Assembly: GCF_022458985.1 (NCBI RefSeq)
Contig: NC_061777.1
Span: forward strand, 13,791,668-13,855,667
Length of the DNA: 64,000 nt
Source: Mugil cephalus
Lineage: Eukaryota; Chordata; Actinopteri; Mugiliformes; Mugilidae
Direction of reading: 5' to 3'
The translations under genes were made by a program, and so were the position numbers. The notes below the pieces were generated by a model, which was given only the letters and a program-made list of their open reading frames with translations, searched no databases and was not told the DNA's origin. Below are positions 1-64,000 of this stretch, in pieces (the first letter of the stretch is position 1; every line of letters begins with the position of its first letter).

Positions 1-3000
1 GTTAACCTTACAACACAAAAACAAATCCTCCCAAACAATGTCACATGTCTGAAATTCCAACCCAGAAAGTGTTTTCTTTTGCCTGCGGACCAAACTGATC
101 TCTGTTTTACTTGAGATTCTCTTATTTTGAGCATCTTCATGAATGTACTCTGTTTAAAAAAAAAAAAAAAAAAAAAAAAGATAGAATATGTGAAAAGGCG
201 ATTCATGTCACAGTCTATGGGTTTAGTCTGAGACCATATAGCATGTTATAAACAATCCACAGTCACACATAAGTCATTTTCATGCCAGTGGTAAACTGAG
301 TAACTTATGACTTGCTCTAATACACTTGGGTTGTTCATGCAGTGTTTACACCAGCTCAACATTTGTTTACGTGTCAAAACACAAGGAAACTATATGGATT
401 ATTCCAGCCTCATCCTCAAACTTGATCAGTGTCCCGAGTCTAATTAATTAACCCCCTTCTTGTTAATATTATAATAATAATGTGTATATTATAATCGCAT
501 CTCCTCTTCCATATTTAATCCTGCACTAGGGTCGCGGGAGTAACACAGAGACAAACAACCATTCACACTCACACCTAGGGTCAATTTAGGGTCACCAATA
601 AGCCTAATAAGGTGGTGGGAGGAAACCGGAGTGTATATTATAATACTCTTCATTTCAAAAGTCAGCTGTTTTTTTTTTTTCTCATTATTGTCAATTGTGC
701 TTTTCCTGATTTCTTTTCATATAAACAAACTGTCTGAAAGTGCTCCAGTCAGGCCTCTCAGTTCCCACATGTGTCAGGTTAACATGACGTTTGCATTTCA
801 AAAACCTTGTGTTTTTTGAAATGTTCTCTTAGATTAAGTTTGGACATATTTTCGACTCTATTGAGCTTCTCAGAGGAACGTTATCCTTCGCTGCTGAACA
901 GTGATGGACACTTTTATTGTGTTCTTGTAGATTTACCACCCAGAAAGTGTAACATCGTCTCACCAGTACCAGTAAGTGGAGGTGGAATGAGTTGCGGAAC
1001 AAAAGGCATCATCTAGATGATCATTCTGCAGAGACAAACCTCTCCGTGACATTGTCTAATTGTTTAGTGAGTTTTCAGCCACTAAACTGCAGCAGTAAGC
1101 AGAGAAAATGGAGAGGCACAATGGACAATGATCTGGACCATGAATCTGTTTCCTGTCTGAGGCCTCACTCCCCATCTGTGTGACAACATATGACTGCCTC
1201 TTGTCTTATCATCTGACAGGCCAGACAGACACACACATGGCGAAAGGAGCTAATGTTACCGTGGTGGCGTAGCTGCGCGGAGACGCTGCGATAACGACGG
1301 GGAGAAACACACATGAAAGACGGAAAGATAACGTGTGAGGACATCGGTAAAACACCATCTGTCTTTTGTTTCGCGTCATGTGGCCTCAGCAGGTTGAAGC
1401 TGGTGTCGGAGTTCAGAGGAATTTGCATTCATTGATCATCCTCCACCTACTCCATCAGCCAGTGTGGGGAACCCCTTCCCCTGAGGCCGTCCACTCCTGC
1501 TAACAACCGGTCTATTATCCTGTCTCATCCCTCCTGAATGCCCAGAGCCGATCACTTGATCACCATGTGCTCTGCAGCCCCAACGTACTCAGACATGCAA
1601 AAAACACAATCCAAGAACTCCTCACAAGCCAAAGTTTCACTACGTAGAAAACACGCAGTTCACCTATCCTATCAGCTCTGATAAAACAACCAACACAACA
1701 AATTGCTGCAAGCCTGACTGATGACAACCTAACACTCCCACAGTGTGGTGGATAAAACATTGATCCGCTATATGTTGCGGCTGACACTTACCAGTAAGAC
1801 GCTGTAGCCGGTAACCAGTAAGTCGACCGCTCTCGCTCGGTACTGACAAGAGTGCTCTTTGTTGGTTGTTTGGTGATGATCAGTCCTCCCTCAAAACGCA
1901 CAAGCAATGGGAGCCTTATATTACATTCATGTGATGTCACAGCACATTACACTAACGAAGTCAGGGGAGACTTGTAGCGACTGCTATCCTGAGTAACCGC
2001 AAGAAAGTAATCTTTAATAACTCTATCTTCTGATTTCGTGGTTTCAAGTATGTGGAGGAGAAATGTGACCGTGACCTGATATCATTTTATTGTTATCCTT
2101 GAACCACGAGACGGGAATGGGCCCGATGACCAGGGATGTTTTTATCACTGCGTACTGGCACTGTTTCTTTTCTTTATTTACTATTTCAGTCCAGGAATCT
2201 AGCTAAGTAGGAGATGATTAAAAAAAAATGGCTGTGTCTGGGACAAATGGCGAACAACTGCAGCCAGCATGAGCGTGCCGACCAGTGTGGGAAATGATCT
2301 GCAAAACAGCTCAGACTATTTCTTTTGTTTCTCTCGGTCTCTATGGAGACATCCAAAACAGGAAGCGTCCTGAGATAATAAAACAAAAGTGGAGGTACGG
2401 CAGCCAAGAATTCACCGGCAGAAGAAGAGGAAGAGGGGCCGGTCCACACCCACCGGCTCTGGACTGAAGGCTCACTGTGCCGTTGGACAGGCAGCTAGTC
2501 TCCCAACCAACCCCGTGTTTTTGCGTTCGTAAAAAGGCTCACGGGTCACTTTTCAGTCGGGTCTAGACAAAAGCAAATCTGTTTTTAATTTAAGGTAACC
2601 ATTAATCAGTCTCCTTGGCGCTCTAATGAAGAGCTTTACAAGGCTCTGTTTAGTCCCTCCGTCATTTAAATGTTTACACTACTCTGGACACATTTGTTTT
2701 CCATTTCGCATTTCTCGCAGTGCAGTCTCGGGCTTCATGTAAATGTAAAAACAGGAGCTGAAAGGCTTCCCACACCACACTAAATAACATCTCGGCCACG
2801 GCAATTCAGCACCACATGCTACTCCGCGCACAGGGCCGACCATTCACCCTGCAGACATGCACAGTCATATGGGCCGGGGAGTAACAACAGCGTGTAACTT
2901 AAGTAATTTCACTGATGTCATGCAAACAGTGAAGGGGAAGCCAAACGTTATATAACTCGACTTTTAGAATACGGTTCTCCTGCCAAAGCATACAGATGCG

Positions 3001-4245
3001 GGCACACTGATGTAATTTCAGGGAACACACTCCGTCGCAGTCGAGGCAGAGCAAATATATTTAATTATGCTTAAATATGTGAGTTTACCCATTCAGAAAG
3101 ATGTTTGTAGTGTAGGTTTTAAATCAGTTATAATAATAAGAAGACAGGATCCATGACAAATTATGTAAAAGAAATGTTTATTTCCATAGTTAACACATAC
3201 AGTACGTTATTTTTTTTACCAACAAAAAAAGTGCAATATGCATTCAAACTACAGCAATGTACAGTACAAAAATTACTGCATACTTAAATATAAAAGGAAA
3301 ATGGTTACGGGACCGTGAAGTAACCCATTGTGATCGCCGTCACGTCAGCGTGACAAATGCTTCGAAACTCATCCATGATATGAGCGTAAAAGCTTAACAG
3401 CTATGAGCCTGACGACTCCGCGGAGTCTCTTTTCATTTCTCCCAAAAGGTGCAAAAAGACGTGACAGCATTTAATTACGCACATGATTGACATTATGGTT
3501 CACAGATTTTTTGTACAGCTTCAATGGTCTTTAAAATTTGTTAAGACAGCCAAAAAAGCAAAAAAAGCAAAAACAACTTTGGTCTTTCACATTTCAAAAA
3601 GCACAAATGAGTTTAAAATGTTGGCAACCCTTAAAAATGGATTCGCGTGTAATGATTTGTGTTTATACTGTACGTTAAATGTTTATACAGTAATGTTCGG
3701 CTAAAGTCAGGCTGGGAAAATCTCTTTAAGATTCGACTGTCATAAATCCTCAGCTCCTGCCACATTTGGCATTTGTATTATGATTTCAATCCATGCAGCA
3801 TGTCGCCCTCACTCTGCTCTCCCAAACACGTCGTACATTACAGGGAATGATGAGGTCAATAACATTACTCCAATGTTATTTTGGAAGATAGCTTGCTGTG
3901 TACCAGTATTCACTCAATAAAAAAAAGCAGTGCAAAGAAACAACAAACTTCGGAGATGTTTGTTGAAAACAGTGAGCATGCCTCTGGCAAAACTTCCAAT
4001 CCTCTCTCTCTACTTTCATCCCATTCACTCGCTCGGAGACTCGCGCGTAGTGAATGCATTAACGCGCGCGTCTCCGTTTCAACGGCCGATTTCCTCGCTT
4101 TCGCTCGACGTCAACAGACAAACGGAGTTAAACTCTTGCCTGGCGTTCGTCTGAGCGAGAGCTCCGCGAATGCAACATGAGGTAACCATTAATTTTACAA
4201 CCCTCTAGCATCTAAAACATAAATTTTGTGGTAAACAACTCTACA
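1..4245. other. Intergenic DNA and ssh1 3' flank
   Basis: I recognise no protein-coding gene here. It contains an A-homopolymer at about 155-179 and a dispersed-repeat fragment at about 525-640. Open frames in this stretch are short and resemble no family I know. The right-hand part lies 3' of ssh1. A minus-strand AATAAA occurs at 4246-4251, and another candidate lies near 3177-3182, so ssh1 transcripts could extend to about 3.2 kb. Confidence 0.5.
525..640. repeat. Fragment of a common fish interspersed repeat
   Basis: The stretch contains a 'ggtcgcggg' start, 'acaaacaaccattcacact', 'caatttagggtcaccaat' and 'gtgggaggaaaccgga'. From memory, this wording recurs in many teleost dispersed repeats (SINE or LINE tails). 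Only an internal part is present, and I cannot name the family. Confidence 0.5.
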
Positions 4246-4761
4246 TTTATTTAACACTTTGCTCTCCGTCAAGCTTTCCGAGGGACTCAAGTTTATCGGT
4301 GTAGGCTACCACTTTATACCCCGCGGGTAAAAAAATATAACGTAAGTGCCGATGGATACCAGGTTAAAGGTTATAGAGCGTCTTGTACCGTCTCGTCCTG
4401 CAGTCTAACACACAGCTCTGTGCCTCTGGTCTCGTAGGTAAGGCACTTGTTTGTCCATGAATCAAACAAAGTTAGAGGTGAACTGATGGCTTTACACACT
4501 TGTCAGATACAGCAATATGACTTTCATCACTGTGAACAGCAGTTGGAGAAACGATGTGGCAAAGGAGTCTGCGGACCCCTTTGAACAACAGTTGGCATTG
4601 TGTGTGTGTGTTGTTTTTTTTTTGTTGTTTTTTTTTCTCTAAGTTTTCATTAGTTTCCTCAGATTCAAATCTCTCGTGAACCTGCGCGGCCTCCTCCTCC
4701 AGCCCCACGGGGTGACGGACGAAGGGGTGAGCGGAGTGCGTGTGACCTCCACTTGATTTCG
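4246..4761 (-). other. ssh1: ssh1 3' untranslated region (inferred)
   Basis: Follows the ssh1 stop codon on the minus strand. The nearest AATAAA-type signal is at 4246-4251, giving a 3'UTR of about 510 nt. T-rich and GT-rich runs lie at about 4600-4640. The true polyadenylation site cannot be seen from sequence alone. Confidence 0.45.
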
Positions 4762-7700
4762 TCAGCTCCTGGGCTCGGCCGGCAGCGCCCTCTCGGGGGT
4801 GCGCGGGTCCTTGCAGGGCCGGGAGGACAGAGCGGAGGCGGTGGGGGAGGAGTCCCACTCCAGGCCGGGGTCCGGCTCCGGGGAGAGCGAGAGGAGGAGC
4901 AGCGTTCCGGCGTCTGAGGAGCAGGCCGAACAGAGGTCCTCGGAGGAGAGGTTGAGGCTGCCCAACTTGGCCAGCGAGTTGGACCTCTTCAGCCTGGAGG
5001 GCACGGTCAGGCCCGCCAGCCGCATGCGGGTCTCGATCTCCTGCGCCCTCTGACGCACGAGGCCGGGCTTCCCCCTGACGCTGCGCAGGCTGTCGCTGCT
5101 GGAGCTGCGCGTCAGGGTGGAGCCGTGAGGCGAGGAGGTGGGCGTGAGCAGCCCCGACCCCACCACCCCCAGCAAGGCTTCATTGGTCAGAGGAACCACC
5201 AGCGGCTCCAGCCGCACTTGGCATGGCGTTGAAGATTTGACGAAGTCGCCGGCGTAGCCGGGGAACTCCTCTTCCTCCTCGGTGCGACCGGGACTCATCT
5301 TGGACTTGTGGCACGCGTGGAAAGACTTCAGAGAGTGCACGCTCTCCTGAGACAAACCCGACAACCTCTCCAGTCTCTCGGCGCGGCGGCGGACCAGTCC
5401 AGATTGGCGCAGCTGTAAAAGGGTCTCCTGCTGTTGGGCAGCGCAAGAAGCCACTGCAGCCTTCTCCTCCTCCTCCTCCTCCGGATCCATCGTCATCAGT
5501 TCGGGAAGAGCCTCCGAGGCGGCCGCAGTCTGACCTTCATCAGCTTCAGGCATTTCTTTCGGCACATCTCCAGCGTCCTCGGGCTTCATTAGTTGCAGCG
5601 ATCCTCCTGGCTGCACCTCCTCCCCGTCCACGGGAGCTGCCGGTGGGGAGGCTGCACACTTGGCACAGTGACACAGGGGGCCGCAGGGGCGGAGCAGTCC
5701 CACTGAGGACGAGGCGAGGTCTTCAGCAGAGGTATGGGACTGTGGGAATGAAGCACTTGGGACTTCAGGAGGACTGGGGTTAAGGCAGAGCTTAGAAGCT
5801 AGAGTTGGAGAATCTTCTTTCTGGCTGGACATCGCGTCACTCAAACTCACTTTGTGGTTATGTGGACTGCTCAAATGGTTGTTGTTGTTGGAGTTTTCGT
5901 TGAGGGACGCCAGGTCCATCCCATTCCCCTCAGTGTCCCCCTCCACCTCGACATCTTGCGTTTCGTCGCCGCCGCCTCCCTCGCCGCCCCCCCTGTCGTC
6001 CGGCTGCATCAGCACCTCCATCTCCGCCTCCTCCTTTTGCACTTCCTCCTCGTCCTCCTCCTCAACCGTGCTGAACTCCAGCCGCAGACGCAGCTCCTCC
6101 AGCGGCTCGGGGCCGCGGCTGCAGGTCTGGGCGGCGGTCCCCTCGGCGGTCGGCCCGAAGTGGGGGAGCGGCAGGCCTTCGCGGCCATCGAACGGCTCGT
6201 CGTCCAGCAGAGCGTCTCGCTCCACGTCCTCGATCTCTATGAAGACCTTCTCCATGCCTAGGAGGGGCGGGCCGCGGACGGGCGTCGACGGTTCACTGTC
6301 CAGCGCCGAGTCCGAGAGCCGGCGGAAATAGTAGTTGTTGTAGGCCGGGTCGATCTCTAGTGAGACAGTCCTGCATGGCGAGGGGCACGCTGCACCTTTG
6401 TCGGACAGAGCCTCTTCACAGCAGGGAGACATCCCAGGCTCCGGGGTCAGGTGACCTCCCTCCTCTCCTCCGCAACACTGAGCCAAGCCCTGTTGACCCT
6501 CTGCCATCTCACAGTCTGCGTCTGGATGCCACAGCTTGTTGTGCCGCTGTTTACTAGAAACAGAGAAATACAGTAGGTGGGAAAAAACACACCGAAGTCA
6601 AAATCACTCATCTGAGTAAACACAACTATGAAATAAAACCGTGCACTACGCAATCTAGTGAAGGATCGTACCTGGCATCTAAAATGCCCTCGTACTCCGC
6701 CAGCTGTCTCATGAAACCCGCGTTAGGTCGAGTGATGCTCCTCTTCTGCTTGACGAAGTTGTACGCTTTCTCCAGCGACCAGCCGTACTCCTTCATGGCG
6801 TAGGCAATGACGGTGGAGGCGGACCGACTGACACCCATCTTGCAGTGGACGAGACACTTGGAGTGGTTCTTTCTGTGGGTGAGAATGTACAGTTATATAA
6901 CGCAACACATATTTATATATAGTATAGACGGCATATCCTCAAGCACTAAACCAGGTGGGCAGGAAATGGATTAAAAAACAACAACAACAACAACATCTCA
7001 GTTGCCATTTTCAGAAACAGGAAAACATCATAATAACTATGTTTAAACAGATGAAATGACGGAGGATTGTGTTATTCATCAACACTATTACATATAAGCT
7101 ATTAGGATTTCTCTTCTCATTCAACCACCTCGATCTCTCTGTTGTCGCCCTTTTCATCGACTTTGTAGCACGTAGACTGAACAGCGATATATGTACATAC
7201 ACTATATACTATGCAAGTTCGAAGACAATAAAACCGTTAATTATTTGGAGAATCCATCTGAGCTGCTACGATGAAACAAAGAAGTTCAAAAAGACTTGAG
7301 CCCATGTGAGAACGGAGTTTATGTTGTAACAGGTCACAAAATATGTAAATATACACCGATGGGGCATAACATTATGACCACCTTCCTAATATTGTGTAGG
7401 TCTCCCTTGTGTCTCCAAAATAGTTGTGACTCATCAGGGAATGGACATGGGCCTTCATGTCATTAGAGAGGGAGGAGCTTTGGGTTCTATGGGTTGAGGG
7501 GAGGGGCCCGTATGCATCAGGCTTGTTCCAGTGCATCCCACAGATATTTGATCAATTTGTGATCTGGTGAATTTTAGAGGCCAGGTCAACACCTTGTGCT
7601 GTTGTTTCTGAACCATTTTTGTGTCAGGCTGCATCCTGCTGGGGATGACTGCTGTCATTAAGGAGCGTTATTGCCTGGTCATGTCTTGTCACAAATGAAT

Positions 7701-10700
7701 GCCAGGTCTAAAAGTTTCCCAGCAGAACAGTGTTATTTACATCTAATGTCAGTTGCCTTAATATTGTGGCTAATCAGTGAACGTTTGTGCAATTTACGCC
7801 AAGGCTGCCATCAGTACAACACGATTAACGACAGGTGCCTCTGAACCTGGTTCGATTTAGAGCCACAAACAAATCAAATCACGGATGCGGTCGTGCTCGT
7901 CATTTTTCGAGAGTCCAAGTCCGCGCAGTGAACACCTGGTTTAGCAATACTCTAGAAATGTGCGTCCCTCTTCCAAGTGGCACTTCCTTAGTGCGCAACT
8001 GCACAAAAGCACATTTAGCGTTTAACTAATGAGCAATTTCCTGCACTAGAAAACCTGCCCCTGTGGTTCCTGGCCCCGTCGGAGAACACTTGGCACAGAG
8101 GGAGACGAGAGCAGGAATTAGAACCAAGTAACGCTTTCCATCAGTCTCATGAATGAACCCTTTACTCTGATCATCCCTTTGAAATTTTGATCCCCCCCCA
8201 AACAAACAGTGGAAATCAGCGCCGTGTTTTGCGTTCCGCTCAGGACTCACTTCGCTTTCACAATGAAGTTGTATGTGTCGTTCCAGTGAGCGAGCAGGTC
8301 GGTGGCCTCTTCGTCATACACGCGTATGTTGTGGTAACTGAATGTGCCTGGAAAGAAGTTGTCGATCTCCCTGGTGACGTTGAGGATATAGCCCACCCTG
8401 GGAAAGAGAGATAATGTTAACTCATCAACAACATTCTTTCATGCTCAAATCATAATGAAAATACGTTTCGTGTGCCGCTATCTCGGCCGCTCTGTAATCT
8501 AAAATAAATCACCCTGTCTCTTGCAGCTCCTCCAAATTAGACGCATTCCACTCAGATCCCTAAAAACAAATGAGAGAAAACTCTGTTTAGACTGAGCATA
8601 TTTTCAAATCTTCGGGAGATTGTTCTTTCTCCAAAACAATTATTTCACAGGGGAGGCCGCTTAAACACACAGTGCAGACCGTAGCTTAAACACCAGCCTT
8701 CCTCTGGGATGGAACGGGAAAAGGGAACCGTTTCATCTCAGCCTTTCAGCAACAGTTTTTAATATTGTGGTGGACAGCTTCGGTTTTCTCACCAAATAGA
8801 CGTGGTCAAAGATGAGCGTGGCTTTGTCCATCTGACCCAGGATCAGCAGCATCTCATTGTCAATGAACTCTTTGTACTCCTTCAGGTTGCAGTTCATGTG
8901 TTGCTCCAGCTCTGTGCGAATCTAACAAAAACATCACACAGCATAACCTGATTTCTGTGTGGAAAGTTTTACGGCTAAGAACATTAAATTAGGATGCCTT
9001 CGTTCTAATCTAATGAGATTAATAAGACCGAGTTCAAAGGAGTTGTGGATGACAAGATCGAGAAAACCAAGACGATTTTTAGGTGAAACCACACGTCTGC
9101 CGCCCAAAAAGGTGAAACTCATGATTAATGAGGATCTGCATTCGACACAAGAACGACCCAAAGCAGACCTTAACCACAGACTGCCTCTCAGAAATAGACA
9201 TTATTTACGAGGAAGTGTGGGTTTAAATTCCTAAATCAGGAACAAAATGTCTCATTAACTGACTGTTAAAGGGCCTGTTATAGTACTCAAATACAGAGTT
9301 AGTATATATATATTTTATTAACATAAAACAATAAAAATACAATTAGTTTTGCAAAATTAGTTTTGCTTAGATGCCAGCAACCAAAATTTGCATGGCTCTC
9401 CAAAAGCTTTGTATGAATTGTATATGCAAATACTTGAGCTGTGTCTGTCTTTAAAAAACAACAACAACAAAAAAAAGCAGACAAATGAAAAGGTTTTGGT
9501 TTATTTTATTCTTCACGCGCTGCCATATTTTACCTGTTTGCAGGTGACGTTCTCGAGGTCCTGGCACGTCATGATGCTTCTGAGTTTGGCTTTGATAAGG
9601 CACTCTGTCCTCTCTCTCTCTGAAGGCCTAGCGAAGACGAAGCCCCGTTACAATCTCAGCGGTCACACACTGACGTTTTTGCTCCTGAAATGTGAATCTA
9701 TTCCCTACAGCGTGTATGAGAGGGAGATGTGTCGTCGCGTAATAACGGGACGCCATTTTACTGACTTGTCAACAAACATGGTGGGTGAGTCTGGCCGCGG
9801 GGTCTCCAAGTCCTTCATGGCGTTCCATTCGTTGATGCAGCTCTGGTCGGAGGCGATGCAGCTCTCGTAGTAGCCCATCCAGGTGAGAGCCATGCCTCCG
9901 GGGAAGTAGTTGTACCTACGTGACACCTCACATGCTTTGTGCAGCACCTGCAGGGCTGACCTAGATTAATGAAAAATAAAGGCTTAAGTTGTAGATGACT
10001 GATATACACATGTTTTTTTTACAAACTACATTAATAAATATATGAAAAGGCTGTGTTTACTATCTTGATTTATACAGGTTTCTGCACATGAGTCTTTGTG
10101 CCAGCAGGGGGCAGAATGAATCAGCACTGCCTCACCCTGCATGCTGCAGCAGATCCATATCAGGAGACTGTGGCGCGTCGTAAAAGTAAACCATTGTAGA
10201 CAGACCCTGTGACTCCAGAGGTTGATTATTACTCACCACATAGCCTGCACTGACACGGGCTTGAAGACATGAGTCCGACCGGCCGTGTTCACAGTAAACC
10301 CCCTGGGGAGAAATCAAAACAGATGGGTGACTCCCTGAGCTGGAGCCCCATGTCAAGTTGATCTGAAGTGTCAGGGGTAGAGATGCAGTGTTGGGTAGAA
10401 ATCTGAAGGGGAATGATGCAGCTGCTGCTGCATCCTCTGCCCTCTGTGAAATAAAACTCACCCGTCTCCGTCCAGATGGATCTTTGTGTCACTCCACAGA
10501 GGTAGCACCATGCCGATGGAACAGCTCTTGCTGTAAAAAGGACACAAAAATATTAAATACCCTTCAAATTGTATGTTCACAAGAAAATATTTTTAAATGA
10601 CGTATGTTTGAACAGCATAGGTCTTCAACGGGGGTCCGTGACCCCTAGGGGGTCCACTGAGGTACAGCTGATTGGGCATTTCTTATATGTTTTTTTAATT

Positions 10701-13700
10701 TTTAATTTAAAATGTATTTAAATGCACATTAACATGAGTCCAACGTATTTTAGTAAAGGGATAAATAGAGGCAGAAGACGTTATCATTCAGTCAGCACTT
10801 TCACACTAGACCTGTCAATCTAAGCTTCCTGTGCACAGTACGCCCCGCCCCAATCACTGCTGGGCCAATCACGAGGCCGCATATTACACGGCGACTATGT
10901 CAGGTTACCCACAATTGGCCGAGAGCCTATTCAGTCCCCAGGTGAATTCCCTGGGGCACGGTGCACGATTAGAAGAAGAGAAGAAGAAGAAGAAGAAGAA
11001 GCTAACAGTGCAGCTCGCTCCCACCAACATCCATTCATCCCAGGTTAGATAAGTTGTTTTCTTCTCCTCATGGTCAGACGTCACACTAATGTGGAAGTAT
11101 GTGTGCCCTAGCATGGCTTCACTGTCCCTACTGCATTTAGCTATATTTAAAGTATAAACTTGAATCTGATAAAATTTTCTTTGTCTGTCACACACACACA
11201 CACACGTACTACTTAAGTATGTTTATGTTGCACCTGTTTGAAATAAAAAATGAATATTTGAACCTGTGTATTATTTGAAAAGCTTAATGTTGGATGCAAA
11301 CTGATAATAATTATTTATAAACAGCGCTAGGCTGAGTTTAATATAGAACACAGGTAGGTATTCTATGTAGGTGGGGGCTCTACTTAATGCTGTCATCAGT
11401 TTGAGGATCCTTCGCCCAAAAAAAAAAACGAGATCAAAAAATCCCTTCAACAATTGCCTCCTCCTTAGACAAATGAATAAATAATGCTCTTAAACTATTC
11501 TTGGGTAAATCAATACACTGAAGGGTAATTTCTGCTGGACACAAACTGTTTCCGTACCAGTCTTTGTTGGTGAAGTCGATTCCCAAAAGGATGTTCTCCT
11601 CCGTGTCCTGTCGCCCGCTGGTGTACACCACCACCATGTACCGCACGCGATCCGACCACGCGCTCTCCAGCCTCACTGCCTGGAAACGGGAAACACAGAG
11701 TTCACCGGACGTTCACTTACTCCTCACAGCGATATTAAACAGATATCGTGTTATTAATGAATGGGGATTTCACTATTTGTATCATTAGCTGAGTTAGAAG
11801 TAAGAAATCTGTGTCCAACACAGTGTCGCAGCTGGACATTGAAATTAGACTACAAACTTAACAGGGTGAGTGAGTCCTCAGGATGTGTGAGAGCACAGGA
11901 GCAAACACAAGGTACCTCACACCAACACGTGCACACAATGGAAACATGTCGTAATGCTCTCCAGAGTGTGTTTTAACCTGCTCTCATGAGCTAATAATTA
12001 CAGTGAGAAGTTAGAAACCTAAGTACACAATAAAATGCATTCTGGAGGTTTTGCTATGCCAGGTTATTAGTCACTGGCCTGTATATACGTGTGTGTGTGT
12101 GTGTGTGTGTAGATATGTGTGTGAATGCTTTTGTTTTCACGTTGCCTCTTACCAGTTTGATTCTGTCCTCAGAGCGAAGAATGTTTATCATCACCTGCAG
12201 GTGTTGAGGTAAGTCACCTGTCGGGGGAGACGGAGGGTTGTTTGGGGTCAGCGGATCTAAATCCATCTCGCCGCACAGACGGTTTTACTTTGACAACACT
12301 GTGTAAGAACGTTAATGAGAATACAGCCGGGGACAAAATCAGCTTACGCAATTAAAGCCACTGCTGTGCTGTGCTGTGCTGTGCTGTGCTGTGCTGTGCT
12401 GTGCTGTGCTGTGCTGTGGTGTGGTGTAGATGAAGCTGTGCTGCTCCCTCGCGTTTCCCGGTAAAACTAAAGCCTGCACCTGGAAACGCTACAATACGCT
12501 CGGTTGCCTGATTTCTATCAGTTGACATGTGTAGTTCACTGACTGAAGACAAATTAACTGACAATAAATCAGCTGTCATAGCAAATTGATCAGGAACAAA
12601 ACCACAATTCAGGAAATTGGCTTTGTTCATTTCTCCCTCTGTCGACACATGTCAGTGGAACTGGATTACTTAAAAAAAGAAAACAAAAACAGGGTGTGAG
12701 GAAGAACCAGGTGCATGCAAAGCAGCAGCTGATAGAGAGCCAACTATTTTGAAATATGTCAGAACAAGTCAGACAGACAAACTGTGACATAGAGGTTGTT
12801 TTCTTTATTTACAGAAGCTGTCACAAAATAGAAAGTGACTCCCTCTGATTTATCTGATATTTGGATCCACTCTTTCACCACAACACAGTGATATCACTGT
12901 CTGTCATGTTTGGGTCTGGCTTAGAAACTGTCAAAATAAAAAAATCACACATCAACAAGGACTTACTCCTTAACTACGTAATAACTTAAATTTAATGTAT
13001 AAACCTAATTCTCCTCCACCGACTCATTGTTTGAATATGTTTGCTAGCTAAAATAAATCTATGATCTGATGACTGACACCAGGGCTTTAAGTGAACCGTC
13101 CATTGGCGCTTTAAGGCAACTAGGGCCGGACAAAATGTTGCACTTGAAATGACATGAAGGTTGGAGCCAACAACGGGCTGGTGTAAAAATTCAAGTCTGC
13201 ACAAAGATAGGTCCCTCTTTAAACCAGCAGGGGGCAGTGGTCTATATTCCTCATTGAAAAAGAGCCACTGTTAGCGGGAAACTGGGAAGAACTACTGCTA
13301 CTGTCACACAGTGCTGGCTTCACTGAATTCATGCTCATTAGTTGGGTCAATATATAATTGATGGACTTTTGAAGTCTGTGGGATATAAATTGCACACATT
13401 TTTATTAAAAGTAAAAAAAAAAAACTAACAAAAAAAATGATCTGTTCTTCTGTCTTTACAAATTCCCTAATTATGTATTACGGAAACAATAACTCATTGA
13501 TCAAAAGTCAACTAAGTAACTGTCGGAATTTTATAACAACCACCTGCTAGTTAGCTAAACAATAATAAAATTAGCGTATTCATTTTTTTGTATGGTTTTT
13601 GTTAAGTTGAGATAATCATGACAGATATTTCTTTTTTTTTTGGCAATATGTCAGATTTTATATGGAAAAAAAACAAATTGTATCTGTGTCTGTGAAGTCA

Positions 13701-16700
13701 CTTTCAGTCAGCCCTTACAAACACATTACATGACACCTCTCAATGAAGTGTGTTCAATCCTCTTCCTTCTGAGTTATTTAATATAAAAGTGGTGTGTAAG
13801 TCAAGTGTTGATTTATCGCATGTCAACAGTGTTACTACAGTATAATTATAAATAACTTTAGAATAAATAATATTTAGAGGAATATTTCCATAAAAACGCC
13901 ATATTTTGATTGGATGTAGGCGGCCATGTTGATTTTAGGTCTGAAAACAACCCAAATGTCAACTATGTTAAACTCAAAAAGTCCCACCTTTGTACATTGA
14001 CCCAGTTAGTAACTTATATGACCATGTCACTGTGAACTGTTCCAACATCGTGGGACCCAACAAGGGCTATAGACGCTCATTGACAACATGACAAAGGAAT
14101 GTAACACAAAACTCGCCGTTTACAGCTTCAAATTGCAGTAAATGTACATAAATACATCCTCAAAGAGTATTTTACTGTGTCTAAGCTGCAGATATTGGAG
14201 CAACAGGAAAGAAAAATATCTTTATCAAACAATTTCTATACGTCAACCTCACTGTGTCGCACTTTTTTTTCTCTTTCTTTTCTTACAGTTACTAGGAAAT
14301 GACCAAGCTCTGCGTCCAGCTGAATGTTTTGTGGACAAACCAGGACCTGCAAATATGTGGGTTAACTGACGGAGCGGCTGCTGAAACGGACAAAGCTGCC
14401 AGCTGTTGCCGCGACTTGCCAAATGACTCTGCCGGCGCCGTATTCCCATCACGCCGTTAAGACTTGTAGGTCAGTCTTTACAGCAATATGAGCAGCGACG
14501 TTTTAAAAGGAGCTTTTGATTCCAAACACCGGCCCATCCACTCCGACCTGTCACGTGACTTCAGACTTTAATCAGCACGTTTAGCAAACAGAGGCGGAGG
14601 TGTTAAAAAAATCACAACATTATCTGTGAGTCAAAGAAGATTCGCCCTGCGCACACAGAGAAGTCGCCGCGGTGAGAACGGGGGACACTTGAGGTAACGC
14701 AAACAATAATGGCCTCCTTTAATCGTCCCAGAAGTTTCATCCTCAGCGCTACATACGCTGGATTTAAGCACTAATCTGCCTAAGCTAAATGTCTGGAACA
14801 CGCTTATCAACGAGGCAGCCTCCGTCCTCCACACCTCGACTGCAAACATCTGCTACAGCGCTGGGGCGTGCGGCACAAACCGACGTCATCGCACAGCCTG
14901 CTGGAGGAACCTAATGAAGCCACAGACGAGATCCGTTTTGGCTAAATGGTGCGTGTTGTTGCTTCTCACCTGCATGTTTGTGATGAGGATGTGCTTTCTG
15001 GCCCTGGTGGCTGCTTCCCTGCTGCAGGAAGAGAGCAGCACCCTTCACCATGAAGAAGCTCTCGCTCAGGCTGCAAACACACACACACACACACGGGAGA
15101 AACGAGGTTAACAGTCGAGTAAAATAGCACCGGCTCGCTTATTTAACAACTGCTGGGAAGGAAGGAAAATACAATTTATAGTTCGAAACAAGGTGGTTCG
15201 GTTCAGTTAGACGCACGCGGCAAGAGGAGCGTAAATCACTGTCTGCTGCTGGCGTACGATCCTCAACAGCTGAGTGGAAAAGCCCAGCTGCCACGTTACC
15301 GGAGCAGAATCAAGCGCCGTGAATCAAGCTTTGATCCCGGCTGCTTACCTGCGATTTTTTAATTTATTTTTTTTCCTGCTGCACGGGCTCGGTTCAGATT
15401 TGTCAAACTTGTCAAGGCCTCCGCCGGCTGGGTCTAATGCAACCCAGACCTGAATAACTGTCCTAACCGCGGCTGTTTGCAGCGCTAAACGTTCACTAAG
15501 ACTAGGAAAAAAAAGAAAAGAAAAGCAGCAATTACCGCTTCACACCTGCCTGTAAAAAAAATCCTGACTTTTTTTCAGGTTAACCCGTGGAGCTGTCAAC
15601 AGATGACACAAGTAGGGAACAGCAATAAAAGTAAGTGAGGTGTTTCCTCCGGGCTGAATTCAATCATTCCATTTCACTGGAGAACAATGCGAGAGCGTTC
15701 ATAAATCTACCTGGCAGCAGGGTGGGACGCAGGCACAGTGTATTCAGCGTGTGCAGTCTGGCAAACGAGGGCATCGTTAGAGAAGTGAAGAAGTGATGAG
15801 TGACAGGATCAAAACAACAACCAAACGGGTACTTACAACAAACCTGTCTCCATACAGGTATCATGAAGTCATGGCGCAACGTCAGTATTTCTGGTTATCG
15901 GACTAGTAGTAGTTTCTGCCAATTATAACAAACCAGTTTGTGCTACTACTGTGTTAAAAATCAGTATGGCCCTGTACTATCTAATGCATAGGTTTTCAAC
16001 AGGGGTCCGTGGATGTACTGCAAAATCTTTGGTTGATTAGACATTTTTTATGCATTTTTTTTTTTATTTTCCCCCCAAAAATAATATATTTTTTTAAAAT
16101 ACACATTAACATGAATCCAACATATTTTAGTTCAGCCCTTCACTCATTCAGGGCACTGTTCCCCACACTAGACCTGTCAATCAAAGCTTCCTGTACACAC
16201 TGTACACTGCTGATTATATATTATATATACAGAATCAGATGTTCACTCTATTATTGCACGTTTGAAATAATGTATATTTCTAAATAGCACTAGGCCGAGT
16301 TTAACATAGAGCACATACAGTAGGTAGGGGGTCCCCACCTAGTATCTCCTTCAGTTTGGGGGTCCTTGGACCTCTGATCTAATGGAAAATCCCGATTAGT
16401 GAGATCATGAACTTATATATACATATATATATAAATAAAACATTGCTCATACATATCCAACAACCAATGACTAAATGCCTCATGCTTTAATGCACGTCCT
16501 TCCTCAACAACTACAGCTCACTTCTAACATCCAGCTCCCTCAACCATCTCTCTCTGATCAGGCCTTTTAAAAGCCCACGTACAGAGGAGCAGGCCCGGCA
16601 CAAACACACGATTTTGTGGGAACAATGGATTTTGTTCACCTCACAATAAATTCCGGCCGCCCCCAGCACTGCAGAAAAAAAAAAAAGAGAAAGATTCAGT

Positions 16701-19700
16701 GACAAAGCCCGGGGGTGGACACTTCTCAACAAGAGCTTTTGTCCTTCTTGTTGGTAGATTTTTGTTTCTCACTGTTGGAGATTTATGAGTCTGACAGGAG
16801 GGTCTGTGGTCGGCGAATATTAGATAATATAAGGGCAAAGTTGTCAACGTGAAGGCATGAAAGTTTGCTATTCCAACTCCAAGTAAACTCCAAGTCGTCA
16901 TCTGATATACCTGATCATTTCAAGGCGATAAAAAACAAAACAAAACAAAAAAAATGTACTTGACAGCTGCAGTTTGAGAATGTGTGAAGCTCGTGCACAC
17001 GTGTAAATCTGGAGTCGTCCCTATACTTCGCAGGCCATCCTCAGACATCCTAATTGGACAGCCGCGACTCCACTGTCTCTTGCCCCGACGGCACCCTGCT
17101 ATCAGCCTCTCCACAAACACTAGGGCTAAAAATACATCTGGTATCAAAGCAAACAAAGACCGAGAGAAAAACGCCTGCCAGATTCAGCATGATTTTAACC
17201 TACAGTACCTATAACCCATTTACAGAAAGACACGAGGAATCGGATCCAGTCCCGTTTGACAGTCACGTGAAATACAGACAATAACGTGCACAATTGAATC
17301 TAATCTATCATTCAATTATATCTTTATTTTGATTGTGATCTGTTATCGCATATCAGCTGGACAAACCCAGAGACTAATTTAATTACGTGGCTTAAATACT
17401 ACAACACAAGAGTACGTTGTAAAACCACCCAGCCGACATCCAATGGCCCGCTGCTAATAAGTAAATAAAAAGTTACGATACGGCTGCAAATGAAATTAAA
17501 ACTGCTTGGAAACCTCTCAGAAGCCGTGCCACCGAGCTCAGAGTGTTTCTTCTCAAACGCGATCAGTCCAGGACCTTGTTCAAACAGCTGTTCAAACACC
17601 ACGTAAGAAGGCAAACTAAACTCACATGCGGTTAATCTCACTCTGGGTCAACACGGCGTTCTCCACAAAATAGGGCAGCATCTTCATCACGGCGTCCTGA
17701 ATGGGCTCCACCACCAGATGCATCCTGCTGACCTCAACGAAACGCGGGCCTCTCTCTCTCTCCGGCGCCGGCTACCCGCTCTTCATCGGCCTCCACAAAA
17801 CGGTGCGAAGGAAGAGAAATAACTTCGGATCTCGGCCGCTGCTTTGAGTGACAGACTGACTGACAGTCTGTAACTCGTCTGTGCTGCTCCGTGGAGAAGT
17901 GCCGTCTGTTCAGATGCCACTCCCTCCCCCCGGTTGCCTCCTCCTCCTCTTCCTCCTCCTCCTCCTCCTCCTCCCTCGACGGAGCGTCTCAGTGTGCGAG
18001 TCGGTCTCCTGCTCGCAGGGACACACTGCAGCCTCCACCCGCTGCCTCAGGCCAAAACAACCAGTCTCCCCCATCCCTCTGTCTGCGTTATCGCAATAGT
18101 CTGCAGCACAGGTCTGTGAGCTGCATCCAAAAGATTCCTGGGTGATTTATTCTCTTTGTTCATCCGGCCGCATTTAATTAAGTGCAACAGGTTTCCCTTT
18201 AAACCAGCGCAAAACATTTCCATGATCTTATGTTGCTTAAACCGTTTCCCCCCCAAACAAAGTACGCCTTTCTCTCTTACCCCTGAGAAGGAGAAGGAAA
18301 AAAAAAAAAAAAAAAACTTGGCAGACAACAAGCAGACAGAGGAGTTTTGGCCCTAAAGTCCTAAAGGGACGTCTCCATGTGCATGCCACATTGGGGGTCA
18401 ACAGAATCCAAGGCAGTGCTTCCAGGGAGCTTAACGCACGGGCCAAGCATGGGGTGGGAAGGGCAGCGGGAACTGGCGCTGCCCCAAGGCTCCCAAATCT
18501 CATTACGCTCAGGCTTATAAAGGAGGGATTATCTTGTCCCTCTCCTTCAAGTGGCCAGCGCTGGCTGCCAATCACCCGTCACGTGTACCGCAAACCGCGT
18601 TAGATTATTCTGAGGTCGTGAAAGCAAAAGAAATATCTTCTGGACGCATCTGCAACCGGAGGGACTGTTCTCCTAAGCGCTGAAAGAAGCTAAAATACAG
18701 TATAACACGTAATAGCTGCAGTCTACACAAAATTCTGCAGATGTTTGGGAGGTGAAATCTTTCTTTTGCAACTTTCCCCCACACATAGAGTTACGGTTCC
18801 CACACACACACACACACACTCTGTTAACCTGGATCTGCTGACAGCTGTGAATAATAGCCCTGTGACACAGATAACAAGATAGCCCTCCTATTCCCCTTAA
18901 CAATAGCCCCAGCGTCTGTCACACCTGGCCACTGGCAGGTGCTGCCCTCTGCGAGCCCGGTGCAGGTTTACCGACGTCACGGGTGGAAACTTGGACAGCC
19001 TCGATGAGTCAGGAGCAGGTACTGCAGCGAGGGAGGGACGTGCGCGCAGGAATTTCCTCTGCATTTGAGGTCAAGCTTCAGGAGCAACAGGTTGCGAGGG
19101 CTGCACGTCTCAGAGCTGAGGTTTACAGTGGTTTGCTGCTGCAAAAAGCACCCAGGTGGACTGCACCAGATTAAACCGAGGACTCACTACAAAGAGGCTA
19201 CACACGGGCTCTAACTAGGGTGGTTTATTCATGGTGTTCTTAGAGAGCGCACACCAGCACAGTGAGGGGAAAAAAAAAAAAAAAAAAGACTTCTCTTGGG
19301 GATATTGGTTGCATAATGCTGGCATTTTTCTCACTGACACAACAGAAAGGGGTAGAAAGAAAGAGGGAGGGAGGGAGGCGGAGCCGAACTCCCCAGGTAT
19401 CAGTGGAGACGTGGACGGGCTGAGCAGCATCATTCAATAAAGGCCTGAAGCTGGTATTTACTTTATACTTTATTCTCTCTCCTATGTATACGTGTCCTAT
19501 CGATCAGGCATAACATTATGACCACCTTCCTAATATCGTGTAGGTCTCCCTTGTGTCTCCAAAACAGTTGTGACTCATCAGTCAATGGACATGGACCTTC
19601 TGAGGGTGTCTGTGGTGACTGGTAACAGGATGTTGTTAGTGGGGGCGGGGGGTCTTTGGGTCCTATGAGTTGAGGGGAGGGGCCTCTGTAGATCAGGTTT

Positions 19701-22700
19701 GTTCCTGTCCAACCCAGAGACAGTTTATCAGTTTGGTATCTAGTGAATTTGGAGGCCAGGTCAACACCTCGTGCTGTTTTTCATGTTTTTTTGAGCAGTT
19801 CCTAAACCAATTTTGTGTGTGCACCATCAAGGTGCACGTCTAAGTTACATCCACACCAACGCCAGGTATAAAAGTTTCCCAGCAGAACAGTGCACGATCA
19901 CAAGACGCTCAACGTTATTCACTCCTCCTGTCGGTGGTCATAATGTTATGCCACATACACCACCAGTCTTGATAAATGTGCCATTTAATTCAGAAAGCGA
20001 AGCGCCGAGTTAAAACGGACCTCGCGTTAAAAGCATGAGTTTGTGGAGCTCATAATCTGTTGATCCCTTATCTCACCCTCTGTGCTGAATCCCTCCTTCT
20101 CACTCCAAACACTACTCGCTAAACACACACACACACACACGCACATTTTTGTCCAATTCCGTGCCTTGCCCAACACCGCTGTGTACAAGGTGGTAAAATG
20201 AAATCATTACTTGGTTTGGTGCCACCGACACCTGCGCCATGTTTACGTTGGCCTTCGTGAACCCCTCGGGCTTGTCATCACGGCAGAGGTCAGCCAGGAA
20301 CACGCAGCACAAACACTCCCCCTTTGGCAGACGCACATCTGTCCGTCAGCACATGTAAGTACAAATCTAGAGCACCAGATCAGCACATCCTGATCTAAAG
20401 AGAGGCATTCCTGTCAAACGTAAGACACCTTAATGCAACAAGGGCGAATTTATTGGCAGATTCAGTTACGTAACGTGGCTCATGGGCTCCTCGAAAAAAT
20501 GGAAGAAATCTCGCGGCAAGTCGGGGCTCGCATCGCCGCATAGATCATTCCCACACACATACGTTGCTTGGGGACACTGCATATCTTTGCTGTTGAAGAA
20601 GCTAAACTCTGACGCATTTTTTTATCTAAAGGTCGTAAGTGTTGTAAGTATCTTTAATTTCTTAACGTCAAATCTGTGAAAACACTATATGTTCACGTCA
20701 GGATAAAACTGTCAATATGAACGACACATGAAGACAGATCGAGTCAGTGTTATCACAAGTCAGCGTTAACCATGGGGCCGAATGAAAAGCAGACTACTGC
20801 TAAAGTTATTTGTACTGATGCGATCTGGGGTCTGCAAACGTCCAAAGCCCGACATTACAGAACATACGGGATGAACGTCGAGTAGAACGGACACAAAACA
20901 AAGCAAGAGCTTTTACACGAGTTGTTAAAGAGCGACTGCATTTCAGCGTGCTATGTTATTGGGATGTAAGTGCCTATAATTTGCACAAATCTGAAGAACA
21001 TTTCACTTGAGGTACTAGTTTTCTATATCTAAAAGAACATAATTACACAGTAAATATTTGAGCTGCGTACCACGGGACATTTGCTTAGCTCATAATAAAA
21101 GTCAAAAGACAAATTTGAAGGTCTTCCCAACCTCCTTTGACAATGACTCTCACACAGCCCCAGGGGCTCCGTCGCAGCTTTTGGCAGAAAAGTGACTTTA
21201 CCATTTAACACGATTTCTAAAGCACTAATCTCATAACCAAACCGAACAAAGCCCTGCATGCTCGGACTGCCACTATTTTCAGAACTGAACGCGCAAAACA
21301 CAAGCTACTGGAGCCAAGTGGTTTCTTGAAATCATTCTCTTGGATCTAAAATTGTCACAGTATCGGTAGCGCACAAAGACATTCGGGGCTGAAAAAGCAC
21401 CTACATGCACAGGACCTGAACATGACTCATCCGTGACCGGGACAATGGCGTTTCTTTCCAGACGTTGCAGGGCATGAAAGATTTCTTTATAATCGCTCTC
21501 TTTCCGCCACCAAATTCTACACGCATGGTATAGCACAGCAGTGCCTCTTTTGTGCGGAGGATCCGCAATCGCAAGAAGAACAAAGTGGACGTTTTGACTC
21601 GGTGAACGACTGAAACAGTCAAGTGCCGTGTGTGTAATCAGCTTTCCGACAATTCTCTGTTAAAAAACGCTGTTGAAAAAGCCAAGTGACTCAACGGATG
21701 ATTCACAGTTCAAGAACAAGTTCATCAATCCCGGAGCTGATAAATATACATACGCGCTTGTAAACATGTTACTTGAGAGACTACTGAGAATAACATACAG
21801 CTATTAGGATCCGATGACTCCGCTAACAAGACAGACAGACAGGTGTTTTACAATAGCGCCGATCCGTTGCTCTCATTTCGTGATGCCAGATAGTCTGCCG
21901 CCACCACAGACTTTACAGAATGACTCAAAGACAGATGCAGTCGGTCCGACGATAACATCTGTGCGGGAAACGCCGTCTGCTTTGTAGGGCTAAACTACAC
22001 TCAAAGTAAACTCACCTCTGATTTATTCGGCGTTCATCTTCACTCCCGAAATCCTGCAAGACAGATAACAGGGAAAAATGAATACAACGCAAGACGAAGC
22101 CGTTCCTACTGCAACATTAACACTTAGCCTAAAGGCTCCAGCTTCCTCCATGTCTACGCCCCCCTTTTTATTAGCAAAACAGCCCTGACCCATCAAGACA
22201 TGGACTCCACTAGACCTCTGCGGTTACTGGCACCGAGACGTCAGCGGCAGATAGTCCTGTTCTGATAGTTAAAGTCCTGCAAGTTGGAAAGTGCCTCCAT
22301 GGATCAGACTCGTTCGACCTGCACATCCCACAGATGGTCTAGAAAACATGAGATCTGCAGAATTCGGAGGTTAAGTCAACACCTTGAACTCGTTACTGCG
22401 TTCTACAAAGCAGTCCTGAACCCTTTTTCCTCAAACTTTCCATCGTGAATAGCGTGAACATTTTCTGCAAAGTACACTGATGAGTGGATGTTTTTCCCCT
22501 GTCAGGGAAATCCTACAGCCGGCCATGTACAGCTGTACACGCAGCAAGGGGGATAAAGGGGCAGAAAAATGGGAAGTGCCGTTTAAAGGGAGAACGGAAT
22601 AAACTGATCCTGCAGGGATGTCGTGAAACAATGCAAGGCAAGACGAGGTAACCCTCAATTACCTTGCATTCGTATACTGTTAGGCGTGAACTGCCTCACG

Positions 22701-24043
22701 CCGGCGTCTCTTACGCTCCTGTTTACCTCTGCCTACAGCAGTACTCCTCCACTCCACTCCACCCCACCCCTCACAAGTAGATGACATCATGGCTGCAGCA
22801 CATTTCTGCAAGCTTTTATCCATCAAACCTCAATACGACCATGCAGCAGGACAAAACGCACAGGGACACAAATATAATTCTGTCCAAAAAAAGCAATGTA
22901 TTTGCACCAAGCAACAATGTTACTGCATTTAATCTTTCTATGGTCTTGGCTGATACGTGAAAACGAGTGGGACTTCTGGCACACTTGCTTTCGACCAAAC
23001 ACAAATCAATCTCAAACACTTGGGTTGTAAATAAAAGCAGGTATAGATGCCAAGCCTCTCATCCAAAGCGGAACAAGGTGAGCTTTTCTGTTTATAGCTG
23101 GTAATCAGCGCCCCCACCTGGCAACTAATAACTCCACTTCGACACAGTGAAGGGAACTTATTTGACAAATCAGACAATTCATTTTTACTTGCTGCTAGTG
23201 ACCAGAAAACAAGAAAACTCAAACTGTTTGGCAAACGAGAGATATAAACGGGAGCTGTCTTTTTTCACCCCCCGTGTGGTTGTTTTGCGGTCTGTAAATC
23301 CCAGATTCTCCTACATGTAGCGGGAGCACCAACAATACAAATCACCACTAATGGAAATGAAAGCAGCTCACAGATAATCCTGTTTGTAGTTGAATGAGTG
23401 TTTCTAATTAGCTTCGCCCTGGTAAATAAACGGTGCAGCTCAAGGCAGCGGCGGAATAAAACAACAAAATCTCAGCTTCGCTGTTGGCAAATACCTGTAA
23501 AATGTGTCAGCGGTGCCGTTTGCGTTGTTAGTGTTGTGTCAGACAGGCTGATTCAGTAAAACGACTCAATAAAAAACGTGGATATTCAATGTCAGCCAGT
23601 CACATCATAAACAGCTAGCGCTAGCCGCGGCTTATGTCATTCATAAGGCACTTGTCCAACAAAGAACACTAGCACTTTAAAAATTGGCCTCTAACAAATA
23701 TAACGAGTGCAGTTTATTTCTAAGTATGCCCATATGTGACAGACACACTGACATGTGTGTTGTTGTAGCAGTAGTAGTGGTAGTAGTAGTAGTAGTAGTA
23801 GTAGCCAGTCGATTGCTAGATAGCATTAGCTACCAGCCTAGCACAACACGTTAACTAGCGGTGCTAATTTAGCTTCAATCAGGGGGTGGGGGGGCCTTCC
23901 TCCGCCAACATCCCCCTCATCCTCGGTCTACACCGCTTCATCTCGGCCCGGGACAAACTGACCTCCCCCGCGGTCGTGGTCGCTGTGCTGGCGGTGGATG
24001 CGGCGCTCGGGGTCGGGGACCGCTGCAGAGTAACCAACGCCAT
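4762..24043 (-). CDS. ssh1: Slingshot protein phosphatase 1 (14 coding exons)
   Basis: Cofilin/ADF phosphatase that promotes actin-filament turnover. Coding exons, minus strand: 24043-23963, 22053-22016, 15070-14970, 12217-12153, 11679-11558, 10530-10462, 10302-10237, 9960-9766, 9627-9534, 8921-8793, 8559-8513, 8397-8251, 6872-6672, 6553-4762. All phases join, giving 1048 aa, close to human SSH1 as recalled. The start is MALVTLQRSPTPSAAS, as in vertebrate SSH1/2. The N-terminal slingshot domain spans about residues 40-270. The dual-specificity phosphatase domain holds the CX5R signature HCKMGVSRS, with predicted catalytic Cys395 (exon 6872-6672). The large last exon encodes an acidic, low-complexity tail, then TRSSSSDSLRSVRGKPG and KRSNSLAKLG, which resemble the 14-3-3-binding serine sites of mammalian SSH1. 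SSH1 is favoured over SSH2 by the tail and by synteny with dao and svop. A family-specific tree was not possible. Confidence 0.93.
7363..7745. mobile_element. MITE-like DNA transposon copy in ssh1 intron
   Basis: Begins with 'cataacattatgaccaccttcc', the same end as the complete copy at 19507-19952, and shares internal blocks such as 'gaggccaggtcaacacc' and 'agtttcccagcagaacagtg'. It is located in the intron between the ssh1 exons at 8397-8251 and 6872-6672. The right terminal repeat is not clear. No transposase coding capacity. Confidence 0.65.
10619..11425. mobile_element. Non-autonomous repeat with 'ggggtccgtg' end
   Basis: Starts near 'cttcaacgggggtccgtgac' and ends near 'tttgaggatccttcg'. 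A second shorter copy lies at 15988-16385 with matching ends and middle ('gtttaatatagaaca' versus 'gtttaacatagagca'). The inverted 'ggggtcc' ends and AT-rich body resemble hAT-type MITEs of fish, but I cannot name the family. This copy includes an AAG-rich run near 10976-10999. Confidence 0.5.
12089..12110. repeat. GT dinucleotide microsatellite
   Basis: About eleven GT units in an ssh1 intron. Short CA runs of the same kind occur near 11190, 15082, 18805, 20127, 24166 and 24188. Confidence 0.9.
12361..12424. repeat. GCTGT pentanucleotide tandem repeat
   Basis: About a dozen copies of GCTGT in a row, degrading into GTGGT at the right edge, inside an ssh1 intron. A minus-strand frame across it reads a His-Ser-Thr-Ala-Gln repeat, an artefact of the tandem repeat. 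Confidence 0.9.
15988..16385. mobile_element. Second copy of the 'ggggtccgtg' repeat
   Basis: Begins 'ttttcaacaggggtccgtgg' and ends 'agtttgggggtccttggacc'. It shares internal sequence with 10619-11425, including 'acactagacctgtcaatc', 'agcttcctgt' and 'cacattaacatgaatccaac'. No open frame of note. It lies in an ssh1 intron. Confidence 0.5.
17626..17723 (-). other. ssh1: Candidate alternative first coding exon of ssh1
   Basis: The minus strand reads an open frame from an ATG at 17723 (MHLVVEPIQDAV...) for 32 codons plus two bases, then a strong donor (AT|GTGAGT) at 17625. Exon phase is 2, which is exactly what the shared ssh1 exon at 15070-14970 needs. That would give an Ile in place of the Ser at the junction, followed by LSESFFMVKG. 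Upstream (17740-17900) the DNA is CpG-containing and GC-rich, consistent with an internal promoter. I do not recognise the peptide as a known domain. It could instead be the first exon of an unrelated nested gene, but no further exon of such a gene was found. Confidence 0.5.
19507..19952. mobile_element. Complete MITE with 20-bp terminal inverted repeats
   Basis: The left end 'ggcataacattatgaccacc' (19507-19526) is the reverse complement of 'ggtggtcataatgttatgcc' (19933-19952). The element is about 446 bp and carries no transposase. The ends and internal phrases match a DNA transposon widespread in fish genomes, recalled as Tc1/mariner-type. Related fragments in this window lie at about 7363, 22170, 39541, 55290, 58283 and 62862. 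It lies in the ssh1 intron upstream of the 17.7-kb exon. Confidence 0.8.
22170..22440. mobile_element. Internal fragment of the same DNA transposon family
   Basis: Contains 'agccctgacccatcaagaca', 'tggactccactagacctctg', 'ggcaccgagacgtcagcgg' and 'cacatcccacagatgg'. I recall these phrases from the longer, transposase-bearing relatives of the 19507-19952 MITE. No terminal repeat survives and no open transposase frame remains. It lies in the intron just upstream of the 38-nt ssh1 exon 2. Confidence 0.55.
23764..23804. repeat. GTA trinucleotide repeat
   Basis: A run of GTA/GTG triplets in the first ssh1 intron, about 160 bp past the exon 1 donor. Confidence 0.85.
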
Positions 24044-24215
24044 GGCTGGAAGCTGAATCTGAATCTGAGGAGGAGGAGGAGGAGGAGGAGGATGAGGATG
24101 ATGATGATGATGCGCCGGCCGGCCCCTGTGGCCTGGTGAGCTGCAGCTAGCTGCTGAGCTAAGGACACACACACACATACATAAAACACACACACACACA
24201 CAAACTAGTGACTGG
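24044..24215 (-). promoter_or_regulatory. ssh1: ssh1 5'UTR and proximal promoter region
   Basis: The bases directly upstream of the ssh1 ATG hold a GAG/GAT trinucleotide run (24066-24112 on the plus strand, so a pyrimidine tract in the transcript), then GC-rich DNA and CA runs at about 24166-24202. No clear TATA box is visible. The region ends at a MITE, so about 180 bp separate the start codon from a transposon end. Confidence 0.4.
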
Positions 24216-24221
24216 AGGGTA

Positions 24222-25026
24222 GGGATGTACGTATCGATCGGGAAATGTCGATACTACCGATCTAGACGTTTTTTTTGTGTGTGGAATCGATCTCCTTACC
24301 AAAGTATCGACACCAAGTCAGCTTTCACAAGAAATATTAATATTTTTATGAATGACACCGACTCTGTAATTACTTCTGGAAAAAAAAAAAGTTATAAGCG
24401 TGAAAGAGAGGAAGCGCAGGGAAATGATCCCACACCTGAGACAGACCTCTGTGATGGACGCCCTTAAATTCAGAGAGGCAGATATATCAAGATATATGGT
24501 GAAAATACATCTCAGTGCCAATCACAGGCACGTATAGATCATGTCAAAGTGTTGTTTAAATGTTTCTTAACGAACGCATATAAATGTAAAATAATAGAAA
24601 ATATAAACTGTGACCTTTGTTGTCAAAATTCAAGGTAAATGGTCGATTTCTAACCTGAAGATCACTCTGTCTGGTCCAAAAAGAATTATATCAAGGTCAG
24701 AGCAAGAGTTCTTATTTTCATTTTTGCTTTAGAGAGATTTTTTTTAAACGTGATTAGCTCAGATTTCGAGTTGATTTGCACAGATTGTCTTTAATTGCTC
24801 TGATCAAAGTGAAGTCTGATGTTTGACAGCTTGTTTAATTCTTATACAAAGGTACAAAATAGACTTTTCATAATTACATTCGGAAATGTTCATTGTAAAA
24901 GTCATAATTTTCATATACACGAGAAGTCATGTAAGTATTGACATCGGTATCGCCATCGGGATATTATACTTGATATTACTTAGTATCGGATCGGGGGGGT
25001 AAAATAATGGTATCGTACATACCTAG
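24222..25026. mobile_element. hAT-like MITE directly upstream of ssh1
   Basis: The left end 'agggatgtacgtatcgatc' and right end 'atggtatcgtacatacct' are imperfect inverted repeats. Both termini are dense in TATCG motifs and the middle is AT-rich without coding capacity. The length, about 800 bp, and 'gggatgtacg' ends resemble non-autonomous hAT elements in fish. A clean 8-bp target duplication could not be identified. Confidence 0.6.
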
Positions 25027-28000
25027 CGGAGAGAGCTATCGTCGTGCGATCCTGCAGCCAGGGCTGGGGCCATAGGGCAAGGGCTCCCCTGCCAGGGCAG
25101 GAAGTGTTGCTTTCAAGGTCCCATGCATCCAAGTGACACATTTATTTTCTCTGTAATTACATAGCCATAAAGCAATAACCACGATGAAAGTACCACACAT
25201 GGGCCGTGCAGATTTATTTGTACTCCATCTCTGCCTTAGATAAGATTTAAAATGACACTGAGATACTGAAGAAATGCAAGGCAGCATGAAGAAGACACAC
25301 AAGAAGGAACATGAACAAAAGAGTAATGAAATATAAAAATTAAGTATACAACAAAGCTGTAATTGGACATGACTAAACAGGACATTATGTGTCTGCTGCA
25401 GGGAATCTATGTCTATGTGAGGTTGCAGTCACATGACTGGCACTATATGGGATTGCATAAGTCAAAGTGGGAGTTGCAGTATTATAGGCAGTGATAATCT
25501 GGTCAAAGTCCATTTTGCACAAACACAATCTGAGTTGCAGAAATTCAGATACCTTAGTAGTCCACAAGATAATATCATAGACATCACTGATGATTTCATT
25601 GGGGTTGAAATCAGTGATATCAAAACCACCTTTTTGTTTGGGATCCATGTGTACAGATCAATGGCCTATACCAGAAAGTTCAGTTGTGAAAATTTAGAGG
25701 TGCTTTAGTAATATTAATAATGATACAATAGAACTAAAAATAGAAGAGAATTAAAAAACAGTTTTATTTTTAATTGACAAATCTGTGCTGATCTAATGGA
25801 AAAATAGCTTCCAAACTTGCTTAAAGATTACACTACAGGCAAATAACTTAAATTGGTGGATAAGTTAGTCTCGGTGAAAACTCAGACTTCTGTGGGATCA
25901 TCATGGACCCAGTACACGCAGACAATTCCTCATAAAAGGTAAAGAAAAGGGATGGAACCCTGTTGTTAGAGAAATAAAATTATTCGGTATGGCTAAAGGA
26001 AAACTACACCAACACTTTCACATTGCATCATTGCTATATCCTATTCTTTCATGATCTCATTATAAAGTCATCCATTTAAGTTTATTTCTTTTATGTAGCA
26101 CTTTAAAAGCAAAGAGCACATGCACCAAAGTGCTTCGGAGGAAACATGCCGTATAAATGCCATATGAGATACAGATCAACATCAATTTATCAAAGAAATA
26201 GAAAAGTCATTAAAACACAGAGATATCAGGTGAAATTAAAATGATTGAACAATGATGATGAATAATGTTGTTTAAGACAAGCTCATCTCAGAGCAGGCTA
26301 ACCCCACAGTGGTTTCAGACTCTCAGTCTGGAGCCATTGCATCCTTACAAGTATGTGATTTCCTGCTATCACATTATAAGGTAATAGCTGGTTATCGCCA
26401 GACAAGTAACATTATAGCATAATAGCGTATAAATAACGACACAGAAGTACATTATGATTTTTTAAATTTATTTATTTATTTTTTTATCTTCAATGACCTA
26501 TCCTTTAAAAAACATTTCATCAACAACCTGAAAGTCTAGTTTTGGCACATTTGACACAGACGCTGTGATTTCCTATTTAGATTTGGATCAGTGTTTTACT
26601 ATGTAGACTGTGACCAGAGCCTTATATTAGAAATGTCTAACAGAAGCTCTGACTGTGACCAGAGCTTTATGTTATAGAGAGAATCATGGGCGCCATGTTT
26701 GCTGCATTGGAGGAAAGATTCTGCAGAGTAACCCTATGGGGGTTGTTGAAATAAATATTTTCACCTTTAATGGGACTATAAATGTTATTAAATACCCCAG
26801 CTTCTACTTACTTTAAATATCTCGCATGAACCTGTAAAATTGCCTCATCAGTCACGGAGCTCTGTTCACTTTGTCGTCAGTCTCTGTGTTCATCCATCGC
26901 CGTGAAAAGTTTGAAATTATTCAGAAAAATTACAAATATTCAGAAAGTGAAAATTAAACTGGCCCTACTGTTATTTGTTATTATCATTATAACATTAATT
27001 ACATGCACACGTGGGTCTGTATAGCTGCTATTTAGCTTTTAGTCTAGATAACTAGCTAGCATAAAGCTAGCATAAGGCTAGGTTAGCTTTTGTATAAAGT
27101 TAGCGGTGTTGGGCGTTTTGGCGGTGATGATATGACTTTATTTTTCCTGCATAAAATCTTAACAAAGTCAAAGAGGGGCATTTACATTTACCTCATGCAA
27201 TAGGTAGAACTTAGTTGACATCCAGTTCTTAAACCTTCTGCTCACATAACTTTCTCCATTTTTGTTCACTGGGGAAATGGGGAAATTTGCCCCGTGTTTT
27301 CTTGATCCTGTGCTGCAGCCGTAAACTGAGAACTGTGGCATATTTTAACTTTTAATCCAACTTTATTCTCTGTCATTGCCATTTCTCTGTGGGTGAATAC
27401 TGGTTCGATGCAGCAAACATGGCCTCCAAGAAAGACGTGACCAGCTCAGAAAACCAATCAGCATAGAGGGATAGCTCTGATGTGACTACATTGGCACGAC
27501 CCCTAATGGAAAATTTTCAAATAGGTGCCAATTTTCTTTACAAGAATTGCTCTTATTGACATCTAATATTCACACTTTAAATTCCGCAGGCTAGATTGGA
27601 CCCCCTTGCCAGCTGGTTTTAGCAGTTAGCGTGAAATAACTAACTTAAACAAAACTTATCCAAAAAATTGAACATGCATCAACATTATACTGACCACCTA
27701 AAATGACAGTAAGGAGCATATACTGCTGCCGGTCCCCAGGGGGAGCTCTACTTGCCTTGGTTTCACTTTTGAGGAGCTGATCCGCATCCATCTTTGATAC
27801 TGAGTCCTGATATGAATCAGGTCTCAATGGGTGCGTTCAAGAGACCTGTTGTCTCAGGTATCGCCATGAAAGGGCTGTATCTGCTTACTGTGTTCCCTGC
27901 TCCCAGTCTCCCAATCCACACCTTTGTCTTAAAATAGCCTTAGAGTTATGCTTGAAGTTCCCATTTGGCCTTAAAAGTTGAACGACTTATGCACTACAAT

Positions 28001-28800
28001 TTCACAGAGAGCTCGATTCCCGTTCAAACGCATTTCTTCAGGTTTCAGGTTTTGTACCTCCTATGAACGTGTCCTGGAGATGAAGTTGACTGCAAAATGT
28101 TTGCTTTTTATTTTTTTATTCAAGAGACAATCATCCGTAGACTCTTACAAGATTCAAAATAAAATTGCAGTTTCTTATATCGAAGTGGTTCCAGGACGCT
28201 CCATTATTTTGACATTTTTTCCCTGATTTTCCTTCCATACCTTTTGCTTTTTGTTTTGTTTTTTCATTCTTAGGCATGTTCTGGTGATGGTCTTTATGTT
28301 GCTGAATTAATTTGTTCACATCCACTGCCAAGCTCCTTGTTGTTGTAAAGTTGTAAGCTTTGATTTGTATTTTATATTTCTGTATTTTTGGTAACAATTA
28401 TACTTACAGAACACAAAACATGCTGTAAACTCTGTTAGGACATAATGTGAATATGTCTCACTTAATATAGTTAACTCTTTGGCTTGACTGTAAGTTGTGT
28501 TAATAAAAAATGTTTAAAATGTTTTCATATGTCATGACATATTTCTTTAGTCATTTTAAAGTTTGATGCTCAGAGCCAATCACTGGAACATTATTGTATT
28601 TTTTACCATTTATTTATTTTGTTTTTGGTTATTTTTCCCCTTTGGGTTTCATTCAGATTGAGACAATTTGTCTTATCTGGATATCTGATTCTCTCAAATG
28701 AGGTTTATACCCCAGAAAAAGGTGTAAATAGCCAACTGATATGAGTGCTTCTTACATGTGGATCACTATGTGATTCAAGAGTGGAAGAATAAAAACAACA
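25027..28800. other. Gene-poor stretch
   Basis: No convincing exon or RNA gene was seen. The DNA is AT-rich with a few short open frames, none resembling a known protein. About 26580-26670 shows a short local duplication ('tgtgaccagagc' twice). About 27040-27100 is rich in 'gctagc' steps. It lies between the ssh1 upstream MITE and the retroelement cluster. Confidence 0.5.
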
Positions 28801-28803
28801 GGA

Positions 28804-29004
28804 CTAAGACTCTGAATTTACATCAAGACAAGTACGAAACGTAGCTGCTCCAAGGTCTTTCACACAGGTTTTCAAAGATCCAAGAGTGATTAGTTCCCTT
28901 AACTTTAAAGCTTTCTGCAGGGAGTTCCAAGTAGCAGGGGCAGAGTACTTAAAACAGATTTCACCAAATTCAGAATGAGATTTCAGCACGTTTAATAAGT
29001 ACAA
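28804..29004 (-). mobile_element. C-terminal fragment of a non-LTR retrotransposon ORF
   Basis: The minus strand reads a frame with 'YSAPATWNSLQKALKL' followed by a 'LGSLKTCVKDL' stretch. This pattern (APxTWNxLQ...LKL...LGxxK) ends the reverse-transcriptase protein of several fish LINE families. Only the last ~50 codons remain. The clade cannot be assigned. Confidence 0.5.
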
Positions 29005-29189
29005 ATCATTGGAATGTACACAGTAATTGCTTTGGCTTTTTGAGATGTAATGGCATAAATAGTATTTAGGATATGTAAGTGTAAAAATAAGTATTCTTTA
29101 ATGAGCCACTATAATAATTATGTATATATATGTAACATTGGTTAATGTTTTGCTTTAAATTCAGCTAATATAAGTGATTTAGGCTGACT

Positions 29190-29535
29190 TGAAGGGGCAG
29201 AACATGACTGTGATGATGATCTGGTGCTTGTGGGAGACAATAGGGGTGACTGTGCGTGGCACCAGCCTCAAAAACAGCAAATTAACAGAAAGGCTTGACA
29301 GAGTCAGAGTGGCAGGCGCATCAACTGTGAATCACGTCTTCAAGTGGAATTGCTGCCATAAAGACTGGCTAAGAACAACCACGAGTAGAGAGCTGCTTGG
29401 TCCAAGAAGTACAAGCAATGGATGTTGGACCAGTGGAAATTTGTTCCAATGACCATGTCTTTGTGAGAAGCAGAAAAGGTGAGCAGCAGGTTTCTATTCA
29501 CTGTGAAGCATGGAGGAGGAGGTGTCCATAGTTGG
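29190..29535 (+). mobile_element. Degenerate Tc1-like transposase fragment
   Basis: Read across frames, this resembles the C-terminal half of a Tc1-family transposase: 'gttggaccagtggaaat' (a W-S/T-x-x-W region), 'tgtctttgtgagaagcaga' (FVRR-like), then 'gtgaagcatggaggaggagg' (VKHGGGG-like). Stops and frameshifts interrupt it. No terminal inverted repeats were found. Confidence 0.5.
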
Positions 29536-29855
29536 CAAAAGAGCGGCTACTTCGAAGAGTCTGAAATATAAAACACAAGACTTTTTCACCATAAAGGATT
29601 CCCTCAAGATAAATTGTTTACCCACCTGAACATATTTGCTATTACACCATTTAGCCAGGTGGGGGCAGGCTCTGATTTATTTTCTGTATTTTACAAAGCA
29701 CAGCTACCCATGCCTTTTTGCCAGTCTTCAGTGGTAATTGCAATAGAGCAGGGATAGAGGTCTGGCAGCAATCCACTTGTCAGCATTTTAGCCACTCCCT
29801 CTTTCAGTTTAAGAGGTGAACTGGAAACTGTGAGAGTAACCAAAGCATTGAGTGT

Positions 29856-30338
29856 TCATATTAAAGAGTGTGTATGGCATAACACCACCAATCCTGACAT
29901 GTACAGGCCCACAGTTTGGACTAGGACAGTGTTAAGTTTGGTATTTTCTTCTGTCAACACTGCCAGACGAGTCTCAACCTCTTTTGTCTTGATCTTATCC
30001 TGTGTTATCTCAGATGTCTGAGTAGAAAGATGAACATTCAACTGATGCACATGGCCTCTTAAAAATGCCATTTGAATTTCCAGTATGGCTATTTTCTTAT
30101 CTTTCTCATCCAAAGTTTGGTGCAGTCCCAATTCAGAGATCTGAATTAGACCATCTTTGGTTCGATCATGGCTGTTGCTGACTGCAGAGTCGGTGTTTTG
30201 GGGCAGTATAGCAGTCCTCACTTCCTCCCCTATGTTGTTACATATCCACTGTTTGTGAATCTGCTGTTCTTTAGATGGTGCCAGCTGAGGTTGGGGCACT
30301 ACTGCTGGTACTTGAACAGGCAGTGTTTGTGGCATCAA
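29856..30338 (-). pseudogene. Unidentified coiled-coil coding segment, copy 2
   Basis: A 160-codon minus-strand frame. Its first 38 or so residues (QTLPVQVPAVVPQPQLAPS..., ending ICNNIGEEV) almost repeat the end of the frame at 31709-32377. It then continues into a Lys/Glu/Leu-rich, probably coiled-coil tail. I do not recognise the protein. The two frames together suggest a longer ancestral product, N-terminal part at 32.4 kb and coiled coil here, broken up by duplication and insertion. It could be a retroelement ORF1 or a lineage-specific gene. Confidence 0.35.
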
Positions 30339-30681
30339 AGGTACGAAATGAGCAGGTGGTAGTATGGGAGGTTTCTGTTCGAGGCCGGCTGGGTAGTGAG
30401 ACAGACAACAGGTTGGGTTAAGGGATCTGGGTGGTGTGATGAGTAGAAGTTGATGAATTAACTGGTTGACTAGAGGATGGATTGGGTTGATTTCCTGCAG
30501 TTCTCCTCTTCTAAATTGAGAAGTCTGTTCATCACCTCACCAGTGGATCTTTGTCTCTTTGTAGTTTGTTCCTGTAGGGAGCTCTTCCAAGTCGTCTATT
30601 GATGGTCTCTTTCCTGAATCAGTTCCTCCTATGCTTGCTTTAGGGGGACCTTCAACTTGGATGTAGCTTCCAAGTGTTCTG

Positions 30682-30882
30682 TCAGGAGAAGGGACGTGTC
30701 TTGGTCCCATTGGTGTCTTTCATGACTTCTTGGCTAATCTGTACTTGAACCAGCTTAGCCATCATTTTCATGTTGTCGTCTATCTGAAGTGCCAGACAAG
30801 TCTTGGCCTCCTTCATCTTGTTCTGTTTGACTACAAGGTCTGCTTCCAGTTGAATAATTCTTATGGAAGAACTTGGATGCAT
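30682..30882 (-). pseudogene. Related coiled-coil fragment
   Basis: A minus-strand frame whose spacing of Gln/Lys/Glu and Leu residues (QNKMKEAKTCLALQ...KLVQVQ) parallels the coiled-coil tail at 29856-30338 (QDKIKTKEVETRLAVL...VLVQT). This suggests a diverged duplicate of the same segment. It lies 350 bp from copy 2 on the same strand. Product unknown. Confidence 0.3.
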
Positions 30883-31199
30883 TGTCTTTTCCTTGAAGTT
30901 CTACAGAAAGAACTTTCACTTCCTGTTTTGCCTGGTCCCTTTCACCAATGAGCAGTTTGTTAAAATCCTCTGCGTCTGTTTGTAAATAAAAGGATGGCTG
31001 TGTCTATGTCTATGTGTCTTTTGCCACTTTCACATTGAAAATAGGGTCTGAAAATCCTGTGTCAGCCCGCCTTTGGTGCGCTTTCACACTGCCGGCAGTC
31101 TGCCAAATCCCCAGAGCAAGCACTAAGGCAATGAAAAACTTCCTTTTCATGGGAAGAAACCTTGAGTTTCTTCACATCTCTAAGTCTCAGCCTTAGAGA

Positions 31200-31520
31200 T
31201 AGGGTAAGGAGCTCAGACACCTGGGAGGAGCTCAGAGTAGAACCGCTGCTCTTCCACGTCGAGAGGAGTCAGTTGAGGTGGTTTGGCCATCTGGCGAGGA
31301 TGCCTCCGGACGCCTCCCCTTAGAGGTGGCTGTAGAGGCATATCCCACTGATAGGAGGCCTCGGAGTCGCCCCAGGACACGATGGAGGGATTACATCGCC
31401 CATCTGGCCTGGGAGCGCCTGGGGATTCCTCTGGAGGAGTGGGTGGAAGTGGCCGGGGAGAGGGCCGTATGGACCTCCCTCCTGAAGCCCTTGCGACCCA
31501 GACCGGGATAAGCGGATGAA
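31200..31520 (+). mobile_element. Non-LTR retrotransposon 3' ORF end
   Basis: The plus strand at 31278-31511 reads a frame ending RPRTRWRDYIAHLAWERLGI... then a Pro/Arg-rich end. This is the familiar C-terminus of a high-copy fish LINE protein (WRDYxxxLAWERLG). Preceding bases encode the matching upstream 'RWFGHL' phrase. The copy is 5'-truncated, with only the last ~100 codons present. Confidence 0.65.
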
Positions 31521-31589
31521 GACAAGACGAGACGAGACGAGAGAAACTGGTCCACCCCAAAGACAAAACACCCAGACAAAAACAGAGTA

Positions 31590-31722
31590 ATGTCGTGTAT
31601 GCCTTTCAGTGCAGTAAAGAATGTACAGACTTGTACACTGGGGAAACCAAACAACTCATCCATAAACACATGGCTCAACACAGAAGAGCCAGCTCATCAG
31701 GGAACAACTCAACACTCCACTT
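31590..31722 (+). mobile_element. Penelope-like element GIY-YIG nuclease fragment
   Basis: The plus strand reads YAFQCSKECTDLYTGETKQL followed by IHKHMAQHRRASSSG. From memory this matches the GIY-YIG endonuclease end of Penelope-like retroelements (C-x-x-x-C...LYxGETxxxLxxRMxxHRR). Only about 40 codons are present. The right edge abuts, at about 31722, the sequence shared by the two minus-strand coiled-coil frames, so this junction is probably a recombination or insertion point. Confidence 0.6.
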
Positions 31723-32377
31723 CCTCCCCTATGTTGTTACATATCCACTGTTTGTGGATCTGCTGTTCTTTAGATGGTGCCAGCTGAGGTCGGGGCACTA
31801 CTGCTGGTACTTGAACAGGCAGTGTTTGTGGTATGAAAGGTACGAAATGAGCAGGTGGTAGTATGGGAGGTTTCTGTTCGAGCCATACATCATGCTGGTT
31901 GTGGCTGGATGGATGTGTAGAGGTCGCTTTGGGTGCTGTTGAGGGCACCTCCTTAGCATAGGCGGCTATTTCGGCAGCTGTAAGTCCTATGGTAGGACGT
32001 GTTTTGGCTTCCTCAGCATTGGGAGCTACTTCAGCAGAACTGTTCAGCCTTTTGATTCCCTTTGTCTGGTCAACAGCTTTGTCTCTTTGTGCCTGCAACA
32101 TCAGTGTGTTGGGTTTAGTCTTGCTTAGTGCTGGAAAGTCCTCCCCGTTCAGCTGAAAATTGTCTATTTTGAAGTGGACCCTCTTAACAGAGGACTTCTT
32201 CTCGACATATGTGTCTGGTTTGTGGGAGTCTTGAACATTGTCAGGATGCCTGGTGTCCTTTTGTGGTTGTCCTCTCTTTTGTGTGTGTTTTGCTGTGCTG
32301 GTCTGCATTGAAAAGGATTTGTCTTTTCTTTGCGCCATCACTCTGTTGTGTGGCTGGAATGATGTATTTCTCTGCAT
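31709..32377 (-). CDS. Unidentified 222-codon ORF, copy 1 (N-terminal half)
   Basis: A clean minus-strand frame with an ATG at 32377 and in-frame stops directly upstream. The N-terminus is basic and Gln/Lys-rich. A central 'NGEDFPALSK' motif and a Pro-rich segment (PPILPPAHFVPFIPQTL) follow. It ends abruptly after ICNNIGEEV at the junction with Penelope-like sequence, while the duplicate at 29856-30338 continues past that point into a coiled coil. I read it as a truncated gene or retroelement ORF. Upstream DNA (32500-32660) is GC-rich with CRE/E-box-like motifs and could be its promoter. Function unknown. Confidence 0.4.
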   Translation of the reverse strand: MQRNTSFQPHNRVMAQRKDKSFSMQTSTAKHTQKRGQPQKDTRHPDNVQDSHKPDTYVEKKSSVKRVHFKIDNFQLNGEDFPALSKTKPNTLMLQAQRDKAVDQTKGIKRLNSSAEVAPNAEEAKTRPTIGLTAAEIAAYAKEVPSTAPKATSTHPSSHNQHDVWLEQKPPILPPAHFVPFIPQTLPVQVPAVVPRPQLAPSKEQQIHKQWICNNIGEEVEC

Positions 32378-32379
32378 TT

Positions 32380-33755
32380 TAAAATCTGGTCACTATTTAT
32401 GGAAAAAGTCTGCTTACCTTGATTTACTGTTTTTGAATATCCGTGGACTGCAAATACTTACTGAAATATTCGGGTTTTCTCAGGGGCTTGCTCACGCTGT
32501 CTCCTACTGGACTGAACTTAGGTGGGATCTAACCGCAAAGCTTTCGTCATTGGATGATGACGCCAGTGGAACGTGAGCACTAGATCGAAGGAAAACTGTA
32601 ATGACGTAATCCACGACATGACTCACGTGACATACATCGCTCTCCTGTCGCCGCCGTCCTTTAAAATACTACTACTAATAATACAACAATTAAAAGTTCA
32701 CGTGGATTATATATATATATATATAATATATTTTATTATTTATTGAAGCGAGCGACTTTTTTCTGAGTGGACTTTCTGAGTGGAAGTTATGCACCGTGGG
32801 AAAACAACACTTTAGCGGCGCTAGGTAAAATAATAATTTTTATTTCCTCATCTGTATTTTAAAGTCTGGGCAGGCTGGACATGTCATTATTTTTCAGGAT
32901 AGTTGTGAGACTTTTGCTGCATTCAGGTAACCTAAGCAGAATGGGAAGATAAATCGAAACAGAAAAACAACATTGATTTTACCGACTTGCACAGGTGGGT
33001 TAATCCAGCGTGGTTATTCACAGTGTCACTCTTGTCAGTCAGATAATTAATTTGCAAAATTGCCCTGGTGTAACGTATCCGTGGCACATTATATTCACGC
33101 ACGTAGCGCCTATAAATCTAGCTGGAACGTATAAGTTTTGATTGAGAGGTGTTTCAAACTCGGGTGCTCAGATTATGCTTTAAACGATGCATCATGAACG
33201 CAACGTTTGTGGAGGGTCTGTGCAGTCTCCGCCCCTCACCCGAAAGTCCCAGTGAGCGAGTAGGATCACAGGTTCAGAGTTCAGATTGACTCCTGCAGTA
33301 GTGGTCGTCGACTGATCTGAAGGTGAGACTCTTTATAAGTTCAGTTTTGAGTGGTTTATTCCCACAGTTCATGTGTTTCACGCGAAGCTCCAACTACTGC
33401 TCAACCAACGTGTTGCTGTTACATAATGCACTTTACACAGTTTTAAACAGAGTTGTTGTGCATGATACAGTAGTTTCTATGCAGGTTTGTTGGGTTTAGT
33501 TTAGTTAGTTTTTATTTAAACTTCTGTCTTTATGTGCTTTTCTTTTTCTTCTCAAAAGAAATCCAGCAATATTAATACATAATACTGAGTAATACATTGT
33601 TTAATATGAATCAAATCACAATAATGTGTTACTATGTTGGAATGTATTTTAGTATAGTGGTGATTTAATGTTTTAGGTGCTCTAGTAAAATTGTTGTTTA
33701 CACGTAGGGTTTCTTGATGGATGAGTAAGTCTCTCTGTCTCATGTCGGTGCAGAC
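32380..33755. other. dao upstream region
   Basis: Holds GC-rich DNA at 32500-32660, an AT dinucleotide run at about 32706-32740, and a probable non-coding first exon of dao ending at 33322 in front of a GTGAGA donor. The first coding exon follows an acceptor at 33753. No other exon recognised. Confidence 0.45.
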
Positions 33756-36700
33756 ATGCGGGTGGCAGTGATCGGAGCTGGAGTCATTGGTCTGTCAACA
33801 GCTCAGAGCATCTATGAGCAGTATCACTCAGTCGTCAGTCCACTGACCATTGAGGTGTATGCAGACTGTTTCACTCCTCTGACCACCAGCGATGGAGCAG
33901 CTGGCTTCTGGCAGCCTTACCTGTATGATAAGGGCAACATCCAGGAAACGTAAGTTCAGTCGCTTTAACTCAGATTTACATATTTATTTATTTTTTAAAA
34001 ACTGAGCGTCCCTTTGTGTTGTCACCTAAAGGAAATGGAATAAGGAGACATTTGACTACTTGCTGAGCACACTCAAGACGCCAGAGTCAGTAAAGATGGG
34101 CATATTCCTTCAGTCTGGCTACAACCTTTGCACTGAACCAGCACCAGTGAGTAGTGCTTTGTCTTTATCACATAACAAATGTAACCTGAAAAATAAGATA
34201 TTGCTTCACTGTGAAGCCATTTAAGAGCAAAGGTCCTGTTCCATATTTAAATGTGTATATAGTTACAATGTAACCTCAAATAAATCACATGCCAGTGGAA
34301 TATCTACCATAAACAAAAGTCCGCTAGTTTCCAGCCACTGCTGAAGTAGAGCTTTGTTCAGCCGCACAAAGGATGGTTGCCTGCAGTGGTTGGGACACAT
34401 CAACAGAGAGGCCCCAGGGTTTTAAACTCAATAGTCTATAGTTAATTGGGATTCTGTGTCCTGAGCTGACCCGATTCTGCCAAGACATTTTAAGTGTCGC
34501 CGTTTCACTGTAAGTGAATTGATTTTGATTACAGGACCCCTCATTTAAGGACGCCGTCCTCGGCTTCAGGCGGCTCACGGATCGGGAGCTGCAGATGTTT
34601 CCTGGATACACGTAGGTTCTCGCTGAAGCTGCCATGAAAGCTAAAGAAAAAAAGAACGAGGAGACTTTCTGTGAAGAGTCCCAGTCGTCCCGTTTGAACA
34701 CACCATCTCACTGAATTGTATGAGAAGGTGTGTCCATACTTTTGACTGGTAGTATATCTATGTGAGAACAAAAAAAAACAAAAAAAACAGGACCCTGAGG
34801 TTCCAAATAAAAACTTCATCTCTCCACCATCTATTCAGAAGTGAAGAACTCAAACATGTTTACAACTATTTTCATATCATAGTCAGAATTTGACCCTCCT
34901 CACACACACTACTATATATATATATATATTACAAATACTGCACTAGAAACATGTATCATCATGTTATATAATCATCAACCATAAAATGAAATGAAATATC
35001 AAAGAAGCAAACGGCTTATGCTCATTTTCTAGCTTGGTAAATGTCAGTTTTTATTAAATCCATCTTATGTGTGTCAGTTTCAAGCTTAGTTCCTGCACTA
35101 ATCTGTATTTAAAATCAATCTCTGATTTTTCTTGCTAAGTGAGATAACACCAGTGTTTATGACATTGCACGAGTCTCTTCTCATTTGTCCAGACATGGGT
35201 GGTTCAACACTGCTCTCATGGTGGAAGGTAAATCATACCTGCCTTGGCTGATGGACTGGTGAGTCATTAACTTTGCACTTAACAGCCTTCTCAGCATTTT
35301 TTTCCCCAGAAGTCCTTAGTTTAAAATTTATTATGTAATAAAACACAAAAGGAATGTCCTGACTGATGAATTTTATGTTCTCATTAGGTTAATGAAAGTT
35401 TTGTTTTATCTTACATGTTTACCACATGGTCCGCGTGGTATCAGTCTACCTAAAACGATGAGCCTTTTACTAAATGTTATGTTAGCCTTTAGCTGATTGA
35501 ACTTTGTGCTGCCTGATATGTGAATCGTATGCAGTGAACTAAAGTCATCGGAGGTGCAGAACTGGGAGTGAACTGCTATCACAACCTGTGCAGGCGTGAG
35601 AAAAAAAGAAACATTTAGACAGCTGCAGAAAGACTGAATGTGACCTCAGTCAATCATTTATTATATGTATTATTTTATTGACTTCTAGTGCTCATAATGT
35701 ACATGTTCTGTTACATTCAGGCTGCAGAAAAGGGGCGTGAAATTTTATCACAGGAAAGTTGAGTCCTTCAAGGAGGTCAGTGGGAGCTCTTTTATTTATA
35801 TATATACTTTATATACGGTGTGTGCTGTATATTCAGTTTTAGAAATGTCACTTATATATATTCAGTCTGTAAGTATATTCAGTATATTCAGTCTGTAATA
35901 TTATAACGTTTTCCTGTTCCAAGAAAAGTTTGTTAAATTTTATCATCATATCACCCACAGCTGGCAGAATCTGGGGCAGATGTGATCATTAACTGCACCG
36001 GGATGAGATCAGGAGAACTGCAGCAAGACCCGGACCTGAAACCAGGCCGCGGTCAGATAGTGAAGGTGGGAGAGAGCGGCTCCTGGTGTGCAGCATGTAA
36101 AAAAGTTTCTATAGTTCACTATAAAGGCAACACAGTAACAGTACTGGGTGTCTCTCTGTGTTTCAGGTGGATGCTCCGTGGCTGAAGCACTGGGTTATTA
36201 CCCACAGTTTAAAATCAGGAGTCTACAATACACCGTATATTATTCCAGGGTAGTGCTACTAACACAGCACACTACTGAGCACTGAACACAGTCATTTCTC
36301 TGCTGCTAGAAGTATTGGTGTTACTTATGAATGTACATTGTGATGTGTATAACGCATATTTCTTTAGTTTTTTTTTCTACAGTTTTTCTTTCTATAGTGT
36401 AATTATTTAAAGTCATTGCTGCATATGAAATTTGCCTAAACTATCTTTATATACAGTCTGTGAGCTAAATACAGAGTTATTAACATTAGGATCATTCCGG
36501 CAGCAGCTACAGTCGATGTTTTGTTTGGAGAGTTGAACGTCTGTGTCCACAGGAGTCGCCTTGTGACAGTTGGTGGGGTTTTCCAGTTAGGAAACTGGAG
36601 TGAACAGAACAACTCCACTGACCATCAGAAAATCTGGAAAGATGCCTGTGAGCTGGAGCCTAGTCTCAAGGTGAGATGATAATTATTTACAGTGAGTAAA

Positions 36701-37181
36701 CCAAACCCTGAAGTGTTAACAGATTTAAAGTTTGGCGTTTGATATATTTATAATACGCATTCTGTAATGCAGCCCTCAGATAAGGAAGAATTTTAAAGAC
36801 ATAACCAAATATTGTAAACATGTAAGGTTTTTTTTTTGACATGATAAAGCCTTTCTCTTGCTCCTCTCTAACCACAGCACGCCAGGATAGTAGAGGACTG
36901 GACCGGCCTCAGGCCCGTTCGCAGCAAAGTCCGACTGGAGAGGGAGACCATACAGTCCGGTGCGACCACGATAGAGGTGAACTTTACCTTCCAAGCAGTA
37001 CTTCAGGTATTCATTTTAGTCGTTCACCTTCTAAAATGTTGCGACACTCACTCAGGTGATACACAACTACGGCCACGGAGGCTTCGGACTCACCATTCAC
37101 AGAGGTTGTGCCCAGGAGGCAGCGAGGCTCCTCGGTCAAATTGTGAAACAAAAAGGCAAAGGTCCAAAAGCACGCTTGTAA
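33756..37181 (+). CDS. dao: D-amino-acid oxidase (10 coding exons)
   Basis: FAD-dependent oxidative deamination of neutral D-amino acids to 2-oxo acids, NH3 and H2O2; peroxisomal. Exons: 33756-33949, 34032-34146, 34535-34611, 35193-35258, 35721-35775, 35961-36065, 36167-36249, 36553-36670, 36878-36976, 37056-37181. Phases are consistent and give 345 aa (human about 347). Dinucleotide-binding motif [10 protein letters not shown] lies at residues 5-14. Further family signatures are [27 protein letters not shown] and [13 protein letters not shown]. The C-terminus is Ala-Arg-Leu, fitting the PTS1 peroxisomal signal consensus, where mammals have a Ser-His-Leu-type end. D-aspartate oxidase is a paralogue, but the ssh1-dao-svop neighbourhood supports dao. 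Confidence 0.95.
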
Positions 37182-38677
37182 ATTTGCATCTGGTGGTTGT
37201 TAATGCACATATTGTTCTTATCTGCTCCAACACTTAAAGCAAACTATAATATCCTTTATCTGCGGAGTAATAAGCTCGAAATCTTGTTGTTTTTAGTGAA
37301 TTTAGTAAATGCAGTAATTTTAAGTGATAACCCCACAATGCGTTCTTAAAATAATAAATAACAAAATGAATCCACTTCTTGTTTTTTAAACTATTTACTA
37401 TTCATATCATACACATTTACATCCAGTGCTTCGACAAGAATCTGTGCACACAGACACTTAATGCAGCACTATGGTAAGAGTTGACTTGTCCGACCTGTAC
37501 TGGTTAATTTTCTTTTGTTACTCGTAGAATGAAACTGGGTAAAGTCCATGTCCACATCACCTTTGTTACAAACAAACGCCAAGACAACAGCTAAACCAGG
37601 TATCGGTACATTATTTACATGAAATACAGAATGTGACATCCTGCTAAAATTCACGAGTGTGTCCTAAGCTGAAGTCCAGGATATGTGAACTTGGTGCTGT
37701 ACCGATGAAACACTGTGGACTCATGTTAGTTTTCTCTGATGGAGGCTCCAGCACGTCTGATCTAAATAATAAGACAACATAACGGTCGACACATAAGGAG
37801 GTATTTTCGTTATTACTAGAGGAATACCTGCATCTTGCTGTCGTCTTTAGCAGGAAATAAAAACTCGTTCGTGTCAAAAGTGTGAAACAATACTGACGTA
37901 ATCATGAAAAAAAGATTGTCACTATACAGTATGCAAGAAAGTGAGTGGTTTGCAGTACAGGATGCCCAGATTTTCACCCTGCCATCAGTGAATCTAAAGT
38001 AAAATCCCCCCAGGCTACTCACCCTGATGTTCTGCTGATTTGATGACATGGAATTAATCTTCACGATGCACTTTCAACACAGCTGAGTTTGTAATTAGTG
38101 TTTTCTGCAGGCAATTTGTGTACACAGGATAACGCTGTTTGTTACATATCGATGCCCTTTATGCTAATAGAAGCAGCTTTCTCATAGTGTTAGGAGTCGG
38201 TCTCTCAGCCACACACTGAATAGGTAGTTGTAAGGCTCTTGGAAAACAAGATAGTTGTTTGAAGCTAACTAACGTTAATCCCCTTGCTTTTTTTTTTATC
38301 ATAGCAAAACAGGATTGAAATACTTTGGTTGAAGTAGTAGTATTCTTCTTAAATTGCCGTCGTGTCCACTGTTTGCTTTTGCACCCATCATGTTGGTTAT
38401 GTGGCGTTTCCAATCACCCTGCGTGCAGTTATACTGTTGCAAAGTCGTGACAGCAATGGTGTTTAACTACAATAATTACAGTGACATGTTGCAAAGTATC
38501 GTGCCACCTGGCTTTCTGAAGCCACCGTGGTGTCTAAACTGAAGAATCATATTATGATGGCCAGAGATGGACTCGGAGAGCTGCTGGCCTCTCTCCTCTC
38601 CGTGCCTTTTTTGTTTTTTTTGTTTTTTTTTTGTTGTCGCTGCCGTCACCCTTCCGCGTGCCCCAGCCGATGTTCCC
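37182..38677. other. dao / svop convergent 3' region
   Basis: The two genes point toward each other here. It should contain both 3'UTRs. AATAAA-like motifs occur near 37350 for dao. A T-rich run (38607-38635) lies just past the svop stop. No additional coding exon seen. Confidence 0.5.
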
Positions 38678-39832
38678 TCAGCCCTGTGACTCGGAGCTGG
38701 AGTGAGTGTTTCCCCCTGAGCTCTGGAAGGAGGCCCGGCCCATCATCTCCTGTCCCCACTCGCGGTGGCTTGACTCCTGCAGGCCCCGGCCCGTCGTCTC
38801 GATCGGCAGTGCGCAGGAGGCGATGGCAGCCAAGAGGCAGCAGCAGCAGTACACTGAGAGGGCCAGGTATACAGATGACTCCAACATCACCTGCAGGATC
38901 AAACCCAGACACAAATAAAGGCTTTGATTTTAACGTATCCTCATTTTGCGTCGTGTTGTAGTGATAAAACGTTACCTGTGCGACGAATGGTGTGATGAGG
39001 GCACCGACTCTGGCCATTCCGCTGCTTGTTCCCAGACCTAAAGCCCTGGTTGCTGTTGGGTACACCTGCAGAAAACACAGAGGACGCGGCTTTTCTCAGA
39101 CTCTGGTTCTTTTACCTGTTGATTTTGAGGTGTACAAAAGGCACAAAAATTCATCTTACCTCTGGGGTGTACACATAGGCAGCCTGGAAGCCCCCTGCAA
39201 TAAACGCTCTGGCGATGAATATTAATACTGTCATTGATGTCCTGCAAGAGACAATGCGGCGATTAAACGAGTGGCTCCACAACTCGAGAAAAGTTTAAAA
39301 ATTCAGCTGAAGCCCGCCTTACCTCCCAACACAGCCATAGAGAGGAATGATACACATAGAGAAGACGAAGAAGCACAGAGCCATGGTCCTCCTCCTTCCC
39401 AGTCGATCGATGGCGTAGAGTGTCACCAGCAGCCCTATGTAATGCCAACATAACTTAAACTCCTGGAAAGGTTGTGTGTCCTTTACAGCACAGTGAATGA
39501 CATCATTTATGATTTTTAAAAATATGTATACAGATACAGGCATAACATTATGACCAGCTTCCTAATATTAAATAGGTCTCCCATGTGCCTCCAAACAAAA
39601 GAGTTTTGAATCATCAGAGAATGAACATGGGCCTTCTGAGATCAGTGCATTTGGAGGCCAGGTCAACAACTCGTGCTGTTTTAATGTTTATTTTTGAGTT
39701 GTTCATTTCTTGTTTGTGTGTGTGTCTGTGTCAGATTGCATCCTGCTGGGGGTGGCTGCTGGACACAGTGAGTGTCATTGCCATGGGGTGGGGGTGCCAC
39801 AAGAATGCAGCATTATCACCAGATGCTCAATC

Positions 39833-39884
<52 letters not shown>

Positions 39885-42800
39885 GCTTGACCTGATATAT
39901 ATATCAGGTTGGGTCAAGCATACAACTTGTCATAGGAAGCAGGTGGAGATACAAGAACCCTGACAAATTCAGTCTCACTATGAAAGATCTATCCACGTTA
40001 TCTTTAGTATTTTAAGTTATCCCTGCTCTCTCTCATTGATTCTCAACGTATTAGTCTTTGGTAACTCCATAAAACAGACACCTATATAAATGATCAGCAG
40101 GCAGGTGATAATACAGTTATTATTACTATAATTTCCTACTAATCACTGTAGCAATTACAGCAAACAGAAAAACTAGAAACATTATCTACTAGATGATATT
40201 TTGAAGATAATTCAGTACCTGGGAATTCAGACAACGTAGTCCACAACAGGTCTTTGTAGTCATCCGAGTTCAAATATTTACACTCTAAGCTGCATCGGAG
40301 CTCCTTCTTATTACCTCTGGACACTAGAGGGAGATGTCAAACATCAAACAAGCAGGACAGTACACGCCCAGCCCACTCTCTGGGATAATTATTTGTGTGA
40401 TGTTTTTTTTTTTATATATAATCATTGAGTGTTCACTCACTTCCACACGCTCCTCCCTCCTGAAACAGCTCTGTGGTGAGCAGGACCAGTCCATAGTAGG
40501 AGAAAGCATTTGCAAACCTACAGAGACACAGGATGAAACCATGATGAGTCATATTAAATGAGGAAAAAAAGAATGTGGACAATAGGGAAGGAAATAGTGT
40601 CAGAGTTTACGACTGTGAGGCATCGATCATTCACTCACCAAATGAACCACAACAGGATTGTGGTCCAGCGGAAGTGTGATGAAAATAGATCTTTAATCTT
40701 CCCACGATCTTCCTAATTAAAAAAACAAACAAACAAAAGACATAAAAAAACAGCACTGACAACATGTAATGGGATCATATGTAAATAAATTACATTCAGA
40801 TCATCATACTGCAGACACTGATTGTACCTGTCTGGCAGTGATTAGTTTTCCTAGTGGCATGGGTGCTCCGTTCTCTGTGGCGATGCGCTTCAGTGTGGCC
40901 AGAGCCTTCTCCTGGTTCCCAGTCAGAACGTCGTATCGAGCGCTTTCTGGTAGCCACTGAGCGCCCCCAAAAAAACATGCATGTCACTTGATGAAGCTGC
41001 GATTTGTCACACATCTCGTTGTAGAACAGGAGCTATACTCACAAAACACAGAAGGGCAAAGATGAAGAGGGGGATGGTGGAAAGGCCGAGCAACCAGCGC
41101 CAGCCCAGAGTGGGCATCACCAGGATTGCTAAGAGGACCTCGAACACAGTGCCCAGTGCCCAAAATATCTGCAAGATAGAAAATGCAAGTTGTTAGATCA
41201 AAAGAGACTTGGTGTCAATAATATTTAAAATGAGACGCCAGCGCAGATAAAGCTTTACCTCAATCAGCAAGATGCATGTGGCTCTGGACTTCATCGGTAG
41301 AAACTCTGCATACAGCGTCACCCTTTAAGGAGGGACACTGTACTATTAATCCAAACTCAGATCATTCATCACGGTGTGTCGTTTTAAAGAGAAGAACAAA
41401 CTCACGACTGCGGGGCTCCTCCGATACCAAAGCCCACCAGCGCGCGAAGGACGAGGATCCACCCGTAAATGGGCGCAAATGCGCTCATGAGGCCGTAGAA
41501 CATGGTCCACAACACACTCATCTTCAGACCCTACGTCGTCAAATCAAGACAAACTGCTCAACACATACTGACCTGATATTTTATACTATATACAGCAGAT
41601 TGCCCCATGACCTCATGATTGGCACACTACGATTGCCTGATATATATCCAGTCTTTCCATTTAAAGAAAGCTAAACAGGTGAAACATATAAGACAGTCTG
41701 GGATATGTGAATATACAGATATTCGTGTCAAACAGGAGTGTAGAACTTACTGTTTTTCTGCCATATTTGTCAGCGATGTTTCCCCAAAGAGAGGAGCTGA
41801 TCATCATCCCGATGAACACTGCCTGTGCCAATGAACAAAATCCAATCAATGTAAGTGGGATTAGGCACGGTGCAGCAGAATTTAAAAATACAATGGCTGA
41901 TGTTATGTTCATTCTCTCACATATTCCGACTTGCAGGTAGCATTTTGTTTTGTCTATCTGCAACATTTGAAATCGCGCCTTGTTTACAGGTTGCTTTTTG
42001 TTCTACTGTATTGTAAACATGGCTTTGACGGTCACTTTGCAACGTGATTTAAAGACACTGAAATCTGTTGAGGCCTTGACTTTCCCCACATGGTGCTTAC
42101 ACAACGCGTGCACTTACTTTGAAACAATCCCTAAGCACTTGATCAATAAAAACCCAGGCAGCCATACAGTCCCGCAAGCAGGAGCACTTTGCAGACATTA
42201 GAGAGCCATTACCGATGTGAGCAGTGCCACCTCCAGGCTTGGTAGTCTCCATTCACAGTGGAGCTGTGGGGCCAAGATGCTGAGGATCATCATTTCCATA
42301 GCATCAGCCATCTGAAACGGCAAACAGAAACAACAGTGAATTAGTATGTTCACACAGCATCTTGTACGGACTTTGTATGGTAAGTCATTTTTAATTAAAG
42401 TTCTCACCCAGGACAAACCAGTGAGGATGGAGAGTTTCCACTGAAATGTCCCAAAGCCTATGGCCTCGACAGCATCTTCTACCATGAACGTGTCTAAAGG
42501 AATGAGAGAGATAGGAATCTTAAAGGGAAGGCATGTTCAGTGTTACTTGAGTGTGAGTCTAATTTAGAAGTGTGGTAAAGGGAAGTTAAAAATACTGCCT
42601 GGGAGAATTGGAGCCCTGCAATACCGTACCGTCAGTCGGGTTGGCAAACTCCCGAGGTACCGGAGCTCCTTCTGCAAGTGCCACAGACTCCAGAGCGGTC
42701 TGCTCTGCGATCCTGGGATCCTGTTCTCTGCTCTCGACATCCTCCTCTGAACGCGTGCTCTCTCCTGTGCGACGGAAGCGGACAACACTACAAGACACAA

Positions 42801-43960
42801 AACAGAGATGTGTGCTTTCCTAAAGCTCAGAATGATTCATAGTGTGGCTTTTCAAAGGAGTTTCAGAAGACTAGTTCCAAGACAACGCCAAGTACAAATG
42901 AGAGTCAGAGGCTGTTTCCTAGGTGATATGAGCTTTTTCTGGATGTGATTTTGTGAATGGGTGGTAGTCCTGTCCTATGGCGGACCATGTCAAGCCAATT
43001 GGCAGCTCTAAACACTCTATTTAGTGCTTGGCAAGCTTATAAAGGCTAAACACCCAGGGATGCACATGTGTGCTACTAAAGGACGGTTTAATCTTAGGCT
43101 TAACATGTAGAAAATTGATGGTTTGTTTAGGATGACAGCTCTAGTGATGTCTTAATTGTTGTAATTACATAGCACAGTCTTGCAATAGAAAGTACCAGTG
43201 CCACAGATGAGTCTGTGACATGCCCAGGCATATACTGTATGTCTTTTACTTTAAACCACTATAATTTTCCGGAGTTTCCTCTGGGGGAAAAAACACCAAG
43301 AATTTATTATTGTCCAGCACGGCTATTGCAACAGTACATTGATTTTAAAAAATCAAAGATATGTCGTACTTTTCTTTTCTTTTTGTAGCTCAGTTTTGAA
43401 CATTTATGAAGAAGTGTGGTCATTTAATTCCTGAAGGTGACTGACATACGTTTTACTGTAACCAGTGTCTCTTATGACGTCCAGGCTAGACTTTTGTGCT
43501 CAGTATGCAGAAGGGTTAAAATAAATCACGGAGGGTTATGAGTCATGGCAGCAAACACAATAACAAGTTAAAACATTAACTTATCCAGAAATCGGTGCAA
43601 GCATTGCACCTTGAGAATAACGGCACACAGACTTTCGATAAAATGCTACGAATATCAACAAACTGCACAACCAGCCGAGTCGGAGCATGCTTAATTATTT
43701 CTATTAATTCCCGGATTTATAGGATCTAATTTCTAGGCTACATAGCTCTTAACACGTCCTGAAATGACTGCTGCTTTTTTGAGGAATGTCATGCTATTTG
43801 TGGTCCAGCGAGCTAACCAAACACGAACCTGTCAGTGGGCGAAGCAGCGGACAAACATGCTGCCATGACTGAAAATGGACGAACAGGACTGAAACGCGCG
43901 GGTGTGCAAAGAGTAGCCTACTCACGGCAGCTGTCTCAGTTGGAAATGATCATCGTCCAT
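38678..43960 (-). CDS. svop: Synaptic vesicle 2-related protein, MFS family (16 exons)
   Basis: A 12-helix major-facilitator protein of synaptic vesicles related to SV2; substrate uncertain. Exons, minus strand: 43960-43926, 42787-42630, 42493-42408, 42311-42213, 41822-41751, 41530-41406, 41322-41259, 41168-41043, 40956-40828, 40712-40639, 40517-40441, 40323-40219, 39434-39323, 39241-39160, 39065-38976, 38890-38678. All phases join, 548 aa, equal to human SVOP as recalled. The start [12 protein letters not shown] matches the human N-terminus in pattern. MFS loop motifs [11 protein letters not shown] and IDRLGRRRT are visible. A non-helical luminal segment ([16 protein letters not shown]) follows helix 7. 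The tail ends in Ser/Gly-rich sequence. The short first exon was found from the phase-2 donor CC|GTGAG. Confidence 0.95.
39541..39830. mobile_element. MITE fragment in svop intron
   Basis: Begins 'cataacattatgaccagctt' and retains internal 'ggaggccaggtcaacaactc' and 'gcatcctgctgggggtggctg' phrases of the 19507-19952 family. The right end dissolves into a TA-repeat tract. Confidence 0.6.
39832..39920. repeat. TA-repeat tract with adjoining hairpin palindrome
   Basis: A TA/TG dinucleotide run to about 39883 is followed by an inverted repeat. 'tgcttgac' and 'cctgatata' on the left pair with 'tatatcagg' and 'gtcaagca' on the right, with a three-base asymmetry. It lies in an svop intron at the end of a MITE fragment. 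Confidence 0.75.
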
Positions 43961-45400
43961 TTTGGTGTTTATTGGCGTGCGTTCCTTTTGGCCTCATCGC
44001 CGTTTACATTGTCACGAAGAGCAGCGATTTCAGCACCGAGGAGAGCGACCTGCTACGAGTGTCTGCCGCAGCCAATCAGAGGCCACCCTCAGCGAGTCAG
44101 AGGAAGAGCGGAGGAGCTCAGGGGGATCTACATGCATGCTGATTACTGGGGAAAACACATGACTTATCAACGCACACACTGAGCCGGCGTGTCACACTTA
44201 ATAATGGGACACCATTGCTTCACTAGACCAGGTGACATAAAACACGAGCACAGGAGATTAAGTTTATGAATAGTGACGTTAGAGATAGTTTTTTAATAAA
44301 AGCTTGCTTTTTCTCTGATCCAAATGACACTGGAAATTTTGCTTTTTTTATTCCTGAAGATGAAGCATCACAAAAAGCTATCATTGTCAAAACTATGTGT
44401 TGATTAGTGAGTTTGTTTGAGTTGCACCTTTCAAACAGGGAATTGTGTTAAAGTGGTTGACTGAAGGTACGGACGTGAATAAGGACAATTAAAACATATG
44501 TAAGAAGGCGGGGAAGTTGTGGATAATTCTAAGTATTCATTTTAATGGGAATGGAGCAACAACCATCCTTTTGGTACTGTGTATTTGGGCCATATCTCTT
44601 TATAGGCTACTAAATCTGCAGAAGAATTCGAATAAATCATAAACTATCCTGGATCATGGCAGGAGACAAGTCAAGATACTGTACAAACTAATGTAGAAAT
44701 CACAGAAAACCTGCATAAATAACAGCACAGAGATTTCCTATGGAAATGCAACCACTTCAAACTAACTACACTGACAGTCATGATTAAACATACAGTGTGT
44801 CCGGGGCAGACTTTCATATTTAATGTCCTGAAATGTGCAAAAATAAATGTTTGGTATTTCTTTTATCAGAACCTGGAAATTTTTGGAGACTTTCTTAACA
44901 TTACTTTGAAATGTTAGTAAACGGTATATTGCTTGAAATGTAGAACAAGGGTGACAAAACAAATACATTAGTATCGGGGCCTTTGGGTGGAGGTGAATTA
45001 CAAAACATTATGACATGTTAAATGTTACCGGTATTTTTATTTATTTGTTAAAACATTTCTTTAAGAAAATGTAGAAAACAAACAAATGTAGAATCATCTT
45101 GCAATCAAAAGAGCAACCAAAAATGTGTTTCAGACAAATGTGTTTTGCTTTGAACTTTGCCTTGAGGATGAATGCTGTACTGCCTCCTGCAAATGTGCGC
45201 AACAAAAACATTTGGTGGTCGGAGTGTAAACTGTGTAACACACTGGTCCGCTCTTCCTTGGATCCGTCCTGAAACATGCCACAAAATGACGACAGTTCCG
45301 GAAAGCCAGCACGATGTTGTGGTGCAGACCAGAAAGCGCTGATAAGCTTGTTGGCGAGTTCCTTGGCACCGGACCCGGCGTCAGGTAAAACCTCTCCACT
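43961..45400. other. svop / usp30 divergent intergenic region
   Basis: Contains the svop 5'UTR and promoter (about 43961-44180, GC-rich relative to its surroundings) and AT-rich DNA to about 45.2 kb. Approaching usp30 the CpG content rises again (45300-45500). No other gene recognised. Confidence 0.45.
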
Positions 45401-45662
45401 TGGCAAACATCAACTAAAACTTATTTTTAGTGCAAGAAGACGGGAGCGATGCGGGTCACTGCGCCGCCGTACGTTGAACCCGGAGAGTAACATTTGCAGA
45501 CGACAGCGCAGCCCGGGCTAATTTTTCGTTTTCTAAACCGACTGATAGACAGACAGGGCAACAGTGACACGATATTTTACAAGTATTTAATTGTAGCGGC
45601 TTGGATGTTTACTCACAGAGCAGACATATTATACAGAGGGCAGACTGACCTCAGTGTTGTCG
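45400..45662 (+). promoter_or_regulatory. usp30: Probable usp30 promoter and non-coding first exon
   Basis: CpG-containing DNA followed by a strong donor (TCG|GTAAGT) at 45663. An ATG-initiated frame from 45605 would splice out of frame into the exon at 46781, so this exon is more likely untranslated. Another frame here starts only at a TTG just after an in-frame stop. Confidence 0.4.
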
Positions 45663-46190
45663 GTAAGTTAGCATTGATGCTAAGCTAGCTCCTGTCTACT
45701 GTGTGTTGTTGGGGGTAAACTAGACAGATATTGGTTATATGTCGTAGGTTCACATTTGTTATCATATAATATTATCATATATCAAGCTTGTCAACCGGGA
45801 CATTAGCAGACAGGTGCGTGAGTGTTGATCTAATCAAGTTCTGTCCTGTTTGCACAACAGGCAAACTAATTGGATTACGTGTTAGTAGATCATGGAATTA
45901 ATCAAATAGTTTTTCCACTAGATTTTGTGGTTTTGTCTGATTTCTGATGAGAGGGCATGCATGTATAGGTAATAGAAAAAAAAAACACTGCGAAGGTTTT
46001 AGACCCACGTGGGTTCCCTTTAAATTCCCACAGACTCTTCATAGAAGAAAGGGGGTCACACTGCAGCTGTTGACTAACTCGGACTGTAGATAGGTGCTGT
46101 TACAATACAATGAGGGGCATGCATTCAGTGTTTGTTACTGGGGGTAGACCAAATTCTGCAGACACATGTCTGTATAACACAATAAACATC

Positions 46191-46513
46191 CACTTGCCGG
46201 TTCATTAGGTTTATTGGTGAAAAAACACCAGTGTAACAGCCACTTCACGCCTGTTATAATGTTCAGTTGATAACACTGTAAGAAAGGTGGTAATTCAACT
46301 GTGTGGTAATTTTGGAGGATGTAGATTGTGGTGTTAAAATAATAGAAGCACGTGTGGCTACAACACAATTAAATATTACTACCAACTATGGCCTCCAAAA
46401 TGAAAACACTGTTGAATCAGCAGCTCTCTCACTTACTAAAAACAAATAAGTACCATAACCCTCATGAACGTATGATGTGTTTTCACTAGTGTATCTAATG
46501 AACTGGCAAATAA
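46191..46513. mobile_element. Short MITE with inverted ends
   Basis: Left 'cacttgccggttcattaggt' is near the reverse complement of right 'atctaatgaactggcaaat'. The element is about 320 bp, lies in the first usp30 intron and has no coding capacity. A related right end lies at about 54610-54640 in a ung intron. The ends are familiar from abundant fish repeats, but I cannot give a name. Confidence 0.6.
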
Positions 46514-46787
46514 CACTATCACAAACAACATACGAATACAACATCTAAAATGACCAAAAGGTTTTGGTTAATACAGCTGAAATTCAGCCTTTTATCAGTA
46601 TTGAGTGTCAGGGATTTATAGTTCATTGTTGCAGCTTTCAAATCCCTGTCAGTGTCGTATTGTTGACAATATAAATCACACATCGACGTGCATATTCACT
46701 TGTTGCTCTCATGCGTTCCTGCCTGTTCTCCTCTCCTGCTCTTCAGCTTTGCTTCAACAACACATGTTGTCTCATTCCAGAAACAAG

Positions 46788-49700
46788 ATGATAAAAAACT
46801 GGAGTGTCATTGGTGGTATTGCTGCGGCGATTGCAGCTGGAGTCTACGTCTTGTGGGGCCCAATTACAGAGAGGAAGAAGAGGAAGAGAGGTAAGAATTT
46901 GTATAAAAACGACATGCACAGAAAGAGATCTGGTTATATTGCTGTAACTTACAACAACTCGTGTTTCCCTCCAGGTATGGTTCCAGGTCTGTTAAACTTG
47001 GGCAACACCTGCTTCCTGAACTCTCTGCTTCAAGGCTTGGCAGCGTGTCCGTCCTTCATCAGGTGGCTGGAGAAGTTTTCAAGATTGCCTTCAATCCAAT
47101 CATGCAAAGACAACCAACTGTCCACAACACTTCTCCAGCTTCTCAAAGGTATATACACCCAGTCTGTCACATGAGAAATTGTAATGCAATTGTGTGCATC
47201 CACATTGTTCATGCCCTTTCTGCCCTGACAGCTCTGTCCAGTGAGGAGCCGGGAGAGGAAGATGTACTTGATGCCGGATGCCTCTTGGATGTTCTCAGAC
47301 TGTATCGGTGGCACATCAGCTCATTTGAAGAGCAGGTTAGTTAATTATGCCACTGAATGGTAGTTTTTGGTAGTTGTAGTTTGTGCTGCATTGTCACATA
47401 AAAGCCTTTTGTCTCTTTTTCTTTTTGTTTATCCCCTCTCAGGATGCACATGAACTTTTCCATGTTCTTACCTCTTCACTGGAGGAGGAGCGCGACCGCC
47501 AACCTAAAGTCGCTAATTTATTTGACATGCAGTCCCTCGAGGTAAGTTATCACTGTCCTCAGATCTCTCCTGCACGCTGCACCCCTGCCCATGCTCTGCT
47601 GTTGAGTTTCCTTGAGTTTTTGTGCTAATTAAATCATAAATCTCAGTCAGTCTCAGAGTATGATGTGATGTGAAAAATATTTATGATGTGTATATTTTCT
47701 ACCAGAGTATCCCTGATCAAGATGAGAAAACTATGACCTGCAGAAGTCGAGGTAAGGGGACAAATAAAGCACAATCTACATGATCAAAAAAAAAAAAACA
47801 ATATATTTCAGCTCTGTACATTTTTGTTTTGGCAGCACCTCTTCATCCAATACCAAGTCCGTGGAAGTTTCATCATCCTTTTCATGGTCGTCTAACGAGC
47901 AACATGTCGTGCAAGCGCTGCGAGCTACAAGTGAGTTTGTTTTTTGTTTTGTGCCATGTAGTGAATAGGAAATGAATTGGTGTGACAGAAATGATTTATA
48001 CCTCCATTATGTGTTTCCTTTAGAGTCCAGTGCGCTATGACTCATTTGAGAGCCTGTCTCTGTCCATCCCTCTACCTCAGTGGGTAAGCAAAAATGTCAC
48101 CAGCACATGATATCGTATCATCAGAGCATCACCACTTAACGTACCACTATGTTGACCTGTGTTTGTTCTCAGGGACGACCTATGTCTCTTGATCAGTGTC
48201 TTCAGCATTTCATCTCCTCAGAAACCATCAAAGAAGTCGAGTGTGAAAACTGCACCAAGGTACGTGAAGACCAGGATCAAAGTCCAGTTAAATTGTAATC
48301 CTTTTGTTAAATGTTTTACTGAAAACCAAAGTCTAACTACAGGGGTCTTCTCTTTCTTTTTCTCTGATCATTTTTCTTCAGCTTCAACAGGGGACCATAT
48401 TAAACGGGCAAGTACTAGAAAACCAGAGGACGACATTTGTTAAACAGCTAAAACTGGGAAAGGTAACTGTATTTATAATATCACTGTTGGCTAAATATTA
48501 ATGGTCTGAGGTGTTAATCTGTACGCAACTAAAACCTTTTTAAATCCACTTCAGGTAAATCAATGTAGGAGTAGTTCAGTAGATCAAAACCTTGCCTCAT
48601 CTGTTCATATCTGTGTTGTATGTAGCTCCCCCAGTGCCTTTGCATCCATTTACAAAGACTGACGTGGTCGAGTGAAGGAACCCCCATCAAACGCCAGGAG
48701 CACGTTCAGTTCTCTGAGTATTTATCAATGGACCGTTACAAACACAACACTTCCGCACAGAGGAGCCAGCGGATCAGATGTGCTCCAAAAGCATTAACGG
48801 CAGAAAATCTAGATGATTCCAGAGAAAAGCCCACTGCCAATGGCACTGGTAGGATGCATTTACTACATCTGTCACATCACACTCCTTCGTGTGTAGCTAG
48901 TTCTTGTCATTCATCGTACATCTGTTGTATTTTGTTTTCCAGATGCAGAGCATCATAACAACAACAAACCTTTTTCCAACGGGACCTGTTCGTCTGTGTT
49001 CCTTCAGTCTCAGACTGTGACCCCAGAGCTCAGCTTCACATATGACTACAGGTAAACTTTCCGTTGGTCTATTTGTAGTCTGACAAGTACTTCTTATATT
49101 TCTGAACTCTAACTCCAGGATGATGTTTTGGCTCAAATGTTTGTTTATTTTTAATTATTTTATTTGATATGGACAACACAAATACATTGACACTGTCCCA
49201 GTGGACAGACTAGATGCTTTGCTTGAGTGTATATAGCAGGCATGCTAAATGTGTTGGACATATGTTTGCTGGCTGCACCAGAGCCTTGAAACTTAGGCCA
49301 ATCAAATGATAGCCAACAGGTTCATGGATGGTGGAAAAACTTTACGTGGCTGCCTTTACTTAACTTCATTTAAACCGACAGTATTACCTGTGTGAACCAA
49401 GGGTTGGATTTAGAGTTAAATTTAAATGGTGTGTAAAAGTGAGAATTTTACTGGAATCCAACATGTTCATATGTATGAGTTGAAAAGGTTTAACATTTTC
49501 AGCATTAAAAGTAAAAGTAAAGTAAAAAAAAAGGAGACAGACTTCTACTGACACAAACACTCAAAAGAACAAACTTTTGTTACTACTATTACTATTTATA
49601 CTATTTATCATTTTTACAGTAGGTTAAAAATATATATTTTTGGTGCTGGTGTAAGTATTAAATATAAATACATAATAAATGGTATTGTACTGTATTATTT

Positions 49701-50296
49701 GTCCCACGTGTAATGATATACATTGACAATTGGCACATGCAGATGCTCTCATACAGGTCACGAGTAGTGACTGATAATCAATCAGCTGCACTGCAAAAAC
49801 AGCATCATTAGAAAGAAGCAAAATATTGTTATATTCAATCAAATCATCTTGTATTAAGAAAAAAAAAAAATCTGCCAGTTGGTTAAGCCTTTTTTGCTTG
49901 ACAAAAATTCTTAAAATAAGCACAAAGTCCTTGTCTCTGAACAAACTATAAAATGTATTTCTTTGATACAATTGTTTGCTTTCTTGAAATTTCTTTTTTT
50001 GCAGTGTGTACCTGCCTTCTGACTGTTGTTTCTTCCCTCCCAGTTCCACAGAGTACCTTTTCCAGCTCACAGCTGTGCTGGTCCACCACGGTGACATGCA
50101 CTCAGGACATTTCATCACGTACCGCCGCAGCCCTTCCTCACCTCGCAGCCCTTCTCCCTTCAGCTCACAGTGGCTTTGGGTGTCAGACGACTCGGTGCGC
50201 AAAGCCAGCCTGCACGAGGTGCTGTCTTCCAACGCTTACATGCTCTTCTACGAGAGAGTTCGAAGGCTCAGTCTCACCCTGCACTCAGAGGAGTGA
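46788..50296 (+). CDS. usp30: Ubiquitin-specific protease 30, mitochondrial (12 coding exons)
   Basis: Outer-mitochondrial-membrane deubiquitinase that opposes Parkin/PINK1 mitophagy. Exons: 46788-46890, 46975-47148, 47232-47335, 47443-47541, 47706-47751, 47836-47930, 48024-48083, 48173-48259, 48382-48462, 48626-48848, 48943-49051, 50044-50296. They give 477 aa. The start chosen is the first Met in the exon at 46781, giving MIKNWSVIGG, where mammalian forms carry extra upstream residues. A membrane anchor spans about residues 6-24 and is followed by basic ERKKRKR. Cys box GLLNLGNTCFLNS gives Cys47. His box HHGDMHSGHF gives His416. The third residue is Ser441 in WVSDDS, the atypical Ser known for USP30, with the same 25-residue spacing as in human. 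Zinc-ribbon cysteines are CKRC and CENC. Confidence 0.93.
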
Positions 50297-51874
50297 CCAG
50301 AAACTCATAACCTTGGAGCCTGAAGGACTTCCAGTCAGTGCTGTCACGCTGGATGTGACAATGAGACCAGAGAGGAGCACCTTCCTAGATTTCTTACTAA
50401 CGTTGAATGTTGAGGGACGTTGTATGATGTGCTGTGGACTCACTGGAGGACGCTGTCAATCCCAAAGATAATGGACCTGCGAGATTTTAGACAAACGTCT
50501 GGTCACGTAAACCAGTTTTCTTTGGCTCATGTAGCAATTTCTGCTACTACGGGACAAAGAAACCGGAACGCATTATGGTAAACACCAAAGTAAAAGCCCT
50601 GAAATACGTTTGCTCATGTGTGACGCTCACGATGATAATTCTGTTGAGACCGTCACAGTTGGCGGTATATGATTATGATGCTGTATTTATTGATGTTAAA
50701 TTTAAATGCTAATACTTTAGGGTGTTCCCGTAATTTTGCTTGTACATTACAAAAACAGGAGTAGCCCATTACCTCTTCTCAGAAATGATATTTTAGAAGT
50801 TACATACTACAAAAAGTCAGATAAGTTGAATTTATCTTAACACTGGTTCTCTGTTGTCTGATTTGCCTGATCATTCCCTGCGGTGAACGTAAACCGCATT
50901 CGACTTAATGTTTCGATTGACACAGTTTAGGTGTTGAATTTGATATTTTTCAACAATCCCGACGCTGCACGGTTGAGGTTCAAGTGCCAAGTTGTCGCTA
51001 ACGCTTGAGATGTTTAACACGTGGAACCACGAGTGCTACGACGAATGAGAGTGTCCGGCGAGGACCCTCCCTGAAAACATGGTGCATCACAGCCCGTTTG
51101 GCATGGTGTCGGGCTTTAACGGGTTCATCTCGGTTAATGCATAAGAAGTATTTAGTACCATCCTGCATATTTTTAATCCTGTGAAAGTGGTAACTGCCGT
51201 TTCCTACTAAACCAACGAAATCTACATGAGAAACGGTTCAAAACTCCGTAACGTCTGCAGTTTGCACTAATGTATATTCATGTGAGATTGCGTGGATTTG
51301 TGTGCAGTTTGTAAAGGTGATCGTTTTCAGGTATTAAAAAAAAAATCACAACAATTCACTTTATAGTCTTTATTAAAGCAAGAAAATGATTCACTACTTT
51401 TTGAGACGAGAGGTTGTCAAAAAAGAAATTGACAAAGTAATATTTGGAGGTGGCCACTTATAAAATCTTTAAATGCGGCTGAAATCTCTGCACAATATAT
51501 CAGACCAGTAGATGAACATCCTTCCTCAGGTCGCATCAATTCATCGATCAGCCAACAGCCTTCTCACATTCATGCAGAGTTCTGAGTTTAATCTCAACTA
51601 AACATAACCCACAGATAAATGAATAACAACAAGCACCAGTAACCTTTTAAAGAGCTGCATTGTTTTCCTTTCCTTTACTTCCAAAAAACAGTCTTCACTT
51701 ATCCCATTTTCCGTCATCACTTAGTCTCTAATTCTGCAAAAGGAGATTATTTACAGATTTTTTCTTTGTTGATGTACTTGAGGATTTCCGAACAGCCTAA
51801 ACCAAGGCTCAGCTGTCAGTGATTCATGGGGGTGAGTGCACCTGACCAAGTCCATAATCTGCACCTGGCCTTCT

Positions 51875-52830
51875 TTACTTCTTGCTGTGCAGTAGGACAC
51901 GTCTAAAGGTGAGGTTAATCCGAGGCGAGAGGACCTTCCTGCGAACAGGAAGGCTGTGATACCAGAAGGTGTTGGTTGGTGGGTTCATGAGGAGCAGGCT
52001 TCCATGAGCCAGCTCCAGCTTCACGGGCTCAATCTGTCTGCAGCTCTGTTTCCCCCGAGCGTCTCTGTGTCTGAAGATGAAGTCTCGTGCTGCCCCCAAG
52101 GAAACGGAGGCGATGGGACAGATAGGGTCCAGCTCCTTCTCGTCATCGCGGTGCTCGCCCATGTGATCCTGCCCGTCTTTGTACCTGGTGGAGACAATAA
52201 ACACTTTCAGGATGATATTTATCTCGGACTGTGAAATTTTCAGCTTATTATTTCTCACCTGTTCACCAAGACAAAGTTAAACGTCTGTCCTGTTGTGTTT
52301 GTGACGGCATCCCGGATGTATTCCAAGGTTGAAGTCCAAGGGCAGGCCAAACATGTGACACCAGAATAAGTATAAGTTAAACCCGCATCTCCATACGTCG
52401 CCTGCTTTCTTGGTATATTATACAACTTTCCAAAGACCTTCACCTTCGATTCTTCACCTGGAACAGAAACAGCAACAACGGGATAAACTAAAAGTGCAAC
52501 CACTCATAACTTTACAGAAAAAATGTTTGACGTACCTGTTGCGTATACCACCTCCTCCTCCAGCTGTTTAAAAAGATGGTCTGCTTCCTTTTTCGAGAAG
52601 AGCAATGCATAATCACAGTCCAGTCCTTCTGCCTCTATTTTCTGCCACGGAACAGGATGGGAGAACTCTCCTAAAGCTGCGTCCTCATCTTCCTCCTCAT
52701 CTTCCCCCTTATTCTTCATCCTCTCATCCTCCTCCAGTTTAACCTTCTTCCGTGGACTCCTTCTCAGGGCTTCGTTGGTGTTAGAGCGTTTATTATGTCC
52801 TTGAATGACACACTTTTCCATTGCGGTCAT
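51875..52830 (-). CDS. alkbh2: AlkB homologue 2, DNA demethylase (3 exons)
   Basis: Nuclear Fe(II)/2-oxoglutarate dioxygenase that directly reverses 1-methyladenine and 3-methylcytosine in DNA. Exons, minus strand: 52830-52536, 52457-52259, 52184-51875. They give 267 aa, or 264 if translation starts at the second Met (52821, MEKC), which aligns better with mammalian starts. Signature PRKQATYGDAGLTYTYSG is present. Iron ligands are His176 and Asp178 (GEHRDDE) and His241 (WYHSLPV). The 2OG-contacting arginines are Arg253 and Arg259 in PRINLTFR. The spacing matches human. The N-terminal ~60 residues are charged and low complexity with a KRSNTNEALRRSPRKKVK stretch that may be nuclear targeting. 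Head to head with ung. Confidence 0.95.
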
Positions 52831-53545
52831 CTGGTGTTGGTGGTGCAGATTAAGGATTGTAAGGTTTTTTTTATACCTGGATAAAACAAAGAAGAATTCC
52901 TTTAAAATAAATAATGGTCCCAGTAGAGTGGTTCATGATACTGTAATTTCAAGTATTTTTGTTAAAGTTGGATCCTTTAACTTAGTGATCAGGTTGCTTT
53001 ATCTATTGGCTAAGAAACATGTTTTCCTTTTTCTAAATTAACTGTAAATAAACTGTAAGAGGATCTCAAACGTGACCAAAACAAAGGTTAAGGGTAGGTC
53101 AACATAAACATATTGAAAGAAGACAAATAAAAACAGCTGAGAACCTGGAAACAGAAAGCGGTTACCTGAAAAGTGACTCAAATCGTTACCTGTCGAGTTA
53201 AACTAGCAAACAACTCGTTTCGGTTTATGGCCACTTTAACAAGTTCCATTTTCGCCCACTTCTCCAAAATAAGAAGAAATCAAGAACAGAGGGTTCAGAA
53301 AAGTGGCATAAACGTGTTTTTAAAAATGTAAATATGGCTACGTGTTAGGTGCTGCCGTCGGTGCTGGTAGACAGTGGTTTGTCTTGAACAGCACTTGGCT
53401 CATTAACATAACTGCTTTCGTCAGTCACTCTTGGCGCGAAGTGTTTAATCCCACTGGGGCAGTTTGGGGGTTTCTGAGGAGCCTGCTGGTGCTTTGCTCT
53501 CATTTTAGACATTTTAGTCAAGTCGCCAAAGTGCTTATCCGCAGA
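52831..53545. promoter_or_regulatory. Shared alkbh2-ung upstream region
   Basis: Only about 715 bp lie between the alkbh2 and ung start codons on opposite strands. No TATA box stands out near either start. An E2F-like 'cttggcgcgaa' sits at about 53430 upstream of the nuclear ung start. Whether promoters are truly shared is inference. Confidence 0.45.
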
Positions 53546-56106
53546 ATGATTGGACAGAAAACAATTAACTCGTTTTTTTCGGCAGTCCCGAAAAAGAGGA
53601 GTTCTACGGAGTTAAATGAGACCGAGGAGGATGCGAAGGACACGGTGAGCGTCACTTCTTCTTGAGACAGTAACTTGACCTTAAACGCGCGTGTAGCTTG
53701 TAACGCTAAACACTTTTTTTTCCTGGTATATTTCATTCATTTATTTCGAATTTTGAAGGAGCTGTAGTTTCCCGCGACGCATTCAGCGCGTTCAAGCTGC
53801 GTTCACCAACACCAACATGTTCTTGGATGTTGTTAAACGCGGTGCTCGCAACACGACAATGTGTGTACTGCTTCGCAGACGCTTTCTAAATCCAGTTTCG
53901 CCTCCGGCTGCACGTTGCTTACCAGCTCTGTGTTTCGCTCAATACATTAAAATAATACAGAAGAAGCAGAAGCAGAAGCCCTCTGCGGCGGAGCCGGAGC
54001 CGTCGAGGCCGTCCTCTGCTCCTCTGTCCCCGGAGCAGCTGGACAGGATCGCCCGCAACAAGAGAATCGCGCTGGAGAGACTCGCTTCCGTACAGACCCC
54101 CCCCGGGTTCGGAGAGAGCTGGAGGAAGGCGCTGTCTGCTGAGTTTGGGAAGCCTTATTTCAAACAGGTCAGGGAACCAGTCAGTAAGTTGCACATGGAG
54201 TGTGTGTGTATGTGTTTTGTTTGTTTTTACAAGTTTTAATGAGAGCACGTCTCCGTCACAGCTGATGAACTTTGTGTCTGAGGAGAGGAAACGTCACGTT
54301 GTGTACCCACCCGATGAACATGTCTTTACCTGGACAAAGACGTGTGACATCCGAGATGTAAGTTTTAATTGCGTTGTGCTGGGCGTTGCCTGACATGCGC
54401 AGACTTTGCAAAACGCTAGACAACACAAGTGACTGAAATGGGAGTTGTCAAATTAATAGAAATGTGTATCAGTACAAAACATTACAATTTAATGGCATTA
54501 CAAACCACAGCCTCCAGATGAAAACACACAATTATTTTTCTGAATACAATAACCTCCACAAAGATGATGTATAGTGCAGGACTGTTATATTACAATGCAT
54601 TCATTTTCACTAGTGTACCTATTGAACTAGCAAGTGCGTGTTCAAAGCCTCTAATACAGTCATATGTGTATGTAATATATAGTGTATAGTGTGTTATATT
54701 CAGTTTACAGACACAACAGACATCTAAATCAAGTAATTTGACAATTTTTAACCTTTTTTTTATTTAACATTTATTCCTTCCCAAAACTTAAATATTGCAC
54801 CCTAAATGAATGCAGCAAGTAATGCATGTGATATTTTTGACACAGTAGAAACATTTGGAAAGAGTTTATATAGCCTGCGTACATTTCCTATACAAACAAA
54901 ACCAGTTGTAGTTTTCAAACAACAACAGCGACGCTTAGTGGCAGGAGGTCATTTTTCACTTAATCTATGTATTGATGATTAAAAGTGTGCTGTGTAACGG
55001 TGTCCTTAAATTATTGTTAATTATTTGTCACTGTTTTCTCATCTAAAGATGTGTTTGTAATTCCAGGTCAAAGTGGTGATTCTTGGCCAGGATCCTTACC
55101 ATGGTCCTAACCAGGCCCACGGGTTGTGTTTTAGTGTCAAAAGGCCAGTGCCTCCTCCACCCAGGTTTGAAGCCTTTTGAGTTTCTCAGATAGGAAACAA
55201 CACATGCCACTATTTTTTTTTTATTCTTGGATTGTTTGACTTGACAAGATTAAAACCTCCAACTTGCGGGGTGAATAACATTGAAGATAGTTTCCTGTTA
55301 ACCTGGGTCCTGGCATTTATCTTTATGTTACTTTGATACGTTCCACCACCTGAACACCAAGAACACATGATCATACTTTGCATCTTGCATCCTGGTGCCA
55401 GATGTTCCCCAGAAGTGCAGGATAGACACACAGCCATCCAAATCTAATTGTGCTGTAAAGTCAGTATTTCAATTTAGTTTCTTCAATTTTTATGTTTCCA
55501 GTTTGGAGAACATGTACAAAGAGCTGGTCTCTGACATTGATGGCTTCCAGCACCCTGGACATGGAGATCTGACTGGATGGGCCAAACAAGGTACTTTTTA
55601 AATATAGTCTGCTGAATGTTTACACACAGTTACACAACAAGAGAACTGTCTGACATTAACGAAGCGTCTCTTTTCTCAATCTGTGACTCTGCTCACCAGG
55701 TGTGCTGTTGCTCAATGCTGTGCTGACCGTCCGAGCACACCAGGCCAACTCGCACAAAGACAAAGGCTGGGAGTCCTTCACTGACGCTGTGGTGCAGTGG
55801 CTCAGCAACAACATGGAAGGCCTCGTCTTCATGCTGTGGGGAGCGTACGCTCAGAAGAAAGGAGCTTCTATCAACAGGGTGAGTCCATACACTTGTTAAT
55901 GCAAATTCTTTCAGCTGTGTTTATTATCATGTTTTCATGCTCAGTTTTCACACTCTGTTTTACAGAAACGCCACCATGTGCTGCAAGCTGTGCATCCATC
56001 TCCCCTGTCCGCTCATCGGGGTTTTTTTGGGTGCCAGCATTTCTCAAAGGCCAACGAGCTGCTCAAGAAATCTGGAAAGTCTCCCATTGACTGGAAGGCA
56101 CTTTAA
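53546..56106 (+). CDS. ung: Uracil-DNA glycosylase, nuclear (UNG2) and mitochondrial (UNG1) forms
   Basis: Family 1 glycosylase that removes uracil from DNA to start base-excision repair. UNG2 uses exon 53546-53644 ([11 protein letters not shown], a PCNA-binding PIP box) spliced to 53961. UNG1 starts at 53817 and reads through to 54167 with a basic mitochondrial-type leader. Shared exons: 53961-54167, 54262-54357, 55067-55164, 55502-55590, 55700-55878, 55966-56106. The phases give 302 aa (UNG2) and 317 aa (UNG1). Motifs: water-activating loop [25 protein letters not shown]-intercalation loop [10 protein letters not shown]; an RPA-binding helix-like [14 protein letters not shown] in the shared part. 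The acceptor at 53961 lies inside the UNG1 first exon, the same arrangement as in human. The last exon is duplicated at 60521-60661. Confidence 0.96.
53817..53960 (+). other. ung: UNG1-specific mitochondrial leader exon part
   Basis: In frame with the shared ung exon. The sequence begins [15 protein letters not shown] and continues through [15 protein letters not shown], rich in Arg and hydrophobic residues with no acidic run, as expected for a mitochondrial presequence. A second Met (residue 15) could also initiate. It becomes intron when the nuclear first exon is spliced to 53961. Confidence 0.75.
54440..54640. mobile_element. Partial MITE related to the 46.2-kb element
   Basis: Shares 'ttttcactagtgtacctatt' and the 'gaactagcaagtg' end with the element at 46191-46513. 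Only the right end is recognisable. It lies in a ung intron. Confidence 0.4.
55290..55460. mobile_element. DNA transposon internal fragment in ung intron
   Basis: Contains 'gcatcctggtgccagatgt' then 'tccccagaagtgcagg' and 'cacacagccatccaaat'. I recall these as part of the autonomous relatives of the 19507-19952 MITE. No ends and no coding frame. Confidence 0.45.
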
Positions 56107-57168
56107 CTTGTTATGTATGTTTGCTTTTCTAATATGTGTTGATTAACTACTCACCAAAACCATAAGCTTTCTAACTTCCTGTTTCAGCAATAGTATGTTA
56201 TGTTCATCTTTTTTAAGTTGAAGAGTTTTTGTTTTATACACTGCCTTTTCCTTGTTCTTTTTTTTTTTTAAGTCTTTTTGTTCAGACTTGCTGTTGGGAT
56301 GTATTTTTGTATGATCTGCTGTTGGCAGTTCCATTGTTGTAAATATGTTTGTTTCCTTCTCTGTATTTACTGAAATTTGGGGTCAATTAAAGTGGTTCCA
56401 AAAAGCGGTTGTTTTGATTTCTCTGAGTTCGATTATTTCCGTCTAATCTGAAACGTTGTGTATGAGGCAGTAAGATCTTTTATCCTTAGTCCACTGCTGA
56501 AAATGATTATTTTTTCTTACTGTGGTCCCGGATATATTGGTAAATTGATTAACATTTTATTTGTTTAATATTCAGTTGCTGTCTCTGTTCCCCAGTGCTG
56601 TGCTGATGTCACTTCCTGTAGTAACTGGAAACAGTTTAATGAAGAAATTGCAGATGCGCTCAAGTTTTAAAAGGAAGTCACACATCACCTGTAAAATGTT
56701 GGTCCTGATGAACGTCGAAGGTAAATGTGGGTGTGAGAGCAACTTGTGATTTTTTACGAAGAACTTTATTTGGGATCTGCTCCAGCACCACCCATTTCAA
56801 GGAGAATATAACAATGTCAATTTTAAAGTCTCAACACTACAGTCGTCTTTTTGTTACATCTTCAGACCTGAAACAGTGCAGCTCCACCCACTGAGCTGAG
56901 GGTTAAGACACAGGAAATGAGAAGAGGCGTGTAAATTCACATCAGAGACTTTTATTTATATTTATTTTTTTTACATTTTCTGGGTAACATGGATTTTTCA
57001 AAATAAAAGCATAACATTGATCTCTTGTGTGTATGGAATGACTTTGTTGTCGGCTAAACAAAACGGAATTACACATTGTGGAATGCGTCGATGATTTATA
57101 TTAAAACTACTGATAAATATAAAATAGGTATAAAGAATTAATTTCCTGGTGCGTCGTCCACTATGTCC

Positions 57169-57660
57169 TCAGCCTGCTCTCAGTCGGAGGGTCAGGTAGA
57201 TGGTGCTGTGCGCCCTCACGTTGTAGTCCGACAGTTTTCCAGCAGACATCTCCCTGTCTTCGTGAATGAGCCTCTGCTGGCTCACCGGTACCCCCTCCCT
57301 CTGCTCCACACTCCGCTTGAAGTCATCCACCGTCTCGTTGGGTTTGATATCGTAGGTGCTCGTCTGCCCCTTCTCGTTCCTGAGGAACACCTGGATGGTA
57401 GGATTGATGGGAGGATTGATGGGAGGAGGCTCGACGATCAGCAGGGAGACATGGGAGCCGGACTGCAAGCCGTAGTCGCACAAAAGTTTGGTGTCGTCAC
57501 TGAGAGTTGTTTTTTTGCCGTTTACAAACACCAACTTCTGTTTGTGGACAGGCACCTTCAGTAGTCTATGGATTTGTATTTTCAGGGATCCAACAGTGTC
57601 CTGTGGGTTCACAACCAGCGGGTGTAATGTCCCATCCATTGTTTTGATGATTAGTTCCAT
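57169..57660 (-). CDS. isg15: ISG15-like ubiquitin-like modifier, copy A (ends LRLRAG)
   Basis: Interferon-stimulated protein with two ubiquitin-like domains, 163 aa, single coding exon. UBL1 spans about residues 1-78. The hinge is a short Pro-rich repeat (EPPPINPPINPT). UBL2 spans about residues 91-163. In the family, the LRLRGG C-terminus is activated by the E1 enzyme and joined to lysines of target proteins. Here the last residues are LRLRAG, because the first Gly codon GGA has become GCA. A 5'UTR intron is predicted, with a good acceptor (57671-57670), but its inferred donor is AT rather than GT at 57774-57773. It converges with ung. The frame is intact, so it may be a non-conjugating form or an early pseudogene. 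Confidence 0.85.
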   Translation of the reverse strand: MELIIKTMDGTLHPLVVNPQDTVGSLKIQIHRLLKVPVHKQKLVFVNGKKTTLSDDTKLLCDYGLQSGSHVSLLIVEPPPINPPINPTIQVFLRNEKGQTSTYDIKPNETVDDFKRSVEQREGVPVSQQRLIHEDREMSAGKLSDYNVRAHSTIYLTLRLRAG

Positions 57661-57865
57661 CTTAACAGTCTGAAAGAGAATTCAAAATATAATTTAAGAT
57701 GCAGCAAAAAGACATCTCTGTTAATTGTCAAATGTTGCTTCATCATTGTTCGTTTTATGAAGAAAGCTTCATATCTTGGGATGATTTCTTGTCCTCCTTT
57801 TTTTTGTTCAGGGATGCCACTTGTCGCGATTCTCAATAGCTATGTGAAAACTTTTAGCTCCTCTG

Positions 57866-57954
57866 TTTATATACAGTCTGACCCAGCTGATTAAAACACC
57901 CTCCCCTTCACTTACGATTCATTTTCCCTATCTGCTTTGATTATTTTCGGTTTC
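57866..57954 (-). promoter_or_regulatory. isg15: isg15 copy A promoter: TATA box and ISRE-like site
   Basis: On the minus strand, GAAACCGAAAA (57944-57954) fits the GAAANNGAAA interferon-stimulated response element core. A TATATAAA box (57866-57873) lies about 70 bp downstream. A weaker GGAAAATGAATC follows the ISRE on its distal side. The arrangement suggests IRF/STAT control, as for ISG15 in other fish. Spacing and orientation match copy C. Confidence 0.7.
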
Positions 57955-58282
57955 TATTCTCCAAACATGACTCCGCTATACGATGCGTGTTTTGATCACG
58001 CAGCAATGCGTCACCACTTAACCGGTTTATTAGGCAGGTGTTGTAGGTGTGGCGGAGGAGAAACAGCTGGGCTGGGACAAGGGACTTTCTTTTTTTAACT
58101 AATCTGTTCAAGTCCAACCATGAACTGTGATTCCGTTTAGCTGCGTTAAGAACTTGTTTAGAGGGAAACAAAACCAAAGCAGAAAATAGTAGCCATGACA
58201 AGGATTTCTTACAATGCAACAAGAAAAACAAAAACATAGAGAAGTATACTGCAAATCAACAGTGGTGGAAGAGATCCTTTAT

Positions 58283-58405
58283 TTACACTGATCAGTCATA
58301 ACATTATGTCCACCTTGCTAATATTGTGTATAGGTCTCTTTTGTGCCTCCAAAACGACTGAGACAGTTGGGAAGCCCTCAGAGGGTTAGTGTCTGTTGTC
58401 TGGAA
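58283..58405. mobile_element. Deleted MITE copy in duplication unit 1
   Basis: Starts 'cagtcataacattatgtcc' and breaks off after 'tgtctgttgtctgg'. The matching element in unit 2 (62862-63180) is some 300 bp longer. The element therefore pre-dates the duplication and was later shortened here. Confidence 0.6.
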
Positions 58406-59189
58406 ATGAAAAATTAATAAATAAAAAATAGGGGGTAGTGCGGTGCCAGTAGTAGCACGAGGACGCTGTGACAACTGTCAACAGAGGAGAGTGATACATG
58501 CGCTGTATAATACTTAGTGTATACAGTCAATGTGTAATACCGGCTCTAGTGCTCATTTGGTATTTGGTCTCGAGGGCCAAATGTAATTACACTGCGGACC
58601 AGAGTTTGACACCTACGGCATAGAAGGTATGCACGTGACGTCACAACTAGCCGAAGTCTCCATGGTTACGGAGCACTGTGTGGCAGAAAGTGACAGATGA
58701 ACATGGAGATGAACAGCATTAGTTTGAATCATAGCCTTTAATGGCGTCTAAGTTGTAAAACTGATTTAAAAAAAGAGCTGTTGTGCGAGTGACTGAACCA
58801 ACAGATTTGAAAAGTAGCCAGATTTACAGGCTCCTGGAAGCCGGAAGTAAATGGATCACTGCATTACGAAGAAACAACTGGAATCTAGGCATATTTAGTG
58901 TCAAGTAATATTAATTCATACTGTATTTTTGATGAAGTTATACCCTAGGTTACTTCTTAAGTTACGTTCTGGAGGGCTGTTAGATAAGTTTATCGACATT
59001 GGTTTTTTTTTGTTTGTTTGTTTTTTTGGCGTAGTTACGGCCAACAGTAACTATTTCAGTTCAATAAATAACCATAAAACAATAAACGGAATATGACCTA
59101 ACCTAACTGACATGACTCAAAACTAGCTTAAGTTAACTGAAACTGAGGCGAATCCACTCTTCCAAATCCATGCTAGTTCATATGGATCA

Positions 59190-59410
59190 TTGTTGAGTCC
59201 AGGCGGAAAAAGCTCTGAAAAAGCTGAACTTAACTTCCGGGTGAGCAGGGAGAAGCAATCGATCTCCCTCTCTATTCATCCAACGTCTAACCAATCAGGT
59301 GACGCTCCATTGGTCATGAGGCGACACCGGCACATAGGACAGATCAGCCATGGCCACCAACACGACTGGTGGATCTTCAGAGAGTACTATTTGCGTTCGT
59401 GAAATTGTGT
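59190..59410. other. CCAAT-containing stretch before isg15 copy B
   Basis: Holds 'aaccaatcaggtgacg' followed by 'ccattggtcatg', CCAAT boxes in opposite orientations about 15 bp apart, then a short 20-codon frame with a good Kozak start at 59350. No known gene recognised. It could be remnant promoter DNA. Confidence 0.3.
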
Positions 59411-59730
59411 AATAGATTTGAGCTGAGCTGAGGGTTTAGGCACAGGAAATGAGAAGAGGCGTGTAAATTCACACCAGAGACTTTTATTTATATTTAATTT
59501 TTTACAATTTCTGGGTAACATGGATTTTTTCACCATAAAAGCACAACATTGATCTCTCGTGTGTATGGAATGACTTTGTTGTCAGCTAAACAAAACACAA
59601 AGCTATTAAGGCGGAATTACACATTGTGGAATGCGTCGATGATTTATATTAAAACTACGAATAAATATAAAATAATAATAATTAAAAAAAAGTATAAAGA
59701 ATTAATCCTGCTGTGTCGTCCAGTATGTCC

Positions 59731-60005
59731 TCAGCCTCCTCTCAGTCGGAGGGTCAGGTAGATGGTGCTGTGCGTCCTCACGTTGTAGTCTGACAGTTTT
59801 CCAGTTGTCATGTCCTTGCCTTCGTGAATGAACCTCTGCTGGCTCACCGGTACCCCCTCCCTCTGCTCTACACTCCGCTTGAAGTCGTTCACCGTCTCGT
59901 TGGGTTTGATATCGTAGGTGCTCGACTTCCCCTTCTCGTTTATGAGGAACACCTGAGTGGGAGGATTGATAGGAGGCTTGATGTAGGAGTCTCGACAATC
60001 ACAAC
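59731..60005 (-). pseudogene. isg15: ISG15-like copy B, truncated second UBL domain (ends LRLRGG)
   Basis: The minus strand reads a hinge remnant (INPPTQVFL) and a complete second ubiquitin-like domain ending LRLRGG then stop, the only copy here with the canonical tail. The first domain, promoter and leader are missing. Similarity stops near 60005, where unrelated DNA begins, and the residual hinge is frameshifted. Downstream DNA (59420-59700) matches the 3' flanks of copies A and C. Best read as a decayed duplicate, though it could donate sequence by gene conversion. Confidence 0.8.
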
Positions 60006-60009
60006 AGAG

Positions 60010-60493
60010 GAGAAACCTTAAGATGGAGGACGTCTCAGGCCTTCAGCCTCTTTTCTCCTGCCTCTTGATTTGGCTGCACATGATTTTGCTGTCTTTGTCT
60101 CTTAGTGCTCTTGCAGCGACTTTTGTGTGTGGGAGGTTTTTGGGACTAGGTAAGACGGGGTACCCTGTACATTTTGGGCACTCACGTAGGTGATTATTGT
60201 TATTCCACTAGGTTTATGGGTTGTGCCACCGCTGTATTGTTTTGGGGAAAGTCTCTTGGTAGACAAGCCAGTTAGGTATTTTTGTTGATTTTCTTTTTCC
60301 AGAGGTAGCTCAGATAGGCCGTCTTTTGTTATATTACTTTCATTTTATTTGGCACAACCTCTTTGTCCCATCCTCCCTCACCTTAGCGTGTTTTCCTTTG
60401 TTACAATAAATCACGCTTGCTCATTTCCACAAGACTTGTTTGTTTACTGGTTGTCGTGTTGTCTGACACCTGGTTTTACCAGGTGGACGTGAC
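60010..60493 (+). mobile_element. Unclassified ~480-bp insert between duplication units
   Basis: This sequence is not found elsewhere in the window and separates the broken copy B from unit 2. It has an AATAAA at about 60406-60411 and ends 'caggtggacgtgaca', which would suit the 3' end of a solo LTR on the plus strand. The 5' edge and a target duplication are not evident, so the class is uncertain. Confidence 0.3.
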
Positions 60494-60520
60494 ACTCAGT
60501 TTTCACACTCTGTTTTACAG

Positions 60521-60661
60521 AATCGCCACCATGTGCTGCAAGCTGTGCATCCATCTCCCCTGTCCGCTCATCAGGGTTTTTTTGGGTGCCAGCATTTCTC
60601 AAAGGCCAACGAGCTGCTCAAAAAATCTGGAAAGTCTCCCATTGACTGGAAGGCACTTTAA
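60521..60661 (+). pseudogene. ung: Duplicated ung terminal exon
   Basis: An exact-length (141-nt) copy of the ung last exon, with the acceptor 'ctgttttacag' intact and the frame open to the same stop ([13 protein letters not shown] ... SPIDWKAL). Two amino-acid changes are visible: the first Lys is Asn, and the Arg after SAH in the DNA-intercalation loop is Gln. It has no upstream ung exons of its own. It could be dead, or could be spliced from the ung penultimate exon (donor at 55879) as an alternative 3' end, with phase 0 matching. Confidence 0.85.
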
Positions 60662-61771
60662 CTTGTTATGTATGTTTGCTTTTCTAATATGTGTTGATTA
60701 AGTACACACCTAAACCATAAGCTTTCTAACTTCCTGTTCCTGTCCTCAGCAATAGTATGTTATGTTCATCTGTTTTAAGTTGAAGAGTTTTTGTTTTATA
60801 CGCTGCCTTTTCCTTGTTCTTCTTCTTTTTTTAAGCCTTTTTGTTCAGACTTGCTTTTGGGATGTATTTTTGTATGATCTGCTGTTGGCAGCTCCATTGT
60901 TGTAAATATGTTTGTTTACTTTTCTGTATTTACTGAAATTTGGGGTCAGTTAAAGTGGTTCCAAAAAGCGGTTGTTTTGATTTCTCTGAGTTCGATTATT
61001 TCCGTCTAATCTGAAACGTTGTGTATGAGGCAATAAGATCTTTTATCCATAGTCCACTGCTGAAAATGATTTTTTTTCTTACTGTGATCCTGGATATATT
61101 GGTAAAATTGATTAACATTTTATTTGTTTAATATTCAGTTCCTGTCTCTGTTCCCCAGTGCTGTGCTGATGTCACTTCCTGTAGTAACTGGAAACAGTTT
61201 AATGAAGATATTGCATAGATGCACTCAAGTTTTAAAAGGAAGTCACACAACACCTGTAAAATGTTGGTCCTGATGAATGTTGATGGTTGACCCAAGACCC
61301 AAGAAACAGAGCTTAAATATGGGTGCAGGAGCAACTTGTGATTTTGATATATTTTTATTTATTTATTTATATTTTTTTACGATGAACTTTACTGGGGATC
61401 TGCTTCAGCACCACCCATTTAAAGTCTCAACGCTACAGTTGTCTTTTTTGTTACATCTTCAGACCTGAAACAGTTCAGCTCCACCCACTGAGCTGAGAGT
61501 TTAAGCACAGGAAATGAGAAGAGGCATGTTAATTCACATCAAAGACTTTTATTTATATTTAATTTTTTACAATTTCTGGGTAACATGGATTTTTCAAAAT
61601 AAAAGCATAACACTGATCTCGTGTGTATGGTATGGCTTTGTTGTCGGCTAAACAAAACGGAATTACACATTGTGGAATGCGTCGATGATTTATATTAAAA
61701 CTACTAATAAAAATAAAATAAAAAAAAAAAGTATAGAGGATTAATTTCCTGGTGCGTCGTCCACTATGTCT

Positions 61772-62236
61772 TCAGCCTCTCAGTCGGATGGTCAGGAAGA
61801 TGGTGCTGTGCGTCCTCACGTTGTAGTCCGACAGTTTTCCAGTTGTCATCTCCTTGCCTTCGTGAATGAGCCTCTGCTGGCTCACCGGTACCCCCTCCCT
61901 CTGCTCCACTCTCCGCTTGAAGTCGTTCACCGTCTCGTTGGGTTTGATATCGTAGCTGCTCGTCTGCCCCTTTTCGTTCCTGAGGAACACCTGGATGGTA
62001 GGAGGCTCGACGATCAGCAGGGAGACATGGGAGCCGGACTGCAAGCCGTAGTAGGACAAAGGTTTGTTGTCGTCACTGAGAGTTTTCGTCTGGCCGATTA
62101 CAAACATCAGCTTCTGTTTGTGGACAGGCACCTTCAGTAGATTATGGATTTGTGTTTTCAGGGATCCAACAGTGTCCTGTGGGTTCACAATCAGCCTGTG
62201 GGACATCCCATCCAGTGTTTTGATGATCAGTTCCAT
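61772..62236 (-). CDS. isg15: ISG15-like ubiquitin-like modifier, copy C (ends LRLRG)
   Basis: A 154-aa protein with two ubiquitin-like domains and a shorter hinge than copy A (VEPPTIQVF). The C-terminus is LRLRG followed directly by TGA. Compared with the LRLRGG of copy B, one GGA codon is missing. The 5'UTR intron is intact: donor CAAG|GTATGA at 62350-62349, acceptor CTTTCAG at 62247-62246, 105 bp. The promoter has TATA and ISRE motifs. This is therefore the copy best equipped for expression, yet it lacks the Gly-Gly used for conjugation in the family. A role as free or extracellular ISG15-like protein, or loss of function, are both possible. Confidence 0.85.
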   Translation of the reverse strand: MELIIKTLDGMSHRLIVNPQDTVGSLKTQIHNLLKVPVHKQKLMFVIGQTKTLSDDNKPLSYYGLQSGSHVSLLIVEPPTIQVFLRNEKGQTSSYDIKPNETVNDFKRRVEQREGVPVSQQRLIHEGKEMTTGKLSDYNVRTHSTIFLTIRLRG

Positions 62237-62439
62237 CTTAACAGTCTGAAAGAGAATTCAAAATATAATTTAAGATGCAACAAAAAGACATCTCTGTTAA
62301 TTGTCAAATGTTGCTTCATCATTGTTCATTTTATGAAGAGAGCTTCATACCTTGGGATGATTTCTTGTCTTCCTTTTTTTGTCAGGGATGCCACTTGTCA
62401 CGATGCTCAATAGCTGTGTGAAAACTTTTAGCTCCTCTA

Positions 62440-62528
62440 TTTATATACAGTCTGACCCAGCTAATCAAAACACCCTCACCTTCATTTAAGATTCGTTTTC
62501 CCTCTCTGCTTTGATTATTTTCGGTTTC
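62440..62528 (-). promoter_or_regulatory. isg15: isg15 copy C promoter: TATA box and ISRE-like site
   Basis: Minus strand GAAACCGAAAA (62518-62528) and a nearby GGGAAAACGAAT (IRF-like) lie upstream of TATATAAA (62440-62447). The second IRF-like site is closer to consensus than in copy A (GGAAAACGAA versus GGAAAATGAA). The predicted first exon is about 60 nt, ending at the 62351 donor border. Confidence 0.7.
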
Positions 62529-62861
62529 TATTCTCCAAACATGACTCCACTATAAAATGCGTGTTTTGATTACGCAGCAATGCGTCACCACCTAACCGGT
62601 TTATGAGGCAGGTGTTGCAGGTGTGGCGGAGGAGAAACAGCTGAGCTGGGACAAGGGACTTTTTTAACTAATCTGTTCAAGTGCAATCATGAACTGTGAT
62701 TCCGTTTAGCTGTGTTAAGAACTTGTTTAGAGGGAAACAAAACCAAAGCAGAAAATATTAGCCATGACAAGTATTTCTAACAATGCAACAAGAAAAACAA
62801 AAACATAGAGAAGTATACTGCAAATCAACAGTGGTGGAAGAGATCCTTTATTTACACTGGT

Positions 62862-63180
62862 CAGTCATAACATTATGTCCACCTTGCTAATATTGTGTAT
62901 AGGTCTCTTTTGTGCCTCCAAAACTGGGAAGCCCTCAGAGGGCCTGTGTCTGTTGTCTGGTTACTGGCCTTCTGAGGGTGTCCTGTGGGGTCTGGCAGCA
63001 AGATGTGAAATTGTGCTGTGGTGTTTTTCATGTTTTTTTGAGTTGTTCCTTAACTGTTTTTGTGTGTGTTCTTGTGTCAGGCTACATCCAGCTGGGGATA
63101 TTTGTTGCCTTCAAGGAGTGTCATTGCTATGGGGTGGGGGTTGCCTGGTCTGGTCTAGGTGGGTGGTACATAAGTACATA
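62862..63180. mobile_element. MITE copy in duplication unit 2
   Basis: Begins 'cagtcataacattatgtcc' and keeps 'ggccttctgagggtgtcctg' and 'gctacatccagctggggat' blocks of the 19507-19952 family. The right terminal repeat is lost. The longer counterpart of the deleted copy at 58283-58405. Confidence 0.6.
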
Positions 63181-64000
63181 GGCCTGGCTCTTTATACAAA
63201 ACGTATAGCCATATAAAGCATTTTGCTTATGTTTTGGGGGTTGCATGCCGTAAGACTTTTCAGCGTCTTGTTTTACCTTTAAGGGCTGTATTTCTTAGAC
63301 AAAAAAATAAAATAAATAAATAAAAAATAGGGGGTAGTGCGGTGCCAGTAGTAGCACGAGGACGCTGTGACAACTGTCAACAGAGGAGAGTGATACATGC
63401 GCTGTTTATTACCTAGTATATACAGTCAATGTGTAATACCGGCTCTAGTATTCATTTGGTATTTGGTCTCGAGGGCAAAATGTAATTACACTGCGGACCA
63501 GAGTTTGACACCTACGGCATAGAAGGTATGCACGTGACGTCACAACTAGCCGAAGTCTCCATGGTTACGGAGCACTGTGTGGCAGAAAGTGACAGATGAA
63601 CATGGAGATGAACAGTATTAGTTTGAATCATAGCCTTTAATGGCGTCTAAGTTGCAAAACTGATTTAAAAAATGACGAAGAGCTGTTGTGCGAGTGACTG
63701 AACCAACAGATTTGAAAAGTAGCCAGATTTACAGGCTCCTGGAAGCCGGAAGTAAATGGATCACTGCATTACGAAGAAACAACTGGAATCTAGGCATATT
63801 TAGTGTCAGGTAATATTAATTCATGCTGTATTTTTGATGAAGTTATACCCTAGATTACTTCTTAAGTTACGTTCTGGAGGGCTGTTAGATAAGTTTATCG
63901 ACGTTGTTGTTTTGGCGTAGTTACGGCCAACAGTAACTATTTCAGTTCAATAAATAACCATAAAACAATAAATGGAATATGATCTAACCTAACTGAAATG

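Follow-up and report, generated by a model that had tools for sequence, protein, structure and literature searches.

Two full-length isg15 copies in a 64,000-nucleotide stretch of Mugil cephalus DNA (positions 13,791,668-13,855,667 of contig C8, which is 28.8 Mb long; hereafter the window) end without the C-terminal Gly-Gly, and the question they raise is whether the ISG15 made by this locus functions exclusively in free form, or whether relaxed constraint after duplication is eroding conjugation. Both readings were put forward in a preliminary description of the window, whose account of the tails was exact in protein and in DNA: LRLRAG in copy A, LRLRG in copy C, and LRLRGG in the truncated copy B. 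The loss of Gly-Gly from both full-length copies holds inside the window but not across the locus, where copies D-H lie to the right of the window and four of the seven full-length copies (D, E, G and H) keep LRLRGG as read from the DNA, the remaining copy, F, ending in LRLRAG like A. The locus is therefore a mixture of intact and altered tails, and because four full-length copies in the array carry LRLRGG, potentially conjugatable ISG15 is still encoded here. A locus making only free-acting ISG15, which the tails of both full-length copies in the window had suggested, is refuted at the level of sequence and almost certainly does not exist here, since D, E, G and H sit in the same array with promoter and splice motifs intact; the earlier inference failed because the array runs on past the edge of the window.

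An isg15 array that continues past the window

A protein search of the whole genome (635 Mb in 24 contigs), in which 30 of 30 first-look candidates were scored and 21 matched, found eight isg15 copies. They form a single tandem array on the minus strand (Table 1), and these counts are in principle lower bounds. The remaining 13 of the 21 matches, on contigs C15 and C19, are tandem single-domain sequences with 39-41% identity to the second domain of copy C, and are read as polyubiquitin. Scanning of the right flank, where, as in the rest of the genome, the preliminary description had proposed looking for an isg15 ending in LRLRGG, yielded five further full-length copies on the same strand as A-C, D, E, G and H among them. 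Copies D-H can be aligned with A and C over their full length, and the near end of copy D lies ~0.6 kb beyond the window edge. Past copy H, over sequence reaching 140 kb beyond the right edge of the window, the scan gave a single weak match of 40 residues (E 0.035), which was rejected as an isg15 copy. Similarity between copy B, whose LRLRGG-ending fragment was called at 59731-59952, and the other units stops near position 60001, and B is half a gene, cut short where units join.

The hinge between the two domains comes in two lengths, with 8 extra residues (INPPINP-like, ~57403-57426 in A) in copies A, E and G and without them in C, D, F and H, and hinge type is independent of tail type. Copy B includes a stretch similar to this insert.

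Table 1. Features of the isg15 array, numbered from the first letter of the window; positions above 64000 continue that numbering past its right end.
Feature	Position	Strand	Description
ung last exon	55990-56103	+	
isg15 copy A	57169-57660	-	163 aa; long hinge between two ubiquitin-like domains; ends LRLRAG
Copy A 5'UTR intron donor	57773-57774	-	AAG/ATATGA versus AAG/GTATGA in six other copies (GT to AT)
Copy A ISRE core	57945-57954	-	GAAACCGAAA, 294 bases upstream of ATG
Copy B fragment	59731-59982	-	cut off at the hinge, leaving the second ubiquitin-like domain; ends LRLRGG
ung last-exon copy	60545-60658	+	
isg15 copy C	61772-62236	-	154 aa; hinge short; ends LRLRG, 3 bp lost
Copy C 5'UTR intron donor	62349-62350	-	GT intact (AAG/GTATGA)
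Copy C ISRE core	62519-62528	-	GAAACCGAAA, 292 bases upstream of ATG
Right end of window	63309-64000		repeat unit continuing past the edge
isg15 copy D	64611-65075	-	
ung last-exon copy	68818-68928		
isg15 copy E	69985-70473	-	
isg15 copy F	72856-73320	-	
ung last-exon copy	76231-76341		
isg15 copy G	77306-77794	-	
isg15 copy H	84812-85276	-	

Copies A and C each contain two stretches that match the Pfam ubiquitin family, and copy B contains one. A structural model of copy A has two ubiquitin-like folds (pLDDT 84, pTM 0.48) that match linear di-ubiquitin and ISG15 structures, and the two tandem ubiquitin-like domains expected of ISG15 are thus indicated by sequence and model alike. When this model was used in a fold search, linear ubiquitin complexes came out on top and ISG15-named chains appeared from rank 24 with TM scores of 0.42-0.46, values that arise because the inter-domain angle differs or is poorly predicted; rank 15 was 3rt3, which we take to be ISG15. 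Sequence searches of the PDB with copy A (best 60 of 356 matches) and with its first domain (best 60 of 349) gave ubiquitin or ubiquitin-derived chains and, among the matches listed, no ISG15-named chain, and since those listed are all of ubiquitin type, they cannot tell ISG15 and linear ubiquitin apart. Polyubiquitin, with its near-identical ubiquitin repeats, was rejected as an identity for the array: within each copy the two domains differ, the hinge that links them comes in two lengths, and the repeat arrays on C15 and C19 are separate from it.

Each of the seven full-length copies has the ISRE core GAAACCGAAA at -289 to -296, recognised by the rule GAAANNGAAA, which we take to describe this promoter element, together with a TATA box at a near-constant distance. 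An interferon-response element, as looked for in an ISG15 promoter, is present, and inducibility is predicted. The acceptor of a 5'UTR intron is likewise found in seven of seven full-length copies and its GT donor in six, the exception being A, so that the teleost ISG15 layout of a 5'UTR intron and a single-exon coding sequence is recognisable, with splicing predicted from these motifs. Copy A is probably weakly expressed because its splice donor is gone; were the intron retained, the transcript would gain upstream ATGs, one of them beginning a frame of 31 codons that extends across the main start, which points to weak translation, and the loss of the donor suggests decay.

On the 3' side, copy C alone among the eight has no ATTTA within the 400 bases that follow its stop codon (window 61372-61771).

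The C-terminal LRLRGG of ISG15 is thus missing from A, C and F and present in D, E, G, H and the fragment B. Copies A, C and F are ISG15 paralogues by descent whose role as modifiers is putative, and D, E, G and H, conjugation-competent as judged by their tails, could carry ISGylation.

Origin of the altered tails

The tails of A and C had been attributed to one substitution and one in-frame 3-bp deletion in the same codon, with both reading frames left open. The two kinds of change and the open frames are confirmed, but a shared codon is not for copy C, where the 3-bp loss lies inside the short repeat AGAGGAGGC, five positions of which fit it equally, as expected from short-repeat slippage; copy C would have passed in this way from RGG to RG. 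Copies A and F have an identical GGA-to-GCA change (RGG to RAG) within a short patch, and the rest of the unit tells a different history, with A grouping with E, and F with C and D, in a tree of the 5' part, and A and F joined (88%) in a tree of the tail part. Each segment rejects the tree of the other (AU p = 0.0003 and 0.0007, 5' part versus tail part, with segments picked after the data had been inspected). A custom implementation of PHI-like recombination tests returned p = 0.0005-0.002, with 66 informative sites for the unit as a whole and 39 for the coding sequence. Four of the five sites exclusive to A and F fall within 131 bp (alignment 403-533), the GCA codon included (p = 0.03, for segments likewise picked post hoc), and longest-run permutation tests for a conversion tract were significant in none of 21 pairs after correction. 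Most likely, one G-to-C mutation moved between the two copies by sequence exchange, and we infer gene conversion, as opposed to other types of exchange, to be its most likely form.

Similar tandem copies are prone to misassembly, and an assembly or base-call error somewhere in the array could give altered tails of this kind. Such an error is nevertheless very improbable: the repeat units are only ~87-97% identical to each other and the same GCA stands in two copies with different surroundings, so collapse or mixing of copies is unlikely.

The coincidence of tail losses is also not striking. At least 85 substitutions have occurred in 489 coding columns of the seven copies, which predicts 0.70 replacement hits among the four glycine-defining positions, and the chance of at least one such hit is 0.50 if rates are assumed to be even.

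Predicted effects of the altered tails and constraint on the copies

The statement that Gly-Gly is needed for E1 activation, made in the preliminary description, is too strong for the RAG tail, which retains its terminal glycine. When position 75 of ubiquitin is Ser, Asp, Asn or Gln, its E1 is reported to be able to recognise it, and activation is still possible with some residues other than Gly, alanine not being among the residues named, yet this E1 strongly prefers Gly75, later steps are impaired, and replacement of Gly75 is described as blocking transfer from E2 to E3 (PMC3731359). Together with a published structure in which Uba7 grips both glycines of ISG15 via backbone carbonyls (PMC10409785), the E1 recognition of such variants lends something to the idea that RAG copies are still conjugated, their penultimate alanine being tolerated and perhaps slowing removal by USP18. 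This idea is unlikely given the preference for Gly75 and the block at E2-to-E3 transfer, and in yeast ubiquitin, Gly75 and Gly76 are reported to rank with the positions most sensitive to change (PMC4862753). In NEDD8, double alanine replacement of the glycines reportedly abolished conjugation (PMC7677368), and in tongue sole, where ISG15 is reported as an unconjugated extracellular cytokine, a change of LRGG to LAAG lowered the extracellular cytokine activity (PMC3445607).

By analogy with ubiquitin, NEDD8 and tongue sole ISG15, which are other proteins with other substitutions, the RAG tail is probably a poor modifier, perhaps charged and then stalled, and the RG tail, which lacks one residue, probably does not become attached. 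For the products of copies A, C and F, conjugation would probably be poor or absent, and RAG ISG15 may also be a weaker cytokine. It is very unlikely that the RAG copies act as decoys, in which case F (and formerly A) would be interferon-induced, its RAG product would be charged by E1, stall before E3 and hold Uba7 or E2, and ISGylation by the LRLRGG copies would be dampened, the variant having spread by gene conversion.

The tandem array of eight isg15 copies probably evolves by birth and death, its members being duplicated, exchanging sequence and being lost. On this account isg15 would have duplicated in tandem, with D, E, G and H retaining the LRLRGG end, one RGG-to-RAG change would have passed between A and F by gene conversion, and the altered copies would be under near-neutral decay, to which copy A, with its donor lost, would add weak expression. 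Pooled pN/pS is 0.74 (0.40-1.11 in whole-gene pairwise comparisons), and copy-specific changes, counted with B and all shared sites excluded, comprise 30 replacement and 12 silent changes, in line with the replacement share of ~0.70 expected without selection. A second-domain dN/dS of 3.09 for the pair D-G was discarded because it rests on 1.5 silent changes.

Regardless of these substitutions, the only coding gaps are of 3 and 24 bases, and the seven open frames contain no frame-breaking indel, although such gaps are numerous in flanks that have diverged to a similar degree, against expected numbers of 6.5 at the promoter rate, 9.4 at the 5'UTR rate and 24 at a 3'UTR rate that is inflated by gaps lying partly within T runs. 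Thus, the reading frames of the set have been maintained. This conservation holds for the set; A, C and F singly have too few private changes (1, 10 and 1, respectively) for such a statement, and since the sole private coding change of F is silent, F itself shows no decay. The lack of stop codons, weak evidence at stop fractions of 0.026-0.030, was rejected as proof of selection. The earlier suggestion of relaxed constraint after duplication is therefore borne out in part, by the pooled pN/pS, the private changes and the lost donor of A, but constraint is not absent, as the frames testify. Erosion under relaxed constraint is plausible, and is clearest in copy A.

The maintained frames also bear on a functional split, whereby F and/or C, and perhaps A, would be kept as dedicated non-conjugating ISG15, free within the cell or secreted, and D, E, G and H would be conjugated. 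The absence of frame-breaking gaps from the set, the open frames under the same ISRE core and TATA box, the intact 5'UTR intron signals of F and C, and the unconjugated cytokine reported from tongue sole (PMC3445607) are all consistent with such a split, which is nonetheless rather unlikely in view of the near-neutral substitution pattern, a tail change expected by chance, the lost splice donor of copy A, and the reduced cytokine activity that LAAG also caused in tongue sole (PMC3445607).

The array is a natural set of putative conjugation variants under near-identical promoters in one genome. Should F or C prove to be expressed, the functions of free and conjugated ISG15 could be compared in one animal with no engineering; should both be unexpressed, the array would provide a clear example of birth-and-death in an antiviral modifier family. 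In either case, the locus warns against interpreting a tandem array from a cut window.

Related systems and neighbouring genes

Three ISG15 homologues of cod, which like the copies described here are paralogues within one species, are said to differ in conjugation. In the seabass Lates calcarifer, as in the array, ISG15 has two ubiquitin-like domains, a coding sequence lying entirely in the second exon, a 5'UTR intron of ~100 bp and an ISRE promoter (PMC9680060). The seabass genes ISG15A and ISG15B are reported as neighbours 2.9 kb apart; D, E, G and H resemble ISG15A in having no extension after LRLRGG, whereas the 10-residue extension that follows LRGG in ISG15B is present in none of the copies, and the array further differs from the seabass pair in its eight copies versus two, in three full-length copies without Gly-Gly, and in a copy A without an intron donor (PMC9680060). 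Linked duplicates with unequal fates are also described in Atlantic salmon, with two isg15 genes on chromosome 20 and four on chromosome 24, one per cluster being virus-responsive (PMC12234341), and a recent review gives a single ISG15 homologue for most fish species (PMC13030082).

Duplicated ubiquitin-like modifiers of which some copies lack the diGly motif, and are termed conjugation-deficient, are described among plants as SUMO4 and GSUL2 (PMC6680281). The plant SUMO paralogues are unlike the present copies in belonging to another modifier and another kingdom. Plant SUMO, moreover, is not known to be interferon-controlled. In the literature searched, mostly outside subscription journals, neither a fish ISG15 paralogue ending in RAG or RG nor the string 'LRLRAG' or 'LRAG' was found. 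The type of event is known; an array of eight copies bearing three types of tail is a new form of it.

The isg15 array contains three further copies of the last exon of ung (uracil-DNA glycosylase, identified by its match to PDB chains), and pieces of ung have thus been carried along in the duplication units. To the left of the array, between positions 46605 and 56103 of the window, are matches to USP30, ALKBH2 and, by its tail exon, UNG. The order USP30-ALKBH2-UNG is presumably that of human chromosome 12, and isg15 is here placed alongside.
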